Of a stretch of 64,000 bases of DNA, positions 1-64,000 are shown one piece after another. The notes under the pieces were generated by a model that did no database searches, was not told where the DNA came from, and saw only the letters and a program-made list of their open reading frames with translations. Both the position numbers and the translations under genes were made by a program. How positions within the stretch are numbered: the stretch's first letter is position 1; every line of letters starts with the position of its first letter. Source of the DNA: Leuconostoc gasicomitatum LMG 18811 (GTDB taxonomy: Bacteria; Bacillota; Bacilli; Lactobacillales; Lactobacillaceae); the NCBI RefSeq assembly GCF_000196855.1, contig NC_014319.1:1550001-1614000 (forward strand), written 5' to 3'.

Positions 1-76
1 ATCATCATTATTTTTTTGTGTTATTTTTGTGTTATTTCGCTTGAAATACCGTGCAATGTAATGAAATACTTTTTAT

Positions 77-121
77 AATAAAAGGCGCTACATCAAGGTT
101 TTTGCAACCTTATGCAACGCC
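77..121 (-). terminator. ssrA intrinsic terminator
   Basis: On the minus strand, just after the tmRNA, a long hairpin begins with GGCG, ends with CGCC and has AAGGTT/AACCTT as its inner stem. It has one bulge and some G-U pairs and is followed by TTTTATTAT. Its position fits termination of tmRNA transcription. Confidence 0.75.
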
Positions 122-134
122 ATGAAATGCTTAG

Positions 135-490
135 TGGAGCCGAGGGGAGTCGAACCCCTGTCCAAACCACCCGGTACATAAACTTCTACGCTTATAGTAT
201 TGTCATTTAAATTTCATGATATGTTACGCCACAACACAAGGCCACTACACACCACTAACCTGATTATTTTGACAAACATGTTCCAGATGTAAGCATATTT
301 GCGATCTGACCTTTTATGACCTAATCTCAGATGTCAGCAACCAAGACTAAGTTACGCTTCACTGTTTTTTAAGCAGCGATTGCGAAAGAGTTTTCGTTTT
401 TTGCAGTTAAAATGTCTGCCCGTTTTAACGCCCGGATGGCGAAACGCAGTCCATGCCCTAAGCAACCTGTCGAATTCCAAAAACGACCCC
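135..490 (-). ncRNA. ssrA: tmRNA (transfer-messenger RNA)
   Basis: Rescues stalled ribosomes by trans-translation. The 5' end GGGGUCG pairs with 3' CGGCUCC (one G-U and one U-G pair) to give the 7-bp acceptor stem, and the T-arm GUUCGACUCC is present. The tag frame at 372-404 reads AKNENSFAIAA and stops with TAA at 369-371; the resume alanine codon GCA is followed by AAA AAC. After discriminator A the DNA reads CTAA, so the 3' CCA is not encoded and must be added. About 356 nt, a normal length for the family. Confidence 0.97.
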
Positions 491-534
491 AAAATGTGAA
501 TCTTATCGTACAACCACTTTTTTATTAAGTCATT

Positions 535-563
535 TAAATAAAAAAGTTACCGACAAATGTCAA
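535..563 (-). promoter_or_regulatory. ssrA promoter
   Basis: Minus strand TTGACA (558-563), 17-nt spacer, TATTTA (535-540). The predicted start lies some 38 nt upstream of the mature tmRNA 5' end, consistent with a precursor trimmed by RNase P. Confidence 0.6.
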
Positions 564-580
564 TAACTTATTATAACATA

Positions 581-1378
581 TTAAAATGCTCTGAAACGTG
601 CACGCCTTTGTTTAACCAAATCTTGAGGTGATAAAGCATTCAACTGCTTAAATTCATCATCTAACCGTTTGCGCATTAAATTAAATACACGGGTATGGCT
701 GCGTGACTCCGGAATGACATATTCAATGACTTTTTTTGCTAATAAATCCTTTGGTGTCAATCCCATAACAGCTGCCGCCTCATCAGCGCGTTTACTATCT
801 TTCCATAAAATGGAAGCAAACCCTTCTGGAGACAAAATTGAATAGGTGGCATTTTGAAACATCCATACTTGATCACTTGTTGCTAAGGCTAAAGCTCCCC
901 CTGAACCACCTTCACCATATATAATAGCAATCATTGGTACAGTAAGCTTCATAGATTCTAAAATAGATGTGGCAATGGCTTCACCTTGTCCTTGTGCTTC
1001 TGCCGTCTTGCCTGGAAAAGCACCCGGTGTATTAATAAACGTGATAATTGGCCGATGAAACTTATTCGCCTGTTGCATTAAACGTTGTGCTTTTCGATAA
1101 CCCCATGGTTCTGGTGAACCATTACGTTTACTTAATTTATCATGAATATCAATGCCCTTATCAATTGCAATCACCGTCACGGGTGTGCCATTCAATGCTG
1201 CAATGCCACCTATTACGGACATATCATCGCCGCTTAAACGATCACCATGTAATTCCACGAAATCTGTAAATATGCCATCAATTATTTCGCGTGCTAAGAA
1301 GCGATCTTCTCGAGATTTTTTAACGACTTCTGCAGGCGTTAATTCATGTTTAAAGAGATTCAATCCAATATTTACCAT
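581..1378 (-). CDS. accA: Acetyl-CoA carboxylase carboxyltransferase subunit alpha
   Basis: Alpha half of the carboxyltransferase that moves the carboxyl group from biotin to acetyl-CoA, giving malonyl-CoA for fatty acid synthesis. 265 residues, in the short Gram-positive size class. Crotonase-fold signatures are visible: SPEPWGYRKAQR near residue 88 and GEGGSGGALAL near 155. A GGAGG ribosome site lies inside the last codons of accD, so the two subunits are probably translationally coupled and made in equal amounts. It is the last gene of the fab/acc operon; the next element downstream is the tmRNA promoter. Identification is firm. Confidence 0.97.
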   Translation of the reverse strand: MVNIGLNLFKHELTPAEVVKKSREDRFLAREIIDGIFTDFVELHGDRLSGDDMSVIGGIAALNGTPVTVIAIDKGIDIHDKLSKRNGSPEPWGYRKAQRLMQQANKFHRPIITFINTPGAFPGKTAEAQGQGEAIATSILESMKLTVPMIAIIYGEGGSGGALALATSDQVWMFQNATYSILSPEGFASILWKDSKRADEAAAVMGLTPKDLLAKKVIEYVIPESRSHTRVFNLMRKRLDDEFKQLNALSPQDLVKQRRARFRAF

Positions 1379-1379
1379 G

Positions 1380-2237
1380 TTAAACCTCCGTCACATGATG
1401 CAATTTCACTATTTTTGCAATTACTTGGTTCAGTTCTGAACGCGGCACAATCTGATCTACAAAACCATTTGTCATCAACGTTTCTGCACGTTGAAAATCT
1501 TTAGGCAATTTTTCATGAATAGTTGATTCAATTACACGAGCACCAGCAAAACCAATTAATGCATGCGGCTCAGCTAAAGTAATGTCGCCTTGCATGGCAA
1601 AGCTTGCTGTGACACCACCTGTCGTGGGATCAGTTAGGACAACAAGATATAACAACCCAGCCTCTTGATGTGCTGCAACAACTGCAGAAACTTTGGCCAT
1701 TTGCATAAGTGAGTTGATACCTTCTTGCATGCGTGCACCACCAGATGCGGTGAATAATACAACAGGCAAAAAATTTTCAGTAGCATATTCAAAAAGACGT
1801 GTAATTTTTTCCCCAGTCATTGAACCAAGCGATCCCATCATAAAGTATGAATCCATAATACCAAGGGCTACTTTTTCACCTTCAATTTTTGCAACGCCTG
1901 TTAGGACTGATTCACCTAACTCGGTTTGAGATTTAGCTCGTGCAAGTTTGTCGGCATAGCCAGGAAAATCAGGATTCATCATTTCAATTTCTGAATCCAT
2001 TTCTTCAAATGAATCTGTCAGAAGTTCAACTCGTTCACGTGCCTGCAAACGAAACCCATAACCACAATGGTCACAAACACGAAAAGCCCCAAGCTGTTTG
2101 TTATACATTTGCACACCACAATAAGGGCATGCTAGAAATAAACCATCCGGTATACGATCGTTTACTGACGCATCCCGCTTAATTTTTGAGGTTGATTTTT
2201 GATTATTATATAAATCCATATTGTAAAGTGCGCTCAC
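1380..2237 (-). CDS. accD: Acetyl-CoA carboxylase carboxyltransferase subunit beta
   Basis: Beta half of the carboxyltransferase, partner of AccA. The N-terminal zinc ribbon is intact with C37, C40, C55 and C58 (CPYC...CDHC), followed by the crotonase-fold body with SGGARMQEG and TTGGVTASFAM. 285 residues if started at GTG 2237; the alternative ATG at 2219 (MDLYNN) gives 279. Neither has a strong ribosome site, so the start is uncertain. A 137-nt gap with a hairpin separates it from accC, the largest gap in this operon. Confidence 0.95.
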   Translation of the reverse strand: MSALYNMDLYNNQKSTSKIKRDASVNDRIPDGLFLACPYCGVQMYNKQLGAFRVCDHCGYGFRLQARERVELLTDSFEEMDSEIEMMNPDFPGYADKLARAKSQTELGESVLTGVAKIEGEKVALGIMDSYFMMGSLGSMTGEKITRLFEYATENFLPVVLFTASGGARMQEGINSLMQMAKVSAVVAAHQEAGLLYLVVLTDPTTGGVTASFAMQGDITLAEPHALIGFAGARVIESTIHEKLPKDFQRAETLMTNGFVDQIVPRSELNQVIAKIVKLHHVTEV

Positions 2238-2338
2238 TCATTAAACAACGATTATTCATGTATGACATCATTTTTAACCAGTAGTAAGCACAAGCCTCCC
2301 CTTCATTTTCATCAAATACTTTCTGCAATGAATATAAC

Positions 2339-2369
2339 AATACCGCATATGTCTGCCATACGCGGTATT
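2339..2369 (-). other. Hairpin between accC and accD
   Basis: AATACCGC and GCGGTATT form a perfect 8-bp stem with further pairing inside (GTATG/CATAT). No U-run follows, so it is not a clear terminator. It sits directly after the accC stop and may be a processing site or mRNA stabiliser. Function inferred only from position. Confidence 0.4.
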
Positions 2370-2374
2370 GTGTC

Positions 2375-3751
2375 TCACTCACTCTTGGGTAAACTTTCTA
2401 TCCATCGTGGTAAAAATTCACTTTCTAGATAACGCGTATCAAACTCCCCACGTTGAACTTGGGGGTCATCTAATAATGCTTTTTGAAAATTACGGCTGGT
2501 ATCCACACCACGTATAACTGTTTCGTCTATAATACGTCGTATTTTAGACATAGCTTGTGAGCGATCAGCGCCATGTACAATTAATTTTCCAATCATTGAA
2601 TCATAAAATGGTTGGATTTTATCACCTGTAAATAACGCTGAGTCAATTCTAATACCAGGACCACCTGTAGGTAAGAAAGCAAAGTCGACAGTCCCAGCAC
2701 TTGGTGCAAAGTGCCTTTCAGGCTGCTCTGCTGTCAAACGCACCTCTATAGAATGTCCACTCACTTGTACATCGTCTTGTGATACAGGTAGATCTTCGCC
2801 AGCAGCAACTGAAATTTGTAACTTAATTAAATCTAATCCTGTTACCATCTCAGATACTGGATGTTCAACTTGAATACGTGTATTCATTTCCATGAAGTAA
2901 AATGAACCATTGCGATCCTGCAAAAATTCAATTGTGCCAGTATTAACATACCGTAATGCTTGGGCAGCACGTGTCACAATATCACCCAAATGCGCTCGCA
3001 TTTCTGGTGTTACGCCAGTTGCTGGTGACTCTTCCATAACTTTTTGATTATTTCGTTGTAAAGAACAATTTCGTTCTGGCAAATAAATCACATGCCCATT
3101 TTCATCACGAAATACTTGCATTTCGATATGACGCACACGTTCCATGACCTTTTCGATATACATATGATCGTCGCCATAAGATGATCGCGCTTCATTCTGA
3201 GCATCATCAAATTTGTCAGATAATTCGTCTTCACCATAAACAAAGCGCATGCCCTTACCGCCACCACCAGCTGCTGCTTTAAGCAATAATGGATAACCAA
3301 TACGATTTGCTACTTCTTTTGCCTCGGTAAAATTACGTATAAAACCGTCTGATCCCGGAATAATCGGCACATTTGCGCGGCGCATTTCTTCACGAGCGTT
3401 AGCCTTGTTTCCCATTAATTCAATTGTTTCTGGTCGTGGGCCAATCCATTTTATCCCAACTTCGCCAACCATTTCAGCAAATAATGAATTTTCCGCCAGA
3501 AAACCGTAACCTGGGTGAATTGCTTCTGCTCCTGAAAGCAATGCTGCGCTTAGGATATTTTTCATATTAAGATATGAATCTTTTGGTCTTGGTCCACCCA
3601 CTGAAATTGCCTCATCAGCAATCTGCACGTGTAAACTATCTTTGTCGGCTGTTGAATAAATAGCAACCGACGCAATACCCATCTCTTTTAATGTTCGGAT
3701 AATGCGAACGGCAATTTCACCACGATTCGCAACCAATACTTTTTTAAACAC
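2375..3751 (-). CDS. accC: Biotin carboxylase subunit of acetyl-CoA carboxylase
   Basis: ATP-dependent carboxylation of biotin on AccB. 458 residues, close to the usual length of about 450. Opens with MFKKVLVANRGEIAVR, carries the ATP-grasp glycine loop AAAGGGGKGMR near 158-168, and the catalytic stretch EMNTRIQVEHPVSE near 287. Start is GTG 3751 with GGAG upstream, placed in the tail of fabZ two bases away, so translation is likely coupled. No missing active-site residue seen. Confidence 0.97.
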   Translation of the reverse strand: MFKKVLVANRGEIAVRIIRTLKEMGIASVAIYSTADKDSLHVQIADEAISVGGPRPKDSYLNMKNILSAALLSGAEAIHPGYGFLAENSLFAEMVGEVGIKWIGPRPETIELMGNKANAREEMRRANVPIIPGSDGFIRNFTEAKEVANRIGYPLLLKAAAGGGGKGMRFVYGEDELSDKFDDAQNEARSSYGDDHMYIEKVMERVRHIEMQVFRDENGHVIYLPERNCSLQRNNQKVMEESPATGVTPEMRAHLGDIVTRAAQALRYVNTGTIEFLQDRNGSFYFMEMNTRIQVEHPVSEMVTGLDLIKLQISVAAGEDLPVSQDDVQVSGHSIEVRLTAEQPERHFAPSAGTVDFAFLPTGGPGIRIDSALFTGDKIQPFYDSMIGKLIVHGADRSQAMSKIRRIIDETVIRGVDTSRNFQKALLDDPQVQRGEFDTRYLESEFLPRWIESLPKSE

Positions 3752-3753
3752 GA

Positions 3754-4185
3754 CTAATCTCCAATAATAAATGTCAGTTCAGCTGTCGTGGCTTTTTTAT
3801 CACCAATCCAGACGATACCCTTACCAGTACCAATTGGACCACGTAAACGTTCGATTGTTACTTCCAATCGTAGCCGATCACCAGGTCGTACCATTTGACG
3901 ATAGCGCGCTTTTTTAATACCACCAAAATAGGCTGTCTTGCCTTTATATTCCGGTAATGATAATAAAGCCACAGCACCTGTTTGTGCTAATGCTTCAACA
4001 GTTAATGCACCTGGGAAAGTTGGATTTCCTGGAAAATGCCCCTGAAAAATCTCTTCATTAATTGTGACATTTTTATAAGCTACTGCTTTTTCACCAGGTA
4101 CCAATTCTTCAACTGTATCTAACATTAACATTGGATAACGGTGTGGAATAATTTCCATAATTTGTTGGGTATTTAAAACGCTCAT
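3754..4185 (-). CDS. fabZ: 3-hydroxyacyl-ACP dehydratase (second FabZ)
   Basis: Hotdog-fold dehydratase of the elongation cycle, turning 3-hydroxyacyl-ACP into trans-2-enoyl-ACP. 143 residues. Active His and Glu sit in HFPGNPTFPGALTVEALAQ. This is the second of two FabZ paralogues in the operon; the other (10511-10957) heads it. In other lactic acid bacteria one paralogue may also isomerise the double bond for unsaturated fatty acids, but which copy would do so cannot be told from this sequence. Confidence 0.93.
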   Translation of the reverse strand: MSVLNTQQIMEIIPHRYPMLMLDTVEELVPGEKAVAYKNVTINEEIFQGHFPGNPTFPGALTVEALAQTGAVALLSLPEYKGKTAYFGGIKKARYRQMVRPGDRLRLEVTIERLRGPIGTGKGIVWIGDKKATTAELTFIIGD

Positions 4186-4265
4186 TTGTTTTTTAGAACA
4201 TACAACAATGTCACGTTGTATGTCTTTCCTCCTATTCAGGTATGTACGCGGAAAATCCGCATATA

Positions 4266-4727
4266 TTAATCAGATATAATAACATATAATGGCTTATTGT
4301 AATCTACAACTTCTTCATTCTCAACCAAGATTTCAGACACAGTACCTGCAACATCACTATGAATTTCAGTCATTAATTTCATTGCTTCAATAACAGCAAC
4401 TGTTTCACCAACAGACACTTTATCACCAACAGCTTTAAACATAGGCGCATCTGGTTTAGGTTGTAAATACACCGTGCCAACCATCGGAGCAACAATCTCT
4501 GTTCCAACTTTACTTGGTTTAGCCAACGGATGTTCTTCTATTTCTGGTGTAGTAGTTGCTTCTTGTATTGGCGTTTGAACAGGAGCTAACGGCGTATTCA
4601 TAATTGTCGCATGATCATTTTTTGACAAATGTAGACTAAAATCACCATCCATAATTGTAAATTCACGCAATGAGCTATTTTCTAAATCTGTCATTAAATT
4701 ACGGATTTCATCAATATTTAAACTCAT
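4266..4727 (-). CDS. accB: Biotin carboxyl carrier protein
   Basis: Carries biotin between AccC and AccA/AccD. 153 residues: a short N-terminal helix region, a Pro/Thr/Glu-rich linker at about 50-75, then the biotinyl domain from about residue 76. The biotin lysine is K117 in EAMKLM. Three bases separate it from fabF. Standard member of the family. Confidence 0.96.
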   Translation of the reverse strand: MSLNIDEIRNLMTDLENSSLREFTIMDGDFSLHLSKNDHATIMNTPLAPVQTPIQEATTTPEIEEHPLAKPSKVGTEIVAPMVGTVYLQPKPDAPMFKAVGDKVSVGETVAVIEAMKLMTEIHSDVAGTVSEILVENEEVVDYNKPLYVIISD

Positions 4728-4730
4728 GAT

Positions 4731-5993
4731 TTAAACCTCTTCATGCCATTTCTTGAAAATCACAGCTGCATTATGGCCACCAAAACCATAATTTGCACTC
4801 AAAACATATTCAGGCACTTGCTTTTTGGTTGCTGTCGTTACTAGATTAATTACTTTTGTATCTTCATCTTGTTCATCATTACCAACGTTAACTGGTAGTT
4901 CACCACGAACAAGTGCACCAACTGATATTAATGCTTCAATTGCGCCAGCTGCACCCAACAGATGACCAGTCATACCCTTTGTGGATGATACTGGTAATGT
5001 GTTTTCACCAAAAACAGTCGCAATTGCGTGTGCTTCCCCAGAATCATTAGCCCCAGTTGCTGTACCATGTGCGTTAATGTACGAAATTTTTTCTGCTGGC
5101 AAGTTTGCATCTTGAAGCGCATCTAACATTGCTCGTGCAGCCCCTTCGCCATCAGGTGATGGGGAAGTCATATGATAAGCATCTGATGATGAACCATAAC
5201 CTACTAATTCAGCTAGTATATGTGCACCGCGTGCTTGTGCATGTTCCAAACTTTCGATAACCAAAATACCAGAACCTTCACCAAGAACAAATCCGTGACG
5301 ATTTTTATCAAATGGCTTTGAAGCTTGCGCTGGATCTTCTTCTTTTGACAAGGCAGTTAATGCCGCAAAGCCAGCAATACCAATCTCGTTAACTGTCGCC
5401 TCTGCACCACCTGTTAACATGACGTCAGCTTTCCCAGATTGAACACGCCAGAATGCTTCACCAATAGCATTAGTTGCTGAAGCACAGGCTGTAACAATGG
5501 TGTAGTTAACCCCTTTTGCACCAAAACGTAATGACACATTACCAGATACCATATTTGGAATTGATTCTGGTACAAATAATGGACTCACGCGTTGTGGTCC
5601 CTTATCATGCATTTTGATCACTTGATCTTGAATAGTTGTCAGTCCACCAATACCATTACCTAAAATGACACCAAATCGTGTTGGATCTTGAACCGTTGTT
5701 GGATTTTCTGAACCTTCTGCTGATTTTAGCCCAGCATTTTCCAAAGCCTGATCAGCTGCATCAACAGCATATTGAGAAAATAAATCCATTTTACGTGCAT
5801 CGCGTTTGCCAACGCGTTGTGCTGGATCAAATCCATCAACTTGACCAGCTACCGTAATACCAGTTTCTGACGCATCAAACTTGGTAATAGGTTTAATACC
5901 CATTTTTTCATTAAAAATACCATTCAAAAATGTTTCTGTATCATTACCAAGCGGTGTAACCGCACCAAGACCTGTAATTACTACTCGTGACAT
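4731..5993 (-). CDS. fabF: 3-oxoacyl-ACP synthase II
   Basis: Condensing enzyme that extends acyl-ACP with malonyl-ACP. 420 residues. The thiolase-fold Cys-His-His triad is visible: Cys in VTACASATN near 169, His in NAHGTATGAND near 308 and His in GMTGHLLGAAG near 344. AAAGGAG ribosome site 6 nt before ATG 5993. No separate fabB gene is seen, so FabF probably covers both elongation roles. Confidence 0.97.
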   Translation of the reverse strand: MSRVVITGLGAVTPLGNDTETFLNGIFNEKMGIKPITKFDASETGITVAGQVDGFDPAQRVGKRDARKMDLFSQYAVDAADQALENAGLKSAEGSENPTTVQDPTRFGVILGNGIGGLTTIQDQVIKMHDKGPQRVSPLFVPESIPNMVSGNVSLRFGAKGVNYTIVTACASATNAIGEAFWRVQSGKADVMLTGGAEATVNEIGIAGFAALTALSKEEDPAQASKPFDKNRHGFVLGEGSGILVIESLEHAQARGAHILAELVGYGSSSDAYHMTSPSPDGEGAARAMLDALQDANLPAEKISYINAHGTATGANDSGEAHAIATVFGENTLPVSSTKGMTGHLLGAAGAIEALISVGALVRGELPVNVGNDEQDEDTKVINLVTTATKKQVPEYVLSANYGFGGHNAAVIFKKWHEEV

Positions 5994-6008
5994 GTGTTTC
6001 TCCTTTAA

Positions 6009-6743
6009 TTAAATATATAGCCCGCCATCAATACTGAGCGTCTGTCCTGTAATATAAGTGCTGCCAGCCAAGAATAATGCTGCCTCAGCAATTTCATTAG
6101 CTTCACCAAATCGAGATAATGGGATGTTTTCTAAAATCTTTGCCTGTGTCTCTTCTGATAATACACTGGTCATATCTGACACAATCATACCAGGCGCAAT
6201 AGCGTTAACACGAATGCCTCGACGAGCACCTTCTTTAGCCAGACTCTTAGTCAAACCAATAATACCAGCTTTTGAAGCTGCATAATTAATCTGTCCCATA
6301 TTTCCCATTAATCCAACAACTGAGCTTAAGTTAATAATTGCGCCATGCTTTTGGCGAATCATTTTTTTGAATATTGGCTGTGTCACATTAAAAGTACCAT
6401 TCAAATTAACATTGACAACTTCTGCAAAATCATTAGGTGCCATAGCCATGGCCAACTGATCTTTCGTAATGCCAGCATTGTTAACTAACACATCAACACC
6501 AGCGAAATCATCTTGCTTGTAAAGTGCCTTCAAACTTGCTTCTGCTGCTTCTGAATCTGCAATATCAAATTGTAGAATTTGAGGCTTTTGTTTAAAATCC
6601 GCGTAAATATTTGGTTTTATTTCTGAACGTGCATGTAAAATGACATGCGCACCGGCTGCATCAAACGCTTTAGCAATCGCTAAACCAATACCACGCGAAG
6701 AACCAGTTATTAATACAGTTTGGTTTGTAAAGTCCATCATCAT
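6009..6743 (-). CDS. fabG: 3-oxoacyl-ACP reductase
   Basis: NADPH-dependent short-chain dehydrogenase reducing 3-oxoacyl-ACP. 244 residues with TGSSRGIG cofactor loop near 14-21, NNAG near 88, and the YAASK catalytic Tyr/Lys near 155-159. Begins with ATG ATG ATG; the first shares its A with the fabD stop (TAATG), with GAAGGAG upstream, so it is coupled to fabD. Any of the three ATGs could be used. Confidence 0.95.
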   Translation of the reverse strand: MMMDFTNQTVLITGSSRGIGLAIAKAFDAAGAHVILHARSEIKPNIYADFKQKPQILQFDIADSEAAEASLKALYKQDDFAGVDVLVNNAGITKDQLAMAMAPNDFAEVVNVNLNGTFNVTQPIFKKMIRQKHGAIINLSSVVGLMGNMGQINYAASKAGIIGLTKSLAKEGARRGIRVNAIAPGMIVSDMTSVLSEETQAKILENIPLSRFGEANEIAEAALFLAGSTYITGQTLSIDGGLYI

Positions 6744-7687
6744 TAAACATTTTCTCCTTCTGCTACCAACATCTCTTTGACTGCATTAAAGCTTTCTAAA
6801 TCAGTAATCGCATATCGCTTCACATCTTTTGGTGCGATTTTCTTAGCAAATTTGATCAAGGTATCAGATGGTCCTACTTCTAAGAATGTGTCAACGCCCA
6901 GGTCTAACATATTTTGCATAGCTTGCGCAAAATATGTTGGTGAAATAATTTGTTTAGTTAAAGTATTAAATAACATTTCTTTGGTAAATTGTTTCCCTGT
7001 TGTATTTGAATACACGGGATATTGCATATCTCTGAACGTTTCACCAGACAAACGTTCTGTCAATTGTGTTGCTGCATCAGTCAACAATGGCGTATGGAAT
7101 GCACCAGATACTGGTAACTCTACCATTCGCTGTATCCCTGCTTCCGATAATGCAGTCATTGCAACATCAACATCTCTTGGTACGCCACCAATAACCAATT
7201 GAGCAAAGGTATTATAATTAGCTGGATAGACATGTTTGCCATCAGCTTGTAACGTTGTTAGAACATCGGCAACAAGTTTTTGGTTATCTCCCATGACAGC
7301 AACCATTTTGCCAGGATTTGCATCACCAACAGTTTGCATATACATACCACGGTCTTTAATAATAGCAACGGCTTGATCAAAATCTAACGCACCGCTAGCT
7401 GACAGCGCAGAATACTCACCCAAGCTTAAGCCAAGTCCGGCTACTGGCGTTGGTAATGCGTCACCTAATGCATTGATTATTGCATTACTCATTGTTAAAA
7501 TAGCAGGTTGTGCATATGCTGTTTGTTTAATTTTTGCGTCATCATTTGCTACTTCTTGTAAATCATAACCTAAAATACTAGACGCTTGATCAACTGTTGC
7601 TTGATATGCAGGTATGTTTTGATATAAATCAAGACCCATACCAGCTTTTTGTGCCCCTTGACCACTAAATAAAATTCCCAGTTTCAT
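6743..7687 (-). CDS. fabD: Malonyl-CoA:ACP transacylase
   Basis: Moves malonyl from CoA to ACP. 314 residues from ATG 7687 (MKLGILFSGQGAQKAGMG), chosen over an ATG 15 nt further upstream because a GAGG site lies 8 nt before 7687. Nucleophile serine in GLSLGEYSAL near residue 86 and catalytic His in GAFHTPLL near 193. Transacylase length and motifs are normal. Confidence 0.96.
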   Translation of the reverse strand: MKLGILFSGQGAQKAGMGLDLYQNIPAYQATVDQASSILGYDLQEVANDDAKIKQTAYAQPAILTMSNAIINALGDALPTPVAGLGLSLGEYSALSASGALDFDQAVAIIKDRGMYMQTVGDANPGKMVAVMGDNQKLVADVLTTLQADGKHVYPANYNTFAQLVIGGVPRDVDVAMTALSEAGIQRMVELPVSGAFHTPLLTDAATQLTERLSGETFRDMQYPVYSNTTGKQFTKEMLFNTLTKQIISPTYFAQAMQNMLDLGVDTFLEVGPSDTLIKFAKKIAPKDVKRYAITDLESFNAVKEMLVAEGENV

Positions 7688-7743
7688 ACTACTAAACCTC
7701 ACATATTATCGAATTGTAATCAACCATCAATCATTGGTTGACA

Positions 7744-8709
7744 TTACAATGTTGTATTGTCAATCCCCATCAAATCAGTTGCTTGTGCCCAAATATCTGA
7801 CAAAATATCTGCTGCTGGCTTTTCATCTTTAATCAATCCTGATATTTGACCAGCCATAAATGCCCCACCATCTTTGTCACCTTCTTGAACTGCACGACGT
7901 AATGTACCAGACTCAAGTTTTTCCATTGCGGCTGCATCAGGTTTTTCTTTTTGTAACTCGTTCACTTCATTTTTAACGAAATTTTTCGCCATTTTATTTT
8001 TCAAAACTCGGGCACGATTTCCAAGGATATTACCAGTCACAATCGTATCAATATCTTTTGCCTTGATAATTTTAGCTTTAAAGTTTGGGTGGATTTCAGA
8101 TTCAGTAGCTGTTAGGAATCGCGTTCCCATTTGCGCACCAGCTGCACCCAACATGAAGGCTGCGGCAACGCCACGGCCATCACCAATACCACCAGCAGCA
8201 ATAACTGGAATGTTCACAGCATCAACAACTTGTGGAACCAATGTCATCGTAGTTAACATGCCAATGTGTCCACCAGACTCCATACCCTCAGCAATGACAG
8301 CATCAACCCCTTTTTTCTCCATCATTTGTGCTAATGACACCGAAGGTACAACGGGCATAACAATAATTCCCGCTGCGTGTAATTCTGCCAAAAAGGGTGA
8401 GGGATCACCAGCACCAGTTGCAACAACAGCAACGCCTTCTTCAATAATAACATCAAAAACTTCGCGAATATGACGACTCAAAAGCATCACATTTACACCA
8501 AAAGGTTTGTCTGTTAATGATTTAACACGTTTGATTTCTCGACGAACATCTTCACCATGCCAGTAACCTGTACCAATGAATCCTAAACCGCCAGCCTCGG
8601 AAATTGCCGCTGCTAAAGCGCCAGTTCCTGCCCATGTCATACCGCCTTCAACGATTGGATATTTCATCCCTAATTTTTTAAAAAGTGGGTTATTTACAAT
8701 TACTGCCAT
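7744..8709 (-). CDS. fabK: Enoyl-ACP reductase II (FMN type)
   Basis: Reduces trans-2-enoyl-ACP in the last step of each cycle. TIM-barrel FMN enzyme of the nitronate monooxygenase-like superfamily; phosphate-binding GGIGDGRGVAAA and GAQMGTRFL are visible at about 173-205. The placement between acpP and fabD, and the absence of fabI in the operon, support FabK over nitronate monooxygenase. Start at ATG 8709 with AAAGGA upstream rather than 8745. 321 residues. Confidence 0.93.
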   Translation of the reverse strand: MAVIVNNPLFKKLGMKYPIVEGGMTWAGTGALAAAISEAGGLGFIGTGYWHGEDVRREIKRVKSLTDKPFGVNVMLLSRHIREVFDVIIEEGVAVVATGAGDPSPFLAELHAAGIIVMPVVPSVSLAQMMEKKGVDAVIAEGMESGGHIGMLTTMTLVPQVVDAVNIPVIAAGGIGDGRGVAAAFMLGAAGAQMGTRFLTATESEIHPNFKAKIIKAKDIDTIVTGNILGNRARVLKNKMAKNFVKNEVNELQKEKPDAAAMEKLESGTLRRAVQEGDKDGGAFMAGQISGLIKDEKPAADILSDIWAQATDLMGIDNTTL

Positions 8710-8765
8710 TATATTTTCCTTTAAATTAACTATGTACGTGACCATTGACTGATCACTTGTAACAT

Positions 8766-9005
8766 TTATGCTGCTAATTGCGCCTTAACCTTGTCAACCA
8801 AATCCTGTGTTGTCTTTATATCTTCGGCAACAGCCAACTTAATATCAAAGTCGTCTTCAACGCGGTTCAAAACTTCAAATAAGTCCAATGAATCAGCGTC
8901 AATATCGTTTGTCAAGTCTGTTGTCAAACTCACTTCATTTTCTTCTAAATCAAATTGATCTACTAATATTTCCTTAACTTTGTCAAAAATCTCTGTGTCT
9001 GTCAT
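8766..9005 (-). CDS. acpP: Acyl carrier protein
   Basis: 79 residues, acidic, four-helix ACP. The 4'-phosphopantetheine serine is S39 in DADSLDL. Carries the growing acyl chain for all Fab enzymes encoded around it. AGGAGA ribosome site before ATG 9005. Confidence 0.97.
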   Translation of the reverse strand: MTDTEIFDKVKEILVDQFDLEENEVSLTTDLTNDIDADSLDLFEVLNRVEDDFDIKLAVAEDIKTTQDLVDKVKAQLAA

Positions 9006-9079
9006 AATTCTATTCTCCTGATATCTGTCTTATGTATTTTCGTTAGATTTTTACGGTGCAGCCGTCTACACCGATTTAT

Positions 9080-10051
9080 TTAAATTTTCCAAATTTGAGC
9101 GCCAACGGTTAGACCACCACCAAAACCAACAAAGGCAATTGTCTGACCAGCATGAACCTTGCCAGATACAACTAGTTCATTCAACAATAAGCCGATACTT
9201 GCTGCACTGGTATTACCATTTTGGGCCATGTTGGTGGGAAACTTATCCGTAGGTTGTCCAAAGCGTTTAGCAATTGATGTGACAATTCTTGCATTAGCTT
9301 GATGCAATAAATAATAATCCACATCATCAGCTGAAACTTCTGCCTCTTCCAAAGCAGCTTGTAATACCTCAGGTACTTCACGAGTAGCAAAGTTGTAGAC
9401 TTCACGACCATTTTGATGAAAATATGGATCGACTGGACTAATTTCACCAGCAAAAGGATTTTTATTAGCAAATTGCCCTGCTAATAAATTATCTCCTTTG
9501 TTTCCATACGTACGCAACTGTTCGCCAAGTAATCCAATATTTTCTGTCGTTGTCTCAACAAGAACACCGGCTGCGCCATCACCAAACAGCACTGCTGTTG
9601 TACGATCTTGCCAATCTACTAACTTTGATAACACTTCTGACCCAATAACAAGCCCGCGTCGATACCGTGTTGACAATAGACTAGTAGCAACACTTAAACC
9701 ATAGACAAACCCTGAGCATGCAGCACTTAGATCAAAAGCAAAAGCAGAAGTAGCGCCAATTGCCCCTTGAACTATTGCTGCAGTACTGGGTGACAAACTG
9801 TCAGGTGACATTGTGCTAACAATAATAAAATCTAAACTATCTGCTGTCATACCTGACTTGTCTAATAATTGTTTAGCCACCGATGTAGCCAAATCACTCG
9901 TATTTTCTGTTGTCACAATGTGACGTTGGTGAATACCTGTTCGACTAAATATCCAGTCATCGTTCGTATCCATAATGTGACTTAATTCTTGATTGGTTAC
10001 TTGGTGTTCTGGCAGTTGCTGTGCTGAGGCTACAATCTTTAAATGTTCCAT
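9080..10051 (-). CDS. fabH: 3-oxoacyl-ACP synthase III
   Basis: Starts fatty acid chains by condensing acyl-CoA with malonyl-ACP. 323 residues. Triad: C112 in AACSGF, His in LLHQANARI near 252 and Asn in AQNGNTSAASI near 282. Its ATG lies inside the end of fabT (13-nt overlap) with GGGGAG just upstream, so expression should follow fabT translation. Confidence 0.96.
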   Translation of the reverse strand: MEHLKIVASAQQLPEHQVTNQELSHIMDTNDDWIFSRTGIHQRHIVTTENTSDLATSVAKQLLDKSGMTADSLDFIIVSTMSPDSLSPSTAAIVQGAIGATSAFAFDLSAACSGFVYGLSVATSLLSTRYRRGLVIGSEVLSKLVDWQDRTTAVLFGDGAAGVLVETTTENIGLLGEQLRTYGNKGDNLLAGQFANKNPFAGEISPVDPYFHQNGREVYNFATREVPEVLQAALEEAEVSADDVDYYLLHQANARIVTSIAKRFGQPTDKFPTNMAQNGNTSAASIGLLLNELVVSGKVHAGQTIAFVGFGGGLTVGAQIWKI

Positions 10052-10518
10052 GGCTCCCCTTTAATGTTTCGTACGTTTCTGAGATAACTCACCAAATTAT
10101 GAATGGCACGCCTCACCGTTTCGACTTCACTCCCTGGCATATCTTTTAATAAGTTATGCGTTAAGTCCCGATGAAACTCTTGATGGGCACGATAAACAAC
10201 ACGGCCTTTGTGTGTCAAACCTAAACGCACAACGCGTCGATCCTTATCTGAACGTCTTCTCTCAATGTATCCCTTATCGACAAGCCTATCAATAGCGGTT
10301 GTCATTGCGCTAGGCGTTAAATGAATCATTTTAGCAACTTGTGATGCACTTTTTTCGGAATACATCGAAATGGCGTCAATTGTATGCATATCTTTTAATG
10401 TAATATCAGAAAAATAACTCTGCTTTAAAGCAGCTTCTTCAATCCACATCACATTATTAAACACGACAACAAGCTCATCATTTAACTCTTCAAAATACGG
10501 TGTTGGTGTGTCATTCAT
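10039..10518 (-). CDS. fabT: MarR-family fatty acid synthesis repressor
   Basis: Winged-helix MarR-family regulator placed in the fab operon as in streptococci and lactococci, where FabT with acyl-ACP represses the operon. The recognition helix region reads SEKSASQVAKMIHLTPSAMTTAIDRL and the wing RRRSDKDRRVVR. Start taken at ATG 10518, which overlaps the fabZ stop by 8 nt; a TTG 24 nt upstream has no ribosome site. 159 residues. The two palindromes in the upstream promoter are the likely operators. Confidence 0.9.
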   Translation of the reverse strand: MNDTPTPYFEELNDELVVVFNNVMWIEEAALKQSYFSDITLKDMHTIDAISMYSEKSASQVAKMIHLTPSAMTTAIDRLVDKGYIERRRSDKDRRVVRLGLTHKGRVVYRAHQEFHRDLTHNLLKDMPGSEVETVRRAIHNLVSYLRNVRNIKGEPWNI

Positions 10519-10957
10519 CTGTTTTATCTGGAGAAACGACAAACATCAACTCAGCGGATGTCGCTGTCTTTCCATCAACTTTAGCTTCAACAATTACGCT
10601 CCCCATATTTGCACGTAATTTACCAAAGGTAACATGTAACTTCAATACATCACCAGGGACAACCATTTTTTTGAATTTAGCATCATCAATGCCAGTCATA
10701 TAGGCTGTTTTACCTTTAAATTGTGGTGATGATAGAATTAAGATTGAAGCTGCCTGTGCCAATGATTCAATAATCAAAACACCAGGCATCACAGGATTCC
10801 CTGGAAAATGACCTTGAAAGAATTGTTCGTTGATTGTTACATTTTTTACCGCGACGATTGATTCATCGGGAACCATCTCTTCAACATAGTCCATGTAAAG
10901 AATGGGATAACGATTTGGGATAAGATCCATAATTTCTGTTGTTGTTAGAACTGGCAT
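10511..10957 (-). CDS. fabZ: 3-hydroxyacyl-ACP dehydratase (first FabZ, operon head)
   Basis: First gene of the fab operon. 148 residues; catalytic His and Glu in HFPGNPVMPGVLIIESLAQ near 49-68. Paralogue of the FabZ at 3754-4185 but clearly diverged (MDYVEEMVPDE start region, FGKLRANMGSV end region). Placement next to fabT differs from the accB/accC placement of the other copy, so a distinct role such as isomerisation for unsaturated fatty acids is possible; inference only. Confidence 0.92.
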   Translation of the reverse strand: MPVLTTTEIMDLIPNRYPILYMDYVEEMVPDESIVAVKNVTINEQFFQGHFPGNPVMPGVLIIESLAQAASILILSSPQFKGKTAYMTGIDDAKFKKMVVPGDVLKLHVTFGKLRANMGSVIVEAKVDGKTATSAELMFVVSPDKTDE

Positions 10958-10984
10958 GATTTGTAAGCGTGAGTTAGTGATTTT

Positions 10985-11074
10985 ATCATGAGATAATTAT
11001 AAATCACAACACACATTTCCTTTCGTCTAATACTTCGACTATCGAAATATATAATAACAAAATTATCTCATGAT
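10985..11074. repeat. 14-bp perfect inverted repeat flanking the fab leader
   Basis: ATCATGAGATAATT at 10985-10998 and its exact reverse complement at 11061-11074, 62 nt apart. The outer copy contains the -10 box GATAAT of the fab promoter. Transcription would start inside the interval, so both arms are not on one fab mRNA; the symmetry acts at DNA level or reflects duplication. Confidence 0.6.
11034..11046. promoter_or_regulatory. FabT-like operator, downstream box
   Basis: TTCGACTATCGAA is a perfect palindrome with arms TTCGA/TCGAA. It matches the second box near -35 in form and lies downstream of the -10 box, where bound repressor would block elongation. The resemblance to FabT boxes of streptococci (TTTGA-TTA-TCAAA type) is established knowledge; binding here is inferred. 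Confidence 0.65.
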
Positions 11075-11090
11075 TTATTTCGATAGTCAA
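11062..11090 (-). promoter_or_regulatory. fab operon promoter
   Basis: Minus strand TTGACT (11085-11090), exactly 17 nt, GATAAT (11062-11067). The -35 hexamer lies inside the upstream FabT-like box, the classic layout for steric repression. About 100 nt of leader precede the first fabZ. Confidence 0.8.
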
Positions 11091-11091
11091 A
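11078..11091. promoter_or_regulatory. FabT-like operator over the -35 box
   Basis: Minus strand TTTGACTATCGAAA, near-perfect palindrome (one mismatched pair) covering the -35 hexamer TTGACT. Shares the core GACTATCGAA with the downstream box at 11034-11046. Confidence 0.7.
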
Positions 11092-11130
11092 CTAAATATT
11101 GTAAAATAAAAAGATACTGTCGCCAGTATC

Positions 11131-11940
11131 TTAAAAATCCAATAGAATAAGATGATTTTGCCACTCTGTTATAAAATCATCACTACGCCACTCATGCACG
11201 CGTGCTGTGTTATAACCCACTGCAGCATTGTAATATATGTTGTTGCCAACTTTTAATGGCGCAGGGTGTAAGTGTAGATGTCCAGTAATTGTCGCAATAG
11301 TATAAGAATTATCTAAAATTTCACCGACTTTGTTACTACCTAACAGTGCATTAGCCATATCCAGACGTGATGCACCATTTGGAAACCGCTTAATATAATC
11401 ATTACGTGGGACAAAGTGTGACACAACCACAGTTTGCTTATGATCAGCCACGTCTAATTGGTGTTGTAGCTGTGACATATTACGATTAAAACGTTCTTTA
11501 TCTGAAATAGGTTGCTTAATTCGTCGATCATACCAAAATGAATTTTTAAACTGCTGAATTTGTTTTTCAGTATAATCGTTACCAACAAAGTCGTAGTTAT
11601 ACCAACCATTATTACCAATCAATCTCACGGTAGGCGTTAAATCAATAAATTTGTTATGAAAATAAAGTGGATCAATATCGCTTTCTAACTCATCATAGGT
11701 CACACCATTACCCATGTCATGATTGCCAGCAATAAATCGAATTAATATTTTATCACCCAATGCGTCCTGCATATCACGTGCAAATGACAATGTTCTTTGA
11801 AAATCATTAAATAAATCACCAGCAATAACATAAACATCAACAGATTGGTTCAATAAATAAAGCGCCTGTACATGCATGGCACGCTTAACATCAATCTTAT
11901 TTAAGTCAAAATGATTATCTGATGAAAACGCAACTTTCAC
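11131..11940 (-). CDS. Metallophosphoesterase family protein
   Basis: Calcineurin-like phosphoesterase. The metal-binding motifs run in order: SDNHFD near residue 6 (D-x-H), AGDLFNDF near 41, GNHDMG near 74, VSHFVPRND near 174 and GHLHLHP near 219. Start taken at GTG 11940 because AGAGG lies 8 nt upstream; 269 residues. A TATACT -10-like box is 40 nt upstream. Natural substrate unknown; could act on nucleotides, phosphoesters or RNA. Stands alone between the fab operon and gap. Confidence 0.85.
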   Translation of the reverse strand: MKVAFSSDNHFDLNKIDVKRAMHVQALYLLNQSVDVYVIAGDLFNDFQRTLSFARDMQDALGDKILIRFIAGNHDMGNGVTYDELESDIDPLYFHNKFIDLTPTVRLIGNNGWYNYDFVGNDYTEKQIQQFKNSFWYDRRIKQPISDKERFNRNMSQLQHQLDVADHKQTVVVSHFVPRNDYIKRFPNGASRLDMANALLGSNKVGEILDNSYTIATITGHLHLHPAPLKVGNNIYYNAAVGYNTARVHEWRSDDFITEWQNHLILLDF

Positions 11941-12001
11941 TGTTGAAACCTCTTTCGTATAGCTGAATAAAGTATAGCATATTTTGTTAAAAAAGGGTTC
12001 C

Positions 12002-12035
12002 ACTAAAAAAACCTGCTTTGGCAGGTTTTTTTAGT
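12002..12035 (-). terminator. Terminator after gap
   Basis: ACTAAAAAAACCTGC and GCAGGTTTTTTTAGT form a perfect stem of 15 bp with a tetraloop TTTG. Poly-U tracts on both strands; on the minus strand it ends the gap transcript. Confidence 0.9.
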
Positions 12036-12050
12036 ATTGCTTTATATTTT

Positions 12051-13067
12051 TTATAATGTAGCGAAGTGCAACAATGTACGGATCATGTTTGAAGTGAAAC
12101 CGTATTCGTTGTCATACCAAGCAGAGATTTTAACCAATTGAGAACCGTTACCAGTAGTGATTTCAGTTTGTGTTGGATCAAATACTGTACCATGTGTGTC
12201 ACCAATGATGTCAACTGATACTAGACCATCACCATTGTAACCAAATGACTCTGATTCGTACTTCTTCATTGCTGCATTAACTTCATCAACAGTTACTTCT
12301 TTTTCCAAAGTAGCTGTCAATTCAGTTACTGAACCATCGATAACAGGTACACGGAATGCATGTCCTTGCAAACGACCATCCAATTCAGGGATAACCAAGC
12401 CAATAGCCTTAGCAGCACCTGATGAATGTGGCAAAGTTGTGTTTGCAGCAGCACGGTTTTGTTGGCGCTTAGCAAAGCCTGACTTAGGTGCATCTTGCAA
12501 AGCTTGAGAAGCTGTGTAAGCATGAACTGTTGTCATTGTTCCGGCCTTAACACCGAATTCTTTGTTCAATGCATTAGCCATTGGTGCTAATGATTGCGTT
12601 GTGCATGAACCAGCAGAAACAATTGTGTCATTGGCAGTCAAGATGTCTTGGTTAACACCGTAGACAACTGTAGGAACAGCACCAGCTGGAGCTGAGACCA
12701 ATACTTTTTTAGCACCAGCATCCAAATGGGCTTGTGACTTTTCGGCTGATGTGTAGAAACCAGTTGCTTCCAATACATAGTCAACACCATCGTTAGCAAC
12801 CCATTTCAAGTCAGCAGCATTACGTTCTGCATAAACTGAGTAGTGCTTACCATTAACGATAATACCAGTATCATCTGATGAAACTTCAGCGTTCAAAGTA
12901 CCGTGAATTGAGTCATACTTCAACAAGTATGCCAACATATCAGGGCTAGTCAAATCGTTGATTGCAACAACTTCAATATCTGAAGCCTTGTCTGATAATT
13001 CAAGAATACGACGGAAGGCCAAACGGCCAATACGTCCAAATCCGTTAATACCAATCTTAACAGTCAT
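12051..13067 (-). CDS. gap: Glyceraldehyde-3-phosphate dehydrogenase
   Basis: NAD-dependent oxidation and phosphorylation of glyceraldehyde-3-phosphate. 338 residues from ATG 13067, chosen for the GGAGG site 11 nt upstream. Rossmann start [12 protein letters not shown]. The catalytic Cys sits in [12 protein letters not shown] near 152 where most bacterial enzymes have SNASCTTNCLAP; the second Cys is Ser. The ending [16 protein letters not shown] is typical. A phosphoketolase-route organism needs it for the lower half of glycolysis. Confidence 0.96.
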
Positions 13068-13116
13068 GTGTATAGATCCTCCAAAGATTTTGTTTTTGAC
13101 TTTTGTCAACAACCAT

Positions 13117-13146
13117 ATTATAGCACAAAGTTAATGCTTGAGCGAA
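13117..13146 (-). promoter_or_regulatory. gap promoter
   Basis: Minus strand TTCGCT (13141-13146), 18 nt, TATAAT (13117-13122). The leader then contains a TTGAC-AAAA-GTCAA palindrome at about 13096-13109 before the ribosome site, which could be an operator. Confidence 0.5.
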
Positions 13147-13344
13147 CGCAAGTGATTGCTTTTTTTCAAAAATGCACTTGACAATTTACAGTAAACACGC
13201 CTAATCAATCAGCGTTTTTGTTACATACTAATCATTGAAGAACCTATATGACGCTACGAAAATAAAATCATCCTTGTGATGGTTTTAACATCATTTTGTG
13301 GCCTTTTCATACCACATATTGTCGTCCTCAAAAGTTACATAGAT

Positions 13345-15456
13345 TTATTCAATACCTGACCCAGGCACAATTGAATCCGGTAAAATAGTCACTGTTACAA
13401 TATCATTTTTTTCAGCTGATAAAATCATGCCCTCTGATAGTTCACCAGCCATTTTACGTGGTTTCATGTTTGCGACAATAGCTACCGTCTTGCCAACTAA
13501 GACAGCAGGATCAGCATACCATTTACGAATACCTGACAAAATTTGTCGTGACTTACCTGAACCATCATCAAGAGTGAACTTAAGCAACTTTTCTGATTTT
13601 TCAACAATTTCACCTGCTATGATTTTAGCAGCTAAAATCTCAACTTTAGCAAAATCATCATACGTAATGAGTTCACGTGTTGGTTCATCTGTAACAGCAG
13701 TTTTCTTAGCTTCTTCTTTAACTGCACGACCTTTACCCTTTGTATCTTTTGACACGAGACTCGAAATAAAACGCACTTCTTCTTCAACGTCTTGGCGTGG
13801 AAAAATAGGTTCACCTTTCTTAACGACTGTCCCACCAGTTGGCAACTTACCAAATGTTAGCCCAGCAATACGCACACCATTTTCTGGATACTCAAAACCA
13901 AGCTGTTCGTAAATTTTCTTAGGTGCTTTAGTCAAAACAGGTTGCAATAGGACAGCGACCACACGTAATGCACCAGCCAAATGTGCCATGACATTTGATA
14001 ACACTGCTTTTTGCGTGTCATCTTTGGCCAAAACCCATGGTTGCGTTTCATCGATATATTTATTGGCGCGTCGAATAATTGTCCATATATTTTCCAATGC
14101 ATCTGCGGTTCGCATATCTTGAAAATTTTTATGATAATCAGTAATAGCGTCCTCAGAGGTGCGAACTAAAGCTTCATCAAAATCAGTCTTGCCAGTCCGC
14201 AATTCAGGGATCACACCGTTTTCATATTTATTAATCATGGCCACTGTACGGTTCAGTAAATTACCCAGATCGTTAGCTAAATCAAAATTAACTCGTGCTA
14301 CAAAGTCTTCGGGTGTAAATACCCCATCATTGCCAAATGGCATGGCTCTTAATAAGTAGTATCTTACGGCGTCTAACCCATAACGTTCCTCAAGTACTTC
14401 AGGATAAATAACATTGCCCTTAGACTTTGACATTTTGCCATCTTTCATCACTAGCCAACCATGGCCAATAACTGATTTTGGTAATTCAATGCCCAGCGCA
14501 TGTAACATGATAGGCCAATAAATTGTGTGAAAGCGTACAATTTCCTTACCAACTAATTGGACATTGGCTGGCCAAAACTTTTCAAACAAATCTGTATTTT
14601 CGGAATCATAACCTAACGCGGTAATATAATTAGATAATGCATCAATCCAAACATAGATAACATGTTTTTCGTCTCCAGGAACTGAGATTCCCCAATCTAC
14701 AGCTGTACGCGTAACTGCCAAATCTTCCAATCCAGGCGCAATAAAGTTATTAATCATTTCATTCATGCGTGCTTCAGGTTGAATAAATTCTGGATGGGTT
14801 TTGTAATAATCAAGCAGCCAGTCTGCATATTTACTCATTTTGAAGAAGTACGCTTCTTCTTTAACTAACTCGACATCATGCCCAGAAGGCGCCTTACCGC
14901 CAATCATTTTATCATCTGCATCGCGATAAACTTCTGCCAACTGTGATTCAGTAAAATACTCTTCATCTGAAACAGAATACCAACCTTCATATTCTCCCTT
15001 ATAAATATCACCATTTTCAAGTAATGTCGTGAATATTTTTTGAACAGCCTTTTCATGACGTTCTTCAGTTGTACGAATAAAGTCATCGTATGAAATATCC
15101 ATCAGTTGCCAGAGATCTTTAATGCCTTTCGCCATACCATCCAAGTAATTGATTTCAGGTATGCCCTCAGCTTTTGCTTTTTGTTGAATTTTAAGTCCAT
15201 GCTCGTCAGTTCCAGTCAAAAAATAAACATCTTCCCCTAACAAACGGTGATAGCGCGCAGCCGCATCAGCAAGCACCGTTGTATAGGTATTACCAAGCTG
15301 CAACTTTCCTGAAGGATAATAAATGGGTGTTGTAATATAGAAAGTTTTATCCTTCTGAACAGAAAACTGTTGTTCTGATTTTGAAAACTTATCGTAGATA
15401 ACCGCTGAATCAGTGAGATTAGCAGTATTAAAAAGGACATTATTTGGTTCTGACAT
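13345..15456 (-). CDS. metG: Methionyl-tRNA synthetase
   Basis: Charges tRNA-Met. 703 residues from ATG 15456 with AGAGAG upstream. The catalytic core starts TFYITTPIYYPSGKLQLGNTY; the first position of the HIGH-type motif is Gln, not His. KMSKSKGN near 337 is intact. A C-terminal tRNA-binding OB domain (from about residue 600, VEILAAKIIAGEIVEKSEKL) is present. About 35 residues precede the usual start; an in-frame start nearer the core is not obvious. No T-box leader was seen upstream. Confidence 0.95.
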   Translation of the reverse strand: MSEPNNVLFNTANLTDSAVIYDKFSKSEQQFSVQKDKTFYITTPIYYPSGKLQLGNTYTTVLADAAARYHRLLGEDVYFLTGTDEHGLKIQQKAKAEGIPEINYLDGMAKGIKDLWQLMDISYDDFIRTTEERHEKAVQKIFTTLLENGDIYKGEYEGWYSVSDEEYFTESQLAEVYRDADDKMIGGKAPSGHDVELVKEEAYFFKMSKYADWLLDYYKTHPEFIQPEARMNEMINNFIAPGLEDLAVTRTAVDWGISVPGDEKHVIYVWIDALSNYITALGYDSENTDLFEKFWPANVQLVGKEIVRFHTIYWPIMLHALGIELPKSVIGHGWLVMKDGKMSKSKGNVIYPEVLEERYGLDAVRYYLLRAMPFGNDGVFTPEDFVARVNFDLANDLGNLLNRTVAMINKYENGVIPELRTGKTDFDEALVRTSEDAITDYHKNFQDMRTADALENIWTIIRRANKYIDETQPWVLAKDDTQKAVLSNVMAHLAGALRVVAVLLQPVLTKAPKKIYEQLGFEYPENGVRIAGLTFGKLPTGGTVVKKGEPIFPRQDVEEEVRFISSLVSKDTKGKGRAVKEEAKKTAVTDEPTRELITYDDFAKVEILAAKIIAGEIVEKSEKLLKFTLDDGSGKSRQILSGIRKWYADPAVLVGKTVAIVANMKPRKMAGELSEGMILSAEKNDIVTVTILPDSIVPGSGIE

Positions 15457-15681
15457 ATGAGTCTCTCTTTCTGTCACGTGCTGAAATCACAACACATGTT
15501 CTTTGCCATATGAGGCGTGCTTTATAAGATAATTATAACGAATTTTAAACTATTTTCATAGTTTTTCTAAAGATATTAAAAATGTCACAAGCTGTTTTAG
15601 ATACGATTAATCCTTTCACAACGACCTCAAAACTGATACAGTTAATCATGCATCTATAAATAATCAAAGGAGATTAATGAC

Positions 15682-16338
15682 ATGACACAACTCACAGAAA
15701 TCACTAATTACATGCAACATGTACTCGCTAAAGACAACACGGGCCATAGTGTTGATCATATTAATCGTGTCGTTGCATTAGCCAATCAAATCTTGATTCA
15801 CGAACCAAGTGCTAATCCATTTATTGTTCGTGCCGCTGCACTGTTGCACGATGTCTATGATGACAAGCTATTTACCACTGAAGCAGAAGCGTTAGCAGCA
15901 AAAAAAAACTTAATAACTTTTTTGCAAGCTATTCAAGTTTCGCATGTAGAAATTACGGCAATAATTCAAATTATTGATAATATGTCATGGTCTAAATCAA
16001 TTGAAGGAAATGCCGAACCACTCGATGTTAACGGTCAAATCGTGCAAGATGCCGACCGTTTGGAAGCCATGGGTGCCATTGCCATGACACGAGCGATTAC
16101 TTATGGTGCGGTAAAAAATCGTGTCCTCTATGATCCCACTATTATGCCACGTACACCCAAAAGCAAAGCACAATACCGACAAGATGACAGTACGACCATT
16201 AATCATTTTTATGAAAAACTACTATTAATAAAAGATCATCTAAATACTGAAACCGCACGTCAAATTGCAATAAGTCGACACCAGTTCATGTTAGACTTTT
16301 TGGCACAGTTCAAAGCAGAATGGGACTTATTGAAGTAA
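15682..16338 (+). CDS. HD-domain hydrolase
   Basis: HD superfamily phosphohydrolase, about 218 residues. Metal ligands are visible: H in HSVDHINRV near 23-31 and the LLHDVYDD HD pair near 55. Later QDADRLEAMGAIAMTRAI near 114 is typical of the YedJ/YpgQ type. Preceded by AAAGGAG. Substrate not known; relatives hydrolyse nucleotides. Transcribed away from metG. Confidence 0.85.
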   Translation: MTQLTEITNYMQHVLAKDNTGHSVDHINRVVALANQILIHEPSANPFIVRAAALLHDVYDDKLFTTEAEALAAKKNLITFLQAIQVSHVEITAIIQIIDNMSWSKSIEGNAEPLDVNGQIVQDADRLEAMGAIAMTRAITYGAVKNRVLYDPTIMPRTPKSKAQYRQDDSTTINHFYEKLLLIKDHLNTETARQIAISRHQFMLDFLAQFKAEWDLLK

Positions 16339-16435
16339 TGTCATTAACCAAGTTAGTAGGCGTGAATTCATGCATACTTGTTTTTATTTTTCGTTAAAAA
16401 TGGTATGATTTTAAAAGATTTTAATGGAGAATAAT

Positions 16436-17311
16436 ATGGCAAGCAAACGTACTTACAAACGCAAAAAACAACCACAAAATAAAATTTTATCTTTGTTAAT
16501 CTTAGTTGCTGTATTTGGTTTTTATTTTTGGCAAAGTCAACAAAATCAGCAAAAAAAATCTGAACCAACTTCAAAATATACCCAAGCAATCGCTGCTGAT
16601 AATCAAGCGCTTTTAGATTTAAAATGGGATGGGACACTTAATGGCGATATTGTACATATCAACAATAATCAAGCTACTTTCACCGAATCTGAATTAAAGC
16701 AAACTTTCCCATCGCAAGCTTCAAAATGGCGGCCAGTTGATGGCCTCAGTTTGTCACCTTTAGATAACCAAGGACGATCACAGCAGGGTAATTTTATTGC
16801 TAGCAAAGCTAGTATTGACAAAGTGACTACCCGTCCTGATCGTATATCATACGATGTGCGCCCCTCTGGTTGGTTTATCAACGATAGATTCGATGGCACA
16901 AAATGGGTTGGTGGTTATCATGACAACCCCAATGTCAAATTAGGTAATGGCAAACAAGCACTTTGGAATAAATCTCATATTGTTGGTTATCAATTTTTCG
17001 GTATGCCAACCATGGTGACCGAAAACATGACAACTGGCACACGCGTACAAAATGCGTACCCTGGCCAGCTGGTGCCAGAAGATGATATTCGAAACGCGAT
17101 CAGTAAACATCCAAACATTTCAATCAGAGGTCAAGTCACACCTCTTTATATTGACGATGATCGTCTCTCACGCGGTGTACATTATATGGCAAAATCTATT
17201 CAAGACAACGGGAAAACATTAAATCTAAACTATTGGATTTTCAACGTCCAACCAGGCATTCAAATTGACTATAAAACAGCAAAATTCAAAGTGTTAAATT
17301 CGGCTAAATAA
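16436..17311 (+). CDS. Membrane-anchored DNA/RNA non-specific endonuclease (EndA/NucA-like)
   Basis: An N-terminal basic stretch and one membrane helix (about residues 16-32) anchor a beta-beta-alpha metal nuclease domain outside the cell. The nuclease signature runs DVRPSGWFINDRFDG, VGGYHDNPNVKLG and NKSHIVGYQFFG, with the catalytic His in KSHIVG. Start at ATG 16436 because GGAG lies just upstream. 291 residues. Related enzymes degrade DNA during uptake or for nutrition; a comG operon lies 41 kb away in this window, but no direct link is shown. Confidence 0.88.
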   Translation: MASKRTYKRKKQPQNKILSLLILVAVFGFYFWQSQQNQQKKSEPTSKYTQAIAADNQALLDLKWDGTLNGDIVHINNNQATFTESELKQTFPSQASKWRPVDGLSLSPLDNQGRSQQGNFIASKASIDKVTTRPDRISYDVRPSGWFINDRFDGTKWVGGYHDNPNVKLGNGKQALWNKSHIVGYQFFGMPTMVTENMTTGTRVQNAYPGQLVPEDDIRNAISKHPNISIRGQVTPLYIDDDRLSRGVHYMAKSIQDNGKTLNLNYWIFNVQPGIQIDYKTAKFKVLNSAK

Positions 17312-17392
17312 AAATCTGACTGAAACTAATGTGTCCCCCGAAAGTTAAAGTAACTTTCGGACACATCAAGCATATCAGTCAGATTTTTTTAT
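17312..17392. terminator. Large two-part bidirectional terminator
   Basis: Outer stem AAATCTGACTGA/TCAGTCAGATTT followed by T-runs on either strand, enclosing a second hairpin ATGTGTCC-GAAAGTTA/TAACTTTC-GGACACAT. It separates the convergent nuclease gene and the envelope operon. Confidence 0.88.
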
Positions 17393-17464
17393 TGTTTAAA
17401 AGTCGTTGAACTTTATTTATTGATTATTCTTGAACTCATTTCTTTCAAACAAACAAATTGTACT

Positions 17465-17755
17465 TTAAAACGCGCTAGCTACACCAGCAATTAAAGTTAC
17501 CAATATGATTAGTAGAATGAAGTCTAAGAAAGAAATAATTAAACCAGCGATCGCTGTTCCCTTAGGATTACGGAATAAGCCACCAATAGAAAGTGCTAAA
17601 CCGACAAGCCAAACAATCCATCCCAATACAGGAATCCATGACAAGAAAAAGCCAACAATGGCGACGATTAAGCCAGCTAAACCAATACTATTTTTTTCCA
17701 CGACAACATTATTAATCACAACATGACTTGCACCATTTTGATTATTTTCAGACAT
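17465..17755 (-). CDS. Small two-helix membrane protein
   Basis: 96 residues from ATG 17755 (MSENNQNGASH), with AGAGAG upstream. A polar N-terminus of about 20 residues, then two or three hydrophobic segments (about 25-58 and 70-96), GLAGLIVAIVGFFLSWIPVLGW and LFRNPKGTAIAGLIISF. Resembles DUF4190-type small membrane proteins. Last gene of the operon led by 19370-20245; function unknown, probably envelope related. Confidence 0.75.
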   Translation of the reverse strand: MSENNQNGASHVVINNVVVEKNSIGLAGLIVAIVGFFLSWIPVLGWIVWLVGLALSIGGLFRNPKGTAIAGLIISFLDFILLIILVTLIAGVASAF

Positions 17756-17778
17756 TTTTATACACTCTCTTTTCATTA

Positions 17779-19359
17779 TTACTTAACATTATTATCTTCT
17801 GATATTTTCTTTTGATCGGAATCAATTGACTCAACCTGCCATGCTTTATTGCGTTTGTCATAAACCATATGTGCAGTTAGTTCAAACGTTTGCGTTAAAT
17901 CACCATATGAGTCGTTATCCTCATCAGTCGTATAGCGAAAATCAGTTTTTACTTGATAAACAGCATCTGCTGTTGTCAAACTTGTTTGTTTAACTGACTT
18001 AACATTTGGTGATTTAAACGAAACAGACTCTGCATTACGTTTGGCATCATGAAGATTGTGACGTATCATTTTTTTATAGTCTTGGTAAGCATTGTTATTA
18101 GCACCATTTTTAAACATAGCCAAGTTATCTGGATCCTGTTCTTGTGAAGCATATGACCCCAAAGCATCATACATTGAAGAAATTGTACTGTTGGCATCAT
18201 CTTCTGTCAATAAATCATCTGCATTTAAATTGATACTTTCGCCATCATATAAATCCTTCAAACTTGTTTTACTTGTTCTAATGGTTTGGTCTCCAAAATT
18301 AGCTTGTACATAGGCTTTGGCACCTTTACTAACTGGCATATTTTTCACTGACAACAAGCCATCTTTTAGTGTGCCAACCTTTGTCTCGCCAATGTACAAA
18401 TCACCTGAACTTAAATTTGAATTGACATCAAAACTAATCATTTCAATTGCCAAGTTAACATCTGTTGAACTATCAATTTTCCTTTCGTCACTGGTTGCGA
18501 CATCTTGACCACTGATTTTACCAGTCGCATTAAATTGATATAATCCGCTAACTTGGTGCTTAAATGCCTTAGAATAACGATTAGAATTTGATTTTCCAAT
18601 CGTTGTGCCATTCATTTTGAGCGTCATGCCTTTATTATTCGTTGACACATTAAAATCAACTGGCTTGACAGTTAATTGATATTTAGGGAAGACTAGGAAA
18701 GCATTCCCCGTACGTTTGAAAATAAAACCATCATCATTTTGTCCTGATAACATGAGGTTATAAATGTCTTTTTCTCGTTGATTGGACCATTTAGCACTGG
18801 CTATATTGTTAACAAAAGGAGATAAGGCGTCTTGATCGATTTTCTTCTTTGTATCTGACCAGACAAAATTCTTTGCGTATTGTGCTGCACTTTCAGACTT
18901 TAGCACTTTCAAAGTACGTTGCGCCGTTGCTGCTTTAGCATAATACTTAGTTCCCCAAGTCACCAAGGCAATTCCAATAGCAATAACCACTACACCAGTT
19001 GTTATTGCTATTTTTTTACCTTGAGACATTTTTTGTCTTGGGACTCTAGGAACAGGATTTGGTTCATTTTCGGTCTGCTTTATTGCTAATGGTGTGACAC
19101 TGTTAAAGCCAGCACTTTTAGCTTGACGAACCTCTTCGAGGTTAGGTAAGCGACCATTAACTAATTCAAACTTATCACGCCATTTTTCCGCCAACGTGAT
19201 TACAGGTTTTGCTGTTACTCGTTCTTCTTCACTCTGGTTAAATACTGAACTGCCTACCAAGACGAATCCATTCTTACTAGCTTCAGTAACTTCTTCTATT
19301 GTCGGGTTACGGTGATTTTTTGCTTTGAAATCAGCTAACCATTCTTTTTTCTGATCCAT
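17779..19359 (-). CDS. TcaA-like membrane protein with doubled N-terminal motif
   Basis: 526 residues. Two copies of a short motif open the protein: KKEWLADFKAKNHRNPTIEE at residue 4 and AEKWRDKFELVNGRLPNLEE near 58, each followed by V, A and GF. A membrane helix at about 122-140 follows, then a large outside part with repeated beta-rich segments, as in TcaA/YvbJ-type proteins linked to cell wall antibiotics in other Firmicutes. The N-terminus should be cytoplasmic. The same motif opens the neighbouring gene. Function is inferred from family resemblance and position. Confidence 0.7.
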   Translation of the reverse strand: MDQKKEWLADFKAKNHRNPTIEEVTEASKNGFVLVGSSVFNQSEEERVTAKPVITLAEKWRDKFELVNGRLPNLEEVRQAKSAGFNSVTPLAIKQTENEPNPVPRVPRQKMSQGKKIAITTGVVVIAIGIALVTWGTKYYAKAATAQRTLKVLKSESAAQYAKNFVWSDTKKKIDQDALSPFVNNIASAKWSNQREKDIYNLMLSGQNDDGFIFKRTGNAFLVFPKYQLTVKPVDFNVSTNNKGMTLKMNGTTIGKSNSNRYSKAFKHQVSGLYQFNATGKISGQDVATSDERKIDSSTDVNLAIEMISFDVNSNLSSGDLYIGETKVGTLKDGLLSVKNMPVSKGAKAYVQANFGDQTIRTSKTSLKDLYDGESINLNADDLLTEDDANSTISSMYDALGSYASQEQDPDNLAMFKNGANNNAYQDYKKMIRHNLHDAKRNAESVSFKSPNVKSVKQTSLTTADAVYQVKTDFRYTTDEDNDSYGDLTQTFELTAHMVYDKRNKAWQVESIDSDQKKISEDNNVK

Positions 19360-19369
19360 AATATACGCC

Positions 19370-20245
19370 TCACCAATTTCCTAAGGATTGCGTTAGATTT
19401 TGAAGTAGTGGCACGACAACAACACGTAATTCAATGAAAATCATAACGACACTTATAAACCACTGGAGCAAAAGTACCCATGCGGCATCAAACTTTCCTT
19501 GATTCAAATGCACTTCTGAGATTAAAAACTGTTGCGCTGCAACTAGTAAGGCCGCCCCAAAAATCAAAATAAAGCCAATGACAGTAAAAGAAGTAAAAAA
19601 AGTATTAAAAATCGCGGATACGTTTTCCAACGATGAAGCTGATATAGAAGGAATTGGCACAACAAATGATAATATAGCACCAATAATATTAATCAAAGAT
19701 AATGGTGCAAACCACTTTAAATACTTACATACCATTTGATTCATAGTAAAGTAGCGACGGTTAAGCAACAGCAAACCAGGTAATGCTGCTAGATAAAATA
19801 CGGCAAAAATGATAGCAACGTAGAAAAATAGTTGCCAATTTAAAACACTTAACTGACTACGAATCTTGGTCAAATCTGTGCCATACGACGAATAACTATT
19901 TAGTGCAGCATTCATACCACGACGAATAACGTTTGAAAATGAAAATGCTCCAGTTAATGATGCGATAGCAAACGATACCCACAGAAATATATTACCAGAT
20001 ACATCATTTAACCGACTTGGCTGTGCAATAATTGGCTTAACCCAAGTCCAATAATTTCCAGCGTGTTGCTTGGCATTTGTGTAGACACGATTAGCATCTT
20101 CGGTAATAGCTACCTTAGATGTGTTATGTTCTTGTTTCTCTAATGTCACTTCTCCATTTTCAATTGCTGCCAATACCTCATCTGCTGTTGGTTGACGATC
20201 ATTGATTAGTGCAAAATATTCTTGCCACTCTTTCTTTGTAGCCAT
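19370..20245 (-). CDS. Multi-pass membrane protein sharing the N-terminal motif (DUF6574-like)
   Basis: 291 residues. Starts with KKEWQEYFALINDRQPTADE then VLAAIENGE, the same motif found twice in the next gene. Five or so hydrophobic segments follow (about 87-105, 137-160, 180-200, 222-245, 255-280). AGGGAGAG ribosome site. First gene of the second leftward envelope operon, 10 nt from the TcaA-like gene. No enzymatic motif seen. Confidence 0.7.
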   Translation of the reverse strand: MATKKEWQEYFALINDRQPTADEVLAAIENGEVTLEKQEHNTSKVAITEDANRVYTNAKQHAGNYWTWVKPIIAQPSRLNDVSGNIFLWVSFAIASLTGAFSFSNVIRRGMNAALNSYSSYGTDLTKIRSQLSVLNWQLFFYVAIIFAVFYLAALPGLLLLNRRYFTMNQMVCKYLKWFAPLSLINIIGAILSFVVPIPSISASSLENVSAIFNTFFTSFTVIGFILIFGAALLVAAQQFLISEVHLNQGKFDAAWVLLLQWFISVVMIFIELRVVVVPLLQNLTQSLGNW

Positions 20246-20294
20246 GCATACTCTCCCTATTATATTTTTTCAGTAAAAATCCACTAATTTAAAA

Positions 20295-20342
20295 ATTATA
20301 ATATAAAAACAGTCTTTTTACTTAAATGTCCCTATGTCGGGG
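20295..20342 (-). promoter_or_regulatory. Promoter of the second envelope operon with GTCCC-N4-TCGGGG element
   Basis: On the plus strand GTCCCTATGTCGGGG lies at 20328-20342 and ATTATA (minus-strand TATAAT) at 20295-20300, separated by exactly 27 nt. The minus strand has no good -35 box, so an activator is plausible. The same element at the same distance precedes the other envelope operon (24411-24458). Confidence 0.65.
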
Positions 20343-20362
20343 TACTTTTGATTAATAATTAA

Positions 20363-20397
20363 AAAGGACTTCAAAAATGCATATTTTGAAGTCCTTT
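20363..20397 (-). terminator. Terminator after the surface-protein gene
   Basis: AAAGGACTTCAAAA and TTTTGAAGTCCTTT form a 14-bp stem followed on the minus strand by TTTTTAATTATT. It closes the upstream three-gene operon and isolates it from the next promoter. Confidence 0.9.
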
Positions 20398-20412
20398 GTT
20401 AATTTTTTTATA

Positions 20413-23172
20413 TTATGCATTAAACCGTTTATTTCTCAAATGTTTTGGTACATACAGCGACATACCTAGTAAACTAAATAAACTGATTAATAGTGCTTGA
20501 TTGTTATGTTGCTGATTCTTTGCAGTTTGTGGCAGTAAACTAGCCTGTGTAGTAATGACTGGGTTAACTTGTTTTACTGGTACAAGTGTATTAATCTTGG
20601 GATGAAATGTAACATTCGTATATTGATTTTCAAATGACACACGATTCAATGCCTGTGTATTCGCATCATAAATGAAGTTATCATCGTGAGATGAGACGTT
20701 AGTCTTTTGAGATGTTGCATTACTATTAGAATTAGTAACGTGAGAGCTGTTTTTAGCTGTTTGAGATGAGTCCGTCCCTGTTGGTGTGTTATGACCAGTT
20801 TGATGACTTGGGGCTGAAGGCTTACCTGTATTGCCAGAATTAGGCTTTGAATGGTCTGGTGTTGATGGCTTAGCGTTGGCTGGGTTAATGGCATTTAAGT
20901 AAGCTTGACTGTCAGCTTGAGCCTTGGCATAGCTTTTAACGTTTGACGTCTTCAAATTGGCTAAAGCTTTGGCATTGGCTGAAACTAATTGGTTGTAAGC
21001 GTCAGTATTTTGAATCTCTAGTTGCTTGAGATTCTTGGCACCTTGGGCAGTCTTTGTTGCTAAATCAGCATCTAATTGCGCCTTTAAGTTTGCTAAAGCT
21101 GTATCCAAGTTTGTTGCAAAAGTTTTTGCATCTTGTGCCTGTTGTGCCTCAAAAGTAGCTAATTCAGTTGCTTGAACTTTGTCAAAGGCTGCCTTTTCAG
21201 TAGCTTTCTTATTCGCTAATTCTTCAGGTGACATATCCTTGATGCTTGAAATCTTGGCATCGTAGTTGTCTTTCAAATTAGCTAAGGTTTCAGCTAATTT
21301 TGTTGCGTTGGTATCATGCTTTGCTGTGGCGTCAGCCTTGATTTGAGCAATGGTATTCCCATAAATGGTTGCATTTTGAGAAATAGTTTTATCATGAGTT
21401 GATTTGATTTGAACAATAGCATCAGCAAAAGCTTGATTAATGCTGTCAATCGCTTTTTGATTCTTTGATTGTAAGTTTGATAATTGGGTTGCATTGTCAA
21501 ACTTAACTTGGCTCAAGTTAGCTTGAGCGTCGGCTAGGGCTTGTTTGTTAGCCTGTGTATTACCGCCACGAGCAGCTTCAATTGTTTGTGTTGAAGTCGT
21601 TGCCATATCTGTTAATGGACCGGCATTGCCTGTCATGGATGCATTTTGGAAAATAACGACATATGGCCAATCACCAGTATTATCTTTTTGCATAGCAAAG
21701 CCCATGATTTGGTCATCCATCATGAAGTTCTGTAAATGACCGTTGCCGTGAGCGCCATCTTGATAAATCATAGCTGTAATGACATTCAAGATATTAACTT
21801 TGGCTGATAACATTGTTAAGTCTGAGAATGCAGATACGCCAATATTTTCTCCGGCAAACCATAATCCTTGAGCAGCATAGGCATTATCTGTTTTTGTTGT
21901 AACGTCACTACCTAAATAGGCAGTATGCTTGAAGCCAGCATTGGCTTCTTCACGAGCCTTGGCTGAAGCAATAACGGCTTTTTGGTTTTGTTCGGTCCAA
22001 CGAACAGGAGGCATACCATGAGTAGTACGATATGAATTAACAAGAGTGACTGCATAATCAGCTAATTCAGTTTGTTGGGCATCTGTTGGTGCTCCCTTGA
22101 TTTGAGCAGTGTTGTCATTTTCACCAAAATAATTATAGTAATCATAGTATCCAGCATCGTTAACATGACTGGCTGGAATCTTTGGGTCAGAAATTGAGGT
22201 TGGTAAATTGCCGACACTATTAATACTAGATGGTGCTTGAGAATTGTCTCGGTCATAGTTAGTATCATATGGATTGGCCGGAGTTGCAGCCTTGGCTGAT
22301 GATTTATTAACATTAGCTTGTGCTGTATCAACATTCTTTTGAGCAGAAGCTTCTGTTGAAGCATTAGCTTGTTTTTGAGCTGATTCAGTCTTTGTATTGT
22401 CAGCTGTTTGTTTGGTAGAAGCTGAAGTTTGTTGTGTCTTAGCATCAGTTGTGCTTTGAGCCTGAATAGCATCGACAGTTTGATTGGCTGTTGTTTGGTC
22501 AGTCGTAGCCTTATCCGTTGCTTTTTGAGCATCCGAATCAATGGCTTTGTCTGCTGTGGCCGCATCATCTTGTGTTGCTTTGGTATCAGAATTATATTGA
22601 TTTGTCGCAGTATCACGTTGTGCTTGGGCAGAACCAGATTCTTGAGCTTGTTGATTGGCGAAATCAGTTGCTGCTTGCTGTTGCTTGGCAACTTCAGCAT
22701 CGTGAGCGACTTGAGTCGCTTGTGCTTGTTGTGCCTTGGCTGATTCATCAGCAGCTTGTTGGTCAGCTAACTTTTGAGCTGCAGCTTGCGCATCAGCTTG
22801 GTCTTTTGCAACTTGAGCAGCTTGAGCGTCAGCTAAAGCCTTGGCATTTGCTTGTTCAGTAGCAGCCTGTGCATCCGCATTAGCTTGAGCCTTGGCTTGT
22901 TCATCAGCTTTTTGTTGTGCTTGTAAATCAGCTAATTTTTGAGTTTCAGAATCCTTGGCCTTGTCAAAATCTGATTTTGGCGCTGTAACACCAGATTGAG
23001 ATACAACGTCCGGTTGCTGATTGTCCTTAATTTCATCGGCACTAGCATTGATAGTAACTGATGAAATTGTTGCCGTAACTATTGTTGCTGTTGTTAAAGC
23101 AACTATCTGCTTATGTGATTTAACAGCATATCGCTCACTACGCGTTGTTGCACCATTATTATATTGACTCAT
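20413..23172 (-). CDS. LPQTA-anchored SEC10/PgrA-like surface protein with CAP domain
   Basis: 919 residues. Signal peptide (about 1-45: basic SHKQIVALTTATIVTATISS, cut after NASA). Residues about 60-300 are Ala/Gln/Asp-rich, probably coiled coil. A CAP/SCP-like domain at about 350-520 carries LVNSYRTTHGMPPVRW, HTAYLG and GENIGVSAF, as in SEC10/PgrA surface exclusion proteins. A second coiled coil at about 545-745 and a Ser/Thr/Asn-rich wall-spanning part follow. The C-terminus has sortase motif LPQTA at 880-884, a hydrophobic segment and a basic tail. The P1' residue is Ala rather than Gly. Likely role in adhesion or cell-cell contact; inferred. Confidence 0.85.
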   Translation of the reverse strand: MSQYNNGATTRSERYAVKSHKQIVALTTATIVTATISSVTINASADEIKDNQQPDVVSQSGVTAPKSDFDKAKDSETQKLADLQAQQKADEQAKAQANADAQAATEQANAKALADAQAAQVAKDQADAQAAAQKLADQQAADESAKAQQAQATQVAHDAEVAKQQQAATDFANQQAQESGSAQAQRDTATNQYNSDTKATQDDAATADKAIDSDAQKATDKATTDQTTANQTVDAIQAQSTTDAKTQQTSASTKQTADNTKTESAQKQANASTEASAQKNVDTAQANVNKSSAKAATPANPYDTNYDRDNSQAPSSINSVGNLPTSISDPKIPASHVNDAGYYDYYNYFGENDNTAQIKGAPTDAQQTELADYAVTLVNSYRTTHGMPPVRWTEQNQKAVIASAKAREEANAGFKHTAYLGSDVTTKTDNAYAAQGLWFAGENIGVSAFSDLTMLSAKVNILNVITAMIYQDGAHGNGHLQNFMMDDQIMGFAMQKDNTGDWPYVVIFQNASMTGNAGPLTDMATTSTQTIEAARGGNTQANKQALADAQANLSQVKFDNATQLSNLQSKNQKAIDSINQAFADAIVQIKSTHDKTISQNATIYGNTIAQIKADATAKHDTNATKLAETLANLKDNYDAKISSIKDMSPEELANKKATEKAAFDKVQATELATFEAQQAQDAKTFATNLDTALANLKAQLDADLATKTAQGAKNLKQLEIQNTDAYNQLVSANAKALANLKTSNVKSYAKAQADSQAYLNAINPANAKPSTPDHSKPNSGNTGKPSAPSHQTGHNTPTGTDSSQTAKNSSHVTNSNSNATSQKTNVSSHDDNFIYDANTQALNRVSFENQYTNVTFHPKINTLVPVKQVNPVITTQASLLPQTAKNQQHNNQALLISLFSLLGMSLYVPKHLRNKRFNA

Positions 23173-23234
23173 TTAAATACTCTCCCTGTAGTATGTTACT
23201 TTTAGATATAACCATTCTTAAATCTCTAAATGTG

Positions 23235-23582
23235 CTACCTTGCTTTAGTAATACTTGACTGAACACCAATACTCTTTAAATATTTAACAACTTCTCTTGC
23301 TGTGTCATTATCCAATTCTTTAATATACACAACAGGTGTAGCTGTCACATACTTTAATGTTTGATCCTTCGTCATATTAAATAATTCACTAGAGACACTG
23401 ACTAATTCTTCTTCAGATGTTTCTGGTACATATTCCAATTTGACACCAAATATATTCTGTGCATTCTCACGCTTTTTAATCTGATTAATTCTAATTAAAT
23501 CACGAGCAAAACCGCTAGAATCAGCTAAATTTTGAATTGTTTGATGCTTAACATAATTACCAAAAAACTTAAATATTCCCAT
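23235..23582 (-). CDS. Small protein of unknown function
   Basis: 115 residues, no signal peptide or membrane segment. The C-terminal third (PVVYIKELDNDTAREVVKYL onward, then GVQSS) looks like the alpha/beta fold at the end of ribosomal L7/L12-like proteins, a weak resemblance. Sits between the coiled-coil membrane gene and the surface protein in the first envelope operon. Confidence 0.6.
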   Translation of the reverse strand: MGIFKFFGNYVKHQTIQNLADSSGFARDLIRINQIKKRENAQNIFGVKLEYVPETSEEELVSVSSELFNMTKDQTLKYVTATPVVYIKELDNDTAREVVKYLKSIGVQSSITKAR

Positions 23583-23596
23583 TGATATACGACCTT

Positions 23597-24328
23597 TTAT
23601 CGATTTTTAATTGCATTAATATCACTGCCAATGGATGTAGTAGTTTTATTAATATTGTCAATTTGTGCAATTTGCGTAGCAATCATCGCATTTTGCGCTC
23701 CAATAGAGGTAGTTACTCTATTAAGTAAAATATTATTTTGCTCAGCATTCATCATTTGTTGCTTTTGATTATTAATGATTTCTTGTTGATTCTGTTCTTG
23801 GCGGAATCTATGTATTTCCGTATCATATTTGTTAATAGCTTCTTTCCAATTATCAGCTCGGCCACTATTTAGAATGTTATATAAAGCTGCTACAGCATAT
23901 ATATCTTTCATTTCAGGTAATAAAAAATCAAGACTGTCTATAAATGCATCACTTGATTGATAAATTTCTAATTCATTTTTCGCTTTAGATGCCAATTGAC
24001 GATACTGTGCTACCTTCTCTTTAGCCAATGCTTTATCTTTTTTACCTGAACTATAATTGTAGGCATAATACGCCGCAAACCCACCACTGATAATACCCAC
24101 GCCAATACCTAAAACAGAATATACTATGACATGAACTATCAAAAAGGCAGCAGCAGGTATTCCCCATTTCAAAACACCTTGAAATCCAACCGGCTTATTT
24201 AGCGTTTGATGCACACGACGATTAATTGTTGCTATTTGATCTTCTCGTTCTTTTTTATCCGACAACACTTGATAAGCTTGTGCTAGTAAGCCCATCAAAT
24301 CAGTTTTAGAAAGTTCTGAATATTCCAT
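23597..24328 (-). CDS. Two-helix membrane protein with coiled coils, unknown function
   Basis: 243 residues from ATG 24328, chosen because GGAG is 9 nt upstream. A soluble helical N-terminus, two membrane helices at about 55-90 (GIPAAAFLIVHVIVYSVLGI...GFAAYYAY), then a long helical part with Gln/Asn-rich coiled coil and the near-repeat TTSIGAQNA/TTSIGSDIN near the end. First gene of the first leftward envelope operon. Not recognised. Confidence 0.65.
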   Translation of the reverse strand: MEYSELSKTDLMGLLAQAYQVLSDKKEREDQIATINRRVHQTLNKPVGFQGVLKWGIPAAAFLIVHVIVYSVLGIGVGIISGGFAAYYAYNYSSGKKDKALAKEKVAQYRQLASKAKNELEIYQSSDAFIDSLDFLLPEMKDIYAVAALYNILNSGRADNWKEAINKYDTEIHRFRQEQNQQEIINNQKQQMMNAEQNNILLNRVTTSIGAQNAMIATQIAQIDNINKTTTSIGSDINAIKNR

Positions 24329-24410
24329 AGGATATTTCTCCATTATTATAGTTTTGCTAGTCAAATTCTCTTACTCTAAAAATAATCAAGTAGAATAAGA
24401 TACCTTTGTC

Positions 24411-24458
24411 ATTATATTATTTAAATCGCGTTCATTCACAAAAGTCCCAAATTCGGGG
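24411..24458 (-). promoter_or_regulatory. Promoter of the first envelope operon with GTCCC-N4-TCGGGG element
   Basis: Plus strand GTCCCAAATTCGGGG at 24444-24458; minus-strand -10 TATAAT at 24411-24416; spacing exactly 27 nt, as at 20295-20342. The element lies between this promoter and the divergent Rgg-like gene, so one site could serve both directions. Confidence 0.65.
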
Positions 24459-24466
24459 CTTTTTTT
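24442..24466 (+). terminator. Orphan rightward terminator-like hairpin
   Basis: AAGTCCC-AAATTC-GGGGCTT with seven T's following forms a 7-bp stem and U-run in the rightward direction. No rightward gene precedes it. It coincides with the shared regulatory element and lies 59 nt upstream of the Rgg-like start codon, so it may be an attenuator of a leader RNA or only the regulator site. Confidence 0.45.
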
Positions 24467-24524
24467 CTAACACAATATACTAAAATGAATATTAAATATA
24501 TCATTAAAAACTAGGGATTAGTAA

Positions 24525-25612
24525 ATGACCAAATCAAATCAAGCCAAGCCAAGCCAAGCCAAGCCAAGCCAAGCCAAGCCAAGCCAAGCCAAGCCAAGCC
24601 AAGCCAAGCCAAGCCAAGCCAAGCCAAGCCAAGCCAAGCCAAGCCAATTGGATACCATTTAAATGAAATACGCAAGAACAAGGGGATTAAATTATCATTA
24701 CTTTTAGATTACATAAATACTTCTAATTCATCTTGGTATCGATATGTTAAGGGAGAAACGGACATTACAACGTTGCAGTTTCTTCATACAGTGCGTTACT
24801 TACGTACAACATTTTCTGAAGTTTCTCACATGAAAAGTATGGCGGATGATCATCTAAAGCTTTACGATACCCCATCATATTTGCCTGCCAAAATTAATTA
24901 TCAAATACCTCTGCGCGAGTTCTATATAACGTATAATATTGAACGCCTAAAAATGGCTGTCAAACTCTATCGCCTAACATCGTCTTCATCATTTAATAAC
25001 GATTTACCATTGGATTTAAAAAAAGCCCTCAAAAGTGTGCTACTTGAGGGTGAGTATGGCTTAGAAGAAATTAATTTACTAGTACTATTAAAGTTAGAAT
25101 TTAATAATGTCCTATTTCACGAATATGAATTCATTAATATTTTGCACAATCCCATCGCTACAATCAAGCGCAGTATTGATATCACAACATCAATTGGTGA
25201 TTTATCTGCCGCGCAACAAAATGTCATTTTCTTTAACCAATCACTTGGCTTACGTTTTGCTTTTAGCGCCTTGACCAGTATTACTTCAGAACATAAAGCA
25301 TCACAATATGCACCTCTATTATTTCAAGTGATTCAACTCAATGATCAAGTAGAATATCCATCATGGTCTCTATATAATTTTGCTTCGAAAAAACTCCTTG
25401 CGATTAGTGAACTCTATCTACTTGATAAACCAACCTATTCATCTGAAATTAATGCTTTTCGGCAAGCGCTCATAACACTTTATCCTAGCAAAACACATGC
25501 CGACTTGGAGAGTGTAAATTATGATCTATTGAAAAATAATATTTTTGAAACGACCGTTTCTACCGAAATGAAAAAAGCTTATCAACAGTATGTTGATAAG
25601 CTTGAAAATTAA
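24525..25612 (+). CDS. Phase-variable Rgg/GadR/MutR-type regulator, out of frame at 21 repeats
   Basis: ATG 24525 has AGGG 8 nt upstream and reads MTKSNQA followed by KPSQA units encoded by the AAGCC tract. In this sequence it runs out of frame and stops at TAA 24660-24662 (45 residues). The frame that continues after the tract reads an Rgg-like helix-turn-helix (HLNEIRKNKGIKLS, then SSWYRYVKGETDI) and a helical C-terminal domain to 25612. That frame has no start codon between a TAG at 24512 and the tract. Losing one 5-bp unit gives a 360-residue protein. A TTG at 24773 would give a 279-residue form without the DNA-binding helices. Rgg proteins usually bind short peptides; no peptide gene was found. 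Confidence 0.85.
24540..24647 (+). repeat. (AAGCC)21 pentanucleotide tandem repeat
   Basis: Twenty-one perfect AAGCC units at 24541-24645, with period 5 extending from 24540 to 24647. The tract starts 16 bases after the A of ATG 24525. Its G+C is much above the surrounding DNA. Five-base units shift the reading frame with each gain or loss; three units encode KPSQA. Perfect homogeneity suggests active slippage. Confidence 0.98.
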
Positions 25613-25625
25613 TTTTAGTTTTTAA

Positions 25626-26633
25626 TTAGCTTAGATGACCATTTTTTATAATCATAGAACTAGAATGACCTGGGCCACCACGTTTAGAATCAAATAAATT
25701 AACTGCGGCATTAATAGCAGTTGGTGCTTCTCCTAAGCCAACTGCTATTAAATCTGCTTTCCCAATGTAGTGACTCGCATCCCCAATTGCAAATACACCA
25801 TCAATACTCGTTTGCAGTTGCTGATTGACTGCAAAAACCTGATTATCTTGTACTGGTTTAATGTCCCAAGACGCAACGGTTTGGTTCTTTGATATGAAAC
25901 CATAATTAATAATTAAATCATCAACAGAAATGACAGTTTCATCATACGGATCCTTAACCGGCGCCAAAGTAACAGCCAATTTACCATTCTTTTGTTTATT
26001 AATTGCCACAATTTTTTTTGGTGTTTCCTTAATAACTGTACTGCTATTTAATGCGTTAACGCTTTGCTCCATCGCTCTAAACGTGTCCCGTCGATGAATA
26101 ATTCGAGTTGATGCTGTCACGTCGTTCAACATCGTGGCCATATCAACAGCCGAATCACCACCACCAGCTATAGCAACATCATGATGCATAAAGTCTTGCT
26201 TGTTGGTCACAAAATAATGAACCCCCTGACCGACAAGTGAATCAGCACCATCTACTTGTATTTTGCGTGGTTCAAAAGATCCTTTCCCAGTTGTAAAAAT
26301 CACCGTTTTAGCTTGAAAAGACGTACCATTGTCCGTCGTAATTGTGAATAACTCATTTTGTTTTTGCACGTTAGTCACAGTTGTATTCGTTTTAATCTCG
26401 ACTGGAAATAACTGCAATTGTTGATATAATGAATCAATTAATTCTGAACCCTTAATACCCACAAATCCTGCAACATCTAGGATTACCTTTTCAGGATACA
26501 AGGCAGTCACTTGACCACCTAATGTGGGCAAACTTTCCACTAACACAGCTTTTGTATCACGTAGACCAGCATAAAAGGCAGCAAACATGCCTACCGGTCC
26601 GCCACCAATAATGGCTATATCATATAATTCCAT
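25626..26633 (-). CDS. Ferredoxin/flavodoxin-NADP reductase, YumC type
   Basis: Thioredoxin-reductase-like flavoprotein of 335 residues without the CxxC redox pair. FAD loop GGGPVGMFAAFYAG near 10-23, NADP loop AGGGDSAVDMA near 155, and the FAD-contacting DGVFAIGDASHY near 278. The family moves electrons between NADPH and ferredoxin or flavodoxin. The ATG has no good ribosome site within 20 nt; GAGGA lies about 25 nt upstream, after which an in-frame TGA follows. Ends 13 nt from the convergent regulator gene. Confidence 0.88.
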   Translation of the reverse strand: MELYDIAIIGGGPVGMFAAFYAGLRDTKAVLVESLPTLGGQVTALYPEKVILDVAGFVGIKGSELIDSLYQQLQLFPVEIKTNTTVTNVQKQNELFTITTDNGTSFQAKTVIFTTGKGSFEPRKIQVDGADSLVGQGVHYFVTNKQDFMHHDVAIAGGGDSAVDMATMLNDVTASTRIIHRRDTFRAMEQSVNALNSSTVIKETPKKIVAINKQKNGKLAVTLAPVKDPYDETVISVDDLIINYGFISKNQTVASWDIKPVQDNQVFAVNQQLQTSIDGVFAIGDASHYIGKADLIAVGLGEAPTAINAAVNLFDSKRGGPGHSSSMIIKNGHLS

Positions 26634-26787
26634 AATGTTGTTGTATCAATGTCCAGTCCTCATCAGATGGGCACCTATACGTTTCCTTTCAGTCATAATT
26701 TTTTTACTTTAATTATTATACCTTTTTAACCCTAAGTATGTTGCTAATCGGTATAATAGAATTATCATACTTAATGGAGGAAACGTG

Positions 26788-26838
26788 TTGTTCAGCGCTA
26801 AAGTTTACAAAGTGATAGCGCGCTACACACTGATTTGA
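26788..26838 (+). CDS. Possible 16-residue leader peptide upstream of nucleoside hydrolase
   Basis: GGAGG at 26776-26780 is ideally placed for TTG 26788 (7 nt) or GTG 26785. The short frame encodes LFSAKVYKVIARYTLI and stops at TGA 26836-26838. The nucleoside hydrolase start lies 5 nt downstream (ATG 26844) and has no ribosome site of its own; a TTG at 26835 overlaps the stop. Suggests translational coupling. An inverted repeat AGCGCTA/TAGCGC lies within it. Confidence 0.4.
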   Translation: MFSAKVYKVIARYTLI

Positions 26839-26843
26839 ATAAT

Positions 26844-27803
26844 ATGGCTCAGAAAAAAATGATTCTTGACCTAGACACCGGTATTGATGATGCACTTGCA
26901 CTTGCCTATGCTGTCGGGGATCCAAATGTTGACCTCATTGGAATTATATCAAGTTATGGCAACACATTGATTGAAACAGCAGCTCAAAACTCATTGAATT
27001 TGTTGCACTTGCTTGGTGCTAACAACGTGCCAGTTTTTATTGGTGAAAGTCATTCATCAACCACCGATCATTTTGATGTCATGCCTATTTCACAACTCAT
27101 TCATGGCAAAAATGGTATTGGTGAAGTCGTATTAGAAACTGCACCACGTCATGTTGAAACACAATCTGGTGTTGATTTTCTGATTGCCGCTGCTCATCAA
27201 TACGCAGATGATTTAATCTTTATTCCTACCGGCCCACTCACTAATTTGGCAACTGCCATCAAAAAAGATCCTGCAGTCGCAACACTAATTGGCAACACAA
27301 CCTTGATGGGCGGTGCACTGACAGTTCCTGGCAACGTGACACCATTCACCGAAGCTAATATTCACCAAGACCCAGAAGACGCTGACTACGCCTTTACACG
27401 TCAAAAAAACTTAACGATGGTTGGTTTAGATGTCACATTGCGCACACTTTTAACTAAAAAAGAAACAGCAGCTTGGCGTGCCTTAAATACAACAGCTGCT
27501 ACTAAATTTGCTGAATTAATGGATTTCTACATTGATGCTTATGCCAATCTTGGTATTGATAAAAAAGGCGCTGCATTACACGATCCTCTAGCCGTTGCTG
27601 TGGGTATCGACGCCAGTTACGTTACCACTTTACCTCTAGCGATGCATGTCACATATGACCAAAAAAGCGGTGATTATGGTCGCACAATCGGTGACAAAGA
27701 CAAGCTACTTGTACCAACGACAACACAAGTAGCCGTCTTAGTGGATACCGACCGTTTTGTCTCTGATTTTCAAACAATGATGCTCTCTGTTTTGAATAAT
27801 TGA
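26844..27803 (+). CDS. Inosine-uridine type nucleoside hydrolase
   Basis: Cleaves ribonucleosides to base and ribose in salvage. The calcium-binding signature DLDTGIDDALAL is at the N-terminus (residues about 8-19), PTGPLTNLA near 125 and the later metal Asp in LHDPLAVA near 249. 319 residues. Starts at ATG 26844, coupled to the short upstream frame. Ends at a bidirectional terminator. Exact substrate range is not readable. Confidence 0.9.
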   Translation: MAQKKMILDLDTGIDDALALAYAVGDPNVDLIGIISSYGNTLIETAAQNSLNLLHLLGANNVPVFIGESHSSTTDHFDVMPISQLIHGKNGIGEVVLETAPRHVETQSGVDFLIAAAHQYADDLIFIPTGPLTNLATAIKKDPAVATLIGNTTLMGGALTVPGNVTPFTEANIHQDPEDADYAFTRQKNLTMVGLDVTLRTLLTKKETAAWRALNTTAATKFAELMDFYIDAYANLGIDKKGAALHDPLAVAVGIDASYVTTLPLAMHVTYDQKSGDYGRTIGDKDKLLVPTTTQVAVLVDTDRFVSDFQTMMLSVLNN

Positions 27804-27822
27804 TTAATAAGTACCAGCAAAA

Positions 27823-27861
27823 ATGCAGCCAAACGTAGTATTTCAATACGTTTGGCTGCAT
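27823..27861. terminator. Bidirectional terminator
   Basis: ATGCAGCCAAACGTA and TACGTTTGGCTGCAT form a perfect 15-bp stem, with A-rich and T-rich flanks on the two sides. Separates convergent nucleoside hydrolase and phosphatase genes. Confidence 0.9.
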
Positions 27862-27875
27862 TTTATGATTGTTCT

Positions 27876-28532
27876 TCAAAAAATTGTTGTCACGTCATTA
27901 AAATTATCAACACTAAAACTACCATCTTTATCAAGGTTAAATACTGCTACTGCACCATTTTTTGGTCGATTAGCTGTTTTTAAATGGCCATATTGTTGTG
28001 CCAAATTCCAAATTAATTGTCCATGTGTGACTAATAGAACAGTCGCATTCTCATCATAATTTTGTTGTAAATTTGCCAAGGATTGTCGCATTCTCTGCCA
28101 AAAATCAGTTGCATTTTCGCCAAGATGATCCGGATCAACAGCATAAATTGTATCCATAATTTTAGTCATATCAGCCTGACGTGCCAGGTCATCTGGTGTT
28201 TGTGAGTCAATACCCAACGCATTAGACGCTGCGCCCCACATGACTGTATTTTCTCCACCTTCAAAACTACCAAAAAAGAATTCACGCCAATCCGGAGTAT
28301 AAGTCAACTGTGGTCTTTTGTGATTGTTTTCAGCCAAAATAAACTCCGCAGTATGGATTGCCCGTGATGTGTCTGATGATAGCGCGACATCAAAAGGAAT
28401 ATTTTTTAAACGTTTCCCAGCTGCCACACCGTCTTGTTCCCCTTTTTTAGTTAACGGGGTATCTGCCCAACCTTGAACCTTATCAAGCATATTAAAAATT
28501 GTTTGTCCGTGACGAACTGCATAAATTTTCAT
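27876..28532 (-). CDS. Histidine phosphatase family protein (phosphoglycerate mutase-like)
   Basis: 218 residues from ATG 28532, with GGGAG 8 nt upstream. Begins MKIYAVRHGQTIFN with the phospho-accepting His in RHG; second His in LVTHGQLIWN near 158. Too divergent from glycolytic Gpm to be called that; a general phosphatase is more likely. Confidence 0.85.
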   Translation of the reverse strand: MKIYAVRHGQTIFNMLDKVQGWADTPLTKKGEQDGVAAGKRLKNIPFDVALSSDTSRAIHTAEFILAENNHKRPQLTYTPDWREFFFGSFEGGENTVMWGAASNALGIDSQTPDDLARQADMTKIMDTIYAVDPDHLGENATDFWQRMRQSLANLQQNYDENATVLLVTHGQLIWNLAQQYGHLKTANRPKNGAVAVFNLDKDGSFSVDNFNDVTTIF

Positions 28533-28608
28533 GGCTTCTTCTCCCATATTTTAAACAATTGTAACACAATCTGATCATAATTTTTTAAACTTGCAAAACT
28601 TCGACTAA

Positions 28609-30822
28609 CTACCTAGTGCATGATGCGATTGCTTTCAATACAGTGACTTCACTCGTAAAATCACCTTTTTGCAATGTGTCATATAGTCCAATGTTCATGA
28701 GTTCATCACCATAAAAGACATCACCAGTTGCGACATCCTCATATTTTTTTTCTGGATCTAAATTAGCCAACTGTGTCGTCGTAAATTCAGGTTGTGCTTC
28801 TGCTAGGCCGGCATACCGAAATAACATGACATCATTTTTATCTGCTGAGGTAAACTGCCACGCTGTTAAGTTACCTTCATACGGGCTCTTCAACCGTGTG
28901 AAATCACCATATTGTAGCAATTGACGATGTGCTTTATAAAATTTAATTTGATCAGACACGATTGCTTTTTCGTTATCGGTCATTTCAGTTAAGTTCAACT
29001 CATAACCGAACACACCAGCCATGGCAACATCGCCACGCATTTTCAAGCTCGTTGAACGACCAGTTTGATGATTAGGTGCTGCAGAAACATGCGCTGTCAT
29101 ACTTGAAATTGGAAATGCCAAACTTGTGCCATATTGAATCTTCAATCGTGCATAAGCATCTGTGTTATCAGAGGTCCATGATTGTGGCATATAGTACAAA
29201 ATACCAGCATCAAATCGACCACCACCACCTGAACAACCTTCAAATAAAATTTCTGGATAGCGCATTGTCAAACGATTCATTAAATTATATAATCCCAAAA
29301 TATAACGATGCGAAATTTCACCTTGCTGGGCAGCTGGATAAGCAGCTGAATAAATTTCGGTCATATTACGATTCATGTCCCATTTGATATAGTCCACATC
29401 AACTTTATCTAAAATCCTCACCATTTGATCGTAAACATTATCGACTATTTCTTCACGACTAAAGTCGAGTACAAATTGATTTCGTGATGGTGTCTTGCCA
29501 CGGTTTGGTACTTGCAACGCATAATCAGGATGTTGACGATACAAATCTGAATCTTCTGAGATCATTTCCGGTTCAAACCACAAACCAAATTGCATCTTAT
29601 TATTATGCACACGATTAGCCAAATCATGTAGCCCGCCTTTTAGCTTATTAGCATATTCAAACCAATCACCTAGACTTGAATTATCATCGTCTCGATGACC
29701 AAACCAACCATCATCAAGAACAAACATTTCTACGCCAAGTGGTGCTGCACTATCAATAATTGTTTGAATTTTATTTTCATCAAATTCGAAATATGTTGCC
29801 TCCCAATTGTTAATCACAATTGGCCGTTGTGAATATTGATGTTGACCACGCGCAACACGTTCGCGTAATAATTTCGCAAATGTTTCAGACATACCGTTCA
29901 AACCATTACTTGAATAAACCATCAAAACTTCTGGTGTTTCAAAAGCTTTTTGTGGCTGTAACTGCCAATCGAAATTATACTCATTAATGCCGATAACCAC
30001 ACGTGTTTGATCTTGATAATCACGTTCCAGTGTAAATTGGTGATTACCAGAATAAACCAATTGTAAGCCAATTGCATTACCCTGAAACTCTGTCGTGTGC
30101 TTATTAACTAAAGCAATAAACGGATTCATAAAATGTGAACTTGAACCACGGCGACTTTCAAATTGTGTTACACCATGTGCGACGTTTTGACGCTCAATTT
30201 GACGTTCACGAACATGAGCTCCTGGTAAACTAATCACTTCAAGATCTTGTTTCGGTAGATCCATTTGCATAGAGGCTAACTTTTCGATATTAAAAATGGT
30301 TTCTGAGCGATTCACAATACGTGAATGACGAGCAATAACCGAACGGTCTCTATAAATTGTATATGATAATTCAATTTCAGCATTGAGTGTTTCATCAGCC
30401 AACGTAATAATTAATGTTTGTGATTCATCATCATCTAATACATACGCATGTGGAAAATTGTCATCTGCGGGTTTGCCCGCAACAATTTTATAATCCACAT
30501 ATCGAAAATCTGTTGTGCGTGCACCATTTTCAGATTTCAGGATAACTGCTGGCACACGGTAATCACCTGTGTTATTCCCAGAAAATTCTTGTGGCAGCGT
30601 ATCTTTAGAGTACTCACGATCCAACGACCCAGGTAAATTACCTGAAAAACCACGATCTAAACGAGGATATTTAAAATAACCAGTATAATTTTTTACTCGC
30701 TTACCAAAATACACATGACTTAAGATTTTACCCTCTTCAATTGCCAAAACATATGATATGTCCTTGTTTTTCAGATGAAATGACTGTGTGGTTTCATCAA
30801 ATGTAATGAGCTTCTCTGCCAT
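28609..30822 (-). CDS. aga: Alpha-galactosidase, GH36
   Basis: Hydrolyses alpha-1,6-galactosides such as melibiose and raffinose. 737 residues, full GH36 length. Nucleophile Asp in YIKWDMNR near 481, acid/base Asp in SWTSDNTDA near 550, and the CSGGGGRFD loop between them. No signal peptide, so intracellular. GAGGAG ribosome site. Controlled by an upstream promoter overlapped by a cre box and an operator-like palindrome; the LacI-type gene directly upstream is the likely regulator. Confidence 0.95.
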   Translation of the reverse strand: MAEKLITFDETTQSFHLKNKDISYVLAIEEGKILSHVYFGKRVKNYTGYFKYPRLDRGFSGNLPGSLDREYSKDTLPQEFSGNNTGDYRVPAVILKSENGARTTDFRYVDYKIVAGKPADDNFPHAYVLDDDESQTLIITLADETLNAEIELSYTIYRDRSVIARHSRIVNRSETIFNIEKLASMQMDLPKQDLEVISLPGAHVRERQIERQNVAHGVTQFESRRGSSSHFMNPFIALVNKHTTEFQGNAIGLQLVYSGNHQFTLERDYQDQTRVVIGINEYNFDWQLQPQKAFETPEVLMVYSSNGLNGMSETFAKLLRERVARGQHQYSQRPIVINNWEATYFEFDENKIQTIIDSAAPLGVEMFVLDDGWFGHRDDDNSSLGDWFEYANKLKGGLHDLANRVHNNKMQFGLWFEPEMISEDSDLYRQHPDYALQVPNRGKTPSRNQFVLDFSREEIVDNVYDQMVRILDKVDVDYIKWDMNRNMTEIYSAAYPAAQQGEISHRYILGLYNLMNRLTMRYPEILFEGCSGGGGRFDAGILYYMPQSWTSDNTDAYARLKIQYGTSLAFPISSMTAHVSAAPNHQTGRSTSLKMRGDVAMAGVFGYELNLTEMTDNEKAIVSDQIKFYKAHRQLLQYGDFTRLKSPYEGNLTAWQFTSADKNDVMLFRYAGLAEAQPEFTTTQLANLDPEKKYEDVATGDVFYGDELMNIGLYDTLQKGDFTSEVTVLKAIASCTR

Positions 30823-30848
30823 GATTTCTCCTCTAGTAAAATAATATA

Positions 30849-30902
30849 AGTAAACTATAAATTAAGTTTACTTTTTTATTTTAAAAATTGCAAGCGCTTT
30901 CA
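30849..30902 (-). promoter_or_regulatory. aga promoter with cre box and operator
   Basis: Minus strand TTGCAA (30888-30893), 17 nt, TAAACT (30865-30870). The plus strand TGCAAGCGCTTTCA (30889-30902) matches the CcpA cre consensus except position 3 and overlaps the -35. AGTAAACT (30849-30856) and AGTTTACT (30865-30872) form an inverted repeat covering the -10, a probable operator for the adjacent LacI-type protein. Confidence 0.75.
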
Positions 30903-30950
30903 TTAATAGACGACATCGTTGTTATGTGTCATATGTCGTGATACTGACAT

Positions 30951-30994
30951 AAAAAGTCAATCCCGGCATAACCTACCGATAATTGACTATTTTT
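30951..30994 (-). terminator. Terminator after the LacI-type regulator
   Basis: AGTCAAT and ATTGACT arms with extra inner pairing (CCGG/ATCGG region) followed on the minus strand by TTTTTATG. It separates the regulator from the aga promoter. Confidence 0.65.
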
Positions 30995-31039
30995 GGTTCC
31001 TGTTATTTAAATTTACAACTCACTCAATCAAATTTTGCC

Positions 31040-32038
31040 TTACTTAACAAACGTCTCTCTGTAAACAATATAGCTAGGGATAACTAACCATGTTGGCCAA
31101 TTTCGTGTATTTGTTGAACGTTCTACAGCTTGTACTAACGCTGTTTGTCCGATTTCTTCTGCTGGAATGTGAACGGTTGTCAGAGATGGTGTCAAGTATT
31201 TCCCAATTTCAACATCATTAAAACTAGCAACCGCAATGTGATGCTCATTTTCTGACAATACTTTCAATACACCAACAGCTAAAGGATCACTGGCAACCAA
31301 AATAGAATCTATCTTTTCTTTTGAGTTTAACAATTCATTAGTTGCAGTAACCGCATCTGCTGTCTGCCACCCTGCCAAAACAGCACGTGGCACTAAATGC
31401 TTAGATTGCATCCAACTCTTATAAGCCGCATAACGTGTGTCGTCATCAACTGATACATAATGACCACTCAAATCCATCGATTCACGTTTGCCACCGACAA
31501 ATGCGATGTCCCGATAGCCCGATGTCCAAAAAGCATTTAATAATTCAAACACTTTTTCTTTTAAATCAGTGGTTACGGCATCCACACCGTCAACATGAAC
31601 AAGTCGATCATCAATTAAAACTAAGTTTGGATTTTTTAAGTAGAGTTCATGGATAGCATATTTTTCGATTGCACCAACAAAAATAACAGCCGCAAATTTA
31701 GAGACATCCAACGGTTCAGACAAATTTTGTAATCGAAAAATGTGACTTACTTTGACACCCTTTTTTTCAGATGCTTCATAAATACCACGCCAAATTTTAC
31801 GATAATACTCGTCTACTTGCTCTTGTTCTGCCGATAACGTGGTTACTACTGCAATTGACTTTGTCCACTTGCGATTGGTTTGCAATTTTTCGGCGTTATA
31901 TGCTAATTCATCAGCAATTTGCACAACACGTTGTCGAGTGGTAACTGCTACAGATAGTGTATTATCCTCATTCAATATGCGGGAAACTGTGCCCGCTGAA
32001 ACACCAGCTTTTTGGGCAATTTCTCTAATAGTCGTCAT
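31040..32038 (-). CDS. LacI/GalR-family transcriptional regulator
   Basis: 332 residues. N-terminal HTH TIREIAQKAGVSAGTVSRIL followed by the hinge region, then a periplasmic-binding-like effector domain. Upstream of and same direction as aga, so a GalR-type repressor of galactoside use is likely. Effector inferred to be a galactoside or galactose. GGGAGA ribosome site. Confidence 0.88.
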   Translation of the reverse strand: MTTIREIAQKAGVSAGTVSRILNEDNTLSVAVTTRQRVVQIADELAYNAEKLQTNRKWTKSIAVVTTLSAEQEQVDEYYRKIWRGIYEASEKKGVKVSHIFRLQNLSEPLDVSKFAAVIFVGAIEKYAIHELYLKNPNLVLIDDRLVHVDGVDAVTTDLKEKVFELLNAFWTSGYRDIAFVGGKRESMDLSGHYVSVDDDTRYAAYKSWMQSKHLVPRAVLAGWQTADAVTATNELLNSKEKIDSILVASDPLAVGVLKVLSENEHHIAVASFNDVEIGKYLTPSLTTVHIPAEEIGQTALVQAVERSTNTRNWPTWLVIPSYIVYRETFVK

Positions 32039-32109
32039 ATCTCATCTCCCAATTTTATATTAAAAACTGGCACCCTGATATCTGTGTTTTAATGTACCTG
32101 TCAAGATTA

Positions 32110-33357
32110 TCATGATCTGATTTGACCGTCACCAAAAACTTCATACTTAATGGTAGTCAACGCTGGTAATCCCATTGGTCCACGTGCATGTAATTTTTGT
32201 GTTGAAATACCAATTTCAGCCCCAAATCCAAATTCAAAACCATCTGTAAAACGACTAGATGCATTTTGATATACAACCGCCGCATCAACGTCATTCATAA
32301 ATTTAACAACATTTTCAGTTGTCTCACTAATAATTGTCTCAGAATGATGTGTGGTATGCGTATTAATCCAATCAATTGCCGCGTCAGTATCTGCAACTAT
32401 TTTGATACTCATGATGAGATCATTATATTCTGTATCCCAATCCAGATCTTCAGCTGGTAAAATACGTGATTCAATTTGACGACTGGCCTCATCACCACGC
32501 AGTTCAACATGAGAAGCCATTAATTTTGCTCCAATTTTGGGTAAAAATTCTACAGCAATACTTTCATGGATCAGTAGTTTTTCAGCTGAGTTACATACTG
32601 AAGGTTTTTGCGTCTTCGCATTATGAATAATACGGATAGCTTCCTCTTGATCAGCAGATGCATCAACAAAAATATGTGTATTTCCTGCACCAGTTTCAAT
32701 CACTGGTACTGTCGCGTTAGCCACAACAAAATCAATAAATTTAGCTGAACCACGTGGAATCAAAACATCAATAAACGCTCTCATGTGCAACAACGTATTA
32801 ACTGATTCATGGGAAGTATCCGTTATCAGTTGAATAATATCAGGATTGAGCTGATTATTAGTTAAAACTTGTCGTAAAATTTTTGCCAAAATGGCATTAC
32901 TATGACTTGCTTCTTTGCCACCACGTAAAATAACCGCATTACCTGATTTTAATGTCAGTGCTGCCGCATCAACTGTCACATTTGGACGCGCTTCAAATAC
33001 CATTGCTACAACACCAAGTGGTACAATTTTTTTAATAATTTTCAAATCTACATGCGTACGCCACTCATCATAAGGTCCAGCTAGTGGATCAGGCAGTTCA
33101 GCTACCGCCCGCAAGGAGTTTGCAATTTCTTGAATGGCAGCTGCATTCAATTTTAAACGTTTTTGCATTGGACCACTCAACGTTTGTTCATGTTCTGACA
33201 AATCCTTTTGATTAGCTATTATAATATCTTTTTGTTGGTTCAATAATGCCTGTGCCATTTCTTGCAATAGTGCATTACGCTTTTCAAGTGATAGCATTGC
33301 CACTTGATTCGTGACGTTTTTTGCGCGTTGACCCATTTCTTGTACACTTAATACCAT
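32110..33357 (-). CDS. proA: Gamma-glutamyl phosphate reductase
   Basis: Second step of proline synthesis: reduces glutamyl-5-phosphate to the semialdehyde. 415 residues, aldehyde dehydrogenase fold. The catalytic Cys lies in TQKPSVCNSAEKLL near 257, with RGGKEASHSN near 149 as NADP site. Two bases from proB; clearly an operon. Confidence 0.95.
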   Translation of the reverse strand: MVLSVQEMGQRAKNVTNQVAMLSLEKRNALLQEMAQALLNQQKDIIIANQKDLSEHEQTLSGPMQKRLKLNAAAIQEIANSLRAVAELPDPLAGPYDEWRTHVDLKIIKKIVPLGVVAMVFEARPNVTVDAAALTLKSGNAVILRGGKEASHSNAILAKILRQVLTNNQLNPDIIQLITDTSHESVNTLLHMRAFIDVLIPRGSAKFIDFVVANATVPVIETGAGNTHIFVDASADQEEAIRIIHNAKTQKPSVCNSAEKLLIHESIAVEFLPKIGAKLMASHVELRGDEASRQIESRILPAEDLDWDTEYNDLIMSIKIVADTDAAIDWINTHTTHHSETIISETTENVVKFMNDVDAAVVYQNASSRFTDGFEFGFGAEIGISTQKLHARGPMGLPALTTIKYEVFGDGQIRS

Positions 33358-33358
33358 A

Positions 33359-34174
33359 TTACACTCCTTTAAATAAAGTACCCATTTTTTTGCCAGCTAC
33401 AACATCTAAAATCGTAGCAGGATTTTTACCATTAATTAATATCATTTGGCGTTGCTTTGAAATCAAATATTCAGCAGCATAAAGTTTTGTCGCCATGCCA
33501 CCGGTTCCTAAATCTGATGAGCCACTAGCACTAGCCATTAATTCTGGCGTTACTTGCGTGACAAGTGGTATTTTTTTAGCAGTTGGATTGACATAAGGGT
33601 TGTCAGTATATAACGCGTCGATATCACTTAATACAATGAGACCATCAGCGTTTGTTTCATGTGTGACAATAGCTGCTAAGCGATCATTATCACCAAATGA
33701 ATGTTGATGATCTAACTCGTCAACGGCAATAACATCATTTTCGTTAATAATTGGAATCACATGTTGTGCTAGCATAGCTTCAATCGCGTCAATTGTATGC
33801 TGTAGCATCTGCTTATTATTAAAAACATCATAAGTTAATAATACTTGTCCAACATGCTGTTGATAGAAAGCAAAACTTTGATTATAGATAGCCATCAAAT
33901 AACTTTGACCAATAGCTGCCAATGCTTGTTGCGCCGGTATATCTGTTGGTCTTTTCACCATTTTCATCTGTTGCAACGCGACACCAATCGCCCCTGAAGT
34001 AACAAGAATAATGTCATATCCTGATTTTTGTAATTGTGTCAGTGTTTGTGACAAACGATTAATCACTGGATATTTAATCTCACCTGATGCATCAACAATC
34101 GTGCTAGTACCGACCTTAATCACTATACGGCGCCAATCATTGGCAGCACTACTTTTTTCTGACACTACCTGCAT
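33359..34174 (-). CDS. proB: Glutamate 5-kinase
   Basis: First step of proline synthesis. 271 residues from ATG 34174; a TTG 15 nt upstream has no better site. Amino acid kinase fold: VIKVGTSTIV near 17, LVTSGAIGVAL near 55 and GTGGMATKLYAA near 219. No C-terminal PUA domain, as in the short Gram-positive enzymes. Confidence 0.95.
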   Translation of the reverse strand: MQVVSEKSSAANDWRRIVIKVGTSTIVDASGEIKYPVINRLSQTLTQLQKSGYDIILVTSGAIGVALQQMKMVKRPTDIPAQQALAAIGQSYLMAIYNQSFAFYQQHVGQVLLTYDVFNNKQMLQHTIDAIEAMLAQHVIPIINENDVIAVDELDHQHSFGDNDRLAAIVTHETNADGLIVLSDIDALYTDNPYVNPTAKKIPLVTQVTPELMASASGSSDLGTGGMATKLYAAEYLISKQRQMILINGKNPATILDVVAGKKMGTLFKGV

Positions 34175-34197
34175 AATTTTTTCTTCCAAATTCTCTA

Positions 34198-34211
34198 TGA
34201 CATTAATGTCA
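34198..34211. promoter_or_regulatory. 14-bp palindrome upstream of proBA
   Basis: TGACATTAATGTCA is a perfect palindrome 24 nt upstream of the proB start, in the leader after a TATAAT-like box near 34278. It could be an operator; no regulator can be named. Confidence 0.35.
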
Positions 34212-34341
34212 ATTCATTATTAAAAAAACGTGACATAAACTGGTGTTTAATGATTCCCTCATTTAATATCCATTATTATATCATGAAAAGTACGCCTATA
34301 AACAAGAGACAATTTCATTTAAATCATTCCTTTTATTACAA

Positions 34342-35271
34342 TTATTTATCATATTGGTTCAAAAAAGATTGGATTTTATAACGGTATTCAATGGGGTGAT
34401 CGTGGAAAGTTTGCACATGTTCTGATCCCGCACCAATCCATAACTGTTTTGGTGCGTTTAGGGCATGATATAAAGAATAGACCATTTTAGTCGGCACGAA
34501 AGTATCCGCACTACCATGTATAAAAAATGTTGGTCGCGAACTTTTAGCCACTTGTTTTAACGGACTTGCTTCCCCATAAAAATAGCCTGCACGGACTTTT
34601 GAAATGCCTGAAGTAATATTAACAAGTGGGAACCAAGGTAAATTATACATATTACCCGCTTCATGTTTTGTTTCTTCTAATAGACTTGTATATGACGAGT
34701 CAGCAATAATTGCCTTAACTTGTGACGGCAAATCTGATTCCCCCGAAACTGATAAGACAGTCGCAGCACCCATGCTCATACCATACATGATAATATCTGA
34801 ATTTTTGCCATTAGTCTCAATAATTTGGTTTAACCATTGACTATAATCACGTCGATCAAGCCAACCATAACCGATGATGTTTCCTTGTGAATCACCATGT
34901 GCACGATTATCTGGGATGAGAACATTATAGCCAAGATCATGAAAAAGTTCACCATAAATAGCCATAGTTGTTTTATTATTATGCCAACCATGTGCCAAAA
35001 TGGCCGTTTTATTTGTTTTTTTGTCTGCGGCCACATACCATGCGTCTAACTTTAACCCATCTTTGGTTGTTTCATGCCATGTTTGTTTGTCTCGTGCTAA
35101 AAATTTATGCTCATATTGGTAGAGCGGATTAGTTTTTGTGCGCAAGACGTCTGGTTGATTGGCTTTTGGATCACGTACTTGAGCAACATGAAAAAAATAC
35201 ATGCCTGCCACAAGTAAAATCATAGCAATGATTATAATAACGCAAATCACCCATTTGACTAAGTTGTGCAT
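34342..35271 (-). CDS. Membrane-anchored alpha/beta hydrolase
   Basis: 309 residues. One N-terminal membrane helix (about 5-28), then an alpha/beta hydrolase: HGWHNN near 93, nucleophile serine in GMSMGAAT near 165-172, and the late Asp/His in GSADTFVP and SEHVQTF near 258 and 288. Faces outside the cell. Resembles YqkD-type hydrolases; substrate unknown. Confidence 0.85.
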   Translation of the reverse strand: MHNLVKWVICVIIIIAMILLVAGMYFFHVAQVRDPKANQPDVLRTKTNPLYQYEHKFLARDKQTWHETTKDGLKLDAWYVAADKKTNKTAILAHGWHNNKTTMAIYGELFHDLGYNVLIPDNRAHGDSQGNIIGYGWLDRRDYSQWLNQIIETNGKNSDIIMYGMSMGAATVLSVSGESDLPSQVKAIIADSSYTSLLEETKHEAGNMYNLPWFPLVNITSGISKVRAGYFYGEASPLKQVAKSSRPTFFIHGSADTFVPTKMVYSLYHALNAPKQLWIGAGSEHVQTFHDHPIEYRYKIQSFLNQYDK

Positions 35272-35425
35272 ATTCGTTTACCCCTTAAAATAATAATTTT
35301 ACACCACCTCAAGAATTGTAGCAACAAAACCGACTGCCGACTATCATTATAAAAATTTCATTTCATTGCAATTGTCAAACCATAAATAATGGTATACTTA
35401 AAAGAAAAATAAAAAAGGATAACTT

Positions 35426-37225
35426 ATGACTTATTCACAAAACTGGGATTTGGATAGTATTTACCCTGGCGGTATCAATTCACCTCAACTAGCACAAAAA
35501 TATCAATTGGTTGGCGACCAGATTAAAAATTTTGACCAACAAGTTATGTCATCTGAACCAACATCAGAAAAAATTGCTGATCTGGCTGATTTAGCACAAA
35601 CTATTGGCTCAGGTTTAGGTACTATCAGTATTTTTATCAACGGTTTAGCATCTGTCGACTATGGTAACAGCGTCTATGGCCCACAGTTTAATAAACTCGG
35701 TAAACTATTTGTTGACTTCTCAGTACCCTTGAATAAATTTCAAAAATTACTCTTATCCTTAGATGAGTCGTCATTCGCACAAGCGCTCACATCACCTCGT
35801 CTTGAACAAATTGCTTTTTACCTCACAGAATTACGAACTGATGCCAAACGACTACTCGATGATGCAACTGAAGCTTTAATTAATCAATTTGACTTAGACG
35901 GTCAACAAGCTTGGTCACAGCATTACGATACTATTTCTGCCTCTCTATCAATGAACTACACTGATTCTGAAGACAGTAAAACCCGTCATATTTCCGCTGG
36001 ACAAGCCCTAAACATGTTGGATGGTGAACCCAATAACGACACGCGTGCTAATATCATGAGCAACTATGAAAAAATGTGGGGAAATGCTGAAAATTTAACG
36101 GCCGACACACTCAATCATTTAGCTGGTTTTCGTTTAACAAATCAAAATGCCCATGGTCGGCAATCCCATTTGGAACAACCGCTTGAAATGAATCGTATGT
36201 CTCAAGCCACTTTAGACACAATGTGGCGTGTTGTTGACGCTAACAAATCTATGTTTAAACCTTACTTTGACCGTAAGAAACAGTTACTTGGTTTAAAAGA
36301 AATGGGTTGGCAAGATCAGGTTGCTCCGTTAACACATATTGGTGATTATCAGCCAAAAGAAGTATCATACGATGATGCTGCAGCCTTCATCATTGAACAA
36401 TTTGGCAAGTTTTCACCAAAAATGGCCAAATTTGCTAGAAAGGCCTTTGAAAATAACTGGATTGAATCAGAAAATCGACCAGGTAAGCAGCCTGGAGGCT
36501 ATATGGAATCTGTCCCTGATTTACATGAATCTCGTATTTTCTTAACTTACACAGGTTCTGTTAATGATGCTGCGACTATTGCTCATGAACTTGGTCATGC
36601 TTTCCATTCAGCACAATTAACTGATTTACCGTTATGGCGAGACGCTTATGCAATGAACGTTGCGGAAACTGCTTCAACGTTTGCTGAACTCATTGTCAAT
36701 GATGCTAATGTTTCCGGTGCTAAATCTGACGCCGAAAAATTAGTATTACTTGATGCCAAAATGACAAATCCGATTGCCATGTTTTTAAATATACACGCAC
36801 GTTTTTTGTTTGAAGATGCTTTTTACACTGAACGCAAAAATGGTGTTGTAACACCACAACGATTGAACGAACTCATGAACGAAGCACAAAAAAATGCGTT
36901 TGATGGTATTCTTGATGTGCGCCATCCACATTTTTGGTCCTCTAAACTTCACTTTTTCATTGATTCTGTGCCTTTTTATAACTTTCCATACACATTTGGT
37001 TATTTATTTTCAGCGGGCATATATGCCCAAGCACAAAAAGATGGTGCTGGCTTTGAAGATAAATATATTGCTTTGCTTCGTGATACAGCAAATATGACAT
37101 CTGAGGCACTGGCTCAAAAGCATCTCAATGTTGACCTCACGCAACCTGACTTTTGGCAGGCCGGTGCTGATCTCATTCAATCAGATATTAATGAATTTTT
37201 AAGCTTATCCGAACAATTTATTTAA
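35426..37225 (+). CDS. pepF: Oligoendopeptidase F
   Basis: M3-family zinc peptidase cleaving short peptides in the cytoplasm. 599 residues, the normal length. HExxH zinc site HELGH at 387-391, with a downstream Glu ligand in NVAETAST near 412. Starts at ATG 35426 with AAAGGA upstream; TATACT box with a possible TTGTCA 15 nt before it. Confidence 0.94.
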   Translation: MTYSQNWDLDSIYPGGINSPQLAQKYQLVGDQIKNFDQQVMSSEPTSEKIADLADLAQTIGSGLGTISIFINGLASVDYGNSVYGPQFNKLGKLFVDFSVPLNKFQKLLLSLDESSFAQALTSPRLEQIAFYLTELRTDAKRLLDDATEALINQFDLDGQQAWSQHYDTISASLSMNYTDSEDSKTRHISAGQALNMLDGEPNNDTRANIMSNYEKMWGNAENLTADTLNHLAGFRLTNQNAHGRQSHLEQPLEMNRMSQATLDTMWRVVDANKSMFKPYFDRKKQLLGLKEMGWQDQVAPLTHIGDYQPKEVSYDDAAAFIIEQFGKFSPKMAKFARKAFENNWIESENRPGKQPGGYMESVPDLHESRIFLTYTGSVNDAATIAHELGHAFHSAQLTDLPLWRDAYAMNVAETASTFAELIVNDANVSGAKSDAEKLVLLDAKMTNPIAMFLNIHARFLFEDAFYTERKNGVVTPQRLNELMNEAQKNAFDGILDVRHPHFWSSKLHFFIDSVPFYNFPYTFGYLFSAGIYAQAQKDGAGFEDKYIALLRDTANMTSEALAQKHLNVDLTQPDFWQAGADLIQSDINEFLSLSEQFI

Positions 37226-37242
37226 TTTTCAAACCGTAACCT

Positions 37243-37299
37243 AAAACGAGCTGCACAGGACACAATCACTATATTGTGTGTTGCACAGCTCGTTTTTTA
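37243..37299 (+). terminator. Terminator after pepF
   Basis: AAAACGAGCTG and CAGCTCGTTTT with an inner hairpin (ACACAAT/ATTGTGT) and TTTTTT. Ends the pepF transcript, and may also end the leftward transporter gene. Confidence 0.88.
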
Positions 37300-37310
37300 A
37301 AGGTTATTTT

Positions 37311-38147
37311 TTATTTATACTTTTGTTCTAAATGACTCATCCAATAACCTAACCATACACCAATTGCAAACAAAAAAGTACTAATCAGCATACTCACAAC
37401 TGTAAAACCTGAATAGTCAGCCACTGGTGGGATAACAATCAATAGTGTTGACACAACAACAATACCGAGAATAAAATGGTAAACTTTCGCATGAAAATTT
37501 TGTAGTAAATAATGCATAATTTTTGAAAAAAGCACGAGCGTTATTAAGCCACCTATCGCCATTGATATAAAAACACTAAGATCAACACTTTTAAATCCTT
37601 TAATCATCGGATCAAATAATCCCAGATAAAGTAATAAATTCGATGGACTCAACCCAGGCACGATAATACCTAACGCAATTAAGCCACCCGCCAATAACCA
37701 CGAGAAAAAATTCACTGGCATCTCACCAAAAATTGCTGTCATATTATACAAAAATAAACCACCAAAAACTATCGTACCAACAAAAATGTACCAATCGGAT
37801 CGTTGACGCCCTTCTTTAGCACTCTCTCTAAATAATGACGGTAATGTACCGACAATTGCACCTGCAAATCCCCACAAAATAATCGCTTTATAGGTTGTTA
37901 ATAGATATTCTAATGGATTACTTAATAAAATAATACCTACAATGCCGCCTAGTCCTACTGGTACGAAATACCAGAAGTCGCGTTTAAAATTTTGACGCAT
38001 ATGTGCCATAAAATCAAGCATACGTTCATAAAGACCAAGTATGGCCGCCAAAACACCACCAGATACACCGGGTAAAATAAATCCTAAAGCAATAAAAATA
38101 CCCTTGATAAAGCGTGTTAACCAATTTTTAATACTATCATTTTTCAT
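37311..38147 (-). CDS. DUF368 (PopT-type) polyprenyl-phosphate transporter
   Basis: 278 residues with eight or so hydrophobic segments. Signature LGFILPGVSGGVLAAILGLY near 16-35 and an internally related LGIIVPGLSPSNLLLYLGLF near 157-176, the inverted-repeat pair typical of DUF368. Family members were shown in other bacteria to recycle undecaprenyl phosphate across the membrane. The assignment is from family; not tested here. Confidence 0.85.
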   Translation of the reverse strand: MKNDSIKNWLTRFIKGIFIALGFILPGVSGGVLAAILGLYERMLDFMAHMRQNFKRDFWYFVPVGLGGIVGIILLSNPLEYLLTTYKAIILWGFAGAIVGTLPSLFRESAKEGRQRSDWYIFVGTIVFGGLFLYNMTAIFGEMPVNFFSWLLAGGLIALGIIVPGLSPSNLLLYLGLFDPMIKGFKSVDLSVFISMAIGGLITLVLFSKIMHYLLQNFHAKVYHFILGIVVVSTLLIVIPPVADYSGFTVVSMLISTFLFAIGVWLGYWMSHLEQKYK

Positions 38148-38334
38148 AATTTCCTACATTCCAATTAGTTCAGGAACCCAACAGAATTTCTATATAATTA
38201 GAAATTAATTCTAGCCAAGTTCCAAAATTTTAATGCTTAAGCTACTTTTATGCATCCTTAACTGTTGTCCGCGCTTAAGGTTTAGTCACCGATAACTTTT
38301 AATTTTTTGATTATAACAGATAGTCATTTCGATA

Positions 38335-39222
38335 TTATTTAATTTTAATATCGCCATTTTGATTCTGAATAGCCAGAGCAATATCTTCCCGTTGTTTCCT
38401 TGTTAAATTCGATGATATTTCAACATCACCATTATTATTGTGCGTCAAAAATGTGGGTAACTCTGTTGTTTCTATGACAATATCACCATTTTGATTGCGT
38501 ATGTGCCCGCCAGTTTCAATTTTGCTATGTTCAACATCTACATCGCCATTTTTCAAATCAGCTTCAAGTATTTTCACCGAACTACCAGTCAACTTGAAAT
38601 CATCATTATTTGACTGGACCCTTAACTTGTTAATGGTTACATTGTGTAGATTAGCCGCTGCATTTTTCACGTCAACCATTGCGTTTTGTGCTGTCACGCG
38701 AACGAGATTCACATCATCATTATTTGACCTGACATTAATTGTATTAGCATTAACATCCGACACTGTCACCTCAGAGTTTTCTTGTGTAATGCCAATTGCA
38801 TTAAGATGTACATGACTGGGTACGGTAATCGTCAATCTTGGCGAATTGTCATGATACAATTCACGCCAGTCAAAGTTGAAAATAGAATGATCACCTGTTG
38901 GCTTTTCTATTTTCAACTCACCATTTGAAAAACTAATTTTTGCTTTATTTTCACTTTCAGCTTGCGTCTCTGTTACCGAAAACGTTTCTCCTCGCTGAAC
39001 ATAGATGTCCGTATCTGTAGCGTCTATCGCAATTTTTTGAATATCTTGTGTATTTCTAGGTAACTGCTGAGATAAATCATAATCTTTAACAGATTCTCTT
39101 TTTTGATAAGAGAATCCATTATGCCAAATAACCCTTCCCGGTTTTTCAATCAACATTGTTGAAGTTGCCATGGCAACCCCAACTACCAATAAGGACCAAC
39201 CAATAATCGTTTTACGCTTCAT
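38335..39222 (-). CDS. DUF4097 beta-helical envelope protein
   Basis: 295 residues: one N-terminal membrane helix (about 5-25) then a repetitive right-handed beta structure with recurring S/N-NDDV and NGDI/V turns (VRSNNDDVNLV, VQSNNDDFKLT, NQNGDIVIE). Typical DUF4097 putative adhesin or LiaG-like protein. Overlaps the DUF1700 gene by 11 nt in a PadR-controlled operon. Stress role inferred. Confidence 0.8.
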   Translation of the reverse strand: MKRKTIIGWSLLVVGVAMATSTMLIEKPGRVIWHNGFSYQKRESVKDYDLSQQLPRNTQDIQKIAIDATDTDIYVQRGETFSVTETQAESENKAKISFSNGELKIEKPTGDHSIFNFDWRELYHDNSPRLTITVPSHVHLNAIGITQENSEVTVSDVNANTINVRSNNDDVNLVRVTAQNAMVDVKNAAANLHNVTINKLRVQSNNDDFKLTGSSVKILEADLKNGDVDVEHSKIETGGHIRNQNGDIVIETTELPTFLTHNNNGDVEISSNLTRKQREDIALAIQNQNGDIKIK

Positions 39223-39802
39223 AATTTGCTCCTTTTTTTATAAATCGCCGACCAATGGCTTTAATTAAGTTGATTAGGCCATTAAAGCACGCACGCATAA
39301 ATGATACCATCAGTGGTCCAATTAATAATAGAACCCCAATTGCAGCGATTCCGACACCAATGAAGAAAATACCACCACTCAGTGAGTTAAACACAATTGC
39401 AACACCGGTAATAATACTAACTATCGCTGTTATGAGTATTGCCACGACAATTGAAATTATCGTCAATACCATACCAAATACAGTGGCTAATGCTGAAACT
39501 AATAATGCTACCATTATCAAGGCGACCGGTAATATAACTGGTGATGCCAACAACCCCAAAATAACCACCCAAATCATACGCAATTGTTGTTTTGGCTTAA
39601 TCTCTGATTCATCATCAGCATCCATATAAAAATCAGCAATTAAACGACGTGCAAATTGTTTTGGTGTCCCAAATTGTTTACGTGCAGCTGAATTACTTAA
39701 ATTAGCCTCAGTAAAGTATTCATCATAGTATGCCATCGTTTCGTCACGTTCATCACGTGGCAATGCATGTAAGTGCGCCTCTAATTCATTTAAGTAACTC
39801 AT
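39212..39802 (-). CDS. DUF1700 (HAAS-type) membrane protein
   Basis: 196 residues. Cytoplasmic N-terminal domain LNELEAHLHALPRDERDETM characteristic of HAAS/DUF1700, then four hydrophobic segments from about residue 75. Middle gene of padR-DUF1700-DUF4097, an arrangement common in Firmicutes and thought to respond to envelope conditions. Confidence 0.85.
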   Translation of the reverse strand: MSYLNELEAHLHALPRDERDETMAYYDEYFTEANLSNSAARKQFGTPKQFARRLIADFYMDADDESEIKPKQQLRMIWVVILGLLASPVILPVALIMVALLVSALATVFGMVLTIISIVVAILITAIVSIITGVAIVFNSLSGGIFFIGVGIAAIGVLLLIGPLMVSFMRACFNGLINLIKAIGRRFIKKGANYEA

Positions 39803-39804
39803 AT

Positions 39805-40110
39805 TTATTCTCCTAAAATTGCGTTAATACCTGCGGAAAAATCTTGCCAAGCATTTTTAATTTCTCTCAAATGTTCACGACCATTATCAGTTAATTGATA
39901 ATATTTTCGCGTGCGTCCTTCAAAAGGTTCACTGTAGGTGGTTAGCTCGCCACCCTTTTCCAACCGACGTAAAACAGGATACATCGTTGATTCTGAAACA
40001 ATCACATGTTGTTTTACTTTTTTAGTCAGTGCATAACCGTATAAGTCTTGCTTATCTAAAATAGCCAAAACCGTGCCATCAAGTAACACTGTTGGTGTTT
40101 GTATCATCAT
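39805..40110 (-). CDS. PadR-family transcriptional regulator
   Basis: 101 residues, winged helix. LLDGTVLAILDKQDLYGYAL, ESTMYPVLRRLEKGGELTTY and RTRKYYQLTDNGREHL are the standard PadR signature. First gene of its operon; ATACT/AGTAT half-sites over the promoter suggest autoregulation. Confidence 0.92.
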   Translation of the reverse strand: MMIQTPTVLLDGTVLAILDKQDLYGYALTKKVKQHVIVSESTMYPVLRRLEKGGELTTYSEPFEGRTRKYYQLTDNGREHLREIKNAWQDFSAGINAILGE

Positions 40111-40125
40111 ATTATAACCTCTTGT

Positions 40126-40177
40126 ATACTATTTTCAATATAGTATATATTATACGCAAAATAGTATTGTTTTTCAA
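40126..40177 (-). promoter_or_regulatory. PadR operon promoter and operators
   Basis: Minus strand TTGAAA (40172-40177), 17 nt, TATAAT (40149-40154). Half-sites ATACT (40126-40130) and AGTAT (40142-40146) lie 11 nt apart downstream, and ATAC (40152) with AGTAT (40163-40167) covers the -10 and spacer. ATACT-N10/11-AGTAT is the form known for PadR-type sites. Confidence 0.75.
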
Positions 40178-40192
40178 CAAAAAAAACAGCAA

Positions 40193-40828
40193 TTATAATT
40201 GCTGCCAATACTTTAATACATTCTCAATATTCGAACTGTCACTAATCATACTAATCACTGCAGCACCATCAACATCTGTTGCTAACACTGTCGCTAAATT
40301 ATCCTGACTAATACCACCAATCGCAACCGTTGGCCAGCGACTTTGTTCGACTAATCTCTCAAGCGCTATCAAACCAATTGCTGGTTTAGCATCTGCTTTA
40401 CTTTTAGTTTCAAATACTGGTCCAATACCAATATTATCAATACCAGAAAGTAATGAAATACGTTCATACTCTGCTTGAGTAGATACTGACACACCAACAA
40501 ACATGCCATGACTTGCTACAATGTTAGCCGCAATATTACCATCTCCCTGCCCAAAGTGCACCCCATCTGCGTGCACAATATGCGCTAAAACAATATCATC
40601 ATCTATAACAAAGGGCACGTGATAGGCTGAGGTAAGCTCTCGCACTCGTTGTGCTACACGTAATTTATTAGCGCCAACCAAGGACCCAAAACCTTTTTCA
40701 CGGTATTGAAACAAGGTAATACCGTTGCTCAACGCCTCCTCCAGTACTTTGTAAAACATGCGTTCATCTGTCACATTTTGCGTGCCTAGTATAAAGTATC
40801 GTGCTAACATTGCGCGATTAAATATCAT
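40193..40828 (-). CDS. thiE: Thiamine-phosphate synthase
   Basis: Joins hydroxymethylpyrimidine diphosphate and thiazole phosphate. 211 residues, TIM barrel. FQYREKGFG near 39, VHFGQGDGN near 92, GIGPVFETKSK near 132 and AIGGI near 168. GGAGG site before ATG 40828, which lies inside the end of thiD (11-nt overlap). Last gene of the thiamine salvage operon. Confidence 0.95.
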   Translation of the reverse strand: MIFNRAMLARYFILGTQNVTDERMFYKVLEEALSNGITLFQYREKGFGSLVGANKLRVAQRVRELTSAYHVPFVIDDDIVLAHIVHADGVHFGQGDGNIAANIVASHGMFVGVSVSTQAEYERISLLSGIDNIGIGPVFETKSKADAKPAIGLIALERLVEQSRWPTVAIGGISQDNLATVLATDVDGAAVISMISDSSNIENVLKYWQQL

Positions 40829-41651
40829 TTATAACCTCCGGTTGATTTTCTGTTGTAATAACTGCCAGATGATTTAATGGGCCATGGCCATGGCCCACTT
40901 GTATCCCATCTCGAATAGTTGCATCAACATAAGCTTTGCTTTTTATAACAGCAGTTTTCATATCCAATCCGAGCGTCAATTGTGCTGTGATAGCAGCCGA
41001 AAGTGTGTCACCTGTTCCATGGGTTCTTTCAGTGTCAACTCGCTGACTTTTCAACCAAAAATGACGCCCATCAGCAAGTAACACAAAATCATACACCGCT
41101 AGTTCACTACCATGACCACCCTTGAGTAGGACATTTTTAGCACCCAATAATTGTAATTTATATGCTGCTATTTTGACATCTTCATGTGTTTGAATTGTCA
41201 TTTCTGTTAGCACTTCAGCCTCTGGTATATTTGGTGTCACCATAGTCGCAAGTGGTAATAATTGCGTTTTTAATGCCAAAATTGCCTCATCACGCAATAG
41301 CTTTGCTCCGCCTTTGGCGACCATAACAGGATCTAAAATATAGCTGCCAAAATTATAGGTTTGTAGCGCTTTTGCAACAGTGTTCACAGTTTGAGCGTCA
41401 CCTAACATACCCGTTTTGACTGCAGAAATAGACAAATCATCAGCAATTGACTGTATCTGTTGTGTAATGACTGTAGGTGGTATCATTTGAACTTCTTGAA
41501 CACCACGCGTATTCTGTGCAGTAACGGATACAATGACATTACCGCCATAGACACCTTGTGCCATAAATGTTTTCAAATCAGCCGAAACGCCAGCACCACC
41601 GCTAGAATCCGTCCCAGCAATTGTCAAAGCTTGCGGTGTGTCATTAATCAT
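40818..41651 (-). CDS. thiD: Hydroxymethylpyrimidine/phosphomethylpyrimidine kinase
   Basis: Phosphorylates the pyrimidine moiety of thiamine. 277 residues from ATG 41651; starts ALTIAGTDSSGGAG and ends with the ribokinase-fold active site RTHGTGDTLSAAI. The start overlaps the thiM stop by 8 nt, so it is coupled. Confidence 0.95.
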   Translation of the reverse strand: MINDTPQALTIAGTDSSGGAGVSADLKTFMAQGVYGGNVIVSVTAQNTRGVQEVQMIPPTVITQQIQSIADDLSISAVKTGMLGDAQTVNTVAKALQTYNFGSYILDPVMVAKGGAKLLRDEAILALKTQLLPLATMVTPNIPEAEVLTEMTIQTHEDVKIAAYKLQLLGAKNVLLKGGHGSELAVYDFVLLADGRHFWLKSQRVDTERTHGTGDTLSAAITAQLTLGLDMKTAVIKSKAYVDATIRDGIQVGHGHGPLNHLAVITTENQPEVINDI

Positions 41652-42420
41652 GAATCCCACCACCATTAATAAATGCATCAAGTTCGTTTTCTGATAACAA
41701 GTAGAGTTCATCTAATAACTGATTAACAAAATAACCAGGTGTTTTTACTTTTTTACTTGCTTTTACGCCAGCTAATTTCATTGTTGCCATCGCTCTCATT
41801 GTATTCTCAATTGAGATACCATCACCATTATAGGTACCAATTAAAGCAGAAAGTGCATCACCTGTCCCAACATTTGTTGCCAAAAGGGGCACATCAACGT
41901 CAATCGTTAGCGTTGTGTGGCCATCACTAATAACATCTTGTTTACCACTTAAAGCAATAATTGCACCTGTCTTTTCGGCTGCCAATAATGCAATTTTTCT
42001 AACATCCCCATTACCAGTTGCATCAATCCCTTGACTGGAAAAATCAACACCAGCAAACCAAGCAATTTCAGCTGCATTGCCGCGAATAATATCAATTTGT
42101 GCATCTGCCATAAGTGCTACCACTGGCAAGCTTCGTGAGGGTATACCCACTGCCACTGGATCCAAAACGACAACTTTACCGGCTTGATTTGCTAATTGCG
42201 CTAGCTTAATGGTTTCAAGTAATTCCGAACGCCGCCATGTACCGCTGTTGATAACCACAGCATCACTTGCAGCAACTAAATCTGGAAATTCCTCTAACTC
42301 ACGTGCCATAATAGGTGATCCACCAATGACATTGACAACATTAGCAACAAATTGTGGTGTCACATAGTTTGCATAATTGAATACGAGCGGCTTTTTATCT
42401 TTTATTTCTGATAACTTCAT
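41644..42420 (-). CDS. thiM: Hydroxyethylthiazole kinase
   Basis: Phosphorylates thiazole salvaged from outside. 258 residues from ATG 42420 with GGGAG upstream. NVIGGSPIMARELEE near 29 and the active GTGDALSALIG near 192. First gene of the thiM-thiD-thiE salvage operon; no de novo pyrimidine or thiazole genes are nearby. Confidence 0.94.
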   Translation of the reverse strand: MKLSEIKDKKPLVFNYANYVTPQFVANVVNVIGGSPIMARELEEFPDLVAASDAVVINSGTWRRSELLETIKLAQLANQAGKVVVLDPVAVGIPSRSLPVVALMADAQIDIIRGNAAEIAWFAGVDFSSQGIDATGNGDVRKIALLAAEKTGAIIALSGKQDVISDGHTTLTIDVDVPLLATNVGTGDALSALIGTYNGDGISIENTMRAMATMKLAGVKASKKVKTPGYFVNQLLDELYLLSENELDAFINGGGIHD

Positions 42421-42466
42421 AAATTTTCTCCCTGTCATGTCTGGTTTTACAATATTAAGGCAATAG

Positions 42467-42510
42467 AAAAACCGTTGCTTGAATTCACAAAAGGAAATCA
42501 ATCAACGGCT
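42467..42510 (-). terminator. TPP riboswitch terminator
   Basis: Minus strand GCCGTTG ... CAACGGT with extra TTGA/TTCAA pairing, then TTTTTCT. It sits between the TPP aptamer and thiM and is the probable regulated terminator. Confidence 0.75.
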
Positions 42511-42551
42511 ACAAAAATAGGCACAAAATGCTTAAAATTAGTATTCGAAAA

Positions 42552-42627
42552 TGTATCTCCCTTCGCACGCATTACCGTGATCAGGTTCAATGGGTGTTTC
42601 TCAGCCAAATGGCACCCCAGACATATC
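42552..42627 (-). ncRNA. TPP (thi-box) riboswitch aptamer
   Basis: On the minus strand GGGGTGCC, GGCTGAGA, ACCC, TTGAACCTGAT, GGTAATGCG and GAAGGGA appear in the canonical order and spacing of the thi box. Upstream of thiM-thiD-thiE; high thiamine diphosphate should terminate transcription. Confidence 0.95.
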
Positions 42628-42682
42628 TATTTAGTTTATGAGTTCATTGTAGCTTAGAATAACCAATTATGCAAGATACGAG

Positions 42683-43192
42683 TTATCCCCACCATGTTTT
42701 GTCATCAAAATCACGCATTTGATGTGTCAATGATAACTGTTGCGCAGAGTTAACATGAATATAACTGGTTGTGTAAGGATTTTTCATGAGTTTTTTCATT
42801 TGATTAAATTTATCACTATTTAAAAAAGATCCTAACGCCTTGTGATCAGGCCAAAAACTCCACAACATATAGTCTGATTTGCCATTACTGTTTTGTGCAA
42901 GAATGGCATTTTCAGGTACAAGTTGTGCGATTAGTTCATCATTTCTATCCTTAGTTTGAAATGCAATTTGATGAATAACATCACCACTTAAATGACCGAC
43001 TGTCACTATGCTATTAAATAACATCGGCCGTTTAAAATGGTTCACCATGTCAGGCGCACCAATAATTAATACATTCGTCCCTGCTAATTGTGATTCTTTA
43101 CCCAAATAGAAGAATTTATCTGGATTTAAAGTCTGTAATGCTAACAATTCTGCAGGTGCTTGTTCAGGTGCTAATATTAAATTAATTTTCAT
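42683..43192 (-). CDS. Protein of unknown function downstream of the MoxR/VWA module
   Basis: 169 residues, soluble. The second half (LVPENAILAQNSNGKSDYML then WSFWPDHKALGSFLNSDKF) vaguely resembles a ferredoxin-like ABM-type domain; not a firm match. ATG overlaps the upstream stop (ATGA) with GAGGAG 8 nt before it, so it belongs to the same operon. Confidence 0.6.
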   Translation of the reverse strand: MKINLILAPEQAPAELLALQTLNPDKFFYLGKESQLAGTNVLIIGAPDMVNHFKRPMLFNSIVTVGHLSGDVIHQIAFQTKDRNDELIAQLVPENAILAQNSNGKSDYMLWSFWPDHKALGSFLNSDKFNQMKKLMKNPYTTSYIHVNSAQQLSLTHQMRDFDDKTWWG

Positions 43193-43485
43193 AAGAAAGG
43201 CTCCTCTAATAATTTCACAACATCCGGTGATAACCGAGATGAATTATTTCTAATAAATTTTTTGACACCGGCAAACGTTACCAAATCAATCGTTGTTGGT
43301 ACCGCTTTTACTTGATTTAAGTGTCTTGCAAAAGTAATGTCGGATAACGTCATCATGTTGACACCCCAACCTTCAGGTAATAATAATGATTCCCATTCAT
43401 CCTTAAGCACTGCTTCTGCACGTTTGAAACGCATATCTTTATTAATAAAACTACGTAGATCATTTGGTTGTAATTTATCATTCAT
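43189..43485 (-). CDS. Small soluble protein of unknown function in the MoxR/VWA operon
   Basis: 98 residues from ATG 43485 (MNDKLQPNDLRSF). The ribosome site AAAGGAG lies 19 nt upstream of this ATG, too far for normal use, and no standard start codon is at the right distance; an ATT codon is. So the start may be unusual. No recognised domain. Third gene of the four-gene module. Confidence 0.55.
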   Translation of the reverse strand: MNDKLQPNDLRSFINKDMRFKRAEAVLKDEWESLLLPEGWGVNMMTLSDITFARHLNQVKAVPTTIDLVTFAGVKKFIRNNSSRLSPDVVKLLEEPFL

Positions 43486-43519
43486 AGCAAAATTAATTAA
43501 CGTACTCCTTTCTAAAGCA

Positions 43520-44674
43520 CTATACAACCACAACCTTACCAAATGGTTGGCTAATACTCAATTTTTTACCTTGTGGTAACAACCAATAAACTTGTTTAAA
43601 TGCCGTTTGTACCTCATCTTCTTCCCCATCACCATCTGTTAAAATGACCACAATTGTTTGTTTTGGATTAAATTTTTGATCAATTAATGCACTGAAAATA
43701 CTTTTAAAAGTTGTTCCACCACCAGTATGACGCACCCAATCTTTGATTTTTTTTATAGCATACACTTGTGTATCAAAAGAAAAAACATGCACCTCAGCAT
43801 CAAACTGTCTCGTTAACGCTATAACATTTGCCACCATCAGACCAGCTTGTTGATCAGAAATTGATGCTGAATTATCAATAAAAACAACCAGTTGCGCATT
43901 AAAAACACTTATTTCGCCAGTTAGGTCTAATCGATAGGCCTGTCTTCGGTTAAACCTAGCACGTGATTCACGTCTTTTATTTGGCTGTTGGCTTAATCCA
44001 GTGCGTATAATCGCACGCCAATTTCGATGGGGCGCGATGACTTCATCAATATGCTTACGAACTGCAAGTGATAGTTGTCCGCGACCTGAATGCTTGGCAT
44101 CCTCAGTTGCTTTTTTAAGAATCATATCAAGCGCTGCTTTAGCTTCATCTAAAGCCCCGTTAACACTAGACCAACCACTATGACTGTCCAACTGATTATC
44201 GCCACGCGACGGCACTTGATCTAAAAATTCTGCCAAGCGCGCAATGTACACTGCTGAATCCTCTTGATCTGGTAACATTTTGCCATACATCTCAAAAATT
44301 GTTTGCAACGTCATGGCACCAGGTAATTCACCTAACTGATCTGGCAAATACTGATTGACAGCAAGGTCTGTTCCTAAATCAATCAGTGGCTCATGTTGTT
44401 TGGCATAACGTAATGGATGTTGCCAAATGACATGGAGAGCTTCATGCGCCAAAGCCAACGCAATTTGATTATGATTAGTAAACAGATGCGTTAATATATT
44501 TGGGTTGATCACTAAAAACCAGCGGTGGTTGTGCCACTTAAGTGCCAAAGCATGGTCTAAGTTCAGGTCCTTTTCACGATCTAAATTCATCACAATGCTG
44601 CCATATAATGGTGATTCATCCAACAACGTCTTAATCCCATCAACAATTAAATTGTTTTTTTCATTGTCATTCAT
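43520..44674 (-). CDS. VWA-like predicted metallopeptidase (DUF2201 type)
   Basis: 384 residues. N-terminal zinc peptidase-like part with HEALH at 77-81, and a C-terminal VWA-like domain from about 264 with metal-site DNSAS in VVFIDNSASIS and later VILTDGDGEEDE. DUF2201-type proteins pair with MoxR-like ATPases, as here. ATG overlaps the ATPase stop (ATGA). Likely remodelled or loaded by the ATPase; target unknown. Confidence 0.85.
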   Translation of the reverse strand: MNDNEKNNLIVDGIKTLLDESPLYGSIVMNLDREKDLNLDHALALKWHNHRWFLVINPNILTHLFTNHNQIALALAHEALHVIWQHPLRYAKQHEPLIDLGTDLAVNQYLPDQLGELPGAMTLQTIFEMYGKMLPDQEDSAVYIARLAEFLDQVPSRGDNQLDSHSGWSSVNGALDEAKAALDMILKKATEDAKHSGRGQLSLAVRKHIDEVIAPHRNWRAIIRTGLSQQPNKRRESRARFNRRQAYRLDLTGEISVFNAQLVVFIDNSASISDQQAGLMVANVIALTRQFDAEVHVFSFDTQVYAIKKIKDWVRHTGGGTTFKSIFSALIDQKFNPKQTIVVILTDGDGEEDEVQTAFKQVYWLLPQGKKLSISQPFGKVVVV

Positions 44675-45825
44675 CGTGTAGCAATGTCCATAATTTGTTG
44701 ATACAAAACATTAGCATAATGCGCATCAGAAACGTATAAATCATCTAAAATGGGTGCGCTAGTCATTTGCTTTACAAGCGCATACTGACCATCTGGTGCC
44801 AGCAAATTTAATAACTGACTAAATCGACTAGCATGATTATCCAAGACAATATCAGCCGTTAAAAGTAAAGTTTTCATCACCGTTAATTTTTGAATTTCAG
44901 GCATGTCTTGAAATTTTTGGCGGATTTCATTTGGTAATCTTGGCCCATCAGGATGTGTTTCAAACACATCGACTGCTGTCAAACTCGCCGTTTGTTGCTG
45001 CACGTAACTCATGAATTGTGTCGCAACCAGTTGTCCTAAATCACCAGCCACTAGGTCAAATAGCAAGTCATTTTGATCCTTAACCGGTAATAACTCCAAT
45101 TCAAATAAATTATCTGATACGCGTTGCCAAGCACGAGGGGTGGGATTCAAGTCTGCCCCGCGCGTGTCTGGATAGAGTAATTCAGCATTTTCAGCAATAA
45201 ACTGACGTACTATTGTGTGAATATTTTGACGTTTATTATCACTTTGACCCGCCCATGTTAACCAACCACTGACTGATACAGACATCACTAAGCGTGTGGT
45301 ACGATCTTTGATTGCCGCATCCGATGTTTGCACAGCATAATCTGAATTCTCAAATCCAGACATCGAATCATCTGGATTTTCGGCTAAAATAAGATTCACA
45401 TTATCTGGTAAAGTTAAATCATTAATTTGACGCTGCAACACTAAATTCATGAGTTCGCCTTGAACTGCTTGTGAGCCCCGATTAAATTCATCTAAAAACC
45501 AAATAATCGGTTGTTTCGGTGCTAATTCTGCTTGTTGAATAATTTGAATCAATGTATGTGTATAACCAAACTTCACATCGGCTAATCGACCATAATTTTT
45601 CGTCATCAAAAAAGCTGATTCTGTTAGAGGTGGTATTGGAATAGCCAAATCACCCTTTTCTGACAAAGATACCACCGTTGTAAATAACTTGGCATGTAAT
45701 TTTTTTGCAACATCACATACCAAAGCTGATTTTCCTATGCCTGCTTCACCAACAATAGTTGGTACATTTCCGCCACGTAAAACTAATGGTACGGCAGTTA
45801 ATAATTGTTGATATGATAATGACAT
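44671..45825 (-). CDS. MoxR-like AAA+ ATPase
   Basis: 384 residues. Walker A GEAGIGKS at 26-33, Walker B IIWFLDEFNRG near 105, sensor ILAENPDD near 138 and an Arg-finger region IKDRTTRLVMSV near 164. First gene of a four-gene operon with the VWA metallopeptidase. MoxR ATPases act as chaperones for assembly of metal or protein complexes. Confidence 0.88.
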   Translation of the reverse strand: MSLSYQQLLTAVPLVLRGGNVPTIVGEAGIGKSALVCDVAKKLHAKLFTTVVSLSEKGDLAIPIPPLTESAFLMTKNYGRLADVKFGYTHTLIQIIQQAELAPKQPIIWFLDEFNRGSQAVQGELMNLVLQRQINDLTLPDNVNLILAENPDDSMSGFENSDYAVQTSDAAIKDRTTRLVMSVSVSGWLTWAGQSDNKRQNIHTIVRQFIAENAELLYPDTRGADLNPTPRAWQRVSDNLFELELLPVKDQNDLLFDLVAGDLGQLVATQFMSYVQQQTASLTAVDVFETHPDGPRLPNEIRQKFQDMPEIQKLTVMKTLLLTADIVLDNHASRFSQLLNLLAPDGQYALVKQMTSAPILDDLYVSDAHYANVLYQQIMDIATR

Positions 45826-45890
45826 TTATACCCTCTCTTTTTCTTATATCAATTTTACCGCTTCTCAGCGTTTCATGCTAAAATAAAAGT

Positions 45891-46511
45891 ATGACAAAAC
45901 TACTAATTCTCGGTGCTAACGGTCAGATCGCAAAACTTGTTGTCCCTATGCTAGCTAATACCGATACAGAAATTAAATTAACTTCACTTCATGCGCGTCC
46001 CGAAAAAGGCATTAAGGGTCTTGATGCCGTTGACGAAGACGCCATGATTGCAGCACTTAAAGACGTCGATATTGTTTACGCAAATATTGGTGCGGAGGGT
46101 CGTCAAAAAGCAGCGGCCAATAGTGTTGTCAACGCTATGCATCATGTGGGTGTAAAACGATTAATCTGGGTTGCTACCATTGGCGTTCACAATGAGCTAC
46201 CTGCTGATAAACGCAGTTTATGGGTCAATATTCTTGGCACAATCGACAATGAAAATACGTATATGGGCGACCAAGCTGCCGCCGTTAAACGTATTGAACA
46301 ATCCGCACTAGATTATACTATTGTGCGTCCTAATGAATTAATTGATGATAATGTCATGCAATCACTCCAGATTCAAATAGCACGTGATGCAGAAATTATT
46401 GGTAGACCAATTACACGAACAAGTGTCGCAGCGTTCATAACACAAATTATTTTACATCCAGAATCCTACATTGGTGACTCTGTTGCCATTTCAGAAAAAT
46501 TGACTCAATAA
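45891..46511 (+). CDS. NAD(P)-binding atypical short-chain dehydrogenase
   Basis: 206 residues. Rossmann start LLILGANGQIAKLV (GxxGxxA variant) and NmrA/SDR-a5-like layout: RPEKGIKGLDAVD, VYANIGAEG and DYTIVRPNELID. No YxxxK catalytic pair is clear, so it may be a redox sensor or non-classical reductase. Confidence 0.82.
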   Translation: MTKLLILGANGQIAKLVVPMLANTDTEIKLTSLHARPEKGIKGLDAVDEDAMIAALKDVDIVYANIGAEGRQKAAANSVVNAMHHVGVKRLIWVATIGVHNELPADKRSLWVNILGTIDNENTYMGDQAAAVKRIEQSALDYTIVRPNELIDDNVMQSLQIQIARDAEIIGRPITRTSVAAFITQIILHPESYIGDSVAISEKLTQ

Positions 46512-46543
46512 AAAAATTCAAACAGTCGTTTGAATTTTTTTAT
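46510..46543. terminator. Bidirectional terminator
   Basis: AAATTCAAAC-AGTC-GTTTGAATTT with T-runs on both strands, between convergent SDR and PBP genes. Confidence 0.88.
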
Positions 46544-48594
46544 TTTGAATTCGGTTTTGCTTCCACATATTGCCAATAAGCATCAATAATTTTAGCAGAT
46601 ATTTTCCCATTGGTGCCATCTAAATAGTTATTCATACCTGGTATAGCCATGGCTATCGCAAATGGTTGACCAGGTGTATAAGCAACCATTGATTCTGTAT
46701 ACGTTTGGTTCCCATTAGTAACAGTTTCTGCAGTTCCTGTCTTAGCGTGCACTTTTGGTATGAGCTTGTGCATATCTGCGCCACCCGTGTTCCAAGCATC
46801 AGATCCATTAGCGACACGATTCATACCATTCTCAATGGTATCCCACTCACCAGCATCTAATTTAACTTGTCCTTGTACCTTTGGTGTTGCAGTCCAAACA
46901 GTTTTTTGTTTATCACTATTAGGCTGCCCTTGTGTCAGCGCGCCAACAATATGAGGTGCTACAAGATAGCCACCATTAGCAATTACCGATACATAGCGTG
47001 CTAATTGCAACGTCGTATATGAATCATATTGTCCAAAAGTTTCATATAGATACTTACCTTGTGCTTCACCAGTTGTTGCACCCCGGTAACCAGCTGTTTC
47101 ACCATCAATATCAACACCAGTTTTTGTACCTAAGCCAAATTGACCTAATCCGTTTCGTAAGGTCTGGAAAGCATCCGGACGTAACCCTAATGCCGATCCA
47201 GGACTATAAGTTTGTCCACCAATCTTCATACCTAATTGTACAAAGTACGTGTTTGACGATCGTTCCAACGCTGTTTCCGCGTCGATTGGTGTTGGTGTGC
47301 CAGCTTGGTTCCAATAAGATGTAATTGCTGGCGTACCCTGAATTTTGATTGCCTGATCATTTAACACTGTATTATTTTGTGAAATAACACCTTTTTGAAA
47401 ACCGGTTGCCAATACCGCCGGCTTGATAACTGATCCCATAACAATGGCATGGTTAATGTTACCTAATGGATCAGCAGTCTTTTGTCCAGTTTCATGATTA
47501 CGATCGACACCAGCCATCGCATAAATACCGCCCGTGTACGGATTAATGACAGTAGCGTATGCTCCCTCAACATCGCCGCCTGGCAAATTATCTTCAAGTA
47601 TCTTTTGAACAGCACTTTGAAAACGCGCGTTGATCGTTAACTTAACATTATCCCCAGCCTGTCCATTATATTTAATTTGAGAAGATTTAATTTGACCGCC
47701 ACTGCCTGTTGTAACAAGTGTTTGCGAAGCTGATCCTTTCAAAATGGATTCATAATCTTTTTCCAGACTTGAATTACCAACCGGCTCATTTTGTGAATAA
47801 CCTTGCGCAAGCAACGTATGCAACCGATCTTCTGGCAGCCCGGTGGCCTCATTAGTCACAGTGCCAACAAGCGTTTTAAATTCATTCCCTTCTGGATACT
47901 GTCGTGACCAACTCGTACCAAGTTTAATGCCTGGAAATTCACTTAACCGCTCACCGATTTCAGCCAACTCAGTATTTGTCACGTCTGACTCTTTAATAAA
48001 TGTTGTGGATAATGTGTACGCGCCACTCATACGTTGAAATATCATAGCAGCATTTTGATCGACATTCTTTGCTAAATCATGCTTTTGTACATACCTAACT
48101 TCATACATATTAATTTGTTCGGTGGTTAATGATAATTTATCATTTTTATATTTTTTTGTAATAATTTTAGTTATTTTTTCATTATTTGACTTATTTGCTA
48201 AGTAGAAATCAACTTTCGAACGTTCACTGAGCCGTTTAGTATCAATTGTCATAAACTTACTTAATTTAGTAGCTATTCCACGCATAGTTGATGACGTCAC
48301 TGACGTACCACGTGTAAACGTCACTGCCGCTTGCGCCTTGTTACCAACAATAACACGCCCAGTCGCATCATAAAACATACCGCGCGGCGTGTTACCTTTT
48401 TCAATTGTTTCATCATTACGATTAACTTCGCTCTGATAATAGGCACCTTGCTTGATCGTCAAAAAAGCTAATTGAACAATAAGTGCAATCATTAATGTCA
48501 ATGCAATACCAAGCAGGATATTTAAACGCGCAGGCAGATTGGCGCTCGCGTTATTTTTTTTGTCACGATCTTCTAAGTAAGGATTACGTTGCAT
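46540..48594 (-). CDS. Class B penicillin-binding protein (PBP2b-like transpeptidase)
   Basis: 684 residues. Short cytoplasmic tail, membrane helix at about 25-47, a dimerisation part (RGMFYDATGRVI near 70) and a transpeptidase domain with SVIK near 384, SSN near 446 and KTGT near 619. Start taken at ATG 48594; upstream in-frame starts cannot be excluded. Likely cell elongation transpeptidase. Confidence 0.9.
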   Translation of the reverse strand: MQRNPYLEDRDKKNNASANLPARLNILLGIALTLMIALIVQLAFLTIKQGAYYQSEVNRNDETIEKGNTPRGMFYDATGRVIVGNKAQAAVTFTRGTSVTSSTMRGIATKLSKFMTIDTKRLSERSKVDFYLANKSNNEKITKIITKKYKNDKLSLTTEQINMYEVRYVQKHDLAKNVDQNAAMIFQRMSGAYTLSTTFIKESDVTNTELAEIGERLSEFPGIKLGTSWSRQYPEGNEFKTLVGTVTNEATGLPEDRLHTLLAQGYSQNEPVGNSSLEKDYESILKGSASQTLVTTGSGGQIKSSQIKYNGQAGDNVKLTINARFQSAVQKILEDNLPGGDVEGAYATVINPYTGGIYAMAGVDRNHETGQKTADPLGNINHAIVMGSVIKPAVLATGFQKGVISQNNTVLNDQAIKIQGTPAITSYWNQAGTPTPIDAETALERSSNTYFVQLGMKIGGQTYSPGSALGLRPDAFQTLRNGLGQFGLGTKTGVDIDGETAGYRGATTGEAQGKYLYETFGQYDSYTTLQLARYVSVIANGGYLVAPHIVGALTQGQPNSDKQKTVWTATPKVQGQVKLDAGEWDTIENGMNRVANGSDAWNTGGADMHKLIPKVHAKTGTAETVTNGNQTYTESMVAYTPGQPFAIAMAIPGMNNYLDGTNGKISAKIIDAYWQYVEAKPNSK

Positions 48595-48690
48595 GTTTGA
48601 CCCCATTTTCATCAATAAACTACTTATCTAGATTACCACAAATCTCATTTTATCGCTAAAAATACCCCGAAAATTTGTTATATTAGTAAT

Positions 48691-51303
48691 ATGAATAAAA
48701 AAAATATTTTCATATCACCATTAGCACTAAGTTTTTGGTTACCATTATTAGTCATGCTCAGTTATTTCATATATCGTGGTATGTCCCCATTTGGCACAAG
48801 TTCTGTTCTCACAGTCGATTTAGGTCAACAATATATTGACCAATTTGCTGCTTTCAAACACACTTTGATATCACATCCGAGTAGTTTTTTTTACTCTTTT
48901 AGTAATGCGTTAGGCGGTGATATGATCAGTGAATGGGCATATTATTTAATGAGCCCATTTAATTTAATTTATTTATTTGTGCCACTCATGCAACTACCAG
49001 CAGCTATTTTAATAGTCACTGTTTTAAAATTTGGAACTGCTGGTTTATCAATGGCCTATCTTTTAAAAAGTTTAAAACTACAAAAAAATTATTATGTTTC
49101 ATTATTCGCAATTAATTATGCTCTTTCGGGCTGGTTTATTGCTAATGATCTGAATTTACTATGGCTCGACGCAGCAATTTTGTTGCCCCTTCTTATTTTG
49201 CAACTTGAACAACTTTTTAATCGTCCCACTTATTGGCGCTATGCGCTTATTCTTGGTTTAACCATTATTAGTAACTATTACATTGCCTACATGATCGTTA
49301 TTTTTATAACAATTTATTTTATATGGCGTATAACATGGCCAAATCAAATACAACCGCGTTGGCAAACTTTAAAACACTTTGTAGTTGGCAGCTTTATTGG
49401 TGGTGCCTTGAGCGCCTGGCTAATATTACCAACTTACTATCAACTCAAACTAGGTAAGGCACAGTACAGTTCCGATTGGTCATTAAAATTTGATAATAAT
49501 CCACTGAAACTCCTATTCAAACTTGTTCCTGGTAGTTTTGATTTTAACCAAATGCAAACAGGTCAAGCAAATTTCTATGTTTCTGCATTTATATTAATTG
49601 CATTACTAACTTTTTTTACCACCAAAACATTACATTGGACAGTTAAATTAGGTGGTGCTACTATTCTTGTCTTGTTATTTTTGGCTACAACGTGGGCACC
49701 GTTAACTTTAATATTCCATGGTTTTCAATATCCTGTTTGGTATCCTTACCGATTCAGTTTTATTATCAGTTTTTTCATGATTTACTTGGCTGCGCTCTCT
49801 TGGCAGCCCAATTGGCGCCCAAATTTAAGTACCATTATCATCATTTTATTAATCTTAGTTGCCTTTACCGCTTATGCACTCACAATGACTCATAAAATTG
49901 CATATATTAGTCAACAAAGTGTGGCTATTTTTGTTAGTCTTTTTCTGCTGACATTATCAATGCTGCTGTTTAAACAGCAGCAACGATTATGGCTCCCAAT
50001 TCTCATTTTTATAACAACAATATCTTTGGCTTCAAACGTTATATTATCTCTCAATCGTTTCTCTTATCTCACAAATACAGAATACCAAAACAGCATCAAA
50101 TCTCTTAATATAGCTGATGAGACTCTTAAAAAAGATAAATCATGGTATCGTGTGGCGCAAACATTTCAACGAACACGTGGAGATGCCATGATGCTTGATT
50201 ATTATAGCGGCTCACACTTTAGTTCTGCTCTACCAAAAACAACCCCCAATTTTTTTGGCAATTTTGGTCAACCTGATGGGGATAATTACGTTGTTTATAG
50301 CAATGGCAGCATTTTGTCAGATGCCTTACTCGGAATGAAATATGTCCTTACACCAAATAACCACGACCGTGGACGCGCTGGTGAACCTAGCACGCATCTC
50401 ATTGGATATCGGCCAGACACAATCAAATATGCCTTACAGTCAAATAAGGGTACAAGTAACGTTCTAAACAACCCCTATGCATTACCTATTGCTTTTTCGG
50501 CTAATTCAAAAGCTCTAAAGACCCCTATGTTATATAATAATCCCCTACAAAATCAAGGTAATCTTTGGCAAGATTTGTCTGGCGATGCAACATCCCCTAT
50601 TCATGTTGAAAATTTTCAGCAAGCCATCGGACATAATGTTAACGCACCGACTGGTATTACAGGGGCTATATTAACAAAAGAAAACAAAGCACAACCTGCC
50701 CAATTAAATTTACAGTTTACCCCAGCAACAAATGATAGTTACTATCTCACACTTGGTTCAGGATTGCCCATCAAGGAATTTGACCTGTTAATCAATAATA
50801 AAGTCATTACGCAATTTAGTTCCTATCGTCACACTGTTCTAGTTAATTTAGTCACAAAGGCAAAAAATAAGCCTCAAACAGTTACCATTCGTTTTAAAAA
50901 TACACAATCACTTGTTTTAAATAATTTTACCCTTTATCGTGTTGATAATAATCAGTTCCAGAGAAACAATCAACAGTTAAAGCAACATCCAATTAAAATC
51001 ACTAAACGAAATGAACGTTTGATAGCAGGTGAAATTACCACAACTAAACAGCAACAATTAATTATAACAACAATTCCTGATGCACCGGGTTGGCATATTA
51101 CTTTGGACGGCAAATCAGCATCACCAAGTAAAGTCGCAAATTATTTTATTGCTGTTCATACAACTCCTGGTAAACATACGATCCAGTTTAAATATACGCC
51201 ACCACTGTTCTGGGCAGGGTTATTTATATCACTATTGGCTGTTTTGGCTTTAATACTCAGTCTGATACTTAAAAAAACACTTGCAAGAAAACGTTCCACA
51301 TGA
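48691..51303 (+). CDS. YfhO-family membrane protein (probable glycosyltransferase)
   Basis: 870 residues with about a dozen membrane helices in the first 450 and two more at the end, around an outside domain of 350 residues. [17 protein letters not shown] near 44 and [17 protein letters not shown] near 151 are typical of YfhO. Relatives decorate lipoteichoic acid or wall polymers. Divergent from the PBP gene. Confidence 0.85.
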
Positions 51304-51361
51304 TATGCTCTTTTTGCTTATTATTTGCAATAAAATTGCAAACTTGAAAGGAATTTGTTTT

Positions 51362-51844
51362 ATGTCAGAAGAAAAAGTATTTCCAATGACAGCTGAGGGA
51401 CGCAACAAACTACAAGCTGAATTGGAAGATCTCATTACAAACCAACGCCCAGAAATTACTAAAAGAATTCAAATTGCACGTTCATATGGTGATTTATCAG
51501 AAAACTCAGAGTATCAATCTGCAAAAGATGAACAAGCTTTCGTTGAAGGCCGCATTCAAACTTTGAAAAAAATGATTGAAAATGCTGAAATTATTGATCC
51601 AAATGCAACAGCAGCTGATGAAGTTTCACTTGGTAAAACTGTAACTTTTAAAGAATTACCAAATGAAGATGCTGAAACATATGCTATTGTTGGATCAACT
51701 GAATCTGATCCTGTAGCAGGTAAAATTTCAAACGAATCAGCAATGGCTGTTGCTCTGCTCGGTAAAAAAGTTGGTGACAAAGTCAACGTACCATTACCTA
51801 GTGGAGATAACATTAGTGTTGAGATTTTAAAAGTTGAAAAATAG
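51362..51844 (+). CDS. greA: Transcription elongation factor GreA
   Basis: Rescues backtracked RNA polymerase. 160 residues from ATG 51362 with AAAGGAA upstream. N-terminal coiled coil with the acidic tip [17 protein letters not shown] near 44-60 and the C-terminal FKBP-like domain. 58 nt after yfhO; may be co-transcribed. Confidence 0.96.
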
Positions 51845-51847
51845 TAT

Positions 51848-51937
51848 CAAAAAAGACTTACATGAGCAGGAAGTTAGTATCTTTAGAAAAATAAATTCTA
51901 AGATATTAGCTTCCTGCATAGTTGTAAGTCTTTTTTG
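51848..51937 (+). terminator. Long hairpin terminator after greA
   Basis: AAAAAAGACTTACA/TGTAAGTCTTTTTT outer stem and AGGAAGTTAGTATCTTAGAA-type inner stem with a short AAATAAA loop; ends in T6. Unusually long (about 35 bp of pairing), able to terminate in either direction. Confidence 0.88.
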
Positions 51938-52003
51938 ATGTTTTATTCTATTAATTAAAATATCATAACAGTATGTTTACCGATAAAAATCAAGTCTATC
52001 ACA

Positions 52004-52966
52004 TTATACAAATTTATTGATATTCCCAATAATAATAGCGCCAATCACCACTAAAATTGTTCCAACAATGATTAGCTTCATTTGATAGTTAGATTTCTTT
52101 TCACCTAACAAATAAATACCACCAAATGTCGCTACAATAATACCAAGTTGTGAAAATGTTGTGGCGATAGTTTGACCAACAGCGGGATTTGCGGCTGAAA
52201 TAAACATAAAAATATTTCCAATCGCCCAAACCAACCCTGTCACAATATTTTTCCAAGTTGGCTTGCCAAACATCTTATCTGCTTCTTTTAACACGAAAAT
52301 AACAATCAAGAATGCACCGATAACTTGTCCAATAGCTTGCGGACCAACAATAGCGGTCATATAATCGACGCCATTACTTTTATTCTTAATATCATCTGAA
52401 ATATAATTAATTTTATTCAAAAAATTTGGTAACACAAAGTAAATCATAAATCCTGCAGTTGAAATGACTAAATATAATAACCCTTTAGTCATGCTTTTGG
52501 CTTTTACTTGATCACTAATCCCAGAATTTAGTGCCCTATCACGCGCAGAAATCAAGGTTGCACCAATCACCACAGCAATAATTGAAATGATTCCAATAAG
52601 CCACATTTTCCCAGTTTTCCAATCACCCAAAACAACAGCGGCCATCAAAGCATTTGTAACTATTTGACCAGCGGTTGATAATGGAATAGCAAGTGACACA
52701 CCGAGATCTTTAATTGCCAAAAACTGACCAGCTGTTCCTATGGCCCAAACTAGCCCTGAAGCAATACCAACAATCCATATTTCTGGACCTAAATATGCAT
52801 GATTTGGTATAACATATAAAAGCATTGTCCCTAGACCAAATATCAATGCCCCAAATGTCATTCCCAAAGTTTGCTGACCAGCTGTCCCACCCATTTTTGT
52901 ATTAACGAGTCCCACAGACCCCCACGCTAATGCTGGAACCAATGCCAGAAGAATTGCTACGTTCAT
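52004..52966 (-). CDS. Glucose/ribose porter family sugar transporter
   Basis: 320 residues from ATG 52966 with AAGGAG upstream. Ten hydrophobic segments of the DMT superfamily GRP type; start AILLALVPALAWGSVGLVNT and repeated TIATTFSQLGIIVATFGGIYLLGE. GlcU/RbsU-type proton-sugar uptake likely. Two cre boxes upstream show CcpA control; exact sugar unknown. Confidence 0.88.
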   Translation of the reverse strand: MNVAILLALVPALAWGSVGLVNTKMGGTAGQQTLGMTFGALIFGLGTMLLYVIPNHAYLGPEIWIVGIASGLVWAIGTAGQFLAIKDLGVSLAIPLSTAGQIVTNALMAAVVLGDWKTGKMWLIGIISIIAVVIGATLISARDRALNSGISDQVKAKSMTKGLLYLVISTAGFMIYFVLPNFLNKINYISDDIKNKSNGVDYMTAIVGPQAIGQVIGAFLIVIFVLKEADKMFGKPTWKNIVTGLVWAIGNIFMFISAANPAVGQTIATTFSQLGIIVATFGGIYLLGEKKSNYQMKLIIVGTILVVIGAIIIGNINKFV

Positions 52967-53034
52967 TATTTTACGACTCCTTATCCTGATCATGCTATTT
53001 TACATGATTTATTAACAAGACTATTGTACCTGAA

Positions 53035-53080
53035 TGAAAACGTTTACACAATCTTTTCTAAGAAATTGTAAACGTTTTCA
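53035..53080 (-). promoter_or_regulatory. Paired cre boxes upstream of the sugar transporter
   Basis: TGAAAACGTTTACA (53035-53048) and TGTAAACGTTTTCA (53067-53080) both fully match the cre consensus and form a 16-bp inverted repeat 18 nt apart, upstream of the transporter. Strong sign of CcpA or a related LacI-type protein binding twice. Confidence 0.85.
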
Positions 53081-53133
53081 TTAATTGTGATAAATAACCT
53101 AACTTAAAACATAATTCAGCATAGCTAAACATA

Positions 53134-53172
53134 GAAAAAACTATCAAGAAATTTACTTTCTCGATAGTTTTC
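53134..53172 (-). terminator. Terminator after the MltG-like/GH73 gene
   Basis: AAAAAACTATCAAGAAA and TTTCTCGATAGTTTT form a stem of about 12 bp around GTAAA on the minus strand, followed by TTTTTTC. Confidence 0.82.
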
Positions 53173-53189
53173 TCTGTTAAGACAATTAG

Positions 53190-54482
53190 TTATTTATCAT
53201 AGCGTTGCATGTTCCAAGTTTCAATAACATTAACTAATAACTTCGTATAATTAACATCAGTGGCATAATGATTATCATAGAGTGCTTTAGCTGCTTGCTT
53301 GTAGTTTTTTGCAGCAATAACATCTTTAAATTGATTTGGATTCCACGTATTCCCATTTACAATGGTTTCAGCGTGTTCACGCATACTGTCTTTCCAACTG
53401 TCATATACTGCAAAACGTGCTTGTTGTGTTTCTGGCTTACCATCAACATATTCCGTTGTATCTAATACAACAGATTTACCCGGCGTTTCATCTTGCGTTT
53501 TGACACCATAGAAATTATTATACTTTGAAGATAATTTAGAATTATCCCAATTCGATTCGTGTGCTGCTTGCGCAATAGATACTGACGCTAATAAGCCATA
53601 CTTTTTCGATAATTCTTGCGCATAAGGGGCCACTTTGCGTACAAATGCTAGGCGCCTCTCAAATTCAGATTTTCCAGAAGTTGCTAGTAAGGCCATAATA
53701 TTTGGTGTTGGCAAACCATTTTCTTTAAGCGTACCATAGTATGGTTGCATCGTTTTATTAGATACTTCCAGCAAGTTAGCAATAACTGCATGCGCTGTTT
53801 TATCTTTACTCAAATCAAATGCTTGCGGATAAATATAATCTAATAATTTACCTGTTTTCGTATTTGACTGATCCACGCCACGCAATAAATCAGGATATTT
53901 TTTTTGCATTTGATTAATTAACGATTTACTATCTAATGCTGTCAGAATGTCCTGTTCAGATACACCTGAAACTTCATCAGCAATGTGTTGCGCAACTTGA
54001 TCAGCTGTTTGACCAACAGAAACTAACACATAACCCTTAGGTAACTTTGGTGCAGCACCTGGTCCACTCGTCATCTGTTCAAAAATTAACTGTGTTGTTT
54101 GTGAAGGTGACAGTTGGTAAGTGCCTGCTTGTAATTTTTCAGCCCCTTGAGACATGGCATATTTGTAAAAGTTTTTACTATTTTTGATTATTTTTTTATT
54201 TTGTAACGTTTGCCCCATTTGTGAAGCTGTTGAACCAGTTGGTATATTAACAGTTTTAAAAGTTGTATCCTGTGGATTCAATGCTGCATTCTTATCTGTC
54301 AATAATGTTTTTGCCATAAATACAATGCCTACAATGACAAAAATTGCTAAAATCACTCCAATTATACGATTTCGTGTACCATGTATTTTTCTTCGTTTAC
54401 CATTAGATAATTTATTTTGTGCTGCGTCTAGCGATTCGGCAGCTTTAATTTCATGTTGATGTCTTTTTTTTCTAGATTCCAT
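53190..54482 (-). CDS. MltG-like domain fused to GH73 glucosaminidase
   Basis: 430 residues. Basic cytoplasmic N-terminus (about 1-38), membrane helix at 39-60, a YceG/MltG-like outer part (VNIPTGSTASQMGQTL near 80; LQAGTYQLSPSQTTQLIFEQ near 116; LLDYIYPQAF near 210), then a GH73 domain from about 285 (ASVSIAQAAHESNW with probable catalytic Glu near 309, and YNNFYGVK). In MltG the catalytic Glu lies in ASIVEKE; the matching stretch here is ATSGKSE, so the lyase centre appears lost. Probably a septal or elongation hydrolase working through GH73. Confidence 0.8.
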   Translation of the reverse strand: MESRKKRHQHEIKAAESLDAAQNKLSNGKRRKIHGTRNRIIGVILAIFVIVGIVFMAKTLLTDKNAALNPQDTTFKTVNIPTGSTASQMGQTLQNKKIIKNSKNFYKYAMSQGAEKLQAGTYQLSPSQTTQLIFEQMTSGPGAAPKLPKGYVLVSVGQTADQVAQHIADEVSGVSEQDILTALDSKSLINQMQKKYPDLLRGVDQSNTKTGKLLDYIYPQAFDLSKDKTAHAVIANLLEVSNKTMQPYYGTLKENGLPTPNIMALLATSGKSEFERRLAFVRKVAPYAQELSKKYGLLASVSIAQAAHESNWDNSKLSSKYNNFYGVKTQDETPGKSVVLDTTEYVDGKPETQQARFAVYDSWKDSMREHAETIVNGNTWNPNQFKDVIAAKNYKQAAKALYDNHYATDVNYTKLLVNVIETWNMQRYDK

Positions 54483-54510
54483 AATTTACCTTCTAAAATT
54501 GCGTTATATA

Positions 54511-54543
54511 GTAAAGCGACTAGCATATTTCATACTAGCCGCC
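54511..54543 (-). terminator. Terminator after ackA
   Basis: Hairpin GCGGCTAGTATG/CATGCTAGTCGC-like on the minus strand with a short loop, then TTTAC. U-run is short, so it is moderate; it lies 46 nt after the ackA stop and before the fusion gene. Confidence 0.5.
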
Positions 54544-54588
54544 TTGTTACATTTTATCATATTTATTAACGCAAAAGATTAAAAAATT

Positions 54589-55839
54589 TTACTTCAATGA
54601 TTCTACATCACGGGCAATCATTAATTCTTCATTTGTTGGAATTAATAAGGCTTTTACACGTGATGATTTCGTCGAAATTTCTACTTCTTTTCCACGAATC
54701 TTGTTAGCTTCAATATCTAATGACACATTAAAATACTCTAATTTATCAATAATTGCTTGTCTAACTGGTATCGAATTTTCCCCAATACCTGCTGTAAATA
54801 CAATTGCATCAACACCACCCATTTCGGCGATGTATTGACCAATATATTTTATAATACGATTAATAAAAATTTTAACTGCTAATCTAGCATGATCATTTGT
54901 ATCTTGCACATCCAATAAATCACGCATATCTGAAGAAATAGTTGATAAACCAAGTAAGCCTGATTTCTTGTTCAATATGTTTAGCATGTCATCATTAGAT
55001 AGACCTTCGCGCTCTTGAATATAGTATACAAGCGAGGGGTCAACATCACCCGAACGTGTAGCCATTGTGACACCTGCTAGTGGCGAAAATCCCATTGATG
55101 TATCAAGTGACTTGCCATCCTTAATAGCTGTAATTGAGGCACCTGCACCTAAATGGAGTGTAATTAATTTCAATGATTTCAAGTCTTTGCCAAGCATTTC
55201 TGCTGCCCGCATCGCAACGTAACGATGTGACGTCCCATGAGCACCATATTTACGTGCACCATATCGCGTGTAGTATTCATATGGTAACGAATAAAGATAG
55301 TTTTCTTCAGGCATAGATTGGTGGAAAGACGTATCAAATACGGCAACCGACAAAGCATCTGGCAATAATTTTTGGAAAGCGCGGATTCCCATGGCATTGG
55401 CAGGATTATGTAATGGTGCATAGTCTGCTAACCGATCAATTTTTTCTAGAACTGAATCATTCACAACAACCGAATGATTAAACCATTCACCACCAGCGAC
55501 AACACGATGTCCAACACCTGTAATTTCATTAAAATCTTCGATAATGCCAAGATCTGTTAATTTTTGTAACATAAAATTAATGGCTTGTTGATGGTCTTTA
55601 ATTGCAAGCACATTTTCATATTTTTTGTCCTTGCCATTTTTAGAAAGGGTGATATGATCCTCATCTTCGGAGTCATCAATCAAGCGTTCCACTTCAGAAT
55701 CATACTTGATTGTTACAATAGCATCATCCATACCTATTCGTTCAATAACACCCTGCGCAATTACTTGTTCTGCTGGCATTTCCAATAATTGGAATTTTAA
55801 TGATGAACTCCCCGCATTAACAGCCATTGTCTTAGCCAT
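54589..55839 (-). CDS. ackA: Acetate kinase
   Basis: Converts acetyl phosphate and ADP to acetate and ATP, the ATP-yielding end of the phosphoketolase pathway. 416 residues. MAVNAGSSSLKFQL start, FDTSFHQSMP near 172, THLGAGASI near 224, VFTAGIGENS near 345. Downstream of the comG-associated methyltransferase, the gene order known in Bacillus-like genomes. Confidence 0.96.
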   Translation of the reverse strand: MAKTMAVNAGSSSLKFQLLEMPAEQVIAQGVIERIGMDDAIVTIKYDSEVERLIDDSEDEDHITLSKNGKDKKYENVLAIKDHQQAINFMLQKLTDLGIIEDFNEITGVGHRVVAGGEWFNHSVVVNDSVLEKIDRLADYAPLHNPANAMGIRAFQKLLPDALSVAVFDTSFHQSMPEENYLYSLPYEYYTRYGARKYGAHGTSHRYVAMRAAEMLGKDLKSLKLITLHLGAGASITAIKDGKSLDTSMGFSPLAGVTMATRSGDVDPSLVYYIQEREGLSNDDMLNILNKKSGLLGLSTISSDMRDLLDVQDTNDHARLAVKIFINRIIKYIGQYIAEMGGVDAIVFTAGIGENSIPVRQAIIDKLEYFNVSLDIEANKIRGKEVEISTKSSRVKALLIPTNEELMIARDVESLK

Positions 55840-55947
55840 GATTTGATTTTTACCTGTCTTTCTTGAATGTGTTCTGATCTATTACATTTTAATACATAGG
55901 ATTCTGCCATAAAAAATATTGTTTAGCACTTTATATTTTATGACATA

Positions 55948-56958
55948 CTATATACTATCCTGTTCTTTATCAAGTTTAACCCAAGCAGCAATTTCTTGCA
56001 AAAATTTTTTCAAAGCAGCAATATCTTTTAAAGTTGGATACTGCCCCATTAACACCTCTGTTTTTGTTCCAACATCTTTTTTTTGCAGTACAAGTATAGC
56101 TTTAGCTGCGCGTTGATCCTTAAAGAATTCATTTGGTAATTGCAAGAAAGCCTTAAGTTGTGCTTTATTAGCCACAAGTTTTAATAAGTTTTTAGCATTG
56201 TCTCCGTTTAAAATATTGGCTGGCACAATTAAGTAGACCCAACCATCTTCAGTTACAAATTCCAAACTTTTTTCAATCAACAAGTGATGCACAAATGATC
56301 GGCCCTCTGTCGCACGCGTATCGTAATCATCCCCTGGTTGTATTGGGTAGTAACCTACTGGCAGATCTGCAATAACTGCTTTAGATTTAGGAACATCTTT
56401 TGTTGAAATTACATCTTCTTGGTAAAATTCGGTTGTGCCTTGGTTAAGTAACTCATCAACAGCTGATGCTAACGCTAATTGCGTGTCGTCGTTATCAATA
56501 CCTATTCGTTTGATTTTCACATTGTTCATTATTAATACATCGTTAATTGTATTAAGTAAATTACCCGTTCCCACTGTAATATCTATGATCGTGTCACCAT
56601 CTGATAAATTTGCGGTTTGTGACAAAAAATCTGCCAACAAATAACCGATTCCATCTGGTGTTAATTGATAATTAGTAGGCGTTTTATCGTCTCGATTAGC
56701 TTTCAAAATAACTAACTGCAATACTTTTCTTAAGTCTGCTTGTGTCATATGTTGCCAATCAAAATCAGTGATTAAATTTTGTATTTTGTCAGTTGTCTCC
56801 GCTGTTGGCATATCTAATTCATGTTGAATATTACCAGCATGAATATCTTCTAGTACCTCAATTAACGCATCAATCATGCTAATATCTGCATCTTGTGCTA
56901 ATGCTTGTGTGCTAGTTGTTAGTGCCTCAAAATATGTTGCGATTTTTTCTTGTGTCAT
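55948..56958 (-). CDS. Class I SAM-dependent methyltransferase of the comG locus
   Basis: 336 residues. N-6 DNA methylase-like fold: DITVGTGNLLNTI near 138 for SAM binding and ADLPVGYYP near 205 in place of the usual NPPF/Y. YtxK-type gene found between comG genes and ackA in many Firmicutes. A true DNA target is doubtful; function unknown. Confidence 0.85.
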   Translation of the reverse strand: MTQEKIATYFEALTTSTQALAQDADISMIDALIEVLEDIHAGNIQHELDMPTAETTDKIQNLITDFDWQHMTQADLRKVLQLVILKANRDDKTPTNYQLTPDGIGYLLADFLSQTANLSDGDTIIDITVGTGNLLNTINDVLIMNNVKIKRIGIDNDDTQLALASAVDELLNQGTTEFYQEDVISTKDVPKSKAVIADLPVGYYPIQPGDDYDTRATEGRSFVHHLLIEKSLEFVTEDGWVYLIVPANILNGDNAKNLLKLVANKAQLKAFLQLPNEFFKDQRAAKAILVLQKKDVGTKTEVLMGQYPTLKDIAALKKFLQEIAAWVKLDKEQDSI

Positions 56959-56998
56959 AGACTTATTTTAGCTTTTTTTCATATTATTTTCAAGATGT

Positions 56999-57286
56999 TT
57001 ACACAAGTAACTCTCGCGTGTAAGTCTTATTTCCTAGCTCAATGACAATATGGTTTTTCACCACAGTTGTTTTAACATGACCGAATTTGTCATTTTGATG
57101 GTGACTTTTATGATACGCTAAACTTGCCTGTAACTGTATTTGATCAAGTTTTGTTAAAATAATCATTTGAGATCTTGATTTTAACTGCGCATTAAAAGTT
57201 ATATTTTGTAAAACCATAACACCACCAAGTAAACCCAAGAGTATTAATGAGGACACTAAAATTGATGCTTGCCTTTTTTTAAACAC
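56999..57286 (-). CDS. comGG: Competence protein ComGG-like
   Basis: 95 residues from GTG 57286, with AGGGGG 5 nt upstream; it overlaps comGF by 8 nt. One N-terminal membrane helix (FKKRQASILVSSLILLGLLG) and a short outer domain. Low sequence conservation; called from position as the last comG gene. Confidence 0.7.
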   Translation of the reverse strand: MFKKRQASILVSSLILLGLLGGVMVLQNITFNAQLKSRSQMIILTKLDQIQLQASLAYHKSHHQNDKFGHVKTTVVKNHIVIELGNKTYTRELLV

Positions 57287-57704
57287 GATTTCCCCCTTTT
57301 TTAAGATAAAGTAAGCCACTTGCTTTTTGACCTTGACAATTAACTACTTCCAGCTCTAAATAAGTTGTTCGGTCAAAAACAGTTAACTGACTAATATTTT
57401 GTGCCATAATAACTTGACCAGCACCTACAGCCGATATTTGTAACCTATTTTTGTAAACGGTTAACTTCATTAATTTTTCTTCATTATTTTTTAAAATTAC
57501 ATGGTCTGTATGTGCCGATACCAAAGTATATTTTTGAACCTCGATTTGGTGTGTCACAGCACGCAATGTTATGTCTAATGGTGTTTGTGTCTGCGGTTTT
57601 AACAAAGAGAGACTAAATTGTATTGTCATGAACACCAATCCCGTAATTATTACCGCGATTAGTGACTCCAATAAGGTAAATGCAGCACTACTATTTTTCA
57701 ACAT
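57279..57704 (-). CDS. comGF: Minor pseudopilin ComGF
   Basis: 141 residues from ATG 57704. Class III leader AAFTLLESLIAVIITGLVF with the peptidase site before FTLLE. Part of the DNA-uptake pseudopilus. Overlaps comGE by 14 nt. Confidence 0.82.
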   Translation of the reverse strand: MLKNSSAAFTLLESLIAVIITGLVFMTIQFSLSLLKPQTQTPLDITLRAVTHQIEVQKYTLVSAHTDHVILKNNEEKLMKLTVYKNRLQISAVGAGQVIMAQNISQLTVFDRTTYLELEVVNCQGQKASGLLYLKKGGNRV

Positions 57705-57891
57705 AATCATGCCATGACTTTATTGCGGTAGCTCGTTGTGCCGAAACATGTTGATATTCTATTTTTAAACGTGCATCTTGTTGTTTAAAATTTCTAACCT
57801 GTTCATATTCAAACGTTATTGCAGTACTTATCAGTAAGAGAGATATTAAAGCTTCTGCCAACACAAAGCCTGATTTACGTCTTTTCAACAC
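57691..57891 (-). CDS. comGE: Minor pseudopilin ComGE-like
   Basis: 66 residues. Prepilin-like N-terminus RRKSGFVLAEALISLLLIS. Overlaps comGD by 17 nt. Short even for ComGE; assigned from motif and order. Confidence 0.75.
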   Translation of the reverse strand: MLKRRKSGFVLAEALISLLLISTAITFEYEQVRNFKQQDARLKIEYQHVSAQRATAIKSWHDYVEK

Positions 57892-58267
57892 GATATTCGC
57901 CCCCTCCTAAACTAAAAATAATTTTAATTGTCTGTTTACCAGTTGTTAACACAATTGTTGTCGGCGCAACGTAGCCCGTTTTCAATATTTTTATCTGTGT
58001 GCATACATGATTGCTATAACCTTTTGGATACTTAAAACTATCAGGACCAAACATCACCACATCTCTATCAAATGTCACAGTAACATTTTTTTGTGTTTGC
58101 TGTGCAGTCAATCTAGTCTGATGCCATTGAGATTTAAACGCTGGCTCCCATTGTGCCATTTGTTGATAATGTGGTTTTATTGTACAACTAATCAATAACA
58201 TGCTCGCCACGATACTAAGTACAATTAAAGATTCTAATAAAGTGAATCCGCTATTTGTGCGCTTCAT
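57875..58267 (-). CDS. comGD: Minor pseudopilin ComGD
   Basis: 130 residues from ATG 58267. Prepilin leader MKRTNSGFTLLESLIVLSIV. Its start overlaps comGC by 17 nt. Intact, though cut off from the upstream promoter by the prophage. Confidence 0.82.
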   Translation of the reverse strand: MKRTNSGFTLLESLIVLSIVASMLLISCTIKPHYQQMAQWEPAFKSQWHQTRLTAQQTQKNVTVTFDRDVVMFGPDSFKYPKGYSNHVCTQIKILKTGYVAPTTIVLTTGKQTIKIIFSLGGGEYRVEKT

Positions 58268-58526
58268 TATTTGCAACTGTAATATTTAAATCTTTGACTT
58301 TTTGAGCCTGCTTTGCCGTTAAATAGCCTTCTGCCACCAAATTATTCATCGTTATTGAACCGTTTTCAGGATGTTCATTTGCATACAAATCTATTTGTGT
58401 TTGTACAGTAGACACCATTGCCGTTGCATGTGTTTCAACTGCTTTTTGACGCTGTGAGCCGAGATTAGGCAAAATAAGGAGCATCAATAAACTAATAATG
58501 AAAAGCACAATTGCTGCTTCAATCAA
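58251..58526 (-). pseudogene. comGC: comGC, 5' end removed by prophage insertion
   Basis: ComGC body is intact from LIEAAIVLFIISLLMLLILP to the end (STVQTQIDLYANEHPENG), but the leader KxxGFT before the pre-pilin peptidase site is missing. Upstream DNA belongs to the prophage; the reading frame runs on into it without a plausible pilin leader. The missing half should lie at the other prophage end, beyond the window. Confidence 0.85.
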
Positions 58527-58530
58527 GTAT
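58515..58530. other. Inferred prophage attachment junction in comGC
   Basis: The change from ComGC-like to unrelated sequence falls at about 58526. The core probably includes the LIEA codons, retained on this side. The exact core cannot be set without the other junction. Confidence 0.6.
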
Positions 58531-58573
58531 AATAAATATATTTTTCTTCCTATTAAATATGTTAAATTTGAAC

Positions 58574-58604
58574 AAATAAAAACCACGTAATTTAATACGT
58601 GGTT
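58574..58604 (-). terminator. Terminator at the prophage edge
   Basis: AACCACGTA-TTAAAT-TACGTGGTT perfect 9-bp stem followed on the minus strand by TTTATTTG. It overlaps the stop of the last prophage gene and would stop phage transcripts entering comGC-comGG. Confidence 0.88.
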
Positions 58605-59070
58605 AGTCCATTTTTTTAGGTATAGGCAAATTACCAGCTTCAACATTTTCTTTCATTGTTTTAAAAGTTTCGATCATATTATCAATGACTTGAAGCACAT
58701 CATCTTCATCTCCTGAAATGTGGCCACTTTCTATTTCATTCTCAAATCTGTTGAATGATACATTAGTGACATCAATATCATGTTTTTTGAAATAAAGCAT
58801 GTAATCTAGTAACTCGGTCACACGTTCCTTGTCGTGAACGTGGTGTTTGCCTAAGAAGTTAAATACCGTGTTATCATCAGCTGTGATTTCGTCATACACC
58901 TGTCCGCCAGTCTTACCTAACACTAACCCTATGGCACGATAAAAACGCCCAGATAAGTTATTGACATCCCTATTACGTATACTTTTAAATGATGTTTCTG
59001 GTATGCCGGATATTTTAGCAACTTCATATCTCGTGGTGTTGTTTAATTTTAAATAGTCATCTAATTTCAT
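58603..59070 (-). CDS. XRE/Cro-like HTH protein, prophage accessory
   Basis: 155 residues. N-terminal HTH reads LDDYLKLNNTTRYEVAKISG followed by IPETSFKSIRNRD; the remainder is acidic and helical. Last gene before the attachment junction, third of a three-gene operon. Likely a regulator, possibly of its own operon through the GCTTAATTAAGC palindrome. Typical cargo position for a prophage. Confidence 0.7.
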   Translation of the reverse strand: MKLDDYLKLNNTTRYEVAKISGIPETSFKSIRNRDVNNLSGRFYRAIGLVLGKTGGQVYDEITADDNTVFNFLGKHHVHDKERVTELLDYMLYFKKHDIDVTNVSFNRFENEIESGHISGDEDDVLQVIDNMIETFKTMKENVEAGNLPIPKKMD

Positions 59071-59073
59071 GAT

Positions 59074-59286
59074 TTACCCTTTGCTAACTAAATACATATA
59101 CATCATGTCGCTGCGGAAGCATAATCTTTCATGCGCATCCAGTGGATCACCAGATTGATGACCGTCTGAATAAAAACTCTTGTCAATTCCGTTTCCGCGA
59201 TAGTTTCGAGCATTAAAATGCTTGTTAACGTATGCCTTAGCTTCTTTGTAGTTTTCTTCGCCAAATCGTTCGATAAAATAGTTCAT
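59074..59286 (-). CDS. Small prophage accessory protein
   Basis: 70 residues, no membrane segment, begins NYFIERFGEENYKEAKAYVN and is rich in Arg, Tyr, His and Asp in its middle. AGAGGAAAA ribosome site. Three bases upstream of the HTH gene. Not recognised; a toxin, antitoxin or anti-phage role is possible. Confidence 0.6.
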   Translation of the reverse strand: MNYFIERFGEENYKEAKAYVNKHFNARNYRGNGIDKSFYSDGHQSGDPLDAHERLCFRSDMMYMYLVSKG

Positions 59287-59307
59287 GATATTTTCCTCTT
59301 TTTTGTC

Positions 59308-59652
59308 TTATCCAAAATAAGCAATAACTTGTTGTTTGTTCATTACTTGCTTAACTGCTTGTTTACCAACTGATATTACTCCGTGCTGTCCACGAACAAT
59401 GTTTGAACCGTTTTCTAAAATAACGGTTGCTGTCTTCTGCTTGTCATTCAATAAGTTTGCAACCTTATGGCTGTTTAAATTGTTTATTTTTGATGCCTTT
59501 TCGATAATCGATACGAAATTGTTTGATTCTTCTTGAGTTTCTTCAAACATTTCAGCTAACATGTTACGGCCATCGGTTGTGACGATGACGGCACCCTTGA
59601 GTTCGCCCTCGATGATGATGTTTGAGTTGTTGATATTCTTAAATGTTGTCAT
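59308..59652 (-). CDS. Prophage accessory protein of unknown function
   Basis: 114 residues, soluble. First gene of the cargo operon. AAGGAAGAGG ribosome site before ATG 59652. A first half with beta-type IIIEGELKGAVIVTTDGRNM and an alternating second half; no family recognised. Confidence 0.6.
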   Translation of the reverse strand: MTTFKNINNSNIIIEGELKGAVIVTTDGRNMLAEMFEETQEESNNFVSIIEKASKINNLNSHKVANLLNDKQKTATVILENGSNIVRGQHGVISVGKQAVKQVMNKQQVIAYFG

Positions 59653-59682
59653 GTCGTTTACCTCTTCCTTAACCTTGAATTA

Positions 59683-59711
59683 AGTATACCGCTTAATTAA
59701 GCAGTGTGCAA
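59683..59711 (-). promoter_or_regulatory. Promoter of the prophage cargo operon with palindromic operator
   Basis: Minus strand TTGCAC (59706-59711), 17 nt, TATACT (59683-59688). The spacer holds GCTTAATTAAGC (59691-59702), a perfect 12-bp palindrome ideally placed for repression. Confidence 0.8.
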
Positions 59712-59811
59712 TAGATTAATGTTACGATTGTGTTACAGAAATATATAATTGCAAATAACATTAAGAGTCCATCTTGTTTAATACGTACTATTATTTTAGA
59801 GGGAAAATAAT

Positions 59812-59991
59812 ATGAATAAAGAACAAACAATACGTGTGATTTTGAGAATCATGCCGCCGCGCACAATTAACAAGAAGACTGGAATAGATATCTACTTACT
59901 TGATGCACACCAGAAGTATGGTGACCCTATTGGAGAGTTAAGTGGCGAACAGAAAACTGCATTGGATAAATGGTGTGATTCACTACAATAA
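59812..59991 (+). CDS. Small rightward prophage protein
   Basis: 59 residues, MNKEQTIRVILRIMPPRTIN to KWCDSLQ. AGAGGGA lies 7 nt before the ATG and a good terminator follows at once. It is the only rightward gene in this prophage region, divergent from the cargo operon with a shared upstream space. Function unknown. Confidence 0.65.
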   Translation: MNKEQTIRVILRIMPPRTINKKTGIDIYLLDAHQKYGDPIGELSGEQKTALDKWCDSLQ

Positions 59992-60032
59992 AAAAAGACC
60001 AACTGAATTAAAATTCTGGTTGGTCTTTTTAG
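59991..60032. terminator. Bidirectional terminator in prophage
   Basis: AAAAAAGACCAAC ... GTTGGTCTTTTT with GAA/TTC inner pairing. Ends the 59-residue gene and also the leftward membrane pair. Confidence 0.88.
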
Positions 60033-60092
60033 CATGAAAAACTTGTTGTGGTTTAGTAAAAATAGTCTATCTTTAGCAGATAACCTAAGATA

Positions 60093-60575
60093 TTATGCAA
60101 TCTTTTGACCTTGCATGAAATCTCCGTTAGAAATTCCGCTAAACATTCCACTGCCTTTCATCTGTCCAAATAAATCTGCTAAGCGGACTTTTTCATTTCC
60201 TTTGTATCCTAATTCATTGCTGATTACTGAGCCGCCTACAGAATCCAAGAATGCTTTTCGTTCAGCTGGTTTAGCCAAGAGTATTGTTCTTATAATCACA
60301 GCAAACATTGCTGTATCTCTTTCGAAGTTAGCCATCGACATGACGGCCCAATGAATTTCAGACTTAATTTTTTTGTATGGTTTCTTCTGATCTGTTTCGT
60401 ATTTTTTGCTGACAGAATAACCAACTTTAAACATTAGACAAGGTCCAACAATATACTTACCAAATTTAGCCTTCACACCATAAGCTCTAAATTTTCCTGC
60501 GTATGAAGCTACTAAAAGAGTGTAAAACAATACAACGCCTATCAAGAAAATTACTAATGCACTCATAGATATCAC
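60093..60575 (-). CDS. Membrane protein, candidate lysogenic conversion gene
   Basis: 160 residues with one clear N-terminal membrane helix (about 5-27) and a long soluble part ending QMKGSGMFSGISNGDF. GTG 60575 overlaps the upstream stop as GTGA, with AAAGGG nearby; an ATG at 60566 is the alternative. Not recognised. Placed between lysis genes and the attachment site, where superinfection exclusion genes often lie. Confidence 0.6.
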   Translation of the reverse strand: MISMSALVIFLIGVVLFYTLLVASYAGKFRAYGVKAKFGKYIVGPCLMFKVGYSVSKKYETDQKKPYKKIKSEIHWAVMSMANFERDTAMFAVIIRTILLAKPAERKAFLDSVGGSVISNELGYKGNEKVRLADLFGQMKGSGMFSGISNGDFMQGQKIA

Positions 60576-61159
60576 TTACCCTTTCTAATACGTGTCTTCG
60601 ACTTCGGATGATGATTTCTTTTATCTTCCGCTGTTTCCGCTTTTTCTCTTAGCTTTTTTTGAGACTTTTCACTTCTTTCACTATTGCTATCTATTCTGGC
60701 TTCCTTCAAATTCTTTTTCGCCATCTTTTCTACTTCAATTGTATCACTCTTCTCTTGATTATTCTTTTTTTGTGGCTCAATCAAGAATGCTATATAATAT
60801 AGCGAGTAAATTGATAGTGCAACGACGATGCTCCTACCTATTATGTTTGCAAAAAAGTAGACATGCGGTAAAGATATAACATAAAAGATTAATCCTTTAA
60901 AATTTGGGATTAATATAGCAATTAACGTGAACACTGAACTGACCATGACTATTTGAAATTTCATAAAACGTTTTTTTAACATTTCATTTTCAGCAACAGA
61001 ATCAATGGCTAAAAACGTTTGTGATGAAAGATATATAATTCCTAGAAAAACTATTGTGTCGTAATCCTTACTAGAACAAACGTTGTAGGTTAACGTTAAT
61101 AATAAAATAACTCTATACATATGTTTAATCGCCAAATAAATTCCCATGAAAACTATCAT
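60572..61159 (-). CDS. Multi-pass membrane protein with basic tail, prophage
   Basis: 195 residues: four or five hydrophobic segments up to about residue 130, then a highly charged Lys/Arg/Glu tail of 60 residues (KKNNQEKSDTIEVE to KTRIRKGK). Coupled with the next gene. No strong ribosome site at ATG 61159; ATG 61147 is another choice. Function unknown, possibly superinfection exclusion. Confidence 0.6.
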   Translation of the reverse strand: MIVFMGIYLAIKHMYRVILLLTLTYNVCSSKDYDTIVFLGIIYLSSQTFLAIDSVAENEMLKKRFMKFQIVMVSSVFTLIAILIPNFKGLIFYVISLPHVYFFANIIGRSIVVALSIYSLYYIAFLIEPQKKNNQEKSDTIEVEKMAKKNLKEARIDSNSERSEKSQKKLREKAETAEDKRNHHPKSKTRIRKGK

Positions 61160-61193
61160 ATCACAAGTTGTTATAGATTACTCTAATAAAAGC

Positions 61194-61231
61194 AAAAAGT
61201 CCAACTAGAATTTAATCTTGTTGGACTTTTT
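61194..61231 (-). terminator. Terminator after endolysin
   Basis: AAAAAGTCCAAC and GTTGGACTTTTT, perfect 12-bp stem with U-run on the minus strand. Ends the late lysis transcript. Confidence 0.9.
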
Positions 61232-61234
61232 AAT

Positions 61235-62011
61235 CTATTTAATTTGTAAATCTTGTTCCAAAATATTCCAGAACACAACTCCATTTGGATACCAGAAAGC
61301 AACCCGGTATGCAAAGTTGGAATTAGACTTGTGGAGTTCAAACGGATTACCATCAATACGTCCCCATGTCGATTTAGTACCCTTATCAATTGGCGTGTTA
61401 TAAGCAGAAGCGCTTGCTTTGTCAATTAAACGAATATAGTCATTTTCTTTAAACTTTGGTTTAGGCATAGGTTTCTCCTCATCTAGTCCATTAAGAACAT
61501 CCTTTTTAAGTTGGTCATAACTAATACCCCACTTTTGTAGGAATGGTAGTGGGTCAACATGATCTGATCCATGTCCTGTTCGTGATGCATAATTATGAGT
61601 TTTGATGCCAATAATATCATCATCGTCTAAGACGTAGTCAGCTCCACACTCATCGGCCAGCTTTCGTGTTAACCAAATATAAGCACGATAAGACTTGTCA
61701 AAATCTGCCTGTGAAGTTACTCGTTCAGCGAACTCAATTGCGGCATACGTTTCATGATTCCAGTCTCCACCTACATCCCATGCGCCACCATTGGTATCAG
61801 CTACTTGAATAATACGGCCACCCTCACCAACTAAATGGGTATAGTAACCATTAGGCCAGTTATTCTTTAAATAGGCTACTTCATTGTCCATTGTTGCTGA
61901 AGTGTTAGCTGTGGAATGCATATGAACTTGTCCGAATGGAGGCACTGCAAAACCATTTTCCTTGTCGGGTTGTCCAGGTACGACGATGTTGCGTTCAATA
62001 TTATATCCCAT
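61235..62011 (-). CDS. Phage endolysin, N-acetylmuramoyl-L-alanine amidase
   Basis: 258 residues. Amidase_2-like catalytic part at about 15-170 with zinc-ligand candidates in VHMHSTANT and RTGHGSDHVDP, a Pro/Lys-rich linker near 185, and an SH3-like wall-binding end from about 190 (FKENDYIRLIDKASASAYNT). No signal peptide, so it depends on the holin just upstream. Confidence 0.9.
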   Translation of the reverse strand: MGYNIERNIVVPGQPDKENGFAVPPFGQVHMHSTANTSATMDNEVAYLKNNWPNGYYTHLVGEGGRIIQVADTNGGAWDVGGDWNHETYAAIEFAERVTSQADFDKSYRAYIWLTRKLADECGADYVLDDDDIIGIKTHNYASRTGHGSDHVDPLPFLQKWGISYDQLKKDVLNGLDEEKPMPKPKFKENDYIRLIDKASASAYNTPIDKGTKSTWGRIDGNPFELHKSNSNFAYRVAFWYPNGVVFWNILEQDLQIK

Positions 62012-62013
62012 GT

Positions 62014-62307
62014 TTATTTCTCACTTTCTTTCATTGGATTGAATGCGTAATGATTCAATACTTCGTTTAGTCCGGTGGCAGCGAATCCTGAAATAAAGCC
62101 AAAAGCTGCCCCCAGCCATATATCTGTTGCGTAAATGTAACTAGCGGCTACAAAGCCAACTAGCGTGCCAACCACAATTGACACCAGTGGCAACCAGTGA
62201 TTATCAATTTTAGTTTGCTTAATTGCTTGCACCGCTACCCAAGTGAATAGTGTGATAAATCCGTATACGGTTGCTGTTAAGCTGTTAAAAAAAGTGATTA
62301 AATCCAT
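62014..62307 (-). CDS. Phage holin
   Basis: 97 residues with two or three membrane helices (about 12-30, 38-60, 66-83) and a charged C-terminus, 2 nt from the endolysin. Size, topology and position are those of holins. Confidence 0.85.
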   Translation of the reverse strand: MDLITFFNSLTATVYGFITLFTWVAVQAIKQTKIDNHWLPLVSIVVGTLVGFVAASYIYATDIWLGAAFGFISGFAATGLNEVLNHYAFNPMKESEK

Positions 62308-62328
62308 TATTTTTCTCCTTAAAATAAA

Positions 62329-62349
62329 AAAGACGGCTTAGACCGTCTT
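62329..62349 (-). terminator. Terminator inside the lysis cassette
   Basis: Minus strand AAGACGG-TCTAAG-CCGTCTT followed by TTTTATTTT. It overlaps the stop codon of the 100-residue gene, upstream of holin and endolysin, so it may lower or time their expression. Confidence 0.72.
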
Positions 62350-62640
62350 CATCAGTTCATCGATTTTTTCAGTTAATTTATTGACTTCACTACGTAAGGC
62401 TTCATTTTCTTGTGTCAAATTTTTATTATCGCTGCGTAATGAAGCAATTTCTTGGCTTAATTGTGATACCTGCGATGATAATTCCTTGACTAACGCGCCT
62501 TGTGTGGCAAACATTTCACTAACTGTGTCATCGTGTTTCTGGGTAGTGTCTTCCCGCTTACCGCGCCATGCGAAATAACCTGTGGCAATGGTACCAAATG
62601 CACCGAATATGAATGCTAACTGTTCAATGGTACTCACCAC
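62338..62640 (-). CDS. Phage membrane protein with coiled coil (holin-like or accessory)
   Basis: 100 residues: an N-terminal membrane helix (about 6-25), then a heptad coiled coil (LVKELSSQVSQLSQEIASL and NLTQENEALRSEVNKL). Similar to phage hemolysin XhlA-type proteins. Starts with GTG 62640 or 62637 overlapping the upstream gene. Confidence 0.75.
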   Translation of the reverse strand: MVSTIEQLAFIFGAFGTIATGYFAWRGKREDTTQKHDDTVSEMFATQGALVKELSSQVSQLSQEIASLRSDNKNLTQENEALRSEVNKLTEKIDELMKTV

Positions 62641-63025
62641 CTTTCAATTTATAGCGTGGCTCTTCCCAAGCACTAAATAACACATTGGCTGTGATTACCG
62701 CAAATATAAATGGCACAATTGTCACGCTGCTGCGGTAAATGTCGTTCATTGCATAGCTAACAGTTAGTAGTGTCCACATGCCACCAGACAAGGCAATAAG
62801 CACTAATCTAATATAGTGCCAGTAAAAGTCCCACAGCGAGTTAACTAGCAATGTAGCGCCAATTAATAAGTAGGCAATACCAACCGGCGCATCGTCTAAT
62901 AAACCGAGAGCCGGTGGTAAACGTAAATCTAGTTGCTGATAATGCAGCATGATGATGATACCGATGATAATTTCTTCAGTAGCGATCGTCACCCACTGGC
63001 GATTTTTCCAAAAGTGTTTTTTCAT
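62624..63025 (-). CDS. Phage membrane protein
   Basis: 133 residues with four hydrophobic segments (about 15-27, 48-64, 70-93, 100-118). Lies between tail fibre and lysis genes. Not recognised. Confidence 0.65.
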   Translation of the reverse strand: MKKHFWKNRQWVTIATEEIIIGIIIMLHYQQLDLRLPPALGLLDDAPVGIAYLLIGATLLVNSLWDFYWHYIRLVLIALSGGMWTLLTVSYAMNDIYRSSVTIVPFIFAVITANVLFSAWEEPRYKLKGGEYH

Positions 63026-63027
63026 GC

Positions 63028-63264
63028 TTAAACGCTCGCTTGTTCATCTTCAACTGCATATACTGCATTATCAAAATCAGCCTTATCCTTACGAACTTGT
63101 GCCTTATTAGCATCATATAATGCTTGATTTTGAATGTTCATATTATTTGTCGTTCCTGTATCAGATACATTGGCATTGAAATAAGCAATGACGGTTGGTG
63201 CCGCACCATCTGTTTCTACGGTAGTTGAAGTTGCATTAATTGCTACTGATTTTGTGACGATCAT
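63028..63264 (-). CDS. Small phage protein
   Basis: 78 residues from ATG 63264 (MIVTKSVAINATSTTVETDG), with GAGGAAA 8 nt upstream. Beta-rich start, charged helical end. Between baseplate and lysis genes. Not recognised. Confidence 0.65.
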   Translation of the reverse strand: MIVTKSVAINATSTTVETDGAAPTVIAYFNANVSDTGTTNNMNIQNQALYDANKAQVRKDKADFDNAVYAVEDEQASV

Positions 63265-63265
63265 A

Positions 63266-63400
63266 TTATTTTTCCTCTTCTTTTTCTGGATATGTTTGTT
63301 GATATTGTTCAACCAACGTTTGTAGCTGAACAATAGCTAACGATTGTGAAGCATTTTGCTGAATAAGTTTCTCAATTACCTTATCTTTATTTAAATTCAC
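63266..63400 (-). CDS. Very small phage protein (44 residues)
   Basis: GTG 63400 with AAAGGAG 6 nt before it; frame MNLNKDKVIEKLIQQNASQS then LAIVQLQTLVEQ to KEEEK, stop TAA 63266-63268, one base from the next ATG. Its start lies inside the previous gene's end (14-nt overlap). Resembles the short XkdX-like proteins of phage late operons in size and place. Confidence 0.65.
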   Translation of the reverse strand: MNLNKDKVIEKLIQQNASQSLAIVQLQTLVEQYQQTYPEKEEEK

Positions 63401-63614
63401 GATTAAGCTCCTTTGTTCCTAAAATTTTATCTGATATAACATCAGCAATTTTATCAAGTTTATTTTTACCATTCATGTTTAACCAGTCTGAACGACTAAT
63501 AACGATTGCGCCGTCACTGATTGCTGTTCCATCGTCAAAAGTCACACTAAACACTAATTTTACTGTGTCATTATTGTTATCTGGAATTTCATTTTTCATC
63601 TGTATATTATTCAT
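63387..63614 (-). CDS. Small phage late protein
   Basis: 75 residues, beta-rich start (TVKLVFSVTFDDGTAISDGA) and a helical end. ATGA overlap with the tail protein's stop, so coupled. Not recognised. Confidence 0.65.
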   Translation of the reverse strand: MNNIQMKNEIPDNNNDTVKLVFSVTFDDGTAISDGAIVISRSDWLNMNGKNKLDKIADVISDKILGTKELNREFK

Positions 63615-64000
63615 TTTAATTGTTCCTTTAATCTTTCAAGTGCGATATTTTGTTCGATTATTCGATTTCGTAATTCTCTAACAATTGGTATTAAAGCAAC
63701 ACCAATTTTAGAATATTCAACACCTTCAACATCACCTGTTTCTGGGCTACGCTGTACTAGATAATCTAAACCCGCCTTAACTAAATCTTCAGCAATTACT
63801 CCATAGTAACGGCGTTTATTCATATCTATTGAACGTTCTGTATCAACACCGGTTTTGTGAAATTTAGCTATTTGTTCACTCTCAAATTTGTCGTGCCAAG
63901 TAGCTGGGTCTAGTGTTAGTAACTTGTTAGCTGTATCTGGTTCTTTTTCGTATTCGATATCTAATTTATATTTAGATGATGATGATGAGCGGACAACGGC
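63611..64000 (-). CDS. Phage tail protein C-terminus with S74 self-cleaving chaperone domain (partial)
   Basis: Cut by the window edge; 129 residues visible. VRSSSSSKYKLDIEYEKE contains the likely self-cleavage serine, followed by PATWHDKFESEQIAK, KRRYYGVIAEDLVKAGLDYL and VEYSKIGVALIPIVRELRN. This is the intramolecular chaperone layout (Peptidase S74) that trimerises tail fibres or spikes and then cleaves itself off. An ATG at 63823 is internal. The receptor-binding part is beyond the window. Confidence 0.82.
   Translation of the reverse strand, partial: AVVRSSSSSKYKLDIEYEKEPDTANKLLTLDPATWHDKFESEQIAKFHKTGVDTERSIDMNKRRYYGVIAEDLVKAGLDYLVQRSPETGDVEGVEYSKIGVALIPIVRELRNRIIEQNIALERLKEQLK

Follow-up and report, generated by a model that had tools for sequence, protein, structure and literature searches.

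What does a perfect run of AAGCC pentanucleotides do at the start of a regulator gene in a meat-spoilage bacterium? Simple-repeat phase variation has mostly been studied in host-adapted pathogens, and if this run switched its gene on and off, single cells of the species and of its close relatives, the food-spoilage and kimchi leuconostocs, could randomly switch their coat. The locus lies in a window of 64,000 nucleotides from Leuconostoc gasicomitatum LMG 18811 (contig NC_014319.1, positions 1,550,001 to 1,614,000), which comes from a 1,954,080-base single-contig genome. By the window we mean this whole stretch, to which all positions below refer unless another locus is named, and its features are collected in Table 1.

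Table 1. Features of the regulator and envelope locus in the window (positions counted from the first base of the window)
Feature	Position	Strand	Remark
Start codon of the regulator gene	24525..24527	+	ATG at the equivalent place in other species with an assembled 5' end
Two degenerate AAATC units, 5' edge of the tract	24531..24540	+	AAACC AAATC at this place in L. gelidum (G005)
(AAGCC)21 tract, putative frame switch	24541..24645	+	Perfect; shortly 3' of ATG 24525
Short ORF, 45 codons plus stop	24525..24662	+	Read from the ATG; predicted OFF product at 21 units
Regulator body, HTH frame, 322 aa plus stop	24644..25612	+	XRE-type HTH at about residues 1-65, then a helical C-terminal domain
Candidate -10 (TATACT) of the regulator's own promoter	24476..24481	+	17 nt from the box
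Palindromic box GTCCCAAATTCGGGG, putative operator	24444..24458	+	Lies between the regulator gene and the divergent p255 operon
TATAAT, proposed p255 operon promoter	24411..24416	-	Spacing to the box, exactly 27 nt
p255, first gene of the divergent operon	23597..24364	-	True start probably an ATG slightly inside (by eye)
p115, small protein, p255 operon	23235..23582	-	Within the divergent operon
PgrA-type surface protein, 919 aa	20413..23172	-	SEC10/PgrA, TIGR04320, E 8.4e-53
Second box copy GTCCCTATGTCGGGG	20328..20342	+	In front of the m291-TcaA operon; conserved in L. gelidum, with a single mismatch in L. carnosum
TATAAT, proposed m291 promoter	20295..20300	-	Spacing to the second box, exactly 27 nt
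m291, first gene of the second operon	19370..20245	-	Hydrophobic segments by eye
TcaA-like protein, 526 aa	17779..19359	-	PF22820, E 1.6e-10, 41.2 bits against a cut-off of 27

An earlier note on this DNA had described 21 perfect AAGCC units within the first codons of the gene, and the tract is indeed found at 24541-24645. The ATG is preceded by what appears by eye to be a Shine-Dalgarno-like sequence containing GGG. From this ATG to the end of the stop codon at 25612 there are 1088 nt, which leaves a remainder of two after division by three. With 21 units, the frame of the ATG runs into a stop at 24660, 45 codons in, and the HTH frame is out of phase with ATG 24525, that is, OFF; by arithmetic, the loss of one unit or the gain of two restores it. 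The tract is open in all three frames, each of which encodes a rotation of KPSQA, and the third frame also meets a stop soon beyond the tract. No ATG, GTG or TTG is present in the HTH frame between the HTH and the preceding in-frame stop, and the next listed in-frame start, TTG 24773, lies within the HTH, as the note had held in denying this frame any alternative start. Because of these frame lengths and the lack of another upstream start, 20, 17 or 23 units are in frame and 21 or 22 are not, exactly as had been calculated. The length of the tract is far above chance: the runner-up among the perfect repeats in the window (units of 1-12 bases, three or more copies) measures 15 nt against its 105 nt, and the longest perfect repeat in 400 kb sampled from the genome of 1.954 Mb measures 21 nt. 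The locus thus has a long, perfect, coding tract close to the start codon, with a unit that is not a multiple of three, as in a contingency locus.

A full-length regulator gene was found in 8 of the 19 genomes of the genus, one copy (G004) being in two pieces through a frameshift, and a ninth genome (G012) carries a C-terminal remnant with a stop. Among 397 genomes of the family, drawn evenly out of a larger group, there were 17 matches to the regulator, namely, these nine and eight that match in the HTH only. Runs of at least five AARCC units occur in 6 of the 19 genus genomes, every one of them at the regulator gene, and these six represent five Leuconostoc species, with AAGCC in two and AAACC in three. 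The window genome (G000) has 21 AAGCC units and G004 has 24; contigs break inside the AAGCC tract of L. gelidum (G005) and inside the AAACC tracts of L. rapi (G017) and L. inhae (G007), while L. carnosum (G001) has 18 AAACC units, a gap and 20 more, making 38 or more units around the gap. A further genome, which we take to be L. kimchii (G008), has two units and an out-of-frame regulator, and L. miyukkimchii (G014) has one unit and no tract, its ATG being directly in frame with the HTH. The alleles that can be read end to end are therefore those of 21, 24 and 2 units, all OFF, and the in-frame one-unit allele of L. miyukkimchii. That the first three are all OFF says little, since each would be so two times in three by chance; no in-frame long-tract allele is present among the assembled genomes, four others of which break or gap within the tract. 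The tract probably expanded from a seed of one or two units, and its unit appears to have turned over from AAACC to AAGCC, which would indicate repeated slippage. Since draft assemblies break at the tract, annotations may often miss the regulator gene or give it as broken.

AARCC runs were also seen in four genomes outside Leuconostoc, among them G299 and G309. In another genus of the family, 14 AAACC units (L092, G318:C14, 5998-6067) and 6 AAACC units (L091, G283:C7, 161752-161781) stand upstream of a gene that we take to be Dps/ferritin-like, where they may switch a stress gene at the level of its promoter or leader.

An out-of-frame gene could simply be a dying one, the tract having expanded neutrally in a regulator that was lost before, with nothing but the frame left of it. 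The out-of-frame alleles of 21, 24 and 2 units fit such decay, as do the remnant with a stop in G012 and the OFF state of G008 at two units, a length that would rarely slip. However, the HTH frame is without an internal stop in all seven genes compared, and the coding sequence of the out-of-frame regulator is under purifying selection, a further property of contingency loci. The dN/dS of the regulator was 0.093 for L. gasicomitatum-L. gelidum, 0.100 for L. gasicomitatum-L. carnosum, 0.102 for L. inhae-L. rapi and 0.105 for L. kimchii-L. rapi, the two-unit genome thus included, and in the same pairs the neighboring reductase gave 0.109, 0.134, 0.092 and 0.097. For this set G004 was omitted for its frameshifts, m291 of L. 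inhae was left out as well, and the L. inhae reductase was trimmed by 30 bases at its start. The HTH part alone gave 0.03 in three of the four close pairs and 0.099 in L. gasicomitatum-L. carnosum, and the HTH was more conserved than the remainder in four of the five pairs tested. Together with a palindromic box beside the gene that is kept in all eight regulator genomes, with its promoter spacing at most sites (see below), these results make decay unlikely.

The count of 21 could, in turn, be an assembly artifact in a strain that is simply ON, given that long tandem repeats are error-prone and that the tract is broken or gapped in four draft assemblies. The earlier note had proposed counting units in related strains as a check, and the count does differ, G004 having 24 units against 21 in the nearly identical window. 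G004 was deposited as L. inhae KCTC 3774; PMC4895993 assigns it to L. gelidum subsp. gasicomitatum, describes its genome as very close to that of LMG 18811T, yet not identical, and considers its numerous frameshifts most probably sequencing errors, as far as the relevant sections of that paper go. Over 19 kb, G004 and the window differ by 1 substitution and 14 internal single-base gaps, with one more at the cut edge, and the sole other gap, of 15 nt, is the tract. This gap is unlike the single-base frameshift errors of G004, although it may be an assembly error all the same. The length thus differs between close strains, as it does in contingency loci, in one pair of which one member is an error-prone draft. 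An ON strain with a miscounted tract is quite unlikely, since the second assembly is also out of frame, and the dependence of the frame on the tract holds even if the count is wrong. The claim that tract length frames the regulator in and out is hence backed, indirectly, by the recurrence in five species, the three-unit difference and the purifying selection.

The earlier note had called the regulator Rgg-like, a description that fits its HTH, fails on the C-terminal family models and finds a weak match in the predicted fold. An HTH profile aligned to L019 with 43% identity over 56 residues, and the L019 protein matches both TIGR01716 and PF21259, as do, above cut-off, four of the five proteins examined among the HTH-only relatives (11 rows in 8 genomes). 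For the C-terminal domain of the seven members themselves, neither TIGR01716 (RGG_Cterm) nor PF21259 (Rgg_C) was listed at E values up to 10, in a search in which the HMMER filters discard most matches above E 0.1. Two structure models had low confidence overall (mean pLDDT, 57.6 and 56.1). In the second, residues 1-50 reached a pLDDT of 77-91 in 10-residue blocks, and the first ~70 residues matched several XRE chains at 2-3 Å, which places an XRE-type HTH at the N terminus. The best Foldseek match of this model was Rgg2 (E 1.3e-3), and the first 27 rows (E 1.3e-3 to 0.2, none at 0.001 or better) were the known or putative regulators Rgg2, NrpR, ComR, Rgg3, ElrR, PlcR, Rgg144 and a Listeria regulator. 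Its alignment had been extended by four less closely related proteins, each of them an Rgg by its model match, and in the first model, built without those four, ElrR (E 0.32) and Rgg2 (E 0.47) appeared among unrelated helical folds. Because the C-terminal domain matches no Rgg model, the term Rgg-like rests on the HTH and the weak fold match, and we regard the predicted protein as an HTH regulator with Rgg-like features and not as a proven Rgg. It resembles the Rgg/GadR/MutR and other RRNPP regulators in its XRE-type HTH and predicted helical C-terminal domain and departs from the Rgg/GadR/MutR group in a C-terminal sequence that fits neither family model.

That the regulator adjoins two envelope operons was borne out, with p255-p115-PgrA divergent from it and m291-TcaA-like nearby. 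Profile searches gave no family above cut-off for p255. The 919 aa surface protein has a CAP-like region (PF00188, just below its cut-off) and, by eye, an LPQTA sorting-like C terminus, and m291 is probably a membrane protein. The TcaA-like gene is present in all eight regulator genomes against 1 of the 11 others (G015), giving a Fisher p of 1.2e-4, or 2.5e-4 without G004, when relatedness is ignored and the remnant in G012 is scored as lacking the regulator. PgrA is present in 5 of the 6 tract genomes against 1 of the 13 others (p 0.003, with a weak match in G016, E 8.8e-9, scored as absent), an association that adds little beyond shared descent. The block of ~8 kb that contains the regulator and the envelope genes (window 17465-25612) is missing in G013 and G018; there the genes on either side of it are next to each other, and it looks as if the block is gained or lost as a unit. 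In L. inhae, a different 977 aa protein and two others replace the p255-PgrA operon beside the regulator (L033, 13386-18506, G007); in L. rapi, the regulator and the reductase are separated by three additional ORFs (L036, 1099-5446, G017); and G015 has another small HTH gene, judged by eye to be of XRE type, between the reductase and m291 (L059, 5002-5472).

A common signal in front of both operons points to how the regulator might be connected to them. The palindrome GTCCCN4TCGGGG has 13 matches in the 19 genus genomes, 11 of them at the regulator/envelope locus: each of the eight regulator genomes has one beside the regulator, and three stand before m291 (G000, G004 and G005). The other two are elsewhere, within long ORFs. 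With the one-mismatch copy of L. carnosum, the box stands before the second operon in three species. It is absent before m291 in G008, L. rapi and L. inhae, and control of the second operon is therefore not universal; G015, which has m291-TcaA and lacks the regulator, has no box. Short G+C-rich words like this one are not rare, a reversed control word matching 2 to 5 times in each of the genus genomes and, at up to 2 mismatches, 6 times in the window's own genome, so it is the place of the box that counts and not the number of its copies. The box can also fold as a stem-loop and thus could act in RNA.

On the operon side, an exact TATAAT lies 27 nt from the box at 7 of 10 sites, not counting the two of G004, whose box sequences equal those of the window. 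The exceptions are L. rapi, with TATAAT at 28 nt, L. inhae, where the element is degraded, and L. miyukkimchii, with TACAAT at 27 nt and also TATAAT at 22. For the two promoters of the window alone, the shared spacing has a chance of about 3e-4 by composition. By eye, no -35 match is present at the expected place of the proposed operon promoters, and a consensus promoter scan picked up neither of the two promoters proposed next to the regulator, which is expected without a -35, yet lends them no support. By our calculation, made by hand, the box would span about -54 to -40 of the operon transcription start. Activators bind at about these positions. On the regulator side, six of seven species have TATACT or TATATT at 17 nt from the box; at this distance, the box would cover the regulator's own -35, which makes autorepression likely. 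From this arrangement, the regulator is predicted to activate the p255-p115-PgrA and m291-TcaA operons.

Taking as established the tract and its frames, its recurrence across species, the three-unit difference between near-identical genomes, the selection on the gene and the boxes with their spacing, we infer that the gene itself switches. We hold it to be quite probable that the locus is a simple-sequence contingency locus in which slippage flips a regulator that activates two envelope operons through the box and damps its own promoter. Slipped-strand mispairing would add or remove AAGCC units in the stretch that separates the start codon from the HTH, so that one unit count in three would give the full-length regulator, an Rgg-like HTH protein with a low-complexity KPSQA tail, and the others a peptide of ~45 residues. 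When ON, the regulator would most likely bind GTCCCN4TCGGGG as a dimer and activate both operons from promoters that lack a -35 match and have TATAAT at 27 nt from the box, and with the -35 position of its own promoter under the box, it would probably damp its own expression. As the regulator would go ON and OFF at random, a clonal population would mix cells with and without the surface set, which is the surface phenotype that we expect of the switch. A bolder reading, offered tentatively, is that pentanucleotide slippage flips a whole regulon by way of an Rgg-like factor that is possibly a peptide receptor and that would turn on both envelope operons together through the one conserved box, and stochastic switching and quorum-type sensing would then act on one surface programme. 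On that reading, the tract would have been kept through the unit turnover from AAACC to AAGCC, and this in food bacteria, a setting in which pressure from host immunity is an unlikely driver.

Leader-peptide attenuation of the Pil1 type, in which the tract ORF would control downstream transcription through a terminator and would not be the regulator's own N terminus, is very unlikely here. It has a Gram-positive precedent, described in the portions of PMC3894217 that deal with its 22 GCAGA repeats, in a leader peptide that ends before a terminator, and the OFF reading of the present tract likewise yields a short peptide. However, no terminator-like hairpin is listed in 24250-24700, the lone weak candidate on the + strand (24791-24807) lies within the coding sequence, and the tract is contiguous with the HTH frame, with which the ATG of L. 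miyukkimchii is directly in phase. It is also highly improbable that the tract tunes rather than switches, with frameshifting or unusual starts giving protein at every length and only the KPSQA tail length or the translation rate varying, since none of ATG, GTG and TTG serves that frame ahead of the HTH, even if the three open tract frames all encode the same repeat and L. carnosum has 38 or more units around its gap; here "that frame" is the one in which the HTH is read.

If the contingency locus is real, it would suggest that surface bet-hedging is worthwhile even away from animal hosts, for instance in biofilms or under attack by phages, and the locus, with its single tract, regulator and box and its two operons, would make a tractable model. 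A literature search, outside which most subscription papers lay, found no such switch for Leuconostoc or for an Rgg-like regulator, and a word search of the main text of a pangenome study of these species (PMC9733070) gave no hits for phase, repeat, Rgg, surface or regulator. The view in the earlier note that frame-switching repeats are a Gram-negative matter has to be corrected in the light of two streptococcal pentanucleotide switches, as set out in the relevant sections of the two reports: Scl2 of Streptococcus pyogenes, with CAAAA (PMC5005324), and Pil1 of S. gallolyticus, with GCAGA (PMC3894217). Scl2 shares with our locus the Gram-positive host, a pentanucleotide tract just 3' of the ATG and an outcome that is either in frame or an early stop (PMC5005324). 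In contrast, Scl2 is itself the surface protein, whereas here a predicted transcription factor, with a box before two operons, would be switched in a food bacterium. Pil1 shares about 22 pentanucleotide units in a Gram-positive bacterium, the control of a surface operon and population heterogeneity (PMC3894217); there, translation of the leader opposes a terminator in cis, whereas here a trans-acting regulator is framed in or out, with no terminator listed after the tract. Transcriptional regulators are among the Gardnerella genes associated with homopolymer tracts (PMC11287997), and repeat-linked regulators outside the Gram-negatives are therefore not new as such, but those tracts are homopolymers, and the excerpted text of that paper names no regulon, whereas a pentanucleotide at a single gene is combined here with a conserved box. 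Phasevarions, in which a phase-variable DNA methyltransferase is the one switched gene that governs several others in trans (PMC7394358), are similar in design, but they act through genome-wide methylation, in contrast to a predicted sequence-specific transcription factor with a local set of two operons. What is new compared to all of these is a predicted regulator as the switched gene, together with a recognizable two-operon target set, in food bacteria.
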